From an uncultured Arenicella sp. (lineage in GTDB: Bacteria; Pseudomonadota; Gammaproteobacteria; Arenicellales; Arenicellaceae), in contig CALJJR010000123.1 in the NCBI GenBank assembly GCA_937973905.1, forward strand, positions 1-42,909: a stretch of DNA of 42,909 nucleotides, in the 5' to 3' direction. The position numbers were made by a program, and so were the translations under genes. Positions within the stretch are counted from its first letter, which is position 1; each line of letters begins with the position of its first letter. A model generated the notes under the pieces. It was not told where the DNA came from, made no database searches, and was given only the letters and a program-made list of their open reading frames with translations. This document shows positions 1 to 42,909 of this stretch, one piece after another.

Positions 1-294
1 TTTTTTCACCAAGCAACCATTACAGGTGTACGTGAGCTCGGCTTCCCGGATTTTTTCAGGGTACAACTAGGAATACTTAAATTCCTAGCCGTGATTGTTT
101 TATTGCTACCGACAACGTTTCTACCGGTGTATGCAAAGGAATGGGCGTATGCCGGTGTCGCTCTTTTTTTTCTTACCGCAATCGTCGCTCATACTGCCCA
201 TGGCGACCCCGTTGGATCGTCTCTAATTTCAGCCTTTTTCTTTGCCTTGCTGGTTGTTTCCAACGTTACTCTACATAGACTGTTGGCGGCTTAA
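1..294 (+). CDS. DoxX-like membrane protein, 3' part only
   Basis: The reading frame is open from the first base of the window and stops at 292-294, so the gene begins outside the window. The visible 97 residues have the DoxX-like layout: a Gly/Pro-containing stretch (ELGFPDFFRVQLGILK), then three hydrophobic segments, with the family-typical KEWAYAGVA motif in the middle. DoxX-like proteins are small four-helix inner-membrane proteins of mostly unknown role. An internal GTG at 91 could be mistaken for a start, but the homology-like sequence continues upstream of it. It converges with the MFS gene ending at 313, leaving 18 bases between them, and shows no link to the catabolic cluster. Confidence 0.7.
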   Translation, partial: FFHQATITGVRELGFPDFFRVQLGILKFLAVIVLLLPTTFLPVYAKEWAYAGVALFFLTAIVAHTAHGDPVGSSLISAFFFALLVVSNVTLHRLLAA

Positions 295-312
295 GTATGC
301 AGCACTAGGCCT

Positions 313-1605
313 TCAATGTACCGCCGCCGGCTTTGCATCTTCTTCATCATCAAGTACCGCTTCGTCTGGTAAATAAACACCAGATTTGTAAAAGCAATAC
401 ACCCCAATAAAGTAGAGAGGAGTCATACACAGCATTGCGTAACGCAGTGATTGATTACCAACGGAATCGACAAACAAATCGCTCAACCCACCGACAATAA
501 GTGGCCCAAAGCCTAGGCCGAAAAAGTTAATCAGTAAAATCAGCAATGCCGATGACATGGCGCGCATATTTGGCTCAACCATCGAGTGGGCGATGGCAAA
601 CTGCACTCCGGAGGACGTCAGCAGCAACATCGCATAAGGCGCCAACAGCACTACGAACCAAGTAAGGTCTTGCATATTGAAAACAATAGGCGCCAGCAAA
701 CAAACCAAGCCATAGGCAACAGCTAGTGTCCAGGACAACCATTGAATACCACGCTGCTTAGCAAGGTAGTCGGCAAAAAGCCCACCCCCGATAGCACCTG
801 CGGTGCCACACAACCCCGTAATTAACGCCATTATTTGCCCAGCTTGAGTACTGCTCAGCTCGTGCGATCTAATGATAAATGAAGGCAGCCATGCGCTAAT
901 ACCTAGAGTAGCAATCTGTGTTACCACCGCAGCAATGGCCGCATAACGCCAACTCTTAGATTGCCAGAAAAACTTAAAGCTCTGTGTTAGAGACTTTTCA
1001 CCGGGTGAAGCGGTGAACATAGACATCTTGAACCGTTTGGTTGAGCGCGGCTCACGAATTGAGAGGTAGGCAATTAGCCCTAAGACTATGCCTGGAACCC
1101 CGGCAATGACAAAAGCGACTCGCCAACCATAAACATCGTTGGCCCAGCCCCCTACCGACAAAGCCACAAAAATACCCGCGGTTATACCCGCTGAATAAAT
1201 AGCAAACGCAGTAGCACGCTCTTTAGGTGCAAAATTCTCAGCAATAAGTGAGTGCGATGCGGGCTGCACTCCCCCTTCTCCGATGCCAACCCCAATCCTG
1301 GCTAGTGCTAGATGATAAAAGTTAGATGCAAAACCTGAGATCACGGTCATCGACGACCAAACCAGCAAAGAGATAGAAATGATCTTGCGTCTATCCCATC
1401 GATCTGCCAGACGCGCAATTGGAATGCCAACGAGAGAATAGAATATTGCGAACACCAAACCCGATAACAGACCCAGCTCGAGATCGGTCAGTTTTAAATC
1501 CGCTTTGATGGACTCAAGAAGAATCGCCAATATTTGACGATCTACGAAGTTCATCAACGCGACAAGGGTGAGAATACCTAGAAGGAAATACCGATTAGAT
1601 CTCAT
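313..1605 (-). CDS. MFS transporter, Spinster-like (copy 1)
   Basis: A 430-residue protein with about 12 hydrophobic segments. It has the N-terminal NFVDRQILAILLESIK motif and the loop 2-3 signature (PIARLADRWDRRKI) of major facilitator permeases of the Spinster type, often found beside catabolic genes for hydrophobic organic acids or terpenoid-like compounds. It is an inner-membrane secondary transporter, and whether it imports or exports is not visible. The tail (DDEEDAKPAAVH) is acidic and cytoplasmic. It lies 96 bases downstream of the CMD-family gene on the same strand and probably shares its promoter with operator 2292-2317. A paralogue with the same opening motif lies at 22576-23874. 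Confidence 0.88.
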   Translation of the reverse strand: MRSNRYFLLGILTLVALMNFVDRQILAILLESIKADLKLTDLELGLLSGLVFAIFYSLVGIPIARLADRWDRRKIISISLLVWSSMTVISGFASNFYHLALARIGVGIGEGGVQPASHSLIAENFAPKERATAFAIYSAGITAGIFVALSVGGWANDVYGWRVAFVIAGVPGIVLGLIAYLSIREPRSTKRFKMSMFTASPGEKSLTQSFKFFWQSKSWRYAAIAAVVTQIATLGISAWLPSFIIRSHELSSTQAGQIMALITGLCGTAGAIGGGLFADYLAKQRGIQWLSWTLAVAYGLVCLLAPIVFNMQDLTWFVVLLAPYAMLLLTSSGVQFAIAHSMVEPNMRAMSSALLILLINFFGLGFGPLIVGGLSDLFVDSVGNQSLRYAMLCMTPLYFIGVYCFYKSGVYLPDEAVLDDEEDAKPAAVH

Positions 1606-1701
1606 AATTTAGCCTGAATTTCGTCTATTAATCGGCCGAGTGGGTTACGCAGTTCAGGCCGTCATATATATCCGGTATAGTCGAGCGCCGGCTATCGGGG
1701 C

Positions 1702-2277
1702 TTATACAATTTTGTATAGATCTTCGTGCAGTGGGACACCCTCATCTTTTTGAATACCGAATGTATTCGCGTATTTGGCAACCATTTGATAATGGGACGA
1801 AGTGTAAACCGCATCCATTAATTGCTTTTGTGTGAGTTCATCACTGAGCACAGCCCAAGTGTCATGACTCACAAAATGATCTTCTACAAGCTCATCGCAC
1901 ATATTGATCAGAGCTTGATCCAAGCTCGACCAAGCATGACCTGGTGAACCATTTCTGAGTGCGGTGATCTCTTCTTCATTGAGGCCGGCATGTTTGCCGA
2001 GATATGCATGGTGTGACCATTCATAGCCTGATAAGCACTTGTAAGACGTTCGCAAAATTATCAGTTCTTTTTCTCGCCAAGGAATGTCGTTGCGCTTTTT
2101 CGAACCGACGTAATTTGACCACTGCAGTTGTGCTTTCATCGTGTCGACTGAATGCAAAACGGTTCGAAATAAGTTCAACTTGCGTGCCGCTTCGTTCAAC
2201 GAATCAACAATTTCAGCCTGTTCTTGATCGAGCTCTTCGTCGGAAACCGGCGCGATTCGGGGTTGTTTTAGTCTCAT
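1702..2277 (-). CDS. Carboxymuconolactone decarboxylase (CMD/AhpD-like) family protein, copy 1
   Basis: A 191-residue protein of the all-helical CMD fold. The active-site-like segment CLSGYEWSHH carries the Cys, Glu and paired His residues of the family, and the preceding REKELIILRTSYK helix is typical. True gamma-carboxymuconolactone decarboxylases are shorter. Proteins of this longer type occur in many catabolic clusters with no proven reaction, so decarboxylation, lactone handling or an AhpD-like redox role are all possible. The ATG at 2277 has AAGG eight bases upstream. It is first of a two-gene unit with the MFS gene and diverges from the TetR gene across operator 2292-2317. A second CMD protein is encoded at 5384-5944, with CDYELAHH at the same site. 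Confidence 0.85.
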   Translation of the reverse strand: MRLKQPRIAPVSDEELDQEQAEIVDSLNEAARKLNLFRTVLHSVDTMKAQLQWSNYVGSKKRNDIPWREKELIILRTSYKCLSGYEWSHHAYLGKHAGLNEEEITALRNGSPGHAWSSLDQALINMCDELVEDHFVSHDTWAVLSDELTQKQLMDAVYTSSHYQMVAKYANTFGIQKDEGVPLHEDLYKIV

Positions 2278-2291
2278 GATTTAGCCTTGTT

Positions 2292-2317
2292 TATATAAAA
2301 CAGTTTCATTCTATATA
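2292..2317. promoter_or_regulatory. Palindromic operator, copy 1 of 9 (CMD1/TetR divergent region)
   Basis: TATATAAAAC, spacer AGTTTC, ATTCTATATA. The arms are complementary at 8 of 10 positions. It lies 15 bases upstream of the CMD1 start and in the same 218-base divergent region as the TetR gene, as expected for an autoregulated TetR operator. Identical spacing and near-identical arms recur at eight other promoters in the window. The regulator assignment is inference. Confidence 0.75.
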
Positions 2318-2495
2318 GAATGTATGACAATATCAACAAATTGTCGGCTTCTGAGAAATACGAGTGAGGCATAAACCTGAGAACTGCTTTTTGCTACAAT
2401 GCTCGGATACAAAAAATTTAGATTCATCTCCAACACTTTCGCTTTTTTGATTAAACATTTTGATAAGAGAACGTCTGTAGCAAAACCGAGCAACC

Positions 2496-3140
2496 ATGAC
2501 ATCATCGCTTAAGACCCCCAAACGCGCGCCAAAGAAGTCGCAAATGGAACGAACCAAGAACTCTGTTCTCTCTGCAACCATTGAATTGCTGGGTGAGATG
2601 ACGTTTGGACGACTCACCGTGGATTTAATTTCCGAAAGAAGCGGCGTTTCGCGCTCTACCATTTATCGCTATTGGAAGACCGTACCCGAACTAGTATCAG
2701 ATGCCTTTGATAGCGCCATAGGCCCTGAACCAGCGCTAGTCGATGAAGGCAGTTTGCGTGAGCAACTCATCAAGCTATACGCTCAAGCGCCGGATAACTT
2801 AACCAAGTCTACATGGGGCAGAGTGCTACCGTCGTTGGTCGCGGCCAGCAATAGCGAAGGGGAATTTTCAGGGCGTCTGAAGAAAATTTCAGATCGTCGT
2901 AGGATTATCATCCGCAAACATATCCAGACTTGGATTGACCGCGGAGATCTTAAAAAGGACACCGACCCAGACCGGATGATCGATACCATGAGCGGCGTTT
3001 TTTACTATCGTCGACTTGTTACAGGAAAGTCGTTGCACGAGCCCAAACTTGGCGAGTGGGTAATCGACGCTGTGTTGGAAGCTTCGTATAGCGATACCTA
3101 TAAGAAAAAGCTCCGGAGCGCAAAGAAGCCAAGCGGCTAA
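2496..3140 (+). CDS. TetR family transcriptional regulator, likely local regulator of the cluster
   Basis: A 214-residue protein with an N-terminal TetR helix-turn-helix (about residues 20-65). The hallmark run VDLISERSGVSRSTIYRYW is the recognition-helix region. The C-terminal part is a helical ligand-binding domain that I cannot assign to a ligand class. The first 15 residues are basic (TSSLKTPKRAPKKSQ). It is the only classical repressor gene inside the catabolic region and is divergent from CMD1-MFS1 over one of nine matching palindromes, so it is the natural candidate to bind them. TetR repressors normally leave DNA on binding a pathway substrate or acyl-CoA. Base composition is like that of its neighbours. 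Confidence 0.92.
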   Translation: MTSSLKTPKRAPKKSQMERTKNSVLSATIELLGEMTFGRLTVDLISERSGVSRSTIYRYWKTVPELVSDAFDSAIGPEPALVDEGSLREQLIKLYAQAPDNLTKSTWGRVLPSLVAASNSEGEFSGRLKKISDRRRIIIRKHIQTWIDRGDLKKDTDPDRMIDTMSGVFYYRRLVTGKSLHEPKLGEWVIDAVLEASYSDTYKKKLRSAKKPSG

Positions 3141-3146
3141 CAAAAA

Positions 3147-3169
3147 GCAACCTACAAATAATAGGTTGC
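3147..3169 (-). terminator. Intrinsic terminator after the SDR gene
   Basis: GCAACCTA and TAGGTTGC form a perfect 8-bp stem with a 7-base loop. On the minus strand the stem is followed by TTTTT, the usual form of a Rho-independent terminator for the amidohydrolase-SDR unit. The plus-strand side lacks a T-run, so it serves TetR less well. Confidence 0.65.
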
Positions 3170-3221
3170 AAGCTCTGCTCTCTCTAGTTGGTTCCGATTC
3201 GCAACCGCTTAATTAGATACA

Positions 3222-4079
3222 CTAACTCAGGAACTGTTCGATTACCGCTGCCTGTTGTTTTTTGCCATCAGGGTCGGCGCCAGTTTTAAACTGCGTGAGT
3301 TCTTCGCCCCACTTTGAAGTTCGTGCTCGGATCGGCGGTTCTTGCGCATTAACGACATCCATAATAACGGCGGCAACCTCATCTGCAGTTTGGTAGATAT
3401 CTGAACCATCCTGACGATCTTGTGAACCGCCGATGTACTGCTGCAAGATTGGTAGGTATTCATCCTCGAGCATGCCACCAGAACCTTCAACGTGTTGTAG
3501 TACATTGTTGACAAACTCTGTAGCGATGCCACCAGGCTCTACAGACGTGAAGTTAATTCCAAATGATGGCGTGATATAACTCGCCATAGCCTCAGTAAAG
3601 CCCTCGGCAGCGAATTTCGCCGCACAGTAAATCTCATTAAAAGGTTGGCCAACTAATCCACCCACCGAAGTTACCGTAACGATATGACCAGAGCGGCGTT
3701 CACGCATATGTGGGACAACTGCTTTCGTGCAGCGCACCACGCCCATGAAATTAACATCCATGATCCATTGAATATCTTCTTCGCTCGCCTGCTCGGTAGA
3801 GCGAACGAAACCCGCGCCCGCATTGTTAATCAGAGTATCAATATGGCCTTCAGCGTCTATCACCTGCTTGACCGCGGCATTAACCGAATCGGTATTCTGG
3901 ACATCCAGAGGGAGCACCTCAAGAGACACACCAACTTCCTTGGCGGCAGCATCTAGCAACTCTCTTTTGTCTAAGTTACGCATCGACGCATAAACCTTAT
4001 GGCCTTGCTGTGCAGCTTGTACTGCAATACTAATACCTAGACCGGTAGATGTTCCGGTAACTAAAACGACCTTTGCCAC
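3222..4079 (-). CDS. Short-chain dehydrogenase/reductase (SDR)
   Basis: A 285-residue classical SDR. It has the cofactor motif TGTSTGLG near the N-terminus, NNAG in the middle, the catalytic Ser in VTSVGG and YCAAK as the Tyr-x-x-x-Lys pair, followed by the EPGGIATEF segment. An Arg just after the first beta-alpha turn (YASMRN) suggests NADP(H) preference, as inference. It would interconvert an alcohol and a ketone in the cytoplasm, for example supplying a ketone to the BVMOs. The start is GTG with AGGAG eight bases upstream. It is second in an operon with the exported amidohydrolase, 41 bases downstream of it. Confidence 0.9.
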   Translation of the reverse strand: MAKVVLVTGTSTGLGISIAVQAAQQGHKVYASMRNLDKRELLDAAAKEVGVSLEVLPLDVQNTDSVNAAVKQVIDAEGHIDTLINNAGAGFVRSTEQASEEDIQWIMDVNFMGVVRCTKAVVPHMRERRSGHIVTVTSVGGLVGQPFNEIYCAAKFAAEGFTEAMASYITPSFGINFTSVEPGGIATEFVNNVLQHVEGSGGMLEDEYLPILQQYIGGSQDRQDGSDIYQTADEVAAVIMDVVNAQEPPIRARTSKWGEELTQFKTGADPDGKKQQAAVIEQFLS

Positions 4080-4120
4080 CTGGGATGCTCCTTTATATAA
4101 ATTGAATAATTGATTAGTGA

Positions 4121-4996
4121 TCAGTTATCACTAGCGCTTAAGCCAAATACGTTAACGGCATTATCGTAATATAGTTTTTGTAGCTCGTCTTTAGTAAAAC
4201 CGTACTCGTCCATCGTCTGTTTGGCCGGCTTGATGTCAAATACCGGGAAGTCAGAGGCAAACAAAAACTGATCCATGCCAATCTCACGCATAGTCCACAT
4301 TAGTTCTTCTTGCCGCGGAGAGTTGGCGTACAACTCAGCCGTGCCAGACATATCAAAATACACATTATTTTTATAGTACGGGCCTTTGGCGAAAACTGAA
4401 AACAAAATCATTTCGTGAAACCGAGCACCGGCCATGTGCGCCAGTACAATTTTTGTTTGCGGGTTAGCTAGCGCTAGATTGATAAATTTGCCGGTTGAAT
4501 CACCGTCGTCGGCAGAAATGGAATCCATAATCACCGCAGCACCATTGTCACCAGCTGCTTTTACCACTGCCGCAACTGACGCGTGACCAGGATCAAAACC
4601 TTGGAAAAAAGGGTGAAGCTTAATTGCCTTAGCGCCGAGCTTAGCGACCCGCACCACCTCCGCTACGGCTTCATCACCGTCTAAGGGATGGACCGAAGCA
4701 ATCGGAAACAGGGCATCGGACTCTTTGGCTTGTTGCAATATAAAGTCGTTGTAAGTTCTAGTCACTTCCATATTGCCCTTGGGTACCATACTCATGATAC
4801 CAGCCATCGAAACTCCGGCCTCTTTCATTTGCCGTTTCAGCTCTTCAATAGAACCTGGCGTAGATGGATTCAAGCTTAGCTCCTGACCGGGCAATAGAAC
4901 GTGCGCATGGCTATCAATGACCTGACCTTTTGCTGTTACAGCTCCGGTTACAGCGGTCAAACCCAAGGTTAGAAATAGAATCAGTGCCTTTTTCAT
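4121..4996 (-). CDS. Exported amidohydrolase (amidohydrolase-2/ACMSD-like metal-dependent hydrolase)
   Basis: A 291-residue protein with a clear Sec signal peptide (positive MKK, hydrophobic core, likely cut after VTAKG or nearby). The TIM-barrel metal site is visible: DSHAHV (first His pair), IKLHPF, VLAHMAG, and FASDFP with the final Asp. Members hydrolyse or decarboxylate small acids, such as 2-amino-3-carboxymuconate semialdehyde decarboxylase. An exported location is unusual for the decarboxylases and suggests a periplasmic hydrolase instead. It is first gene of an operon with the SDR, and operator 5137-5162 lies about 140 bases upstream. The substrate is unknown. Confidence 0.82.
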   Translation of the reverse strand: MKKALILFLTLGLTAVTGAVTAKGQVIDSHAHVLLPGQELSLNPSTPGSIEELKRQMKEAGVSMAGIMSMVPKGNMEVTRTYNDFILQQAKESDALFPIASVHPLDGDEAVAEVVRVAKLGAKAIKLHPFFQGFDPGHASVAAVVKAAGDNGAAVIMDSISADDGDSTGKFINLALANPQTKIVLAHMAGARFHEMILFSVFAKGPYYKNNVYFDMSGTAELYANSPRQEELMWTMREIGMDQFLFASDFPVFDIKPAKQTMDEYGFTKDELQKLYYDNAVNVFGLSASDN

Positions 4997-5136
4997 GTTA
5001 TTAGTCCGAGTGATTATCTATAGGGGATTGGCTGCCTCTGGCGTCTATGCGCTTCACGAGCCTCTGACAAACCAGTTCTAAAGATTTAGCTCAAATAGCT
5101 TGCTTAGCTCAGAGTTCAATCTTTAATCGTGATATC

Positions 5137-5162
5137 TATATGATACATTAATATTCTATATA
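5137..5162. promoter_or_regulatory. Palindromic operator, copy 2 of 9 (amidohydrolase-SDR side)
   Basis: TATATGATAC, spacer ATTAAT, ATTCTATATA. It has the same 10-6-10 layout as the other eight copies. It lies about 140 bases upstream of the amidohydrolase start, which implies a leader longer than at the other promoters. Confidence 0.72.
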
Positions 5163-5267
5163 AAGTCGATTTAGAAATTCAAATATTGGCTAAGGCAAGG
5201 CCATTGCACGCTTTAGCAACCCGCCTGCCCGTCAAGTGCTTACCTTGAGGCACAATGGATAAATCAC

Positions 5268-5293
5268 TATACTAAACAATATAGTTCTATATT
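5268..5293. promoter_or_regulatory. Palindromic operator, copy 3 of 9 (CMD2 side)
   Basis: TATACTAAAC, spacer AATATA, GTTCTATATT. It keeps the invariant ATA at positions 2-4 and A plus pyrimidine at positions 9-10 of each arm. It lies 90 bases upstream of the CMD2 start. Confidence 0.7.
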
Positions 5294-5383
5294 GTAGCGC
5301 AGGGTTAAATTAAGGCTTGGAGAAAGCTGCTGTGTTGTAGTCAGGCTCTGCAATATCCATCACAACCGCTAAAGGAGCGCAAA

Positions 5384-5944
5384 ATGTCAAATCGAAGCCA
5401 AGCAGTGCCAGTAACCGACGAGGAGTTCACCGAAGAACAATTTAATTTCACCAAGATGGTGCGCGTAAATGGAGTGCTGGCAAACGGTTTTAGAGTAGGT
5501 ATGCGCTCATGGAAGCTGTTCAAGGCTCACTTTCCATTTTCACTGTACGTGATGGCTTTATCCAGTGTGCCGCCGAGAATTAGAGAACTAGCTATTATTA
5601 GAATTGCGCACAATAATAAATGTGATTATGAATTGGCACACCACACTCAGGTAGGTCTCAGTCAGCTGGGGTTTAGTGAGCAAGATATAGCCAATATTAA
5701 AATCGGCGCAGATGCCCCTGGCCTTTCTGAGTTGGATGCAAATATCATTCGCTTGGTCGACGAATTGGCCAACAACTGTAATATCTCCGACGAATTACAC
5801 GCCTATCTTCACCAAGAATTCAACGAAGATCAATTTTCCGAATTATTGTTCACTATTGGCAACTACGAGTCGATGACTCGGGTCATCAATGTTTTAGATA
5901 TTCCTATGGACGAAGATTTTAATAAAATGCATGGGATAGCATAA
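5384..5944 (+). CDS. Carboxymuconolactone decarboxylase (CMD/AhpD-like) family protein, copy 2
   Basis: A 186-residue CMD-fold protein with the RELAIIRIAHNNKCDYELAHH segment pattern, holding the family Cys, Glu and His pair near residue 85. It is a distant paralogue of the protein at 1702-2277 but differs in the active-site tryptophan (ELAHH here, EWSHH there). The ATG is preceded by AAAGGAG at good spacing. It appears monocistronic, since its stop lies only 7 bases from the end of the convergent acyl-CoA ligase gene. Operator 5268-5293 lies in its promoter region. Its reaction is not known, and association with BVMO and CoA-ligase genes suggests a role in ring or lactone catabolism. Confidence 0.85.
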   Translation: MSNRSQAVPVTDEEFTEEQFNFTKMVRVNGVLANGFRVGMRSWKLFKAHFPFSLYVMALSSVPPRIRELAIIRIAHNNKCDYELAHHTQVGLSQLGFSEQDIANIKIGADAPGLSELDANIIRLVDELANNCNISDELHAYLHQEFNEDQFSELLFTIGNYESMTRVINVLDIPMDEDFNKMHGIA

Positions 5945-5951
5945 CCAAGTT

Positions 5952-7478
5952 TTACAAGTACTGCTCTACCAGCTTTCGCTTGTAGAGTTTGCCATTATCT
6001 TCTCTCGGTAAACTATTAGCGAAATCAATAGACTTTGGGCATTTAACTGTAGCCAAGACTTCTTTGCAGTATTCAATTAACTCCTGCTCCAAGTCTTCAT
6101 TACTATCGACCCCTTCGACCACTTGAACTACAGCTTTTACTTCCTCGCCAAAGGCTTCATTGGGAATACCAAATACTCCCGCGTCGGCAACCTTGGGGTG
6201 AGTGATTAGGCGACTCTCAGCCTCCTGAGGGTACACATTTACGCCTCCACTTATGATCATATTGGATTTACGATCGGTAAGATAAATATAACCATCTTCA
6301 TCCATCCACCCTATATCACCCATGGTTCGCCATCCCTGCGGGGAATAAACCGCTTTGGTTTTTTCCTCGTCGCCGTGATAGACAAACTCTTCGCCGCTGT
6401 CGAAGTAAATAACACCGATTTCGCCAATAGGCACAGTCTCCCAGGTCGACTCATCAACAACATGAGCCGCACCTGTTGCCACGCGCCCAATCGAACCAGG
6501 GTGTGCCAACCATTGTTCACTGGTGATCGTTGTGCCACCTACTCGCTCGGTTCCCGCGTATACTTCAAAAATAATGGGCCCAAACCAATCAATCATGGCG
6601 TATTTTGTTTCAACAGGACAAGGCGCGCCGGTATGCATTATCAACCTGAGGCTCGACACATCATAGGATTCACGCACGTCTTCGGGCAGCTTTAGCATGC
6701 GCAAAAAATGAGTTGGTACGCAGGTCATATGAGTGACCTTGTAATTCTCGATCAAGCGCAGTGTTTCTTCGGCATCGAACTTATCTATGACTACCACTGT
6801 TCCGCCGAATCGATGTGCGGCACGCGTACTCATCAATGGCGAGGCGTGGTACAAAGGGCCGGGTGCCATCACCACGGTCTCATCACCATACTCGCCTTGC
6901 AAAGCTAAGTCGTCGCTAGGCGCACAACCCACAGGTTTGCCGTTAAGTGGAAACTTTACGCCTTTAGGTTTACCCGTGGTGCCGGATGTATAAAGCATTT
7001 CACGGCCGGAGGTTTCGTCCGTCACCGGTGTGTTGGGAAATGAAGATCGAGCATCTTCATAAAAATCAAAGCCCTCGATATTGTTATAAATAGACAGACA
7101 AACAACTGAATCATCAATCAGCTGTTTCGTTTTGATGGCTACTTCTTCAAACCTCGAGGAGGCGATAAACGCTTTCGCGTCGGCGTTTTCTATAATGTAG
7201 GCAACTTCTTCAGCCTTAGAATGCCAACTCACTGGCGTGTAATACAAGCCCGCGCGGTGGGCGCCCCAAACTAATTCGTAATAACGCGAGTGGTTTTGGC
7301 AAAAGATAACAACGCTGTCACCCACTTTAAGACCCAAGCTGCGAAACAAATGCGCGGTTTGGTTGGTGACCTTGTCCAACTCGCCGTAAGTTAGAATGTC
7401 TCCCGTTTGAGCATCAATACAGGCAGGGTGCTGGGGTTTGGACTTAGCATGTGCTGAAAAGTGATTTTCGGTATTGAT
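5952..7478 (-). CDS. AMP-forming acyl-CoA ligase, copy 1, with apparent ATC start codon
   Basis: Class I adenylate-forming enzyme. It has the P-loop MLYTSGTTGKPKGV near residue 160, VYAGTE as the adenine motif, TDRKSNMIISGGVN as the hinge, and the catalytic Lys in NGKLYKRKL at the C-terminus. It would activate a carboxylic acid to its CoA thioester. Homology with the sister ligase (19865-21400) continues 33 codons upstream of the first canonical start (TTG at 7379), into HFSAHAKSKPQHPACI. The first codon after the in-frame TGA region that sits correctly behind AGGAG (7-base spacing) is ATC at 7478. This gives 508 residues against 511 in the sister. Either ATC is used, or an ATG has mutated and the enzyme is poorly made. 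It is second in an operon behind BVMO1. Confidence 0.82.
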   Translation of the reverse strand: MNTENHFSAHAKSKPQHPACIDAQTGDILTYGELDKVTNQTAHLFRSLGLKVGDSVVIFCQNHSRYYELVWGAHRAGLYYTPVSWHSKAEEVAYIIENADAKAFIASSRFEEVAIKTKQLIDDSVVCLSIYNNIEGFDFYEDARSSFPNTPVTDETSGREMLYTSGTTGKPKGVKFPLNGKPVGCAPSDDLALQGEYGDETVVMAPGPLYHASPLMSTRAAHRFGGTVVVIDKFDAEETLRLIENYKVTHMTCVPTHFLRMLKLPEDVRESYDVSSLRLIMHTGAPCPVETKYAMIDWFGPIIFEVYAGTERVGGTTITSEQWLAHPGSIGRVATGAAHVVDESTWETVPIGEIGVIYFDSGEEFVYHGDEEKTKAVYSPQGWRTMGDIGWMDEDGYIYLTDRKSNMIISGGVNVYPQEAESRLITHPKVADAGVFGIPNEAFGEEVKAVVQVVEGVDSNEDLEQELIEYCKEVLATVKCPKSIDFANSLPREDNGKLYKRKLVEQYL

Positions 7479-7537
7479 AGATCAACTCCTAGTTATTTTT
7501 GTCTCACAAGTAGGCTATAAACAATCAGAATAAGGCG

Positions 7538-9469
7538 CTAGTTCACGTCGTAGTTGTCCACATCAGGTGTCTGAATCATGGCGTAAAACTCATGTACGTC
7601 CCACGGCATATTTACCCCTGATCGACCATGCTGATTAACGTAATAACTGTCTCCCGTTTCTGTCTCCCACAATAGTGATTTCATCGCCTCATCCATCTCC
7701 GCGTTGTATTGGTCGTAAGCTTGTTTTTTTACGGTGATACTTTTGCCACCTTGTTCTAAAGCATGAACAATCAAACCTGATATATAACGAGAAAAGTTTT
7801 CCGCCCAGGAATGAAATGAACCAATGCGCGCCTGACCATTAGGCCCATACATCATAAACATATTGGGAAAACCAGGAAGAGTAATTCCCTTAAACGCGCG
7901 CGCGCCGTCTTTACTCCACAGATCCTCAAGAGTAATACCATCCACGCCTCTGTATTGCGCGGGCAACAAATATCGAGACACATCAAAGCCAGCACTTAGA
8001 ATAATAAAATCTACGTTGTGCTCATTGCCTTCATTATCAATTATTGAGTCTTCAGTGATTTCACGAATACCAGTGTCATTCAGGCTCACGTTGTCACGCA
8101 ATATGGTTTCAAACCACTGGTTATCAATGACCATGCGCCGCGCCATCGGTACTACTTTGGGTATACATTTGTCAATCAGGTCTTGGCGATCACCGAGTTT
8201 GTTTTCTACGAAACTGATCAAGCCTTCTCTGAACTGAGCGTTTGCCTCATTAACCCTGCCACCATTCTCAATCCAATCTTGGTCAAGCACCTGAAACTTC
8301 TGCATCTGCAGCTCGCCATAATAGTTCATGAACACAAACCAATTGTTATAGCCTGGCATATTGTCGAGCATCCAACGTTTATGTTCGCTCAGATGCGCAT
8401 GATATCCAGCCACTGGTGTCACCCAACTTGCCGTGCGCTGAAATACAGTTAAATGCCCAGCTTTCTGAGCAACGCCACGTGCCAATTGCAAGCCAGTAGA
8501 GCCGGTGCCAATCTGTGCTACACGTTTGCCAGAATAATCAAAGTCATGATCCCACTCGGTAGTATGGAACATGGTGCCTTTGAACTTATCGATACCGGGT
8601 ATATCTGGGCGCTTGGGCGTGTTGAATAATCCGCTCGCGCTGATGATAGCGGAACTTTTAATTCGCTCTACAGAGCCATCGCTCAGTTCAAGATCAATTT
8701 GCCACTTCTGAAGCTCTTCATCCCAGGTTGCTGCGGCCAGCTTTGTATTGAATGAGATTCGGTCACGTAATCCATACTCGTCAACAATGTAGTTGGCGTA
8801 CTCTCTCAGCTCATCGCGCGGAGCGTAATAGCTTTTCCATGGGTAATTCTTTTCAAACTTGTATTGATAGAGAAATGTCGACACGTCGACACGTGCTTCA
8901 GGGTAGTTGTTGATCAGCCAGGTTCCACCTAAGTCCTCGTGACGTTCAACAATTCTGTTCTTGATGCCAAGTCTGTCCAAAGCGATGGCGGCAGAGATAC
9001 CACTGAACCCTGATCCAACTATCGTCACCTCAAAATCATCTAAGACATCTGCCGTCGGTTTGTTGGTCCATTGAGTATCACGAGGGAACTCTTCAAAAGC
9101 TAATTCTTCGTAGCCGTAATCTAACTCAACTTGGTTGGGTTTTTGCCCGTTGTACAGTTCAATTAATTTGGCTACTTCCTGACGGGTTGGATCAGCGACC
9201 GGCTCAGCGCCGCTGAGCAAATATTCAACCGCCTTATCTTTGATTTCTTGATGGAACTCCTTAGGAACACTGTGCACCATAAGTGCGCCACCACGGATCG
9301 GCCATTCCATGGTGTCCATCGCCGCCAAACTTGGGTCTTTAGTTTGATGATAAAGAGCAATTCGTAAAGCGCTAATATTGGCTTCATTGACTGCTTGCCT
9401 CACAAACTTCTCATCGGGCTGATGAGAACTCGATTTAGCCGCCACAGATTCCGATGTGTTTGTCGCCAT
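7538..9469 (-). CDS. Baeyer-Villiger monooxygenase, HAPMO-like with N-terminal extension (copy 1)
   Basis: A 643-residue flavoprotein. Residues 1-140 form a helical extension like that of 4-hydroxyacetophenone monooxygenase (640 residues). The FAD Rossmann motif VGSGFSG follows, then GGTWLINNYPEARVD, the BVMO fingerprint FKGTMFHTTEWD near residue 295, and the NADPH Rossmann motif IGTGSTG. The family inserts one oxygen atom beside a ketone carbonyl, giving an ester or lactone, using NADPH and O2 in the cytoplasm. It is first in an operon with acyl-CoA ligase 1 (68-base gap to the ligase start), with operator 9508-9533 just upstream. The substrate could be aryl, alicyclic or steroid-like. The extension alone does not decide. 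Confidence 0.9.
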   Translation of the reverse strand: MATNTSESVAAKSSSHQPDEKFVRQAVNEANISALRIALYHQTKDPSLAAMDTMEWPIRGGALMVHSVPKEFHQEIKDKAVEYLLSGAEPVADPTRQEVAKLIELYNGQKPNQVELDYGYEELAFEEFPRDTQWTNKPTADVLDDFEVTIVGSGFSGISAAIALDRLGIKNRIVERHEDLGGTWLINNYPEARVDVSTFLYQYKFEKNYPWKSYYAPRDELREYANYIVDEYGLRDRISFNTKLAAATWDEELQKWQIDLELSDGSVERIKSSAIISASGLFNTPKRPDIPGIDKFKGTMFHTTEWDHDFDYSGKRVAQIGTGSTGLQLARGVAQKAGHLTVFQRTASWVTPVAGYHAHLSEHKRWMLDNMPGYNNWFVFMNYYGELQMQKFQVLDQDWIENGGRVNEANAQFREGLISFVENKLGDRQDLIDKCIPKVVPMARRMVIDNQWFETILRDNVSLNDTGIREITEDSIIDNEGNEHNVDFIILSAGFDVSRYLLPAQYRGVDGITLEDLWSKDGARAFKGITLPGFPNMFMMYGPNGQARIGSFHSWAENFSRYISGLIVHALEQGGKSITVKKQAYDQYNAEMDEAMKSLLWETETGDSYYVNQHGRSGVNMPWDVHEFYAMIQTPDVDNYDVN

Positions 9470-9507
9470 AATATAAAGCTCTAGAAACTAATCTTTGGTT
9501 TATTTTT

Positions 9508-9533
9508 TATATACAACAAAATTGTACGATATA
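9508..9533. promoter_or_regulatory. Palindromic operator, copy 4 of 9 (BVMO1-ligase1 promoter)
   Basis: TATATACAAC, spacer AAAATT, GTACGATATA. It is more degenerate in the inner arm than other copies but keeps spacing and the invariant ATA, A and pyrimidine positions. It lies 39 bases upstream of the BVMO1 ATG. Confidence 0.68.
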
Positions 9534-9847
9534 AAGAACTATGGTTTCAATGCATAAATACTAATTAGCAAGAGGCTTTAGGCTTGTTAATGACGTTGAC
9601 TAACGCTTAGAGACGATTTCAGCGTCTGCGTGGCTTTATTGCGACGAAGCAATTGCGTTATCGCGAGTATCCAGACTATGAAAATCGATGACTCGAGAGA
9701 TAAAAATGAGGAGTCAATACTCGCCTATTCTGGTTCTAGCCTGGCCGATGTCACAACCAATCGCTACCCTCAATTGCCCCTGATTAGATCGGCGAAATAG
9801 TTTCGAGCGTCAACATTGTTCTAATGTTCGCGTGTCGGTGCGTGCAT
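9534..9847. other. Intergenic region between two operators
   Basis: These 314 bases lie between operators of the divergent BVMO1 and SnoaL1 promoters. I find no convincing reading frame. One stretch (about 9631-9650, GGCTTTATTGCGACGAAGC) faintly resembles the ends of IS903-type elements, but no partner repeat or transposase remnant is seen, so it is left unassigned. Confidence 0.4.
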
Positions 9848-9873
9848 TATATGATACATAAATGTAACATATA
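9848..9873. promoter_or_regulatory. Palindromic operator, copy 5 of 9 (SnoaL1 promoter)
   Basis: TATATGATAC, spacer ATAAAT, GTAACATATA. It is one of the most symmetric copies. It ends one base before an ATG at 9875, which argues that this ATG is not the true start and that translation begins at the TTG at 9905. Confidence 0.72.
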
Positions 9874-9904
9874 AATGAGCAAGCAAATCGAACCGGAGAT
9901 TATT

Positions 9905-10873
9905 TTGACCCAAACCAATTACTTTCTTAAACGAATTCTCTTTCTAGGAGTTCTGTTGATCGGCCTTGTTGGCACTGCCAGCGCTCTTGATACCGTCAGA
10001 GCCCTTGGTGGAGATGCTAACAAAGCCAAGCTTCCAACGATTTCAAGTAGCGACTTCAATGCCGCAGCAACCATGCTCTATGAATGGTGGGGTCTGTTCG
10101 AAGCACCGGATTCGAGTGCAGTTTTACCTCGTTTCAACGAAATATTCAGAGAGGACGTGCATTTAAAAATTGGCGATCAAGAAATCAATGGCCGTGATCA
10201 ATTAAAGACTATCTTTGCTGCTTTACCACCACGGCAACTGTCTCATCATGATGTTGAGATCACAGTAAATGCACCCAACGAAAACACCCTTTTAATCGAA
10301 GCAGATTTTCTCTACCAAGCCAAACCCGAAGGCGAGAAAACAACCACTGGCGTAACCCATTACGCGCACACCTTAGAACGTCAAAGTGACGGCTCACTTC
10401 TATTTGCAAAGCTGACCGGCCACGTAGTCGAACCCAAGGAAGATCGGGAGTTCACATCCAGTTACGTTGAAAATCGCGCGCGCGCCTCTCTTAGCAAATA
10501 CCTTGCGGTTACCGACGTATTAAACAGTGATTATGCAGATCTCAATGCAATCATGAGTGGAAACACCGAAATCACGGGCATGTTTGACCCCAACAAGATC
10601 ACTTTTAATGAACGCAATGACGGTGTCCTCAAAGGTCGCGCCGAAATCGCCAATTGGCTTTCTAATCGTCAAGTAACTTTTGAAAAAGTAGCTCATCGTA
10701 TCGGCTCGATCACTGTTGAGTCGAGCGGCGATAACACCTACAAAGCAGCAGCGGAAATCATTACCAATGCTTGGCCCAAGGAAGGAGAACAAATAAGCGT
10801 GGTGGTGCCAGTCACAATCGACTTTATTGATGACGGTTCACGTTATATGCAGATAGCTAAAATAAGCCGCTAG
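9905..10873 (+). CDS. Exported tandem NTF2-like (SnoaL-like) protein, copy 1
   Basis: I place the start at TTG 9905 because GGAG lies six bases upstream and the product then opens with a compact signal peptide (MTQTNYFLKRILFLG, then a hydrophobic core ending TASA). The ATG at 9875 abuts an operator and has no ribosome site. The mature part of about 290 residues contains two regions with the NTF2-like/SnoaL pattern, including LYEWWGLFEAPD and GRDQLKTIF in the first. Such folds act as cyclases, isomerases or binding proteins for small hydrophobic ligands. Export suggests a periplasmic role. A cytoplasmic counterpart lies at 25847-26695. No catalytic residues can be assigned. Confidence 0.72.
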   Translation: MTQTNYFLKRILFLGVLLIGLVGTASALDTVRALGGDANKAKLPTISSSDFNAAATMLYEWWGLFEAPDSSAVLPRFNEIFREDVHLKIGDQEINGRDQLKTIFAALPPRQLSHHDVEITVNAPNENTLLIEADFLYQAKPEGEKTTTGVTHYAHTLERQSDGSLLFAKLTGHVVEPKEDREFTSSYVENRARASLSKYLAVTDVLNSDYADLNAIMSGNTEITGMFDPNKITFNERNDGVLKGRAEIANWLSNRQVTFEKVAHRIGSITVESSGDNTYKAAAEIITNAWPKEGEQISVVVPVTIDFIDDGSRYMQIAKISR

Positions 10874-10901
10874 CTACTAAGCCTTCACGTGCCACGCAAA
10901 A

Positions 10902-10934
10902 ACGGGGAATCGCTATTCATAAGCGATTCCCCGT
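10902..10934 (-). terminator. Strong hairpin terminator between convergent genes
   Basis: ACGGGGAATCGCT and AGCGATTCCCCGT form a perfect 13-bp stem with a 7-base loop. Read on the minus strand the stem is followed by TTTTT, but it lies beyond the PQQ dehydrogenase stop (10988), fitting termination of that gene. It also separates it from the convergent SnoaL1 gene. Confidence 0.8.
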
Positions 10935-10987
10935 GTCATTCCTAGTTGGTCATTCTTTCTTTAAACGAGCCCCTTTCATAGCCTCTT

Positions 10988-13285
10988 TCAATGGTTATCC
11001 AGGCCACCAGCCAAAGGGTCCACTTGATCTTCACTGTCCTTGTTCTCCCACGCAGTCCAAGCTGTATCGATGAGATAGGCTTGAATTCCTCGCACTTGCT
11101 CTTCGGTCAAGATACCCTCAAACGTGGGCATGCCATTCGGTCGCAAAAGACCTTCGAGCACAATCTTATCGAAGATTTGATGCTTGCCCTCACCTAAGTT
11201 ATTTAAGTTAGGTGTCATGCCCACACCTATGTTTCGATGACAAAGGGAGCACTGCCAAAAGAAGTCAGATGCGCCTTGAGCAATCATTTTTGCATCTCCA
11301 ATGCGGGCCGGTGGTTTTGGTTGAGCAGGCCAATCCTTGAGTGGTGGCTTAGGTACCTCACCACCACCTAATTTAAAGGTAATCATACGGCCATAGTTGC
11401 CAGTCTTAGCCGCAGCGGTAAACTTGGGAAAGCTGAAAAATCCACCGCCACCTAGGCCAGACAAAACAACCACATATTGCTCACCGTCGATCATATAAGT
11501 GGAAGGCGAACCCATCATGCCGCTACCAGTATCGATAGCCTTCAATAACTCACCAGTTGCGTCGTCATAAACGTTCAACTCACCGGACGGCTTGGTGTGA
11601 AATACCAAACCGCCGCTGGTGGATAATACGCCGCCGCTATTGCGAAAGAAGTCCATCTCTAAATCCCAAACCACTTTGCTGTTGATTGGGTCCCATGCAC
11701 GAAGAAAGGTTTTGTCCGGTGGAGCATCTGAATTGCGGATCATCTCCTTCAGCATTTCTTTGTCATAAGGCAGTTCTTTCTCAAACAAATCAACCACTGC
11801 TTCTGATAGAGGCAATGGTAATGAACCCGCAGTTATCCCATCAGGGTCATACTCAAATTTTTCTGGGTATATGGCTACTTTTAAATCGGCGCTTTCATAC
11901 ACGGGGATATAGACTAAGCCGCTGGTTTCACTGTAAGCCATGGCGCGCCAACCGTGTGCGCCCTTGGTACTAGGCCACATGATAGTGGGCTTAGCAGAAT
12001 AATCCGCATGCTCGGTCAACACCGGTTTACCGGTCTCCAAATCAACGTGAGTTGCCCAATTGACTGGTGCAAAGTTATCAGCTGACAACAACTCGCCAGT
12101 CTCACGATCAAGGATGTAGAAGAATCCATTCTTGGGTGCTTGCATCAATACCTTGCGAACTTTACCGTCTATTTCTAGATCGTTCAAAATCATATTTTGC
12201 GTAGCGGTAAAATCCCACTGATCGCCGGGCGTGGTTTGGTAGTGCCAAATTAATCGCCCATTATCAGGATTAATTGCCAATATGGAACTGACATAAAGAT
12301 TATCGCCGCCGGAAGGGCTGCGGTATTTGATAGGGTAAACTGCGGAATTGCCGGTGCCCACATAAAGCAAATTAAGCTCTGGGTCGTAGGCCATGGCATC
12401 CCAAACCGTGCCTCCAAGGCCTGCTTCCCACATACTATTTGGGTCCCAGGTTTTCGCTGCTTCGACCAACTCCGGGTGCTCATAGGGTTTTTCAGGCGTG
12501 CCGGGAACAACATAGAAACGCCACGCTTGCTCACCGGTTTTTAAATCGTATGCAGTGAAATAGCCGCGCGCATTGAACTCAGCACCACCAAAACCAATCA
12601 CCACCACATTACCGGCAACTCGAGGTGCGCCAGTCGATGCTTTGCGGCCTGGCTCACCCTCAAACGTATCCACTTGCCACAAAACTTTGCCGCTAGCTTG
12701 ATCTAAGGCATATAAAACACCATCCAGTGCTGCGACATAAACCATTCCACCCCAAACTGCCACGCCTCGATTCACCACATCACAACAGGCATTGCGTGCA
12801 AATTGCCCATCAACCTCCGGCTTAAACTTCCAAACTTCTTTGCCGGTTTTACCATCAACGGCATACACCACGCCCCACGGGCCACTGGCGTAAATCACAC
12901 CATCTACAATCACTGGCGTTGCCTCAACTCCTCGGGTACTGTAGAGATCGTAGTCCCAAGCAAAGCCGAGCTGATCGATATTCGATTTATTTATCTGATC
13001 AAGCGATGAATGATGTGTTTCACTGAATCGGCCGCCGGTAGTGAACCACTGATCTTTTAACTGTTCAGCCGCAATCATTCCATCGCGCCCAGAAAGCCCG
13101 GCTAGCGTACTGCTTTCTTTGATGGGGCTTGCTTGCGCGCTCGCTGGCTCTTTAGATTCCTTAACCTCTGTAGGCTCAACCTTTACTGAGACTGACTCGC
13201 CGGAGCATGCAGCTAATAAAATCAACGCTACGAAGAAGACACTAGAGCGCTGAATTTGCTTAATGAAGTTACCGATGTCTGTCAT
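10988..13285 (-). CDS. PQQ-dependent quinohaemoprotein alcohol dehydrogenase, lipoprotein
   Basis: A 765-residue protein. The N-terminus is a lipoprotein signal with lipobox LLAAC (Cys27), so it is anchored to a membrane facing the periplasm. The body is an eight-bladed PQQ propeller with repeated W-docking motifs (for example GKTGKEVWKF) and the vicinal Cys167-Cys168 pair (NACCDVVNRG) that contacts PQQ. A C-terminal cytochrome c domain has CSLCH at 679-683 binding haem c. It would oxidise a primary or secondary alcohol and pass electrons to the respiratory chain. PQQ synthesis genes are not in the window. It is monocistronic, with operator 13367-13392 about 80 bases upstream of the ATG. Confidence 0.92.
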   Translation of the reverse strand: MTDIGNFIKQIQRSSVFFVALILLAACSGESVSVKVEPTEVKESKEPASAQASPIKESSTLAGLSGRDGMIAAEQLKDQWFTTGGRFSETHHSSLDQINKSNIDQLGFAWDYDLYSTRGVEATPVIVDGVIYASGPWGVVYAVDGKTGKEVWKFKPEVDGQFARNACCDVVNRGVAVWGGMVYVAALDGVLYALDQASGKVLWQVDTFEGEPGRKASTGAPRVAGNVVVIGFGGAEFNARGYFTAYDLKTGEQAWRFYVVPGTPEKPYEHPELVEAAKTWDPNSMWEAGLGGTVWDAMAYDPELNLLYVGTGNSAVYPIKYRSPSGGDNLYVSSILAINPDNGRLIWHYQTTPGDQWDFTATQNMILNDLEIDGKVRKVLMQAPKNGFFYILDRETGELLSADNFAPVNWATHVDLETGKPVLTEHADYSAKPTIMWPSTKGAHGWRAMAYSETSGLVYIPVYESADLKVAIYPEKFEYDPDGITAGSLPLPLSEAVVDLFEKELPYDKEMLKEMIRNSDAPPDKTFLRAWDPINSKVVWDLEMDFFRNSGGVLSTSGGLVFHTKPSGELNVYDDATGELLKAIDTGSGMMGSPSTYMIDGEQYVVVLSGLGGGGFFSFPKFTAAAKTGNYGRMITFKLGGGEVPKPPLKDWPAQPKPPARIGDAKMIAQGASDFFWQCSLCHRNIGVGMTPNLNNLGEGKHQIFDKIVLEGLLRPNGMPTFEGILTEEQVRGIQAYLIDTAWTAWENKDSEDQVDPLAGGLDNH

Positions 13286-13366
13286 GGTCTATTACTCTCG
13301 GTGAATATGAAATTGATGCTATTGCTTAATTGAATTTCATTTTATTGCAGCAATAAGCATTTCTTT

Positions 13367-13392
13367 TATATGAAACATATTCATTCTATATA
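13367..13392. promoter_or_regulatory. Palindromic operator, copy 6 of 9 (PQQ dehydrogenase promoter)
   Basis: TATATGAAAC, spacer ATATTC, ATTCTATATA. It is close to the consensus and shares the right-hand 13 bases with the copy at 2292-2317. It lies between the PQQ dehydrogenase (minus) and the SDR remnant/hydrolase region (plus). Confidence 0.75.
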
Positions 13393-13459
13393 GAAAAGCT
13401 ATTAGTCGCAACTTGCTGAGCGAGAGAGTGGCCTCAAAGACCTTTTGACTCAATCATTG

Positions 13460-13573
13460 TCAGCAAGCACTGCCACCATCCACTTGGAAACACTCACCGG
13501 TGCCAAAACCAAGTTCATCACTGGCTAGAAACAAGGCCGTGGGCGCAACCTCCTCAGGAGGAGCAGTGCGCCG
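13460..13573 (-). pseudogene. Remnant of an SDR gene, C-terminal end only
   Basis: The minus strand encodes about 37 residues that look exactly like the last part of a classical SDR: RRTAPPEEVAPTALFLASD followed by a TGE...VDGG end and a stop codon. Upstream of 13573 the reading frame continues but loses all SDR character, because it runs antisense through the start of the alpha/beta hydrolase gene. The catalytic Tyr-Lys and cofactor domain are absent from the surrounding sequence. This is best explained as the tail of a deleted SDR gene, with the deletion or insertion joint near 13574. Confidence 0.7.
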
Positions 13574-13581
13574 TAGTAGAA

Positions 13582-14547
13582 TTGAACCAGCCAGACGACA
13601 AGTTTGCAATTGCAAACGGCTTAAGACTTGCCTACCAAGAATTTGGCAATTCACAGGACGATGCGGTAATACTCATTCCTCGCTTGGCGACCCAGCTTAT
13701 TGCTTGGCCGTTAGAGTTTTGCCTTGGCCTCGCAGATTCCGGCTACCGTGTGATTCGCTTCGACCAACGCGATACTGGCCTTTCACAAAAACTGGATAAT
13801 TTGAAAACGCCTAATCCATTACTCTATATTTGGCGCTCACAAATGCTGATTCCACAGCGAACGCCTTATAAGTTGATGGACATGACGCAGGACCTGATCG
13901 GCATGATGGACTATTTAGAAATCGAGTCTGCGCACTTAATAGGCTCGTCTATGGGCGGCATGATTGCACAACTAGCGGCAAGCAAGCACCAACACCGAGT
14001 ACTTACGCTGACATCAATGATGTCAACCAGCGGCGCGCCAATGCTGCCTGGGCCTAAACCACGCATGATGCTGCATCTATTGAGACCAGGGCCATCAAAT
14101 GTAGAAGGAATTATTATGCGCACCGCTAAATCTCTTAAATTGGCTAGTGGTGGTAGTAAATTTAGACAAAGTCGATCAGAGCGATTAGCAAGGGCTAGAG
14201 CAAGCTATGAAAGGTCTCACTACCCGGCTGGCGCCGCGCGACAGATGATCGCCATTGCCAACAGCGGCTCACGCGTGAGAGCATTACGCAAGATCAACTC
14301 TCCAACGTTGGTTATACATGGCTCCAAAGACCCGATGATTCCGGCTATTGCTGCTCGCTCCACAGCGAAACACATTCCCGACTCATCGCTCGCCATTGTT
14401 GATCAAATGGGCCACGACATTACTCCAGCCCTAGTACCGACTCTACTTGATTTAGTGATTCCCCACTTGAGTCGTCGTTCCATCCAAACGATTGCTCCGC
14501 AATCAAACCTTGATGCCGAAAGGCAGTACAGGCCGTGTCTTGCCTGA
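13582..14547 (+). CDS. Alpha/beta hydrolase (TAP/RdmC-like esterase type)
   Basis: A 321-residue alpha/beta hydrolase with nucleophile elbow GSSMGG, acid in IHGSKDPMIP and His in QMGHDI. The usual glycine-rich oxyanion segment after the third strand (commonly a G-L-G run in this family) reads IPRLATQLIAW, so its oxyanion geometry may differ. The start is uncertain. TTG 13582 gives the best N-terminus, but the strong AGGAGGAG at 13556-13563 is 18 bases away, and the start region abuts the SDR remnant joint. The last 45 bases overlap the end of the convergent molybdenum hydroxylase gene. It could hydrolyse the ester or lactone produced by a BVMO. Confidence 0.8.
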   Translation: MNQPDDKFAIANGLRLAYQEFGNSQDDAVILIPRLATQLIAWPLEFCLGLADSGYRVIRFDQRDTGLSQKLDNLKTPNPLLYIWRSQMLIPQRTPYKLMDMTQDLIGMMDYLEIESAHLIGSSMGGMIAQLAASKHQHRVLTLTSMMSTSGAPMLPGPKPRMMLHLLRPGPSNVEGIIMRTAKSLKLASGGSKFRQSRSERLARARASYERSHYPAGAARQMIAIANSGSRVRALRKINSPTLVIHGSKDPMIPAIAARSTAKHIPDSSLAIVDQMGHDITPALVPTLLDLVIPHLSRRSIQTIAPQSNLDAERQYRPCLA

Positions 14548-16686
14548 ATAAGAGAACAAGGCATTAGCAATTGCTGGCCCTATTACCGGCGTGCTTGGCT
14601 CGCCCACACCGCTCGGTGCTTCCTGAGAATCAACAATATGCACATTAACTACCGGCATATCTTTGAAGCGCAGAACTTGATATCGATCAAAATTACCTTC
14701 GACTACCGCACCATTTTCAATATTAATTTTACTCATTAACGCGGGTGAAATCCCATAACCTATACCGCCATCCATCTGTGCACGTATGATGTCAGGGTTA
14801 ACCGCGATGCCGCAATCGACTACACAAGTAACAGTATCTAAACTGTATTCACCTTGATCATCAATACTCATATCCACCACTTGGGCAACATAGGAACCAA
14901 AGGATTTGTGTAGCGCCAAGCCTTTAGCTTTGCCCTCGGGTGTTTTCTCCGCCCAACGACTTTCCTTCGCCACCCGTTCAAGCACCTCACGGTGCCGAGG
15001 ATCATCGTTCAGATTATTCAATCGAAAGGTTAGTGGATCCATATTCGCAGCTGAGGCCAACATATCCATAAAGGCTTCCACAGAATGGGCGTTATGCGTT
15101 GAGCCCACACTCCGCCACCACAAGGTCGATACCGGCGACTTCATGTTGTGCACTTCCAAGCTCATATTGGGAATTTTGTACGGCAAATCATTGGCCCCCT
15201 CTACCGTAGTGAAATCAATTCCATCGCGGATTAAGAACTCTAAGCGAGTGCCGGCGATAATCTGCTGACCAACTACTCGATGTTGCCACGCAATAATTTT
15301 TCCGTGAGCGTCAATGCCTGCCCTTAGTTTGTGAAAAAACATCGGCCGGAAATAACCGCTACGCATATCATCTTCTCGGGTCCATACCAATTTTATCGGC
15401 GCATCGCCTCCATAGGCTTGCGCGACGCTGACTGCTTCAAGCACGTAGTCTGAATCTTTGCTAGCTCGACGACCAAAACTACCACCAGCTAGCAGCGTTT
15501 TTATATAAACAGATTCTGCTGGTACTCCTGTAGCCTTAGCGATTGCATTTTGATCAGTAGTTTGTGACTGGCAACCATTCCAGACTCGAACTTCATCCTT
15601 TTTTATCTGTACCACACAATTCATTGGCTCCATCGTTGCATGAGCTAGATATGGGTATTCGAACTCTGCCTCGACAATTTTTTCCGAGTTGGAAAACCCA
15701 GCTTCTATATCGCCTACAACCTTAGCTGGAATGCCTGGCTTTTCGGCAGCCTTTTTGTACTCCAACATTTGTTCGTCTGAACTCGCAGACATTGCCGCGG
15801 AAAAGTCCCACTCGACAATTAACTCCTCACGTGCTGTTTTTGCTTGCCAGAAAGAATCCGCTATCACCGCAACGCCGTTTGGAATCCGTACAACTTTATG
15901 TACGCCACTGAGCTGCAATGCTTTTGTGGCATCGAACTTCGCTACAGTAGCGCCAAAACGTGGAGGATGCGCAACCACCGCGACAAGCATTCCAGGCAGT
16001 TTAATATCTTGGGTGAATATTGCCGAGCCATCTGTTTTACCGGTATCTTTACGGCCGGTTCCTTCCTTGCCTATCAATTTAAATTCACTTGGCTCTTTTA
16101 ACCGGACTTCTTCTGGAACCGCTTGCCTTGCAGCGGCGTTAGCCAGCTCACCAAATGAAGCCTTCAGCCCACTTTTAGCGTGAGTAAGTACACCATCGGA
16201 GACATCGATTTCTACCGCGGGCACGGCCCATTTTTCAGCCGCTGCCGCAACCAACAGAGCACGAGCAACTGCACCCGCTTCTCTCATCTGTTGATAAGAA
16301 GATGCGACCGCGGTACTTCCCCCCGTGCCTTGGGCACCCAAAAGTTTGTTCACATATAAGGCTTTATTTGCTGGTGCGGCCTCAACTCGAACGTCTTGCC
16401 AATTCGCGTCCAACTCTTCGGCCAGCAGCGTGGCCATACCTGTGTATGAACCCTGGCCAAACTCAACGTGCTTACTTAAAACTGTCACTGTATTGTCTAA
16501 ATCTATTGACACAAACGCGTTGATTGAAGCGGTATTTTTAACCTTACCGAGCTTGGCAGTTTCCGCGGTAGTTGCTGAGGGTAAGGTCATGCCCAGAGTC
16601 AGACCGACGGCACTGCTTTGTAAAAATACTCGGCGGTTCACGGCTCGCATCAGCCCATGCTCTTTCAGCTTATCCATGCTCTGCAC
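14503..16686 (-). CDS. Molybdenum hydroxylase large subunit (IorB/aldehyde oxidoreductase type), Tat-exported
   Basis: A 727-residue molybdopterin-binding subunit of the xanthine dehydrogenase family. The N-terminus has a twin-arginine signal (NRRVFLQSS then a hydrophobic stretch), so the folded enzyme is sent to the periplasm with its partner. Molybdenum-site motifs are visible: AGGSFGRRASKDSDYV and the catalytic Glu in GVGEPSTPVIGPA near the C-terminus. The single-chain organisation is that of isoquinoline 1-oxidoreductase beta and of periplasmic aldehyde oxidoreductases. It probably oxidises an aldehyde made by the PQQ dehydrogenase, or hydroxylates an N-heterocycle. It overlaps the upstream 2Fe-2S gene by 17 bases. 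Confidence 0.9.
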   Translation of the reverse strand: MQSMDKLKEHGLMRAVNRRVFLQSSAVGLTLGMTLPSATTAETAKLGKVKNTASINAFVSIDLDNTVTVLSKHVEFGQGSYTGMATLLAEELDANWQDVRVEAAPANKALYVNKLLGAQGTGGSTAVASSYQQMREAGAVARALLVAAAAEKWAVPAVEIDVSDGVLTHAKSGLKASFGELANAAARQAVPEEVRLKEPSEFKLIGKEGTGRKDTGKTDGSAIFTQDIKLPGMLVAVVAHPPRFGATVAKFDATKALQLSGVHKVVRIPNGVAVIADSFWQAKTAREELIVEWDFSAAMSASSDEQMLEYKKAAEKPGIPAKVVGDIEAGFSNSEKIVEAEFEYPYLAHATMEPMNCVVQIKKDEVRVWNGCQSQTTDQNAIAKATGVPAESVYIKTLLAGGSFGRRASKDSDYVLEAVSVAQAYGGDAPIKLVWTREDDMRSGYFRPMFFHKLRAGIDAHGKIIAWQHRVVGQQIIAGTRLEFLIRDGIDFTTVEGANDLPYKIPNMSLEVHNMKSPVSTLWWRSVGSTHNAHSVEAFMDMLASAANMDPLTFRLNNLNDDPRHREVLERVAKESRWAEKTPEGKAKGLALHKSFGSYVAQVVDMSIDDQGEYSLDTVTCVVDCGIAVNPDIIRAQMDGGIGYGISPALMSKINIENGAVVEGNFDRYQVLRFKDMPVVNVHIVDSQEAPSGVGEPSTPVIGPAIANALFSYSGKTRPVLPFGIKV

Positions 16687-17149
16687 CTTGATTTTCTAGT
16701 TTAGTTGACGCTAATTTGATCGCCGTTTTAATCCTGCCATATGTAGCGCAACGGCAAATATTGCCATTCATCGCATTGCTAATTTCGCTCTCATCTGGAG
16801 AACTATTGTTTTCTAGTAGCGCAGTGGCTGACATGACCTGGCCAGACTGACAATACCCACATTGCGCAACAGACAGCTCGTTCCATGCTGCTTGAACTGC
16901 CTTCGCTGCTTTCGACTCAACACCCTCTATGGTCGTGATATTAGAACCAGCGATGGCCGAAATTGGTAGCACGCAAGACCGTGTTGGACGGCCATCGACG
17001 TGCACAGTGCATGCTCCGCATTGAGCGATACCGCAACCGAATTTCGTTCCGGTGAGCTCTACTCCGTCACGAATCGCCCAAAGCAGCGGAGTGTCCTCCG
17101 GCAAATCAATCTGACGATTGACGCCGTTAATAGTTAGTTTAATTGCCAT
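16670..17149 (-). CDS. 2Fe-2S subunit of molybdenum hydroxylase (IorA type)
   Basis: A 159-residue protein with both 2Fe-2S domains. The plant-type ferredoxin cluster is at GCGIAQCGACTVHVDGRPTRSC-like residues (four Cys around 42-64), and the helical domain has CGYCQSG and CRCATYGRI. It passes electrons from the molybdenum centre to an acceptor, often a cytochrome c in IorAB-type enzymes. It has no signal of its own and is probably carried out by the Tat signal of the large subunit. The ATG has AGGAA at good spacing. No full operator copy is upstream, only a half-site at 17169-17178. Confidence 0.93.
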   Translation of the reverse strand: MAIKLTINGVNRQIDLPEDTPLLWAIRDGVELTGTKFGCGIAQCGACTVHVDGRPTRSCVLPISAIAGSNITTIEGVESKAAKAVQAAWNELSVAQCGYCQSGQVMSATALLENNSSPDESEISNAMNGNICRCATYGRIKTAIKLASTKLENQGAEHG

Positions 17150-17233
17150 TAGTCATTCCTAAAAATAAAATACTAAACACCTATTGCATTTAAGAGCATT
17201 ATTGAATACCCCTACCACAATGAAATAAAAAAT

Positions 17234-17264
17234 GCCGGTGCGAGTTCCCTCAACTCACACCGGC
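17234..17264 (-). terminator. Intrinsic terminator after the TonB-dependent receptor
   Basis: GCCGGTG/CACCGGC outer stem and GAGTT/AACTC inner stem, separated by one C-A mismatch, with a 5-base loop. On the minus strand it is followed by ATTTTTTATTT. It lies 38 bases beyond the receptor stop, separating it from the 2Fe-2S gene downstream. Confidence 0.8.
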
Positions 17265-17301
17265 CACGAAGATCCAGACAAACTTACTGGAGGAGAAGGA
17301 C

Positions 17302-19650
17302 TTAAAAATCTTTTCTTATCGACACGCCGTAAGTCCGCGGCGGATTGACATAGCCGTTAAATGTGCCTGGTTGAAGCACGTCAGGGAAAGCACTTTGCAA
17401 ATACTCATCGTCGGATAAATTGCGCCCCCAGATACTAAAAGCATAACCACTTTCAGTGCTCAAGCCTGCCGCCAAGTTAAGTTGACTCACTTTTCGTGAG
17501 GCAACATCTGGTGAAACATTTTGAATTACTTGAATCTCATCCTCGTACTGATAGTCGCCCCGTATGAATGCGGGCATACCGCTTATTTCGAAGTTGTATG
17601 TCGCGCCCAATGAGATACTTGTTTCGTGGATGGCTGCTGGGGTTTGACCACTCAAATCCTCGGCACCCGAGACACCTTGGCCGTTAGGAAATGAATCGAA
17701 GGTTGGGTCTAGAAGAGTTCCAGCGAGACGCAATTGCAAACTATCAATCGGGAAATAATTCAACTCGAATTCAATACCGGTCGTAGACTGTTCATCCGCA
17801 TTTGAAAGCACAAACCTCGCGCCTTCAACGAATACCACGCTTTGGAAGTTTTCGATTTTTTGATCGAAGATCGCCATATTAAATGAACCGCGATCAAACT
17901 TGGTTTTCAAGCCTATTTCAAAAACCTCTGATTGCTCGGGTAGAGCGAAGCGCGTACCGGACACTAAGTTAGGCGGTGCTAAACCAGCAGCTTGGAGTCG
18001 AATCACATCAGCTGGGAAGGGCCGTGTACCGCGATCAAGATTCCAAGAAGATGCTTTAAAACCGGTTCCAACACTTGCGTACACATTAGTTGAATCAGTT
18101 AATTGATACGCCAACCTTAATGTATAAGTTAAGTCATCATCATCGGTTGTATTCGCTTCAACCGCATTTGGTAACGGCGTGAGAGGCGGTAGAAACTGCA
18201 AACCTGCCAACCCCGCAAATGGTGTGCCTGCGAGTGGTACGGCCGAGAAGATATCATCGTTTACTTCAGAAGAAACAAGCTCTTTTTCATCTTTGGTGTA
18301 GTTCAAACCAAGCGTGGCCGTGAGGTTATCGTTAATATGCCAATCGGCTTGACCAAATAATGAAACTGATTCGTTATCTAAGCTAAAACGTTCAACCGGA
18401 CCACGGCCACTCTCGAAGATAGCCCCACTCGGAAGCCCAAACACGCTTTCGATAATATCAAATAAGCCAACGCCACCAACTAGAGCGCCAAAGAAGGGTC
18501 TAAACAGAGGGCCAAATTCGATTTCATTGCGACTCTCAATTGTTTCATCGAAGTAGTAGCCTCCCACCAGCCAATCAACTGCGCCGCCACCATTTGAAGC
18601 AAGACGAAATTCTTGAGATAAGGTGTCGATGTCAATGTCATTACTACCAATGCTAATCAAGTTTAGACTGGTTTGATCGGTATCGATAATGTCAAAGTTT
18701 TGGTTGTTTCGATATGCGGTAATCGAGGTAAAAGTAAAGTTGTCATAATCAACAGTTACTTGGCCTGATATTCCCATATCTTCGACCTGGCTCCGCGGGT
18801 CAATATCGGCGGTTTGACGACGTGAAAACCTATCACCCACAATAACTGGGTCGCCACCGAATAAGCCGACTAGTGGAACAGTGGGCCCAGCTTGAAGGTT
18901 GGCAACCGAACAACAGAGCTCATCGATCTCACTGTAGTCAGCGATGATGCGCACTTCAGAGCGCTCTGACGGATTAAACAACAGCTGCCCACGCAAAGCG
19001 AAGCGATCACGGTCATTAAGTTCATTGCCTGTGGTTGGGTTGTCTACATAGCCGTCACGTTGGTTAACTGATGCAGATAAATTGAATGCCGCGTTCTCTG
19101 AGAAAGAGCCTTCATACAGGCCTTTAAAGTTTAGCGCACTGTAGTTACCAAAACCGATTTCGGCAAAACCACCGCCCTCGCCCGTTGGCCTTGGCGTGAC
19201 GACACTCACGACGCCCGCTGATGCGTTTTTACCGAACAAAGTACTTTGTGGTCCACCGAGAACTTCAACTCGCTCTAGTTTGGGCAAATCACCGATCGCT
19301 GCCGCTGAACGAGAGCGGTAAACCCCATCTACAAAAATCGCCACTGAAGGCTCAATCCCCAAATTATTAGTACCACCACCGAAACCACGAATTAGAAAAT
19401 TGGTGGCTCGAGACGCTTGGCGTTGCTCCACACGAAGAGTCGGCACTACAGACTGAAGATCCGAAATATCTTGAATCTTCGCTTGCTCGATAGTTTCAGC
19501 TGAGGTCACAGTAACAGCGACGGGTACTTCCTGAAGAGTAGTTGCTCTTTTTGTTGCCGTTACGACAATTTCTTCGAGTAGCTGAGCTTGAACGGGAGCA
19601 ACTGCCGAGAAAGCGAGTAGTGGCAGTAACAGTGAACTATATCTTCTCAT
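17302..19650 (-). CDS. TonB-dependent outer-membrane receptor
   Basis: About 782 residues from the ATG at 19650, chosen because AAGGTG precedes it and a normal signal peptide follows (MRRYSSLLLPLLAF to VQAQ). A longer frame from 19707 would lack these features. The TonB box-like EEIVVTATKR is at the mature N-terminus, the plug domain carries IRGFGGG and VDGVYRSR, and the barrel ends with the outer-membrane signature Phe (SIRKDF). Its plug resembles receptors found beside catabolic genes for hydrophobic organics rather than siderophore systems. It likely imports the pathway substrate across the outer membrane. Operator 19710-19735 lies 60 bases upstream, tying uptake to the regulon. Confidence 0.93.
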   Translation of the reverse strand: MRRYSSLLLPLLAFSAVAPVQAQLLEEIVVTATKRATTLQEVPVAVTVTSAETIEQAKIQDISDLQSVVPTLRVEQRQASRATNFLIRGFGGGTNNLGIEPSVAIFVDGVYRSRSAAAIGDLPKLERVEVLGGPQSTLFGKNASAGVVSVVTPRPTGEGGGFAEIGFGNYSALNFKGLYEGSFSENAAFNLSASVNQRDGYVDNPTTGNELNDRDRFALRGQLLFNPSERSEVRIIADYSEIDELCCSVANLQAGPTVPLVGLFGGDPVIVGDRFSRRQTADIDPRSQVEDMGISGQVTVDYDNFTFTSITAYRNNQNFDIIDTDQTSLNLISIGSNDIDIDTLSQEFRLASNGGGAVDWLVGGYYFDETIESRNEIEFGPLFRPFFGALVGGVGLFDIIESVFGLPSGAIFESGRGPVERFSLDNESVSLFGQADWHINDNLTATLGLNYTKDEKELVSSEVNDDIFSAVPLAGTPFAGLAGLQFLPPLTPLPNAVEANTTDDDDLTYTLRLAYQLTDSTNVYASVGTGFKASSWNLDRGTRPFPADVIRLQAAGLAPPNLVSGTRFALPEQSEVFEIGLKTKFDRGSFNMAIFDQKIENFQSVVFVEGARFVLSNADEQSTTGIEFELNYFPIDSLQLRLAGTLLDPTFDSFPNGQGVSGAEDLSGQTPAAIHETSISLGATYNFEISGMPAFIRGDYQYEDEIQVIQNVSPDVASRKVSQLNLAAGLSTESGYAFSIWGRNLSDDEYLQSAFPDVLQPGTFNGYVNPPRTYGVSIRKDF

Positions 19651-19709
19651 CTTGCACCTTTGGATGTATTTCAAATCGGAATTATTGTTGTTATCTGCAT
19701 CGAACATAC

Positions 19710-19735
19710 CATATGAAACAAAGTAGTTCTATATA
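19710..19735. promoter_or_regulatory. Palindromic operator, copy 7 of 9 (TonB receptor promoter)
   Basis: CATATGAAAC, spacer AAAGTA, GTTCTATATA. The right arm is identical to those at 2308 and 13383 except for the first base. It lies just upstream of the receptor gene. Confidence 0.75.
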
Positions 19736-19833
19736 GAATACAGAACTTTTTTGACCGATATAGTAAAAGAAGAGAAATCGAGCCTTTGCCGGCGCTTGCC
19801 CGCGTGGATCTGGGGGGAAATTGGGGTGAGTGT

Positions 19834-19847
19834 TTTTGGCGCCAAAA
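19834..19847. promoter_or_regulatory. Short perfect palindrome after ligase 2
   Basis: TTTTGGCGCCAAAA is a perfect 14-bp palindrome located 18 bases past the ligase 2 stop codon. It may be part of a weak terminator or a protein site. Its function is unknown. Confidence 0.3.
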
Positions 19848-19864
19848 TGATGCGCAATCGCTAT

Positions 19865-21400
19865 TCAAAGATAGTGATCTTGCAACAGACGTTTATACAG
19901 CTTGCCATTAGCTTGGCGCGGCAAGCGTTCGGTAAAATCGATACTACGAGGACACTTGATACTAGAGAGTTCCATTTTGCAGAACTCAATCAACTCGACT
20001 TCCATCTGATCTCCGACACCCTCGGAGTCAGCTAACTGCACAACAGCTTTCACTTGTTGTCCAAAATCTGGATGAGGAATACCAAACACGGCTGCGTCGA
20101 CCACTTTAGGGTGTGACAACAGCCTATTTTCAGCTTCTTGTGGGTAAATATTCACGCCACCAGAAATTATCATATTGGCTTTTCTATCAGTTAGAAATAC
20201 ATAACCTTGCTCATTCACATAGCCAATATCGCCTAGTGTTCGCCAGCCCTGCGGTGACGTCACCGACTTTGTCTTAGCTTCATCATTGTGATAACGAAAG
20301 TTCCCTGTAACATCAAAATATAAAACCCCCTCCTCTCCTATCGGCACTTCCTCCCAAGTGTCTTCATTCATTGCATAGACATTGCCTACCACCGGCTTAC
20401 CGATCGTGCCTGGGTATTTCAGCCACTCTTTTGAACGCACCAGCGTACCGCCGATACCCTCTGTTCCACCGTAATACTCAAATAAGATTGGCCCCAGCCA
20501 TTCGATCATTTTATGTTTCACGTCCAGTGGACAAGGCGCTGCTGTATGTAAAACTATCTCTAACGATGAAAGGTCATACTTTTGCCGGACTTGTTCTGGC
20601 AACTTTAATAATCGAACAAAGTGCGTAGGCACGCAGGTCAATTGCTTGACGCCGTGTTTCTCGATCAGGCCAAGCAATTCTTCCGGGTCAAATTTATCGA
20701 CCACGATACCGGTTCCACCAAAGCGCTGATTACGCATGGTATTGTTCATCGGCGCGGTGTGGTAGAGCGGTCCAGCTGCTAGTCCGACGGAATTTTCGTC
20801 AAATCCCTCGCGATGAAAAAATATCTCGCCTTGATGAACCAAGTCGATGGGGTCATTAGGAAACGGCCTTTTTACGCCTTTAGGCTTGCCCGTAGTTCCT
20901 GAGGTATACAACATTGGCATGCCGGCAACTTCGTCAGAAATCGGCGTAGATGGCTGTTGATCTCTCAATGCTTCGTAGGCTTCGAAGCCTGAAATTTCAC
21001 CGCCCAATGAAACAAGGCGCACTGTGGATTTTTGCGCATCAAGCCCCTCCGCAACCTCTCTTGCCACTGCAGAAAAACGCGCCGAGGCAATAAAAACTTT
21101 AGCGCCTGAATCATGCAAAATATAGTCAATCTCAGGAGCAGTTAGATGCCAACTAACGGCGGTAAAATACAACCCTGAGCGTTGCGCTGCCCAAAGCACC
21201 TCTAAAAAACGCGCGTGGTTCTCAGCAAAGATGAGAATCACGTCTTGTGTTTTTAATCCTAAATGTCTAAACAATTGCGCGCCTTGGTTGGTGCGCGAAT
21301 CCAAGTCTTTATAACTCACCACCTCGCCAGAATCAGCCATGATATACGCGGCCTTGTCAGGCGTGCGTTGTGCGTGTATTGAAGGGTGTTGACCGCGCAT
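19865..21400 (-). CDS. AMP-forming acyl-CoA ligase, copy 2
   Basis: A 511-residue adenylate-forming enzyme, clear paralogue of the ligase at 5952-7478. P-loop MLYTSGTTGKPKGVKRP, adenine motif YYGGTEG, hinge TDRKANMIISGGVN, and C-terminal catalytic Lys in NGKLYKRLL. The N-terminus (MRGQHPSIHAQRTPDKAAYI) starts properly with ATG and serves as the template for the missing start of copy 1. Its ATG overlaps the stop of the upstream hydrolase (TAATG), so the two are probably translationally coupled: hydrolysis of an ester followed by CoA activation of the released acid is the simplest reading. The acid substrate is unknown. Confidence 0.92.
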   Translation of the reverse strand: MRGQHPSIHAQRTPDKAAYIMADSGEVVSYKDLDSRTNQGAQLFRHLGLKTQDVILIFAENHARFLEVLWAAQRSGLYFTAVSWHLTAPEIDYILHDSGAKVFIASARFSAVAREVAEGLDAQKSTVRLVSLGGEISGFEAYEALRDQQPSTPISDEVAGMPMLYTSGTTGKPKGVKRPFPNDPIDLVHQGEIFFHREGFDENSVGLAAGPLYHTAPMNNTMRNQRFGGTGIVVDKFDPEELLGLIEKHGVKQLTCVPTHFVRLLKLPEQVRQKYDLSSLEIVLHTAAPCPLDVKHKMIEWLGPILFEYYGGTEGIGGTLVRSKEWLKYPGTIGKPVVGNVYAMNEDTWEEVPIGEEGVLYFDVTGNFRYHNDEAKTKSVTSPQGWRTLGDIGYVNEQGYVFLTDRKANMIISGGVNIYPQEAENRLLSHPKVVDAAVFGIPHPDFGQQVKAVVQLADSEGVGDQMEVELIEFCKMELSSIKCPRSIDFTERLPRQANGKLYKRLLQDHYL

Positions 21401-22395
21401 TATCCGTTACTCAGCGAAGACTCAGCATATTCACCTGCGTTATTAAGGAACTGTGCAATTCTCGTATTTGCCGCATGGCTCATTCTAGTGGGTAAGCCAT
21501 TAAACCCATGTGGTGCGCATGGATAGACAGCTAGGTGACTGTGATTACCAGCTTGCTTCCAGCGCGCGGCCATAAACAGGCTGTCGTCCAAGAGAGGGTC
21601 ATACTCTCCAATAGTAAACAAAGCCGGTGGCAAGCCGCGCAGGTTGCTTCGATACAAAGGCGAAACGCTCGAGTTCATGCGGTCTTCCGCGCTCCAACCT
21701 GGCAAAGCGATCTCATAAAACCATTCAAGATAGCTCGTCGACAGCCCCATCATTCGGTCTCCCCATAAACGCTGACTTGGTGTCATCGATAAATCGTAAA
21801 TTCCGTAACTGAGATTGAGCGCCTTAACACGCGCTAGCCTGTCGCTATCACTTGCCAAACCCAAAGTCGCGCAGAGCGCAAGGTGTGAGCCTGCAGATTC
21901 TCCACCTATATATAAGGGTTGCTCTGCGTAGAAATCCATCGCCGCTTCGGCTGATGCAACAACGGTTTGGATAATACTCTCTAGGCCCGTCTCTGGCGCC
22001 AAGGGGTAATCAACAGAAACCACGGTCAGCCGGGTTTCTTGAGCCAGCGTCCACAGCAAATGGTCTTGCTCATAGATCGAGCCCATGACCCAGCCGCCAC
22101 CATGAAAGTGCAAGTAGATGCCCCTGGCATCATCTATCTCAAATACTCGAACTGGAAGCGGGCCTGTTGAGGTTTGTAATTCTTGATCTCGGCCAGAATC
22201 AAGCAGAGTGGGTTTAAAGCTGCCATCGGCATTGTATAAGCGAAATTTGCGTACTTTTTGAATTTCAACGGAACCAGCAGGTGGTGCGCCGACCGCCTCT
22301 AATTGCTCATTGGCTTGCAGCTGCTCTGCGATTAGATTGCCGAGATTTGAATCGCTTGGCCAAGCCGATCGATCTTCTATTTTTTCGTACTCCAT
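21400..22395 (-). CDS. Alpha/beta hydrolase, hormone-sensitive-lipase family esterase
   Basis: A 331-residue esterase/lipase of the HSL (family IV) type, with the oxyanion motif HGGGW, nucleophile elbow GGESAGSH, acid in EYDPLLDD and His in CAPHGFNG. No signal peptide, so it is cytoplasmic. AGAGGA lies at good spacing before the ATG. It is first of a two-gene operon with acyl-CoA ligase 2, and diverges from the MFS2-BVMO2 operon over operator 22491-22516. It is well placed to cleave the ester or lactone formed by BVMO2. Family IV esterases accept short- to medium-chain and bulky esters. Confidence 0.92.
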   Translation of the reverse strand: MEYEKIEDRSAWPSDSNLGNLIAEQLQANEQLEAVGAPPAGSVEIQKVRKFRLYNADGSFKPTLLDSGRDQELQTSTGPLPVRVFEIDDARGIYLHFHGGGWVMGSIYEQDHLLWTLAQETRLTVVSVDYPLAPETGLESIIQTVVASAEAAMDFYAEQPLYIGGESAGSHLALCATLGLASDSDRLARVKALNLSYGIYDLSMTPSQRLWGDRMMGLSTSYLEWFYEIALPGWSAEDRMNSSVSPLYRSNLRGLPPALFTIGEYDPLLDDSLFMAARWKQAGNHSHLAVYPCAPHGFNGLPTRMSHAANTRIAQFLNNAGEYAESSLSNG

Positions 22396-22490
22396 TGAAT
22401 CCTCTAGTTGAGTTTATTTACGCTGCCGTTAATGCTGATTTCGCCACAAGCTTCTAACGGATACCACGTGTGCTTGATAGCAGATTGTAT

Positions 22491-22516
22491 AATACGAAAC
22501 ATTATTGTACTGTATT
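22491..22516. promoter_or_regulatory. Palindromic operator, copy 8 of 9 (hydrolase-ligase2 / MFS2-BVMO2 divergent region)
   Basis: AATACGAAAC, spacer ATTATT, GTACTGTATT. The outermost base differs from consensus in both arms but symmetrically (A...T). It could control both divergent operons. Confidence 0.68.
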
Positions 22517-22525
22517 AAATTGTCG

Positions 22526-22545
22526 TTGACTGAAGCTTCAGTCAA
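22526..22545. promoter_or_regulatory. Perfect 20-bp palindrome, unrelated to the nine-copy operator
   Basis: TTGACTGAAG followed directly by its exact reverse complement, 9 bases from operator copy 8 and 30 bases before the MFS2 start. A gapless perfect palindrome of this length fits a second TetR-like or similar dimeric regulator better than a terminator. The run ATTTTT that follows leaves a terminator or attenuator possible. Confidence 0.5.
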
Positions 22546-22575
22546 ATTTTTCAACTCCAACACCTCGAGATTGGC

Positions 22576-23874
22576 TTGCAAACTGACCAAGAAAGTAATT
22601 CGCAGCCTCAGCTAAAGCCCGCCACGCGCTACTATGCGCTCGGATTGCTGACCATAGTTTATGCCTTTAATTTTGTTGATCGGCAGATTTTGGTGATTCT
22701 GCAAGAAGCGATAAAACAAGACCTAAACCTAATGGACTGGCAACTGGGCTTGTTAAGTGGCTTCGCCTTCGCCCTTCTTTATGTTGTTGCCGGTGTGCCA
22801 ATCGCGCGCTTGGCTGACAGGGGCGTACGCCGAAACATAATTGCTTACTCGATCGTTGTTTGGAGTTCGATGACGGCAGTGTGTGGAGCAGCCGGAAACT
22901 TTTGGCAGCTGTTGCTTGCGCGTATGGGCGTAGGCATCGGTGAAGCTGGATGCAGCCCACCTGCGCATTCCATCATTACCGATTTGTTTCGGCAAAAAAG
23001 CCGCGCTACCGCCTTAGCGATTTACAACACCGGTATTTCTCTCGGCGTGTTTATTGGTTTTATGATGGGCGGCTGGATCAATGAAATCTACGGCTGGCGC
23101 TGGGCTTTTGTTCTTGCCGCGGCGCCAGGCTTGATACTCGCGTTGCTGGTTCGCTTCACATTACCTGAACCACCGCGCGGCATGTCAGAAGAGAAGCCGG
23201 TTGAGGTTTCTGAAGCGCCACCGGTTAATGAAGTAGTTAAGCTGCTTTGGAGCCGACGTTCTTTACGACATATTGCCTTGGCAGCAGGTCTGCATGCATT
23301 TGTAAACTACGGCTTGACTGGTTGGATCGCGCCTTTTTTGATTCGAGTTCATGAAATTGGCACTGGCGACCTAGCCAACTGGCTGGCGCCGATTGTCGCC
23401 ATTCCTTCAGCATTGGGCGCCTTAGTTGGCGGCTATCTTTGCGACAAATATGGCAAGCGAGATGTTAAATGGTATGTATTTATCCCAGCTATTTGCACCC
23501 TCATCGCACTACCGATCCAGTTCGTCTTTTATTACCAGACTGATTTCAGAGTTGGGCTGCTAATTTTTGCTATTCCAATATTCCTTAACGCCACCTATCT
23601 AGCACCAACGTTCGCCATGGTGCACGGGCTTGTTTCTCTCAGAATGCGCGCTGTGGCCTCCAGCATTTTATTTCTAGTAATCAATCTAATTGGTCTTGGT
23701 TTAGGCCCCTTAGTAACTGGAATTCTAAGCGATATTTTTACTGCGCAGTGGGGTACCAAAGAAGGGATACGTTGGGCTCTTATGATAGTGAGCTTGGTCA
23801 ATATTTGGGCAGCCGGGCACTACTTTTGGACCGCGAAAACTCTGAAAAAAGACTTAGCAGATGCACCTAAATAA
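22576..23874 (+). CDS. MFS transporter, Spinster-like (copy 2)
   Basis: A 432-residue, 12-helix permease closely related in layout to the one at 313-1605: FNFVDRQILVILQEAIKQ near the N-terminus and PIARLADRGVRRN in loop 2-3. The start is TTG 22576. There is no ATG before the first membrane helix, and GAGA lies just upstream. It is first of a two-gene operon with BVMO2 (30-base gap). The pair of paralogues may import related substrates, or one may export an intermediate. Its promoter region carries the nine-copy operator and the separate perfect palindrome. Confidence 0.88.
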   Translation: MQTDQESNSQPQLKPATRYYALGLLTIVYAFNFVDRQILVILQEAIKQDLNLMDWQLGLLSGFAFALLYVVAGVPIARLADRGVRRNIIAYSIVVWSSMTAVCGAAGNFWQLLLARMGVGIGEAGCSPPAHSIITDLFRQKSRATALAIYNTGISLGVFIGFMMGGWINEIYGWRWAFVLAAAPGLILALLVRFTLPEPPRGMSEEKPVEVSEAPPVNEVVKLLWSRRSLRHIALAAGLHAFVNYGLTGWIAPFLIRVHEIGTGDLANWLAPIVAIPSALGALVGGYLCDKYGKRDVKWYVFIPAICTLIALPIQFVFYYQTDFRVGLLIFAIPIFLNATYLAPTFAMVHGLVSLRMRAVASSILFLVINLIGLGLGPLVTGILSDIFTAQWGTKEGIRWALMIVSLVNIWAAGHYFWTAKTLKKDLADAPK

Positions 23875-23904
23875 TAGCCACCTACAAATTCTTATGGCAC
23901 TACT

Positions 23905-25815
23905 ATGACCACCCAAGCCAAACTTGATCGCGACTCTTTATTAAATATTTTGAGCAAGGCAGACATGAATGCTTTGCGAGTAGCTTTGTATCAACAAACC
24001 GGCGACCCTGAGCTCTCCGCCATGAACGTTGAGCTCGCCGGCAGGCCAGGTAATCCTTACAAAATATTTCGAGTATCGGATTCCGACAGAGAGGTGCTGT
24101 TAGCCAAGGCCGCAGACTACCTGAGTTCGACAGCTGCTCCACTTCATATGAATCCGAGCAAAACGGAGGTGGGGCATTTGTTAGAAGTGTTTGAAGGCAC
24201 TAAGTTAAATGACTCGGTGATTCAAGCCGGTTACGAAGAGCTCGCTTTTGGCGGTTTTAAACGTGCTGCCGAATGGCCATCAAAGAAATCCATTGGCAAA
24301 CTTCCTGATGACTTCAAGGTACTTATTATTGGAGCAGGCTTTAGTTCTATTGTTTGTGCAATTCAACTCGATAGTCTTGGTATCGACTATCAAATAATTG
24401 AACGGCAACCCAATTTCGGTGGCACATGGTGCTGGAACACCTACCCAGACGCACGCGTCGACATTACCAGTTTTCTTTATAACTTCACCTTTGAAGTCGA
24501 TTACCCATGGAATCACACCTTTGCACCAAGGGAGGAGCTGGAAGACTATATTGCCTACATGGTGGATAAATTCGATCTACGTAATCGAGCGCAATTCAAT
24601 ACAAAAGTCACTCATGCTCAATGGGATGAGAATCTCGCCAAATGGCATGTCGATATTGAAGACCAAGACCAACAAACAGAAACGCATAGTGCCAATATTC
24701 TACTTAGCGCCAGCGGATTATTTAGCACACCAAAACTACCAGATATTAAGGGTATCGAAAACTTCAAAGGCAAGATGTTTCATACCACCGCTTGGGACCA
24801 TTCCTTCAACTATGAAAATAAACGTGTAGCCCTAATCGGCACCGGATCAACCGGCTCGCAACTACTACCGAAAGTAGCACCCGCTACACAAAGCATGACC
24901 GTGTTTCAGAGAACACCCAACTGGGTGGCACCTGTACCAGCTTATCGAGATCAAATTATCGAGGAACGAAAATGGCTACTCAAAAACATGCCGGCTTATT
25001 CTAACTGGAATCGCTACACCTTTATTTCGGCATCAATGCGCAACGAAACCTTTTTGAAGCTTGATCGCAACTGGCAGGCAAAGGGCGGCTATATCAACGA
25101 AAAGAATGATTTGTTGCGCGACATGCTGACGAAAATGATCCAGCATAAGATGGCGCCGAAGCCGGAGCTGATAGATAAATTGATTCCAGATTTTGCGCCG
25201 CTCTCACGCCGTATTGTTATCGATAACGGCTTTTACGACGCCTTATTGCGAGACAACGTGGAAATGGTTTGCGATGGCATATCACACATAACTGAATCAG
25301 GCATCGTCGATAGCCTAGGCGTTGAACGAGAATTCGACCTAATCATTCTTGCGGCGGGCTTTGAAGTTGAAAGATACCTTTGGCCCGTCGATTATGTAGG
25401 CCGTGACGGCGCCAGTCTTGAGAAGCTTTGGTCGCATGATGGCGCACGTGCGCACATGACGATGACGCTGCCCGGCTTCCCCAATTTCTTTATGATGTAT
25501 GGCCCTAATGCGGGCGTAAAATCTGGCAGCTTTCACTCAATTGTAGAGATGTTGTCAAAGTATATCTGCAATGTAATCACCTCAATGGTCGACAATAATG
25601 CGAGTTCTATAGAGGTACGCAGAGAAGCCTACACCGAGTACAACCAGACTCTTGATTTGGCAATGAAGGACTTACTTTGGGAACACGAGAACGGCGGCGG
25701 CAATAGCTATTACATCAACAAACACGGCAAGTCAGGCGTCAATATACCGTTTACCAGTACGGAGTTTTACGACTATATTCGTGAACCGGATCTGCAGCAG
25801 TTCATTTTTAAATAG
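23905..25815 (+). CDS. Baeyer-Villiger monooxygenase, HAPMO-like with N-terminal extension (copy 2)
   Basis: A 636-residue paralogue of the protein at 7538-9469, with the same extension (ADMNALRVALYQQTGDPELS opens it), GGTWCWNTYPDARVD, the fingerprint FKGKMFHTTAWDH near residue 287 and the NADPH motif IGTGSTG. The FAD Rossmann motif reads IGAGFSS: the third glycine of the usual G-x-G-x-x-G is Ser, which may slightly alter FAD binding. It would turn a ketone into an ester or lactone. It shares an operon with MFS2 and faces the esterase-ligase operon, suggesting ketone import, oxygen insertion, hydrolysis and CoA activation as one module. Confidence 0.9.
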   Translation: MTTQAKLDRDSLLNILSKADMNALRVALYQQTGDPELSAMNVELAGRPGNPYKIFRVSDSDREVLLAKAADYLSSTAAPLHMNPSKTEVGHLLEVFEGTKLNDSVIQAGYEELAFGGFKRAAEWPSKKSIGKLPDDFKVLIIGAGFSSIVCAIQLDSLGIDYQIIERQPNFGGTWCWNTYPDARVDITSFLYNFTFEVDYPWNHTFAPREELEDYIAYMVDKFDLRNRAQFNTKVTHAQWDENLAKWHVDIEDQDQQTETHSANILLSASGLFSTPKLPDIKGIENFKGKMFHTTAWDHSFNYENKRVALIGTGSTGSQLLPKVAPATQSMTVFQRTPNWVAPVPAYRDQIIEERKWLLKNMPAYSNWNRYTFISASMRNETFLKLDRNWQAKGGYINEKNDLLRDMLTKMIQHKMAPKPELIDKLIPDFAPLSRRIVIDNGFYDALLRDNVEMVCDGISHITESGIVDSLGVEREFDLIILAAGFEVERYLWPVDYVGRDGASLEKLWSHDGARAHMTMTLPGFPNFFMMYGPNAGVKSGSFHSIVEMLSKYICNVITSMVDNNASSIEVRREAYTEYNQTLDLAMKDLLWEHENGGGNSYYINKHGKSGVNIPFTSTEFYDYIREPDLQQFIFK

Positions 25816-25846
25816 ATAAGCTTTCTTCCAAAAAATACAGCTAAAG

Positions 25847-26695
25847 CTAACTCGACTCGACCAATTGGAAGGCCTTGAGGAACTCAACCTCAATAAGTTT
25901 AATGCGAGGGAAGCCCGTACCAGGATCATCGTCGACGATCGACCATGTGTGCTTAGTCTTGGCCATCATCCGTTCGTTTTGTTGATTAAAGCCAAGCCAA
26001 TCAAGCACAAATATTGCCTTACTAACTTCGCCATCTGCCTGCTTCCACTCAAAGCTCTCAAGGTCGTGACGCGCGCCTTTTACCGACGAAGCAGATCCAT
26101 ACAGCCATGCTTCAAGTTCAGCAAAGGAGCGCACAGCACCGTGGCCAAACTCCATAGCAAAGTCGTCGGCGACAATATCCCTAAACAACTCAGCATCTTT
26201 GCTGGGTGATTCCACCAGAGTATGCCAGCGGTGATTCACGCTCAGCAACCTGCTCGCTTCTGGTGGCATAAACTTACCGGCGATATCGGTCGTTAAAGAA
26301 GATAGCATTACGCGCTCTATTGGCGGAAGCAATGTAGGCTCAGCACCAAACTCGATACGAGCACTGGCAGCAAAAACCTCTCCAGTGACCTCATCTAGCA
26401 GATTGCATTTAGCATCGACATACGCCCCAACAATTCCGTCATTCGGAAAGGCAATCTGATTTAGATAAGAACCATCAATTCGTAGCGATGAGTTGCTGTT
26501 CAAGTAATCAACGTAATCAATCGCACTACCAGCAAGTTCCCTGCCATCCAAGCGTAAACTAAATCCCTCATCCAAAAGACCCGATAAGCCTGCCTCCGTC
26601 ACTGTAGGCAAGCCGCTTAATGCAAACCATCTTTGCACCTGAGCGAGCTGTGCTTGCTCTAGATAGCTATCGTTAATTTGCTGGTCAGAATACAC
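25847..26695 (-). CDS. Cytoplasmic tandem NTF2-like (SnoaL-like) protein, copy 2
   Basis: A 282-residue protein with no signal peptide. Two regions show the NTF2-like pattern: residues about 10-130 (QVQRWFALSGLPTV opening) and about 150-275 (VNHRWHTLVESPSKDAELFRDIVADD). It starts at GTG 26695 with TTAGG eight bases upstream. It is second in an operon with the epoxide-hydrolase-like gene (43-base gap) and converges on BVMO2. SnoaL-type folds include epoxide hydrolases, isomerases and cyclases, so a role near the epoxide or lactone step is possible. No specific reaction can be read. Confidence 0.68.
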   Translation of the reverse strand: MYSDQQINDSYLEQAQLAQVQRWFALSGLPTVTEAGLSGLLDEGFSLRLDGRELAGSAIDYVDYLNSNSSLRIDGSYLNQIAFPNDGIVGAYVDAKCNLLDEVTGEVFAASARIEFGAEPTLLPPIERVMLSSLTTDIAGKFMPPEASRLLSVNHRWHTLVESPSKDAELFRDIVADDFAMEFGHGAVRSFAELEAWLYGSASSVKGARHDLESFEWKQADGEVSKAIFVLDWLGFNQQNERMMAKTKHTWSIVDDDPGTGFPRIKLIEVEFLKAFQLVESS

Positions 26696-26738
26696 AGCAT
26701 CAACCTAAGACTACCAACCTGTAGAACACAAGCCTTGC

Positions 26739-27728
26739 TTACTTTTCTTCCGAGCTAACAAAAGCCTTAATATGATCCGTAACTATTGCTGAATGCTCTA
26801 GCTGAACCAAATGCCCTGCGTTCTCAATGATCTCCACATGCAGATCATCGACATATTTCTTAATTTCTTCGAAGGTGTCTTTAACGAAAGCAGCTTCACC
26901 ATCGGACCAGAGCAGCAGAGATGGCACTTCGACTCTCTCCTCTTTGCTAGGCCAGTAATCGTCTTCGGTGATTTTTTCTGCATCAGGAATATTGGCGCGA
27001 TACCAATTGATACCACCTCGAATAGCCCCTTTTTCATTCCATGCTGCGAAATATCGGTCTTTAAATGCATCATCAATGGCACCTGATTCATGCAGCGTAT
27101 TAAAGCCAAAGCCCCAAACGGAGGCTGCACCGTTATCAACCAAAACTTTCTCGAACTCCGCAGATTTTAAACGCGGTATGTATACTGAAGCTGCTTGCTG
27201 AGTCTCGTTCTCAGCCATCATTTTTAAGAACACGTTGTACGGTGGCGCATTGATCGCAACCAGTTTAGCGACCTGTTCGGGGTGCTTTTGCGCAACCGTC
27301 CAGGCCAGTGTTGCCCCCCAATCATGACCAACGAGTATCACTTTTTGGTCTGCAAAATTCGCTGCCATGAACGCACTGACATCAGCAACCAAATTTCTAA
27401 TATCGTAGGCACTGATGTCGGCAGGTTTATCGCTACGTGGGTAGCCACGATTGTCGAGTGCAACCACTTTATTCGAATTACTAAGGGGTTCCATTACCGG
27501 TAGCCAAGTTTCGCTATCAAAGGGGAAACCATGCAAAAAGAGTATCGGCTGCCCTTCTCCTTTTTCTAGATAGTGAAAATTCAGGCCGTTCATCTCAATC
27601 ACTTTTGAGGTATACCCTTGCTCCTCAAGTACAGATGGTGGAGAACTAACAACAGGTGCCACAAAGCCTAGTAGTAGAAGAGAAGAAACAAAAAGGTGTA
27701 TTAAGGGTTTAGTTGATAACATGCGCAT
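26739..27728 (-). CDS. Exported alpha/beta hydrolase, epoxide hydrolase-like
   Basis: About 329 residues from the ATG at 27728. A longer frame from 27773 would run through operator 27737-27762, so it is rejected. A signal peptide follows (MRMLSTKPLIHLF, hydrophobic core, VVSS). Catalytic features: HGFP oxyanion, nucleophile Asp in VGHDWGA, INWYRANIP as in epoxide hydrolases, LLWSDGEAAF near the charge-relay acid, and NAGHL for the His. The Asp nucleophile points to epoxide hydrolase or dehalogenase chemistry rather than a serine esterase. It heads the operon with SnoaL-like copy 2. A related protein with a frameshifted tail lies at 30655-31690. Confidence 0.85.
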   Translation of the reverse strand: MRMLSTKPLIHLFVSSLLLLGFVAPVVSSPPSVLEEQGYTSKVIEMNGLNFHYLEKGEGQPILFLHGFPFDSETWLPVMEPLSNSNKVVALDNRGYPRSDKPADISAYDIRNLVADVSAFMAANFADQKVILVGHDWGATLAWTVAQKHPEQVAKLVAINAPPYNVFLKMMAENETQQAASVYIPRLKSAEFEKVLVDNGAASVWGFGFNTLHESGAIDDAFKDRYFAAWNEKGAIRGGINWYRANIPDAEKITEDDYWPSKEERVEVPSLLLWSDGEAAFVKDTFEEIKKYVDDLHVEIIENAGHLVQLEHSAIVTDHIKAFVSSEEK

Positions 27729-27736
27729 TTCTAATT

Positions 27737-27762
27737 TATATGAAATAAATATGTTTCGTATA
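27737..27762. promoter_or_regulatory. Palindromic operator, copy 9 of 9 (epoxide-hydrolase-like promoter)
   Basis: TATATGAAAT, spacer AAATAT, GTTTCGTATA. The right arm read in reverse (TATACGAAAC) is near consensus. It ends 9 bases from the ATG at 27728, so it must overlap the core promoter or the very short leader. It is the rightmost copy and marks the apparent edge of the regulon. Confidence 0.72.
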
Positions 27763-28043
27763 ATAATACACATTCATAGATTTGTGTGAGCTCATTTTCA
27801 CTGGCGGGGTAGCTACTAAAGTACATGCCAAAGGCCTTTTTACTACCATCGTAAGTCGAGTTAACCCTCTACATCCATCAATTGGTCAGACCCGATTCAA
27901 CAATTCATTTCTGAGCCATTGCACCTTGAGTTCCCTACGTACTCCAATTCCTTCTCTATGAGCATATCGTTTTAGAATACCTCCGAAGAAAGGGATAGCC
28001 CGTTAAATTCGGGAAAGAAGTGTTAATTTAGAAGAAAGTAACT
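27763..28043. other. Intergenic region at the right edge of the catabolic cluster
   Basis: About 280 bases without a gene. It contains TGGTCAGACC at 27883-27892, a core resembling GntR/FadR-type sites. A short minus-strand stretch could encode about 38 residues rich in Arg (27890-28000) but has no start and no recognisable family, so it may be debris from an older gene. Confidence 0.35.
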
Positions 28044-29183
28044 CTAGATAAATCCGTCAATCAATACACCTACATCTTCGTCACTGGTATACAAATGAGG
28101 TGATAAGCGAATTCCATATTGTCGAGCGTCGAAGATGATTTTTTTGTCTTTTAGCGCCTGTTCAACTTTCTCAGAATCAGGGAATTTGAGCACCAAAGTT
28201 CCGCCTTTTTTATCCAGATCTAAGGGCGATGCAATACAGTCTTCAGGGAGTTTATCCATGATTTTCTGAGACAGCCGTTGGTTATGTTGGAGTAATGTTT
28301 CAACGCCGATCTTTGCAATCGTTTCTATGCTATTGCGCGCTACAACGTAGGGAATTACAGATGGGGTCCCACCCCAGAAACGAGCGGTTGAGTCTGCATA
28401 GGCGAAATTATTGATATCAAATTCGAATGGATTTTTGTGCGAAAACCAACCTACATCGATAGGGTTTAGTTCCTCGATAAGATCTTTATCTACCCAGAGA
28501 AATCCTGCTCCCGGACCACCGCATAACCATTTAATGCAAGACCCAATGACAATGTCGGCATTGAACGCTTGGAAATCGATAGGAACGATTCCAACGGATT
28601 GAGCGATATCCACAATACTCATGATTCCGCGGTCTCGACAGATTTCATTGATGCTTTGAACCGGAATTCGCTTATTAGTGTTGTAATGAACGTGAGTAAT
28701 AAAGGCGCTGTGGATATCGCTCGTTAATGCTGCTTCCCACACTTCGAGTGACTGTAGGTCTTCTCCTTTTGGTATCAACCGCACTTGCAAACCTAATCGT
28801 CTCGCTTGCTGGAGCACGAAACCAGCCGAGGGAAAATCACTTTCTGTGGCCAAAATAGTATTACGCTTATTCGACTCAGGCAGGCTCTGAATCACCTTCG
28901 ACAAGCCACTAGAAACATTCACCTGAGGGCAAAATTGTTCGGGGCTCGAATTTAATAAGTTGGCCAAAGCACGGTTAAAAAGCTCAATTTCGTCCAACCA
29001 TACTGGCCAAATCTCTTCGCCACCCGATTGCCAATGCCTGAAGTAGTTGTCTTTCAGAAACGCGTCTGAGCTGATTGGCATCAAACCGATTGAATGTGTT
29101 AAAAAGTAGTGGCCTTGGCTTGGTTTGTGAAATGAGTTTGCGACGGGCTCTAGGGGGTTAGATTTGGCTCGAATAGTTGACAT
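28044..29183 (-). CDS. Class V aminotransferase-fold PLP enzyme
   Basis: About 379 residues from the ATG at 29183. The upstream TTG at 29213 is less likely. Fold type I, class V (cysteine desulfurase/kynureninase/isopenicillin epimerase superfamily). PLP contacts visible are VDIAQSVG (Asp to the pyridine nitrogen) and the Schiff-base Lys in CIKWLCGGPGAGFLWV, with FWGGTPSV near the C-terminal domain. It lies 30 bases downstream of the PrnB-like gene, so the two form a tight operon. Reaction type is not fixed by sequence: epimerase, lyase, transaminase or kynureninase-like hydrolysis all fit. No cluster operator is present, so it is probably regulated separately. Confidence 0.85.
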   Translation of the reverse strand: MSTIRAKSNPLEPVANSFHKPSQGHYFLTHSIGLMPISSDAFLKDNYFRHWQSGGEEIWPVWLDEIELFNRALANLLNSSPEQFCPQVNVSSGLSKVIQSLPESNKRNTILATESDFPSAGFVLQQARRLGLQVRLIPKGEDLQSLEVWEAALTSDIHSAFITHVHYNTNKRIPVQSINEICRDRGIMSIVDIAQSVGIVPIDFQAFNADIVIGSCIKWLCGGPGAGFLWVDKDLIEELNPIDVGWFSHKNPFEFDINNFAYADSTARFWGGTPSVIPYVVARNSIETIAKIGVETLLQHNQRLSQKIMDKLPEDCIASPLDLDKKGGTLVLKFPDSEKVEQALKDKKIIFDARQYGIRLSPHLYTSDEDVGVLIDGFI

Positions 29184-29213
29184 TGTAGGCTTCTTTAATT
29201 TTACAGATCGCAA

Positions 29214-30395
29214 CTAATTTAGACTTGAACGCAGTGAACTCAGATCGGCATGACGACTGCCAATATCAGGGACATCTACGGCTGCACGCAAATCACAAAG
29301 ACGTTTTAATGCCTTCAACATGACAGCCAAAGGCGGGCCACTGGCTGTTAAGTCTGTCTTCTCTGCCAAGCCTGAACTTTCAGCGGGTTGTTCGATAAAT
29401 TTTTCAATCAACATGTGATGGTGTTGCAAGGCCGTATCGCCATGAGCTTCACATACTTTAATAAAGGCCGCTAAGTTTTTTTGATACCACTCTTGATCTT
29501 GCTCGCCTGCAGCTAAGCTTGCTAGAAAATGATCCATTATGCTGGTGCACCTCATACAATCTCTTAGGACTAGCTGATCTTCAGGCCGCATAAATAAAAA
29601 CTTATCCACTAGTAGTTGTGAGTAATAGGCGTCATCGGCGCGACACAGACCGAGTAACAGATCGATCGTATTGATTCCAGAAAAGTCTCCCGCATTGGCC
29701 CCGCGATACTCTTTCATACCCACGCTATGTGGTTTGTAGTACGGTCGAACATTGAAAAAGAAACGTTGAGGATCAAGCTCATCGAACAACGCCTGATTGT
29801 TCTCAGTCACTTCTATCAACGACCGTCTTGCAGCGAGCAATAAGTCGTACGTCACCGGGTGAGAGATACCTAAGGGTAGGATATGACGAAGCGCTTCAGC
29901 CGCCCTTATGAAGGAGAAGACGCCGCGGGTGTTGTACTCAATAAACAACTGCTCGTCAGGCAAGTTCGTAAACGTTTTATGCTTGCCTTGAATTGCCATG
30001 TTATGGGTTTCTAAATGAGCTGAGGCGAAGCGTGGCACCACACCCAGAGAAGCCCCCAACTGCAACGAGAGAGCAGACGATGCAAATAGATATGGCCTCA
30101 GTTTCGATGAAGGTGATTGCGCAATCTCATGGCGTCGGCAAGCCGCCATAAAAAAACCAACGTTGCCCAACAGATTGAAACCTTGTTCAAACCCTTCGTC
30201 GGTATTACCTTCCTTAAGCAGCGCTGAAATAAAACCATCACCTTGCCTTATTAGCTGCTCTTTTAAATCGTCGCCAACCATCGTCACCTGGTCGGGGTCG
30301 TCTAACTCGAAATAAAGCTCCTCAAGCTCCGTGTTGATCTCTCGAAACTCATGCCGAACCCAGTGATCAAGTTTCGAGGTATTGCTTTGAGTCAT
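29214..30395 (-). CDS. PrnB-like haem protein (DUF1864; tryptophan/indoleamine dioxygenase superfamily)
   Basis: A 393-residue protein from ATG 30395, which has GGGTG five bases upstream. A GTG at 30488 would add 31 residues. The central block KEYRGANAGDFSGINTIDL, then LLGLCRADD and VDKFLFMRPEDQ, matches my memory of the DUF1864 family that includes PrnB (monodechloroaminopyrrolnitrin synthase), a haem enzyme related to tryptophan dioxygenase. A triple His run (325-327, ALQHHHMLIEKF) lies where the axial haem His is expected. PrnB rearranges an indole in pyrrolnitrin synthesis. No halogenase is visible here, so another substrate is likely. Family assignment is from pattern memory. Confidence 0.68.
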   Translation of the reverse strand: MTQSNTSKLDHWVRHEFREINTELEELYFELDDPDQVTMVGDDLKEQLIRQGDGFISALLKEGNTDEGFEQGFNLLGNVGFFMAACRRHEIAQSPSSKLRPYLFASSALSLQLGASLGVVPRFASAHLETHNMAIQGKHKTFTNLPDEQLFIEYNTRGVFSFIRAAEALRHILPLGISHPVTYDLLLAARRSLIEVTENNQALFDELDPQRFFFNVRPYYKPHSVGMKEYRGANAGDFSGINTIDLLLGLCRADDAYYSQLLVDKFLFMRPEDQLVLRDCMRCTSIMDHFLASLAAGEQDQEWYQKNLAAFIKVCEAHGDTALQHHHMLIEKFIEQPAESSGLAEKTDLTASGPPLAVMLKALKRLCDLRAAVDVPDIGSRHADLSSLRSSLN

Positions 30396-30654
30396 ATTTG
30401 CACCCGGTACTCTCCGGTTTAATGATTGTTTTGTGTTAGAAGTATGCCCTAGTGAATCGATTGCCAACTCGCGTTTCTTACCCAGCACCTTCGCCGTGTT
30501 GGTGAAGCGTTCATAGGTCAGCGTGAAACACGCTCATGTGTAGGTTAATGGGAAACGTCATCCATGTCATAACATTAATTTCGCTGAACAGATCAAACCC
30601 TGATTTCTCGACGAGCTTTCGGCTAAGGGACCAAAATGGGGTGAGAACCTATTC

Positions 30655-31690
30655 TCATTGCTCAATAGGCGTATTTCGTTGTATGTGAGCACGAATCTTT
30701 GCCGTAACCCTCGCATGTTCGCTCACATGCGGCCAAGTGGCCTGCGCCGGGCACTTTCAATGTGTCGAGCTGATCGCTGATTGATCGTAGTCGCTCGACT
30801 CCGGCTTGGGTCACGATTGGATCTTCACTGCCCCAGATAAATAAAGCCGGAACCGTTACCCGAGTACCGCGCCTTGGGTAGTAGTCACCATCCTCAATGT
30901 CTTCAGGGCGAGGAAGATTGGCGCGATACCAATTGATATGTGCGTTGATGCGTTTCGGATCACTGGTTGCGGTTCGAAACAGCTCGCCCTCTTCTTTCCT
31001 TAGCTTGCCTGCTTCAACTAACGGTTGGTAAGCGCCCGAGTAAATTTGCCGACTGATGCGCAGCACCAATAATAAGAATGGGGAGGCACTCTTAAAACGT
31101 TCGACATAGGCGCCGACCTTTCGATGTTCTTCGTCGGTTTGCAGTAAATCCAAAATCACACTGTGTGGAATGGCACCGGTACCGGTCACTGAGTGTAGGC
31201 GGTGTGGGTGACTCTGTGCGAAGGCGTAAGCTAAGCCAGACCCCCAATCATGCCCAACCAAATGAACCTTATCGGCGCCAAGATGATCAAGTAGCGCAAT
31301 TAAGTGCTTCACCATCGGCTCCAGACGATATGCATCAACGTCTTGCGGTGCATCCGAGCGCCCCGCGCCGAGACCATCTATGGCGATTACACGATGGTCT
31401 GCTTTGAATGCATCCATTTGGCGAATATGGGAATACCAAAACGACGGAAAACCGTGCAAGAAAAGAACAATTTCACCCTCTCCTGCCTCAACGTAGTGAA
31501 GCTGAAGACCTCTATGCTCAAAGTACGCTTCCTTGTATTGCGCCGAGTTTACGTTCTGTGCGTTCGCGTAGGAAATGGCGGGATCAGTGGTCTCTCGGTC
31601 TACTGATACTGGTATCCATGTCCACGCTGCCACTACTGAAACGATTAGCAGCAGAATGACCACTAACACAAGAAGTATACGTTTTAGCAT
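30655..31690 (-). CDS. Epoxide hydrolase-like alpha/beta hydrolase with probable frameshifted C-terminus
   Basis: An N-terminal membrane anchor or signal (LKRILLVLVVILLLIVSVVA) is followed by an alpha/beta hydrolase domain: HGFPSFWY, nucleophile Asp in VGHDWGS, NWYRANLP, acid in WGSEDPIV and His in GAGHLAACE. As it stands the frame ends at 30662 with an odd tail (CEGYGKDSCSHTTKYAY). One base fewer in the CCC run at 30708-30710 restores a family-like helix (EVTAKIRAHIQRNTPIEQ) ending at 30655. All catalytic residues lie before the shift, so activity may remain. It is about 260 bases upstream of the PrnB-like gene on the same strand. Related to the gene at 26739-27728. Confidence 0.78.
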
Positions 31691-31817
31691 CGAGCACCTA
31701 ATCCAGAGGTTTGATATTTTGCCAGCAACATGCGTAACGATTTATTAGTCAACCGAGAGATTTGAGTTGAGGTTAACATTTTTCGCGTAACCTCCCACGG
31801 TATCGGAAACAACGCAA

Positions 31818-32030
31818 ATGAGGGATTGGAGAACCAATACGAACAAATTATCCAAAATTGCACTAAATGGCCATAAAGTGATAGTTTCGAAAGATGAATT
31901 TGCTCAGATCAAGATACGGCTCTATCTGTCGGCTTATTATGTGGCTCGATCTTTAGGTGTTTCTAGATCCAGTTTTTACAACTTGCTAAAAAATTCTTGT
32001 CAGGACGAACCCGAAGCAAATCCAGAGTAA
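31818..32030 (+). CDS. Small helix-turn-helix protein
   Basis: A 70-residue basic protein, starting at ATG 31818 with GGAA ten bases upstream. Residues about 40-58 (YYVARSLGVSRSSFYNLLK) form a good helix-turn-helix. No other domain fits in this length, so it may be a small DNA-binding protein or the truncated N-terminal domain of a larger regulator. It stops 50 bases before the aminotransferase start on the same strand and may be cotranscribed. I do not recognise the family. Confidence 0.5.
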   Translation: MRDWRTNTNKLSKIALNGHKVIVSKDEFAQIKIRLYLSAYYVARSLGVSRSSFYNLLKNSCQDEPEANPE

Positions 32031-32079
32031 CCGATTGCTCCACCAACTAGGAGAACGCGCGACGCCCGCGCTTACCACT

Positions 32080-33219
32080 ATGCGAAAATTTGCGCTCGAG
32101 ACATATTTTTCAAAATGGGAATTCAGTGCCCAACATCATATGACCGCTTCTGATGCGCAAAGCATGACCGTGGCTGAACTGTTAACCCTTGCTGATAAAC
32201 CGCAAAACAGCCTTGCTGACTTGCACTTGGGCTATACGCAAACATGGGGTGCACCCAGTCTTCGCGAAGCCATCTCTAAAACCTATGACAGGCTAAGTGC
32301 TGAGAATATCCTGTGCTTCGCGGGCGCTGAAGAGGGTGTCTACGCAGCCATGCGTGTACTGCTTGAGAAAGATGATCACGCCATTGTTGTCGTGCCAAAT
32401 TATCAGGCGGCGGAGACACTGCCTCTGGAAATCTGCGATGTGACAGGCGTACGACTGAACGCCGAAGATAATTGGCAGCTAGACTTAAACGATATTCGGC
32501 AAGCGATTCGCCCCAACACAAAATTGGTTTCGGTCTGCTTCCCCAACAACCCAACCGGCAAGATCATACCTGCTGACGACTACGCAGAACTGATCGAGTT
32601 GTGTCGAGAACACGGGCTCTATCTTTTTAATGATGAAGTCTATCGGCTCGTGGAGTTAGACGAGAGCAAGCGCATTAATCAGGCCGCTGATGCCTATGAA
32701 AGAGGTCTGTCGCTCAATGTGATGTCTAAGGCCTATGGTTTACCTGGTTTGCGAGTGGGCTGGATTGCCACACAAGATAAGGATGTGCTGCAAAAACTTG
32801 AGCGCTACAAACACTATCTTTCTATCTGCAATTCAGCGCCGAGCGAACTTCTGGCCGAGATCGCTCTGGGCGTGCGCGAGAAATTGTTGCAGCGTAACCG
32901 CGACCTGATGGCCAGTAATATTAAGAAACTAGATACGTTTTTTGCCGACTATCGCGATCTCTTTGAATGGCAACACCCAGATGGCAGTTGCATTGCATTT
33001 CCAAAATTCACCGGGCGCGGTGGCGTCGAAGAATTTTGCAGCCAACTGGTTGAACAAAGCGGCGTATTATTATTACCCGCTTCGGTGTACTGGTCAGAAC
33101 TGATGGACACACCAAAAGACCGATTTCGAATTGGATTTGGGCGTGCGAATATGGATGCAGGCCTAGCCGCGTTTCGAGAATTCATGCAAGAACACAGCGA
33201 CAATTTGCGCGCACAGTGA
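32080..33219 (+). CDS. Class I/II pyridoxal-phosphate aminotransferase
   Basis: About 379 residues from ATG 32080. An upstream TTG at 32035 would add 15 residues without family character, and AGGAG at 32049 lies between the two, so the start is not certain. Fold type I, class I/II: CFPNNPTGK (PLP ring contact), FNDEVYRLVE (Asp to the pyridine), the Schiff-base Lys in VMSKAYGLPGLRVGW, and RIGFGR as the carboxylate-binding Arg. It transfers an amino group between an amino acid and a 2-oxo acid. The substrate is not readable. Neighbouring PLP and PrnB-like genes on the other strand suggest an amino-acid-derived pathway, but no shared operon exists. Confidence 0.88.
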   Translation: MRKFALETYFSKWEFSAQHHMTASDAQSMTVAELLTLADKPQNSLADLHLGYTQTWGAPSLREAISKTYDRLSAENILCFAGAEEGVYAAMRVLLEKDDHAIVVVPNYQAAETLPLEICDVTGVRLNAEDNWQLDLNDIRQAIRPNTKLVSVCFPNNPTGKIIPADDYAELIELCREHGLYLFNDEVYRLVELDESKRINQAADAYERGLSLNVMSKAYGLPGLRVGWIATQDKDVLQKLERYKHYLSICNSAPSELLAEIALGVREKLLQRNRDLMASNIKKLDTFFADYRDLFEWQHPDGSCIAFPKFTGRGGVEEFCSQLVEQSGVLLLPASVYWSELMDTPKDRFRIGFGRANMDAGLAAFREFMQEHSDNLRAQ

Positions 33220-33305
33220 GAACAATTGACTTAACAACAATATTCGGCTGATCGAGCAAAGCGCTGGCAACGAGTCAAGCAGCTCTAGAACAGTAGCGCA
33301 TCCTT

Positions 33306-35663
33306 TTAAGGCTGTTGACTCGAGATTTCGTTTTGAAACGCCTGCGCTTGCGTATAGGGGTACCAATTAGAGTCTGCATCACCCCAAATTTCCAATGCTT
33401 GTTGCAAACGCTGCTCGGCCTCAGCCGTATTGTTTTGCTCAAACGCGGTCTGTGCCACTAGCAACAGAGTTTCTGGGTCAGCGGGGTGTCGCTGCAAATT
33501 GTCTGCGAGTATCCGATAAGCTGCAACGAAATCACCAACGGCGAAATAGGCTTTTGCCAATTCTCTAATGTTGGCGTTTATATCGAGTCTTCCTAGCGCC
33601 CTAGCTTGAAGAAGGTCTTTATCAATGATTTGTTCCGCTTTATCGATGAACTCAAGGGCCTTACCAGAATCACCCATCAGGGCATATTTTCTAGCAATTA
33701 ATGGATAGAAGAACTCCACGATTGCTGACGACTCTCCGTTTTCGATTCGATTGACACTGGCGATAAACTTCTCTTCATCGAGAGGTGACGAATAGATTGT
33801 CGCCAAAATTGTGTCCAGATAGATGGTAGGAAATTGCGTTAACTTGGATTCAAGCTCGGCGCTTTTTTGTTCAACTTCGTTGGTATTGCCACTCAATGCC
33901 ATCAAACGCAGGTCATAACTGTCTTGCGTCAACATCTTTTGGATCGGGCTTAAAGTCTGATCAGCAATTTTGGCGGCTTCTTGGTTGCTTGCAAGCGCTA
34001 AGCCCGGTTGCCCTAATTTCGCGTATATCTGAGTCTGAAGGTTGAGCACATCAAGGTTCTGTTGATTGCTAAGTGCTTCACTCCGAAGACTCTGCAGTTG
34101 CGATATCGCAGCTTTCGAATCACCAGATTTACTTAATACACGCGCCTTGCCAAGCTCTGCTTTGGATGGACTGTTGGGCAGAATCGCAGCTTTATCAAAC
34201 ACCGAGATTGATTCCTCTAGTTTGCCTTGCATCTCCTTGAGTTCCGCCAACTCAATCATGGTTAAGCCATCATCAGGCCGCTTCTGCAAATAGGTTTCCA
34301 AACTTCGTTCTGCCGCGGTGTAATCTTTTTGTCGCTGCTCAAACGTAGCCTGCAGTTTCAAATTTTCGTCATCCCATGGGCGCAACTCAGTAATCCGCTC
34401 TAGTGCTTGACCAGCGATAACCAATCCCTCCTCGCCGGGGCTGAACTGGCTCAGCTGGAATAAAGTGCGCCAGGTGGGATAATATCGCGGTTCTATTTCA
34501 GAGTGCATTTTCAAGACTTTGATGGCTTTGGAAAAGTCACCTGAAAACACATAGGACTGAGCTTTGGTGGTGTACTTGGAAGCGCTGGTAAGACGGTATG
34601 ATTTATTAAGTGCCAAGCGGTTATTGCTTAAGGCCTGGTCTTGATTGCCACTTAAAAAATAAAAGATAGAAAGTGAAGCAGCGGCCTCGGCAAAGTCAGG
34701 ATCTTGTTCCAGTGCCGCTTCTAAGAATTGAACGCCTGCTGGGTAATCGTTGGCTTGTGCCACCGCCAGCTTTGCTTGAATGTATTTCTCTAAGGCTAGC
34801 TCAGAGTCGGTAAAATGTTCCGCAACCGTGAGATTTTGATGTTGCGGCGCTGGCTCAATGTTGAGCGCGCTTTGAATCTGATCTGATGCGTGGTCTGCAA
34901 GCACAAACAAAGCACTGTCTCGTACCGTAAATTCACTGACGGTTTCACCGCTGCTGCGCTTTACGATCGCGATATCTAGTGCAAATTGATCCCCTTGTCG
35001 CTCTAAGGAACCGAAGAAGAAGTGATCGGCACCAATTAAATTTGCTATCTCGAACTGGAGAGACCGAGAAGAGGAGATCAAATTGTCGTCGCCCCGTTGC
35101 AACAACGAAGCTCTTGCTCTATCCGAATCCAAGGGGTCACGAGTGCCAATGGCCGGAGAAACATGGCGCAGGTCTTTATTGATCGCCTGTGTCAGTCCAT
35201 AGCTCGCCCAATCTAAGGAAGAATCACCGGTTTTATTTTCAATAAAGAAACCGAACAGGAATTGGTAATGATCTTGATTCGCCACCACCACCTGTTGGAT
35301 TTGGCCGGTTTCATCCTCTATTTCAGCGATGCGAGTTGCTGCTTCTACTTGGCCAAGATTTGGGAACCCCATGACAACAACCGTTGCTGCGACGAGCAAA
35401 TTAAGCGGTACAAAGAATTTTTCTAAACGGGTCCAGCGCTGCTTACCTGCCTCGCCATGGTTGTATACCAACAATAAAAACGCCGGCAGCATCATCAAGC
35501 TGATTAAAAACAAATAGGAGGTAAACGCCGGCGAGAAAGCAAAGCGTTCCGCTGCCCATTCGCCGAGCTCGATCAGCAACCATGTTCCAGCAATATAAGC
35601 AGCCAGATACTGAGGAATTCTGCGCTTGAGAGCACGTGCAAAAAAGCCTTCGTTGTTATTCAT
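33306..35663 (-). CDS. Membrane-anchored TPR-repeat protein
   Basis: About 785 residues from ATG 35663 (MNNNEGFFARALKRRIPQY). Three hydrophobic segments occupy roughly residues 20-115. A TolB-like domain of the kind that follows the membrane part in CadC/adenylate-cyclase-like proteins lies at about 130-290 (ADHFFFGSLERQGDQ). The remainder is a long array of tetratricopeptide repeats (for example LEQDPDFAEAAASLSIFYF and the final ADPETLLLVAQTAFEQN). The missing output domain (no HTH or cyclase) suggests a scaffold or sensor. It converges on the aminotransferase gene. Its role is unknown. Confidence 0.78.
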   Translation of the reverse strand: MNNNEGFFARALKRRIPQYLAAYIAGTWLLIELGEWAAERFAFSPAFTSYLFLISLMMLPAFLLLVYNHGEAGKQRWTRLEKFFVPLNLLVAATVVVMGFPNLGQVEAATRIAEIEDETGQIQQVVVANQDHYQFLFGFFIENKTGDSSLDWASYGLTQAINKDLRHVSPAIGTRDPLDSDRARASLLQRGDDNLISSSRSLQFEIANLIGADHFFFGSLERQGDQFALDIAIVKRSSGETVSEFTVRDSALFVLADHASDQIQSALNIEPAPQHQNLTVAEHFTDSELALEKYIQAKLAVAQANDYPAGVQFLEAALEQDPDFAEAAASLSIFYFLSGNQDQALSNNRLALNKSYRLTSASKYTTKAQSYVFSGDFSKAIKVLKMHSEIEPRYYPTWRTLFQLSQFSPGEEGLVIAGQALERITELRPWDDENLKLQATFEQRQKDYTAAERSLETYLQKRPDDGLTMIELAELKEMQGKLEESISVFDKAAILPNSPSKAELGKARVLSKSGDSKAAISQLQSLRSEALSNQQNLDVLNLQTQIYAKLGQPGLALASNQEAAKIADQTLSPIQKMLTQDSYDLRLMALSGNTNEVEQKSAELESKLTQFPTIYLDTILATIYSSPLDEEKFIASVNRIENGESSAIVEFFYPLIARKYALMGDSGKALEFIDKAEQIIDKDLLQARALGRLDINANIRELAKAYFAVGDFVAAYRILADNLQRHPADPETLLLVAQTAFEQNNTAEAEQRLQQALEIWGDADSNWYPYTQAQAFQNEISSQQP

Positions 35664-35841
35664 GGGGCGATTAGGAAAACTGCGATAGATAGATAGAAAC
35701 TTGCAGTCATTGTAGCAAGCTTCAATACAGATCACCTGTTTTCGGCTCCGATCTCCGAACGACTGTAGCCGAGCGTTCTACCGTTGCAGACTGTTGGACC
35801 CAGCCCCTCTAAACGCCTTCCTAAACAAGCAGGGCTACCTT

Positions 35842-36768
35842 CTATCGGTTAGGTTTCTCTCTCACTGTGACGCTCTTTAAGGTAACTTGCGACCCGGTGC
35901 TGATGATTTCAGGTATCGCCACCCACTCACGACCCGCTAGCATGAACCCGGGCTGTGACTCAGACTCTAATACTCCGTCACAACTATTTGCCGTAGTAGA
36001 CCCTGAAGCGACCGTACCACTGCCCTGCAGTGCAGCTCTATATCTGTAGCGAAATGGATTGGCTCCCGCATCTACCGTCCAGAAAAATTGGAACTGTAAT
36101 CTATTTGCACCTGCGGGTAGAGGGTCAGTGTCTTTCAAGAGTTCCGGGCCAACTTCAAGCACAAATGGCAATTCACCAGTTATCAGCCCTCCGGAGGGGG
36201 GAGGGCACGAAATAGTCGCATCATTAACGTCAAAATTGAGACTGGTATTTGCATAACAATCGATCCCTATGGCTTCATCTTCTCCGCCATCACAGTTCTC
36301 ATCAAACAGTGCATTGGAACTGCATTGCTCGAATGAGGTTGCGTTTTCTGGACACTGCACGTTGTCAAGAATGGTTCTAAGTGGCCCATCAGTGGTGGCT
36401 CCACTACTTCGATAAAACCCACCAGCGTAACCAATGGCGCGACATGAGAAATTGGCAATATCTCGTTGTTGTTCTGCATTACCTTCTATCAAATCGTCAC
36501 AGACTTTGCCCCAGATACTTTTACCATCTGGCGTTTTATCCGGCGTCCACTCCAGCCGACCAAAACTTGGGCCAGGAAGGCGCGGATTTGCTACTGAGTT
36601 ACCAGCAGAATCTAGGTCTTGGTGTGGCACAATTCGATATTGCGGTAGGGGCGTATCCTCCCCAGCAAGAGGTATCACCACTACTTTATTTTGTGCTTCG
36701 ACCTTGGCTGCAAGCGCCAGAGCGATAAATAAGGAAGCGAAGAATGGTAAACAGTAATTGCTTTTCAT
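35842..36768 (-). CDS. Secreted protein with an SRCR-like domain
   Basis: About 308 residues from ATG 36768, chosen because a signal peptide follows (MKSNYCLPFFASLFIALAL to VEAQ). The mature part opens with NKVVVIPLAGED. Then comes a scavenger-receptor cysteine-rich domain: GRLEW, IWGKVCDD, SCRAIGYAGG, ILDNVQCPENATSFEQC, ENCDGGEDEAIGIDC. Six cysteines in this order match group A SRCR domains, which are mainly known from animals. The C-terminal 150 residues look beta-rich with two more cysteines and no family I know. It stands beside the TPR and hybrid-kinase genes and diverges from the latter, so an envelope sensing or adhesion role is possible. Confidence 0.75.
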   Translation of the reverse strand: MKSNYCLPFFASLFIALALAAKVEAQNKVVVIPLAGEDTPLPQYRIVPHQDLDSAGNSVANPRLPGPSFGRLEWTPDKTPDGKSIWGKVCDDLIEGNAEQQRDIANFSCRAIGYAGGFYRSSGATTDGPLRTILDNVQCPENATSFEQCSSNALFDENCDGGEDEAIGIDCYANTSLNFDVNDATISCPPPSGGLITGELPFVLEVGPELLKDTDPLPAGANRLQFQFFWTVDAGANPFRYRYRAALQGSGTVASGSTTANSCDGVLESESQPGFMLAGREWVAIPEIISTGSQVTLKSVTVREKPNR

Positions 36769-37039
36769 GGTTCTGAACCAGATCTTGAGGCATAACAGCC
36801 TCATCATAGGAATGAAGGAATCTAACCACCGATCGAGGCCCACTACTACGGCAAAACCGGCATCTGACGCGTCAGTGCTAGTATTTGACTTGTTTGTGCT
36901 ACTAAACAAAAAACGAAACACATGTCTAGCAAAACCGCTTAACTGGACACATCGACATGCATTAGTAAATTTACCGGCTTCTTAGCTCAAAAAAGGTGCG
37001 GTATGATTTGTTGGCTAACCACGCTCCTGTCTCAAACCC

Positions 37040-40030
37040 TTGCGCATTCCATTTCTCTCGATTTCGTTGCTTGTTTTTGTGTGCCTAGGCATTTCACCTA
37101 GCGCCGCTCACGCAAGCAAGTGCATGCAAGTCAATGGTGAGATGCAACGCGTCAATGTTCTGCCCTATGTACAACACTTCGCAGATCTGGATGATTCCAT
37201 CGCAATCCCAATTGATGTGCAGCAAACTTCTTTAAACAAGCTGTTTTCCGAAACGACATTTAGGCAAGTAAAGCCTGAAGGCGAGCAGTATGTACTTGGC
37301 GAAGCTCAAACCAATCATTGGTTGCGGTTTTGTTTACAAAATACATCGACGCAAATACAGGATTTGGTGTTGGTGACCACACCACCGATCGTCAACCAGA
37401 TCGATTTTTACCCGCAAAAGCCGGGCGCAAAATCGTTTCAAACCGGTTACGGAAAACCGTTTAACAGCCGCGACCTTCACAGCCCAGAGTTTCACTTTGC
37501 CGTTGAACTAGAGCCTGGGGAAACACAGGATTACTACTTTAGAATTCGAAGCTTTGCCCACGCGTACATAACACTAGAGCTCTGGGACAAAACTAACTAC
37601 GGCATCGTGAAAGATCACACAGAAGTTCTTGATGGTGTGATTGCCGGAGTTTTGCTGGGCTTGATTTTGTACAATTTGTTGGTGTTTGCATCGGTGCGTC
37701 ATGCAACATCTTTTTGGTACATTGCTTGGGCGAGCTGTACCTTAGGAATTTTGGCCTTGTTCGACGGCCGGGTCTTGCAATACGTATTTCCTAACGCTCC
37801 AAATATCGTCGCCCTTCTCACCACAATCTGGTATCCATTGGCGGTCACCGTATCGGCTTGGTTTGCGCGTGAGTTTATCCAACTTAAAAATTACCCACGC
37901 TTAGATACAATCGCCAAGGCATTAATCAGCCTTTCTATCTTGGGCCTATTGATCATCTATCCTGCCGATAAATCTCAGTACCTATTGGCCTGCGCAATTT
38001 ATATGCTCGCAGTGATCGTGTACTTTGGGCTGATCACACCGATCTATAGCGCGTTAAAGGACAACTCTGCGCAGGCCAAATACTTACTCGGTGCGCAGCT
38101 GCCATTGATGATTTGTTTTATCGATCGAAGCTTGCTGAATCTCGGCGTTAGCAACCAACACTTCATTCCTTATACCCCAAAGGTTGGCCTCGTGACTGAG
38201 ATGGTGTTACTCGGCTTTTTTGTCGGTCGATCAATTAATCGCGAGAAAGAAGAAGCGCAACAGTTGGCTATGAAGCAGCTTGAGATTTCCAATCAGCTAA
38301 AGAGCAACTACAACGAGCAGCTTGAAAGCGAGATTGAAAAAAATACCGCAGAAATACGGGCTATGAATGTCGATCTTGAAAAACAAGCTAAAAAATTGAT
38401 CGAACTGGACAAAGTAAAATCAGATTTTTTTGCTAACGTCAGCCATGAGCTAAGAACACCTCTGACGCTAATACAAGGGCCATTAAACCAGCTTGGAGAG
38501 CAAACATCTTTACAACAGAAAGGGCTTGTCGAAGGCGCTCTCCGTCACTCTAAGAACTTACAAAAGATGATTGATCAATTGCTCACCTTGAGCAAATTCG
38601 ACAATAAATCCTTACAGTTGCGTGCGGCAAAAAATGACATTGTTAGCCTTGTTAGAAATTTCACGGCGCAATTCGACAGCTTGGCCCTAGAGCATAAAAT
38701 AGCGCTGATTTTCAAATCTGACCATAACTCTCTGCCCGCTTACGTAGACGCTGACAAAGTACAAATCATCATCAACAACTTATTGAAGAATGCGATTAAA
38801 TTTACACCCGCAGGAGGCACCATCAAGGTGGAGGTCAGCGCAGACCTCAGCAACGATGCTCTGCAAGAACAGGACTACGCCGATGATAAATACTTAGTGG
38901 TTACGGTGTCCGACACGGGGCACGGAGTAGCACAAGATGAACTCCCTTATATTTTTGATCGCTTTTATCAAGCTAGAGGGGCCGACCGAGACATCACTGG
39001 AACTGGCATCGGCCTAGCCCTGGTTAAGGAACTTGTGACCCTGCATGCGGGTGAGATAAGTGTTGAAAGTCGAACTGCCAACATCAGCGACAGCGATGAA
39101 CACGCTTCAGGCACCACTTTTTGCGTTTCGTTGCCGTTAGGAAAGGCTCACCTCACGCCGGCCGAGCTCGATCTTTCATCGGTAACGATCCATGAATTTG
39201 AGACCAAAGATTTATCGCGAAGAAGTAATCAGCTACCAACGGCTGAAGAGAAGAGAACGCGAAATCAAACCGTCTTAATTGTTGACGACAATGCCGATAT
39301 GCGAAGCCATTTGCGAGACCTATTAGAAGAAGACTATCAAGTCGTTGAAGCAGCAAATGGCCTTGAGGGAGAACGTCAGGCTGTAGCGACTAATCCCGAC
39401 CTAATTGTTACTGATCTTATGATGCCAAAACGCAATGGTCTTGAATTCGTGGCCTGCGTAAAAAAACAAGCTGCCTTAGCTCACATCCCGGTGATCATGC
39501 TAACTGCCAAAGCCGGTCAGGATGATCGAGTGAAAGGTTTGTTGGCGGCGGTGGATGATTATTTAGCTAAACCCTTTCATGCCCTTGAGCTCAAATTGAA
39601 AATCCGCAATCTGATTCTGAAGAGAACGCAGTTCGAGGCTTTTTATGCCGCTCAAGATTCGCAATCGACTGCGACCGAATCCGACCTCAACATCGAACAT
39701 CATTTGATGCAAACACTTAAGAGCGCGGTTCTCAAACACCTGACTGAAGCGGAGTTTGGCGTCCCAGAACTCGCCGACGCGGTGCATATGAGCCCATCCA
39801 CCTTACGCCGAAAGCTTGGTGAGATATCAAATTTTACGCCATCCGAGTTTATTCGACACTGCCGCTTAGACCGCGCCAAACAGTTGGCTGAACGCGGTGA
39901 GATGCGCACCATTGCACAACTTGCCCATTCAGTCGGATTTAACCATCCGGGGTATTTTTCCAAACTTTACCAACAGGCATTTAATCAAGACCCTCTCGCG
40001 CAAGTTCAGGCACTCAACGTAGCTAAATAG
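37040..40030 (+). CDS. Hybrid sensor: 7TM-DISM, histidine kinase, receiver and AraC domains in one protein
   Basis: A 996-residue protein. Signal peptide (about 1-26), DISM-type periplasmic beta domain (about 40-185), seven membrane helices (about 195-400), coiled coil, HisKA with phospho-accepting His469 (ANVSHELRTP), HATPase (NNLLKNAIKFTP, DTGHGV, GTGIGLALVKE), receiver with Asp792 (VTDLMMPKRNG), and C-terminal AraC HTH (MSPSTLRRKLGEI, then GFNHPGYFSKLYQQ). It should sense a periplasmic ligand and directly regulate transcription. TTG 37040 is the only possible start after an in-frame stop at 37016. Targets are unknown. The neighbouring SRCR protein and beta-helix protein are candidates. Confidence 0.9.
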   Translation: MRIPFLSISLLVFVCLGISPSAAHASKCMQVNGEMQRVNVLPYVQHFADLDDSIAIPIDVQQTSLNKLFSETTFRQVKPEGEQYVLGEAQTNHWLRFCLQNTSTQIQDLVLVTTPPIVNQIDFYPQKPGAKSFQTGYGKPFNSRDLHSPEFHFAVELEPGETQDYYFRIRSFAHAYITLELWDKTNYGIVKDHTEVLDGVIAGVLLGLILYNLLVFASVRHATSFWYIAWASCTLGILALFDGRVLQYVFPNAPNIVALLTTIWYPLAVTVSAWFAREFIQLKNYPRLDTIAKALISLSILGLLIIYPADKSQYLLACAIYMLAVIVYFGLITPIYSALKDNSAQAKYLLGAQLPLMICFIDRSLLNLGVSNQHFIPYTPKVGLVTEMVLLGFFVGRSINREKEEAQQLAMKQLEISNQLKSNYNEQLESEIEKNTAEIRAMNVDLEKQAKKLIELDKVKSDFFANVSHELRTPLTLIQGPLNQLGEQTSLQQKGLVEGALRHSKNLQKMIDQLLTLSKFDNKSLQLRAAKNDIVSLVRNFTAQFDSLALEHKIALIFKSDHNSLPAYVDADKVQIIINNLLKNAIKFTPAGGTIKVEVSADLSNDALQEQDYADDKYLVVTVSDTGHGVAQDELPYIFDRFYQARGADRDITGTGIGLALVKELVTLHAGEISVESRTANISDSDEHASGTTFCVSLPLGKAHLTPAELDLSSVTIHEFETKDLSRRSNQLPTAEEKRTRNQTVLIVDDNADMRSHLRDLLEEDYQVVEAANGLEGERQAVATNPDLIVTDLMMPKRNGLEFVACVKKQAALAHIPVIMLTAKAGQDDRVKGLLAAVDDYLAKPFHALELKLKIRNLILKRTQFEAFYAAQDSQSTATESDLNIEHHLMQTLKSAVLKHLTEAEFGVPELADAVHMSPSTLRRKLGEISNFTPSEFIRHCRLDRAKQLAERGEMRTIAQLAHSVGFNHPGYFSKLYQQAFNQDPLAQVQALNVAK

Positions 40031-40518
40031 CTTGTCAGCTGACTCATGCCTGCACCCCAGCCACCTTGATGATCAGCTCGAGTTGCCTCGAAAGCCTCAA
40101 TCTCTTCAACAGTCGGATCCTGAGGCTGCCAGTAAAATGTTAGCTTGGTCTTAGCATCAGAGAGCGCTTCAAACTCCAAAGTCGCCAACATATGTTGCGG
40201 CCAGTTTGGAATATGCCCTGGGTCAAGAATATCGCCGTTCTCATTCGACATATATTGTAAAAACACCAGTCTGTGTGGGGCACTTACTTCAACATAATTC
40301 GTCAATAACCACATCTCACGGCCATTAGGCATGGTCACTTTATGCAAAGACTCACCGCCTGCTTCAATAACAGCAGACACGTACTCACAGGTGCAACCAG
40401 GCATCGGAAACATCCAATTGCTGAGATGCTCAACTTTGGTCCATGCGTCGAAAACTAAGTTACGGGGCGCGTCAAACTCGCGAGTGATAACAGAGGGTTC
40501 TACGTCAGTGTTTGTCAT
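40006..40518 (-). CDS. AHSA1/SRPBCC-domain protein
   Basis: A 170-residue helix-grip (START/Bet v1-like) protein of the AHSA1 type, with TREFDAPRNLVFDAWTKVEH at the N-terminus and GGWGAGMSQLTSYL at the C-terminus, both typical. It binds a hydrophobic ligand or assists folding, and no reaction is proven for such members. Its start overlaps the end of the ArsR gene by 14 bases, the usual arrangement of this pair, implying translational coupling. Its last 25 bases overlap the end of the convergent hybrid sensor gene. Confidence 0.9.
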   Translation of the reverse strand: MTNTDVEPSVITREFDAPRNLVFDAWTKVEHLSNWMFPMPGCTCEYVSAVIEAGGESLHKVTMPNGREMWLLTNYVEVSAPHRLVFLQYMSNENGDILDPGHIPNWPQHMLATLEFEALSDAKTKLTFYWQPQDPTVEEIEAFEATRADHQGGWGAGMSQLTSYLATLSA

Positions 40519-40852
40519 TATTCATGCCTAATCGCAGTTCTTGTAGGTAGGTATCGAGTTGATCTAAGCTGCCACCCCAATATTTTTCGAATTGATGTAT
40601 CCATTCCTGAATCGGTTTTAGTTCGCGTGGCTGGACTCGATAAAAGCGAAAACGCCCGGCTCTACGCTCCGAGACCAAATCAACCTGCCGCAGCACAGCC
40701 AAATGTTTGGATACAGCGGGCTGAGACCAACTCAGTTCGGCAACCAATTCGTTTACTGTCATCTCTTTCTGAATGAGCTGTTCGATGATGATGCGCCTTT
40801 TGGGTTCACCAATGGCACTGAAAACATCGTAGCTTGCTTTGGTTCTCGGCAT
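40505..40852 (-). CDS. ArsR family winged-helix repressor
   Basis: A 115-residue ArsR-type regulator. The winged helix-turn-helix contains TVNELVAELSWSQPAVSKHL and the wing RRAGRFRFYRVQ. The metal-binding CxC motif of metal-sensing ArsR proteins is absent, so it senses something else. It is the first gene of the ArsR-AHSA1 operon and is preceded by a long AT-rich palindrome (40858-40889), which is very likely its own operator. Confidence 0.92.
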   Translation of the reverse strand: MPRTKASYDVFSAIGEPKRRIIIEQLIQKEMTVNELVAELSWSQPAVSKHLAVLRQVDLVSERRAGRFRFYRVQPRELKPIQEWIHQFEKYWGGSLDQLDTYLQELRLGMNNDKH

Positions 40853-40857
40853 AACTA

Positions 40858-40889
40858 TATATTCTTATATAGGAATATATAAGAATATA
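40858..40889. promoter_or_regulatory. Palindromic operator of the ArsR gene
   Basis: TATATTCTTATAT and ATATAAGAATATA form perfect 13-bp arms around a 6-base spacer (AGGAAT). It begins 6 bases upstream of the ArsR ATG (minus strand), in the place of the promoter. The 12-bp core arm is typical in length for a dimeric ArsR site. It is unrelated in sequence to the nine-copy operator. Confidence 0.75.
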
Positions 40890-41000
40890 ATAGCCAGGCA
40901 CAAAAAGAAAGCTCACAAACGTCCGCCATTCGCTTCAAATCCTCATTTTATCAGCCTAGTATGAGTAGTGAACCACTGTCCGCGATGAGACGTACACTCG

Positions 41001-42803
41001 ATGCCTCCACTCAAGCCATTTGAAAAAAGCTGTCTCGCCATCGTCATAGGCCAAATGTTTACTGCCCCCATTGCGCAAAGCGCGGTAATCACCCTCGGCC
41101 CGATGTGCGATTTGAACCAAGCCATTCAGAGTGCCAACCTGGATTCCAAGTACGCGGCGATGTACTGCCAAGCCTCCTTCACTCCGGGGGGCCACGATAC
41201 TATTGTGTTGACACCGAGTTCTGTGCTCAGCATATCAACGGGTTTTGCCAACTCGAGTAACAACACTTTTACCGGCACACCATTTGTCACCAGCGCAATC
41301 ACCATTGAAGGCGGTGGCGCGACCATTCAGCGCCAATCAAGCGCCCCATTTCGCCTGCTCGCCGTAACTGGTTCCGGCAATCTGACACTCAATGATTTAA
41401 CGCTTAGCGGCGGCAGCTTGACCAATCAAGGCAGTGGAGGTGCTGTCTATGTGGCTGCTAATGCCAAGCTGACCATGAACAATGTAACCGTCTCAGGCAA
41501 TACGGTCAGCGCAAACAATGGGGGTGGGTTGTACGCTCGCGGTGGTCAGATTGATATTCGTAACTCAGTGGTAACCCAGAACCAAGCTCTCAAAGGCGGC
41601 GGCATCGATTTAGATTCTTTCGCCAGTCTGAGTGTTCAAAACAGTGAAATACGCTCGAATTTAGCGTTCGAGGGTGGTGGTGGCATATTTCTAGCCCCGA
41701 ACGCCACCGCCAGCCTAATCAACGCGGATGTCACAACTAACACAGGGCTTATGCGCGGCGGTGGAATTTACGCAGGGGCCGATTCGAGCTTATCGCTGCG
41801 CAGGAGCAGCGTTTTTGCAAATAGAACTCGAGACACATTTGCAGTTAACCCAGGTAATACGATTGCCGCGGCATTGGGAGGCGCACTTTTTTCAGAAGGC
41901 GCCAAAATGACCATTGCAGACACCAAGTTTCAGGCGAATTACGCCACTTCTCAAGGAGGAGGAATCTTCCAAAGGAACGGAGAATCAACCATCTCCGATT
42001 GTTACTTTTACGAAAATAATGCGATCGGTGGTGAGGGTGGCGCCATCGCTGCGCGGTCAGCCGATATCGACATCAAAAGATCAACCTTCTTTAGAAACGG
42101 AGCTGGCGCGAACGCCGGCGCCATCAGCGTCGCCTTTAACGGTGGAACGGTCGGCGTTTACAACTCCACCTTTAGTTTTAATAACGCTGAGTTCGGTTCG
42201 GTCTTCTCATCAAGGTTCAATGGTCAATTAAGGGTCACTAACAGCACCTTGAGCTTCAACTCTCAAACAGAAAATGGAGCTGTTTATTTGCGCGGCGCGA
42301 GCATATTGATACGAAACAGTATCGTTGCAGGCAATACCAGCACGGTCTCTAACGCGCTACCCGCGCACGAACTTTATGTAAGCACAAGCAATCCATCCAT
42401 CACGCCACTAAATTCGTTGGTACTACAAAGTAATGTGCTTGGCCAAGTAGCCAACACCTCTGCCGCCTCGTTCATTGGTACAACAATTGGAAACAGTAAC
42501 ATCACGGCCACGAGCGATGGAAATTCGCCAACAGCGCTTTCTTCAATAGTCAGCCAATTCCTGAGTTATAACGGTGGCGCCACCCCAACTCACGCGTTAG
42601 TTGCAAACAGCCCAGCCATAGACGCGGGCAATCAAAACGTCTGCAATATTTCAGCACTGGCTAAGAAGGATCAACGCGGCTTTTTTCATTTAGGCATCTG
42701 CGACATCGGCGCTTTTGAGTTTGGTGGTTTAGAGAGCTTACCGTTTGACCCCGCGGGTACTATACCCAGCGTGAACCTGTTGCTCTTGGATGAAGATGAG
42801 TAG
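41001..42803 (+). CDS. Secreted right-handed beta-helix repeat protein (choice-of-anchor Q-like)
   Basis: A 600-residue protein with a signal-like N-terminus (KSCLAIVIGQMFTAPIAQSA). The body is built of short repeats of the polymorphic-outer-membrane type (GGGGIF, SGGAVYVA, GGGIYAGADS patterns) forming a parallel beta-helix. The C-terminus has the AIDAGNQNVCNI...DQRGF...CDIGAFEF signature common at the end of such proteins, followed by an acidic tail (LLLLDEDE). Such proteins are surface-exposed or secreted adhesins or glycan-binding proteins. No sorting or autotransporter barrel is visible. No clear ribosome site precedes ATG 41001. Confidence 0.82.
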   Translation: MPPLKPFEKSCLAIVIGQMFTAPIAQSAVITLGPMCDLNQAIQSANLDSKYAAMYCQASFTPGGHDTIVLTPSSVLSISTGFANSSNNTFTGTPFVTSAITIEGGGATIQRQSSAPFRLLAVTGSGNLTLNDLTLSGGSLTNQGSGGAVYVAANAKLTMNNVTVSGNTVSANNGGGLYARGGQIDIRNSVVTQNQALKGGGIDLDSFASLSVQNSEIRSNLAFEGGGGIFLAPNATASLINADVTTNTGLMRGGGIYAGADSSLSLRRSSVFANRTRDTFAVNPGNTIAAALGGALFSEGAKMTIADTKFQANYATSQGGGIFQRNGESTISDCYFYENNAIGGEGGAIAARSADIDIKRSTFFRNGAGANAGAISVAFNGGTVGVYNSTFSFNNAEFGSVFSSRFNGQLRVTNSTLSFNSQTENGAVYLRGASILIRNSIVAGNTSTVSNALPAHELYVSTSNPSITPLNSLVLQSNVLGQVANTSAASFIGTTIGNSNITATSDGNSPTALSSIVSQFLSYNGGATPTHALVANSPAIDAGNQNVCNISALAKKDQRGFFHLGICDIGAFEFGGLESLPFDPAGTIPSVNLLLLDEDE

Positions 42804-42909
42804 ATTCAACCTAAAGTGTCTGGGTTTAATTCACTAAACTAACTGCATACGTAGCTCGATTAATCTTCGTCAAACAAGGTTTGAAATATCGGTGAAATAT
42901 CGATAGGTG

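Follow-up and report, generated by a model that had tools for sequence, protein, structure and literature searches.

Gene content of the locus

The window, by which we mean the whole analysed stretch of 42,909 nucleotides from a marine gammaproteobacterium, carries a complete gene of 308 amino acids plus stop codon on the minus strand (35842..36768). According to its translation and Pfam, the product consists of four parts: a signal peptide, a short N-terminal tag, a scavenger receptor cysteine-rich (SRCR) domain and a C-terminal beta domain. The signal peptide (residues 1-25; 36694..36768, minus strand) is evident from the sequence, with cleavage expected after VEA and no lipobox cysteine at the cleavage site. 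The first-pass annotation, which had been made from the sequence alone, described the protein as secreted, and this description stands. The base composition of the gene is near-normal, with a GC content of 0.489 compared to 0.471 for the window and a GC3 of 0.36 in the SRCR part.

The gene is separated from a divergently oriented gene for a hybrid histidine kinase, a candidate regulator (37040..40030, plus strand), by an intergenic region (36769..37039), where both promoters are expected from the gene layout; a promoter scan of this region with the consensus was uninformative. Upstream lies a large TPR gene (33306-35735, minus strand) whose product has an N-terminal membrane segment. At E 1e-60, no orthologue of it was found elsewhere in the genus, so that gene order at this place is uninformative on a possible insertion. 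At 41001-42803 (plus strand), the window encodes a secreted repeat protein with a choice-of-anchor Q domain (NF041518), and relatives with a similar N-terminus occur near tagged genes in two other genomes of our set, G004 (L026:7754-9406) and G010 (L037:3328-4896). By eye, the region 300-27800 has the look of a catabolic island, containing MFS transporters, two Baeyer-Villiger-type monooxygenases, two acyl-CoA synthetases, a PQQ-type dehydrogenase, a xanthine-dehydrogenase-like pair and a TonB receptor.

A complete, group-A-like SRCR domain

The SRCR domain comprises residues 42-172 (36253..36645, minus strand). In a Pfam search of the protein, PF00530 (SRCR) was matched with 35.3 bits (gathering score 26.1; E 1.5e-8) and was the sole Pfam family found; Lcl_C/DUF1566 (PF07603) was not matched, and neither was any NCBIfam model. 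In the genome search, PF00530 scored 37.7 bits, and the control search of 14 well-known genomes gave no SRCR match in any of them. The PDB sequence search returned SRCR-bearing proteins only, with MARCO as the best match (E 1.6e-4), and further matches to CD5L, DMBT1, M2BP, neurotrypsin and SCARA5 and, weakly, to the likewise SRCR-bearing TMPRSS2. The protein displays the landmarks WGKVCDD (C90), CRAIGY (C109), ILDNVQC (C139) and EDEAIGIDC (C171), and its SRCR domain has exactly six cysteines (C90, C109, C139, C149, C159 and C171), which is the count of group A without the extra pair of group B; the disulfide pairing to be expected for group A would be C2-C7, C3-C8 and C5-C6.

An AlphaFold model built on a nine-row alignment, of mediocre quality overall (mean pLDDT 61), places an SRCR fold at residues 39-175, where the pLDDT is 60-84 for the most part. 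In the structural comparison, each of the 38 top-ranking matches was an SRCR structure or a protein bearing this domain (Z up to 12.1), the next unrelated rows lying at about 6, and Foldseek gave an E of 2.3e-5. These matches span from residue 39-43 to residue 172-175 and are longer than the Pfam core (residues 84-171; 36256-36519). As the model puts the start of the domain right after residue 40, the Pfam core represents only part of it. The SRCR domain is thus genuine, complete and group-A-like. A bacterial SRCR domain had been proposed in the first-pass annotation, and it is borne out by a profile match above the curated cut-off, by the six cysteines and four landmarks, and by a structure prediction that gave the SRCR fold and no different one. 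The separate domain that the same annotation saw in the C-terminal half is likewise recovered. Residues 173-308 (35845..36252, minus strand) are predicted to be all-beta with eight strands, at modest confidence (AlphaFold, single sequence; pLDDT 66), and contain two cysteines, C188 and C263. This domain has no sequence relatives in Pfam, PDB or plasmids, and among the listed folds none matched above noise (best Z 5.2).

Compared to the animal group A SRCRs (MARCO, SR-A1, SCARA5, M2BP) and to SRCR8 of SALSA/DMBT1, the window domain has the same fold and six cysteines, the WG-VCDD, LDN-C and ED landmarks and the D-D-E of cation site 2. It differs in being a single domain with a bacterial tag before it and a beta domain of no known family after it, in an insertion after CDD, and in its sequence, at about 27-38% identity.

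A candidate ligand-binding site

In SRCR8 of SALSA, cations bridge ligands via D1019, D1020 and E1086 (site 2), the cation residues of site 3 are D1020, D1058, D1059 and N1081, and alanine at D1019 or D1020 leads to a loss of binding to hydroxyapatite, heparin and a streptococcal protein (PMC7043408). According to our alignment, site 2 is intact in the window SRCR, with D91 and D92 (36493..36498, minus strand) in the place of D1019 and D1020 and E163 in the place of E1086. The equivalents of site 3 are D92, D135, N136 and N158, three of the four being identical. The remaining position is changed from D to N within the pair D135-N136 (36361..36366, minus strand; aligned to D1058/D1059), as in MARCO, which also reads LDN. 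N158, aligned to N1081, lies together with E163 at 36280..36297 (minus strand). The buried aspartates of site 1 are disturbed by the insertion after CDD. What is conserved here are the residues, and the binding of cations and ligands is predicted from them.

A genus-wide N-terminal tag

The sequence QNKVVVIPLAGED follows directly after the signal peptide of the SRCR protein. The mature N-terminal tag, QNKVVVIPLAGEDT (residues 26-39; 36652..36693, minus strand), was overlooked in the first-pass annotation, which is incomplete on that point. In the AlphaFold model, residues 22-39 lie outside the SRCR fold with a pLDDT below 50. A search with the N-terminus alone showed that almost all genomes of the genus encode similar N-termini on other proteins. 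Using a profile built from 29 such N-termini (profile A3), the tag was found in 17 of the 18 genomes of the genus with 1-15 copies each, including 12 matches at E up to 0.05 in the genome of the window. Outside the genus, a small number of genomes from one further family of the order also match, and the same profile gave no convincing match in 249 genomes across the phylum. In total, 84 tagged members were collected, and within the genus the tag stands at the start of about 80 secreted proteins. The tag follows the consensus (Q/H)NKVVV(I/V)P(L/M)xGDD, directly after an A-x-A cleavage site at which no lipobox cysteine was seen. With a signal peptide followed by the tag (profile A3, E 2e-15), the SRCR protein fits the definition of the tag family and has the same layout as its other members.

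The tag matched no model in Pfam or NCBIfam, and a text search of the literature for KVVVIPL gave no match. The CSLREA N-terminal domain (TIGR04214) resembles the window tag in that it is short, conserved and located close to the N-terminus of diverse surface proteins, but it differs from the tag in sequence; neither it nor any other N-terminal tag model was among the NCBIfam families matched by 81 tagged members. We also found no tag relative in viral contigs and, in the neighbourhoods of the tagged genes, no gene that always accompanies them.

The first V and the P do not vary among the 76 members that fit the tag pattern, and the codons at these positions are used at about genome background rates. 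An invariant peptide written in codons at background rates indicates selection on the peptide itself. We further compared 2026 pairs of tagged proteins with unrelated cargo (72 members, 23 cargo clusters), which showed an identity of 72% in the tag, a value inflated at the pattern columns because only pattern-fitting members were included, compared to 14% in the signal and 7% after the tag. The low identity of the flanks suggests that such pairs have little in common besides the tag. These data also bear on the idea that the tag has no sorting role and is a leftover of duplications, in which a cassette of promoter, signal peptide and protein start recombined onto new cargo. Many copies per genome and varied cargo do suggest shuffling, but with the signal diverged and the tag codons randomised, the near-invariance of V-V-V and P requires continuing selection on the tag peptide, and we therefore regard a mere leftover as quite improbable.

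Among the 81 tagged members analysed with Pfam, the most frequent cargo is Lcl_C (17), followed by pectate-lyase-like beta-helix (13) and collagen (7). Rarer are phage tail collar (4), DUF1554 (3), CBM5/12 (3), FGE-sulfatase (2) and SRCR (2). The adhesin models of NCBIfam found among the tagged members are those of the collagen-like adhesin Lcl, Lsa25 and Scl types. The Lcl protein of Legionella, a surface-bound adhesin found in the type II secretome, has sulfated glycosaminoglycans among its ligands and binds fucoidan through its collagen part (PMC11162425). Lcl has Lcl_C and collagen repeats in common with the tagged family, and it is secreted, surface-bound and able to bind sulfated polysaccharides; in contrast to the window protein with its beta-strand tag, it has a helical mature N-terminus (PMC11162425) and no SRCR domain. 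Taken together with the biology of Lcl, the adhesin-type cargo makes the tagged family read as extracellular binding proteins, and the SRCR domain fits into this range. The SRCR protein is best described as belonging to a genus-specific family of secreted binding proteins that share the tag. Adhesion or polyanion binding had already been named as a possible role in the first-pass annotation, and this suggestion is strengthened by the conserved cation-bridging residues and by the co-tagged Lcl_C, CBM and collagen-like cargo, the binding itself being a prediction.

Several further features were seen among the tagged genes. Tagged Lcl_C genes are often trailed directly by at least one untagged Lcl_C gene on the same strand (loci L015, L036, L037, L096, L131 and others), which looks as though several untagged subunits shared one that is tagged. 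The beta-helix proteins (L014, L019, L021, L026, L028 and others) have a common C-terminal motif, C-x-FVF ... LD-x-x-C, which is perhaps a cap or a trimer lock. Locus L096 (G015:C11:1-18500) is a local hot spot with four tagged or tag-like genes within 18 kb.

The neighbouring kinase

The divergent kinase consists, according to Pfam, of 7TMR-DISMED2, 7TMR-DISM_7TM, HisKA, HATPase, receiver and AraC-type HTH domains. Counting the window, there are eight loci of this kinase in the genus. It directly adjoins a tagged gene in the window and, as an orthologue, in two other genomes: in G015, where the cargo is Lcl_C and the genes are divergent, and in G002, where the tagged gene is downstream on the same strand and is the only one found in that genome. 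In G008, a tagged gene lies about 3 kb from the kinase. The remaining copies adjoin other genes, several of which, judged by eye, encode secreted or outer-membrane proteins. The chance of at least two of the seven loci other than the window adjoining a tagged gene is about 6e-5 in a simple gene-order estimate that is uncorrected for the several neighbour types examined.

A link to the neighbouring sensor had been raised in the first-pass annotation. The adjacency in two other genomes, which is above chance, speaks for it, and a regulatory link from the kinase to the SRCR gene is suggested as likely. A closer relationship, in which the SRCR protein works as an accessory of the kinase by binding a ligand in the periplasm or at the surface and handing it to the sensor, would also accommodate the divergent gene pair and the adjacencies in G015 and G002. 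The cargo of the neighbour differs each time, however (SRCR, Lcl_C and another type), at five of the eight kinase loci neither direct neighbour is tagged, such a kinase is absent from the surroundings of most tagged genes, and the AraC-type output fits gene regulation better than a receptor complex. We consider an accessory role unlikely.

Distribution and origin of the SRCR domain

SRCR domains were found in 2 of the 18 genomes of the genus, in 2 of 109 genomes of the order (above cut-off) and in 1 of 398 genomes sampled across the phylum, and three other MAGs carry them, in agreement with the earlier remark that such domains are uncommon in bacteria. The second SRCR of the genus (66 bits) is found in G011, the MAG ALOHA_ZT_16 from Station ALOHA, in a protein of cleaner architecture that consists of signal, tag and SRCR and then ends. 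Its gene is not next to a kinase of the above type, its neighbourhood is unrelated, and no synteny between the two SRCR genes was seen. A whole-protein search of genome contigs with the window protein gave no match.

The three other MAGs encode multi-SRCR proteins. The gammaproteobacterial SB0662_bin_58, of a series of sponge origin, has seven SRCR matches, one of them below cut-off, and encodes an open frame of more than 2,800 amino acids (L040:7800-16318) in which three SRCRs are interspersed with cadherin-, FN3- and LRR-like repeats. Nine matches were found in the Myxococcota genome MAG.78, where one protein (L041:6591-10298) combines, by eye, an M23-like peptidase, SRCR, cysteine-rich repeats and a MYXO-CTERM-like tail, and five in the Oceanospirillales MAG ERR3139975_bin.4. 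Like the window protein, these proteins are SRCR-bearing and predicted to be secreted; they differ from its 308 amino acids in being about 850 to more than 2,800 amino acids long, with several SRCRs or an M23-like peptidase and cadherin- or FN3-like repeats. None of the three of these SRCR proteins that were examined showed the tag.

Several candidates were set aside. A phage or plasmid origin of the domain was rejected, since neither the 50,697 phage records nor the 72,556 plasmid records contained an SRCR. The one IMG/VR viral contig encoding an SRCR protein, L038 (IMGVR_UViG_3300044701_004957), was dismissed as a viral or bacterial case, as the long proline stretches and transmembrane segments of this protein make the contig look green-algal or otherwise eukaryotic. 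The SRCR match in G482 (21 bits, below cut-off, with an internal stop) was rejected as due to chance. Contamination of the window MAG was likewise rejected, since the gene carries the genus-specific tag, sits among bacterial genes and is of near-normal composition.

The phylogeny that had been suggested as a test of transfer from eukaryotes was calculated. The window SRCR, which is divergent and sits on a long branch, pairs with the SRCR of G011 (support 96/87), and nearly all deeper nodes, and with them the direction of transfer, are unresolved. A eukaryote-to-bacterium transfer is plausible from the distribution, but the shortness of the domain precludes a resolved tree and leaves the transfer unproven. 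Our literature searches brought up no paper on the SRCR domain in Myxococcota, and none that treats SRCR together with horizontal gene transfer and bacterial genomes. A transfer from an animal or alga might have supplied a host mimic, for example a decoy for the ligands of host SRCRs in an animal-associated bacterium. Animals have many SRCRs and bacteria only scattered ones, expansions have been reported in sponges (PMC4772301), and the SB0662-series MAG offers another bacterial case. Yet the tree gives no direction, the Station ALOHA MAG shows no sign of an animal host, and the window gene has a near-normal base composition and the native tag. Host mimicry is hence an improbable explanation in our judgement.

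Proposed function and significance

We posit, at roughly even odds, that the SRCR protein is a secreted, cation-dependent polyanion- or glycan-binding surface adhesin that is delivered or anchored via the genus-specific N-terminal tag and possibly regulated by the kinase. Cleavage by signal peptidase would expose a free N-terminal strand (QNKVVVIPL, in the peptide QNKVVVIPLAGDD), which may dock to a common partner, so that the cargo is exported or held at the outer surface. The partner of the tag was not found, and export or anchoring is thus a guess from the position and conservation of the tag. The SRCR domain would then bind anionic ligands through bound Ca2+ or Mg2+, as animal SRCRs do, the likeliest ligands being polysaccharides with sulfate or carboxyl groups that are found on particles or on the surfaces of eukaryotes. 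The same tag may display many alternative binding domains across the genus, and the divergent 7TMR-DISM hybrid kinase may switch on the SRCR gene in response to an extracellular cue.

More tentatively, and with a probability that we place somewhat short of even, (Q/H)NKVVV(I/V)P(L/M)xGDD may be a signal for sorting or docking that has not been described before. As a free beta-strand, it would insert into a dedicated partner at the outer surface, and the genus would in this way display a large repertoire of exchangeable binding domains, among them a captured animal-type SRCR. SRCR domains are regarded as a hallmark of animals, and a bacterial SRCR with ligand-bridging residues within a tagged family makes the origin and ancestral function of the domain testable. 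Should the tag prove to be a sorting signal, it would represent a new Gram-negative route in which one machinery displays many proteins, with a logic comparable to that of PEP-CTERM or GlyGly-CTERM, but at the opposite end of the protein.
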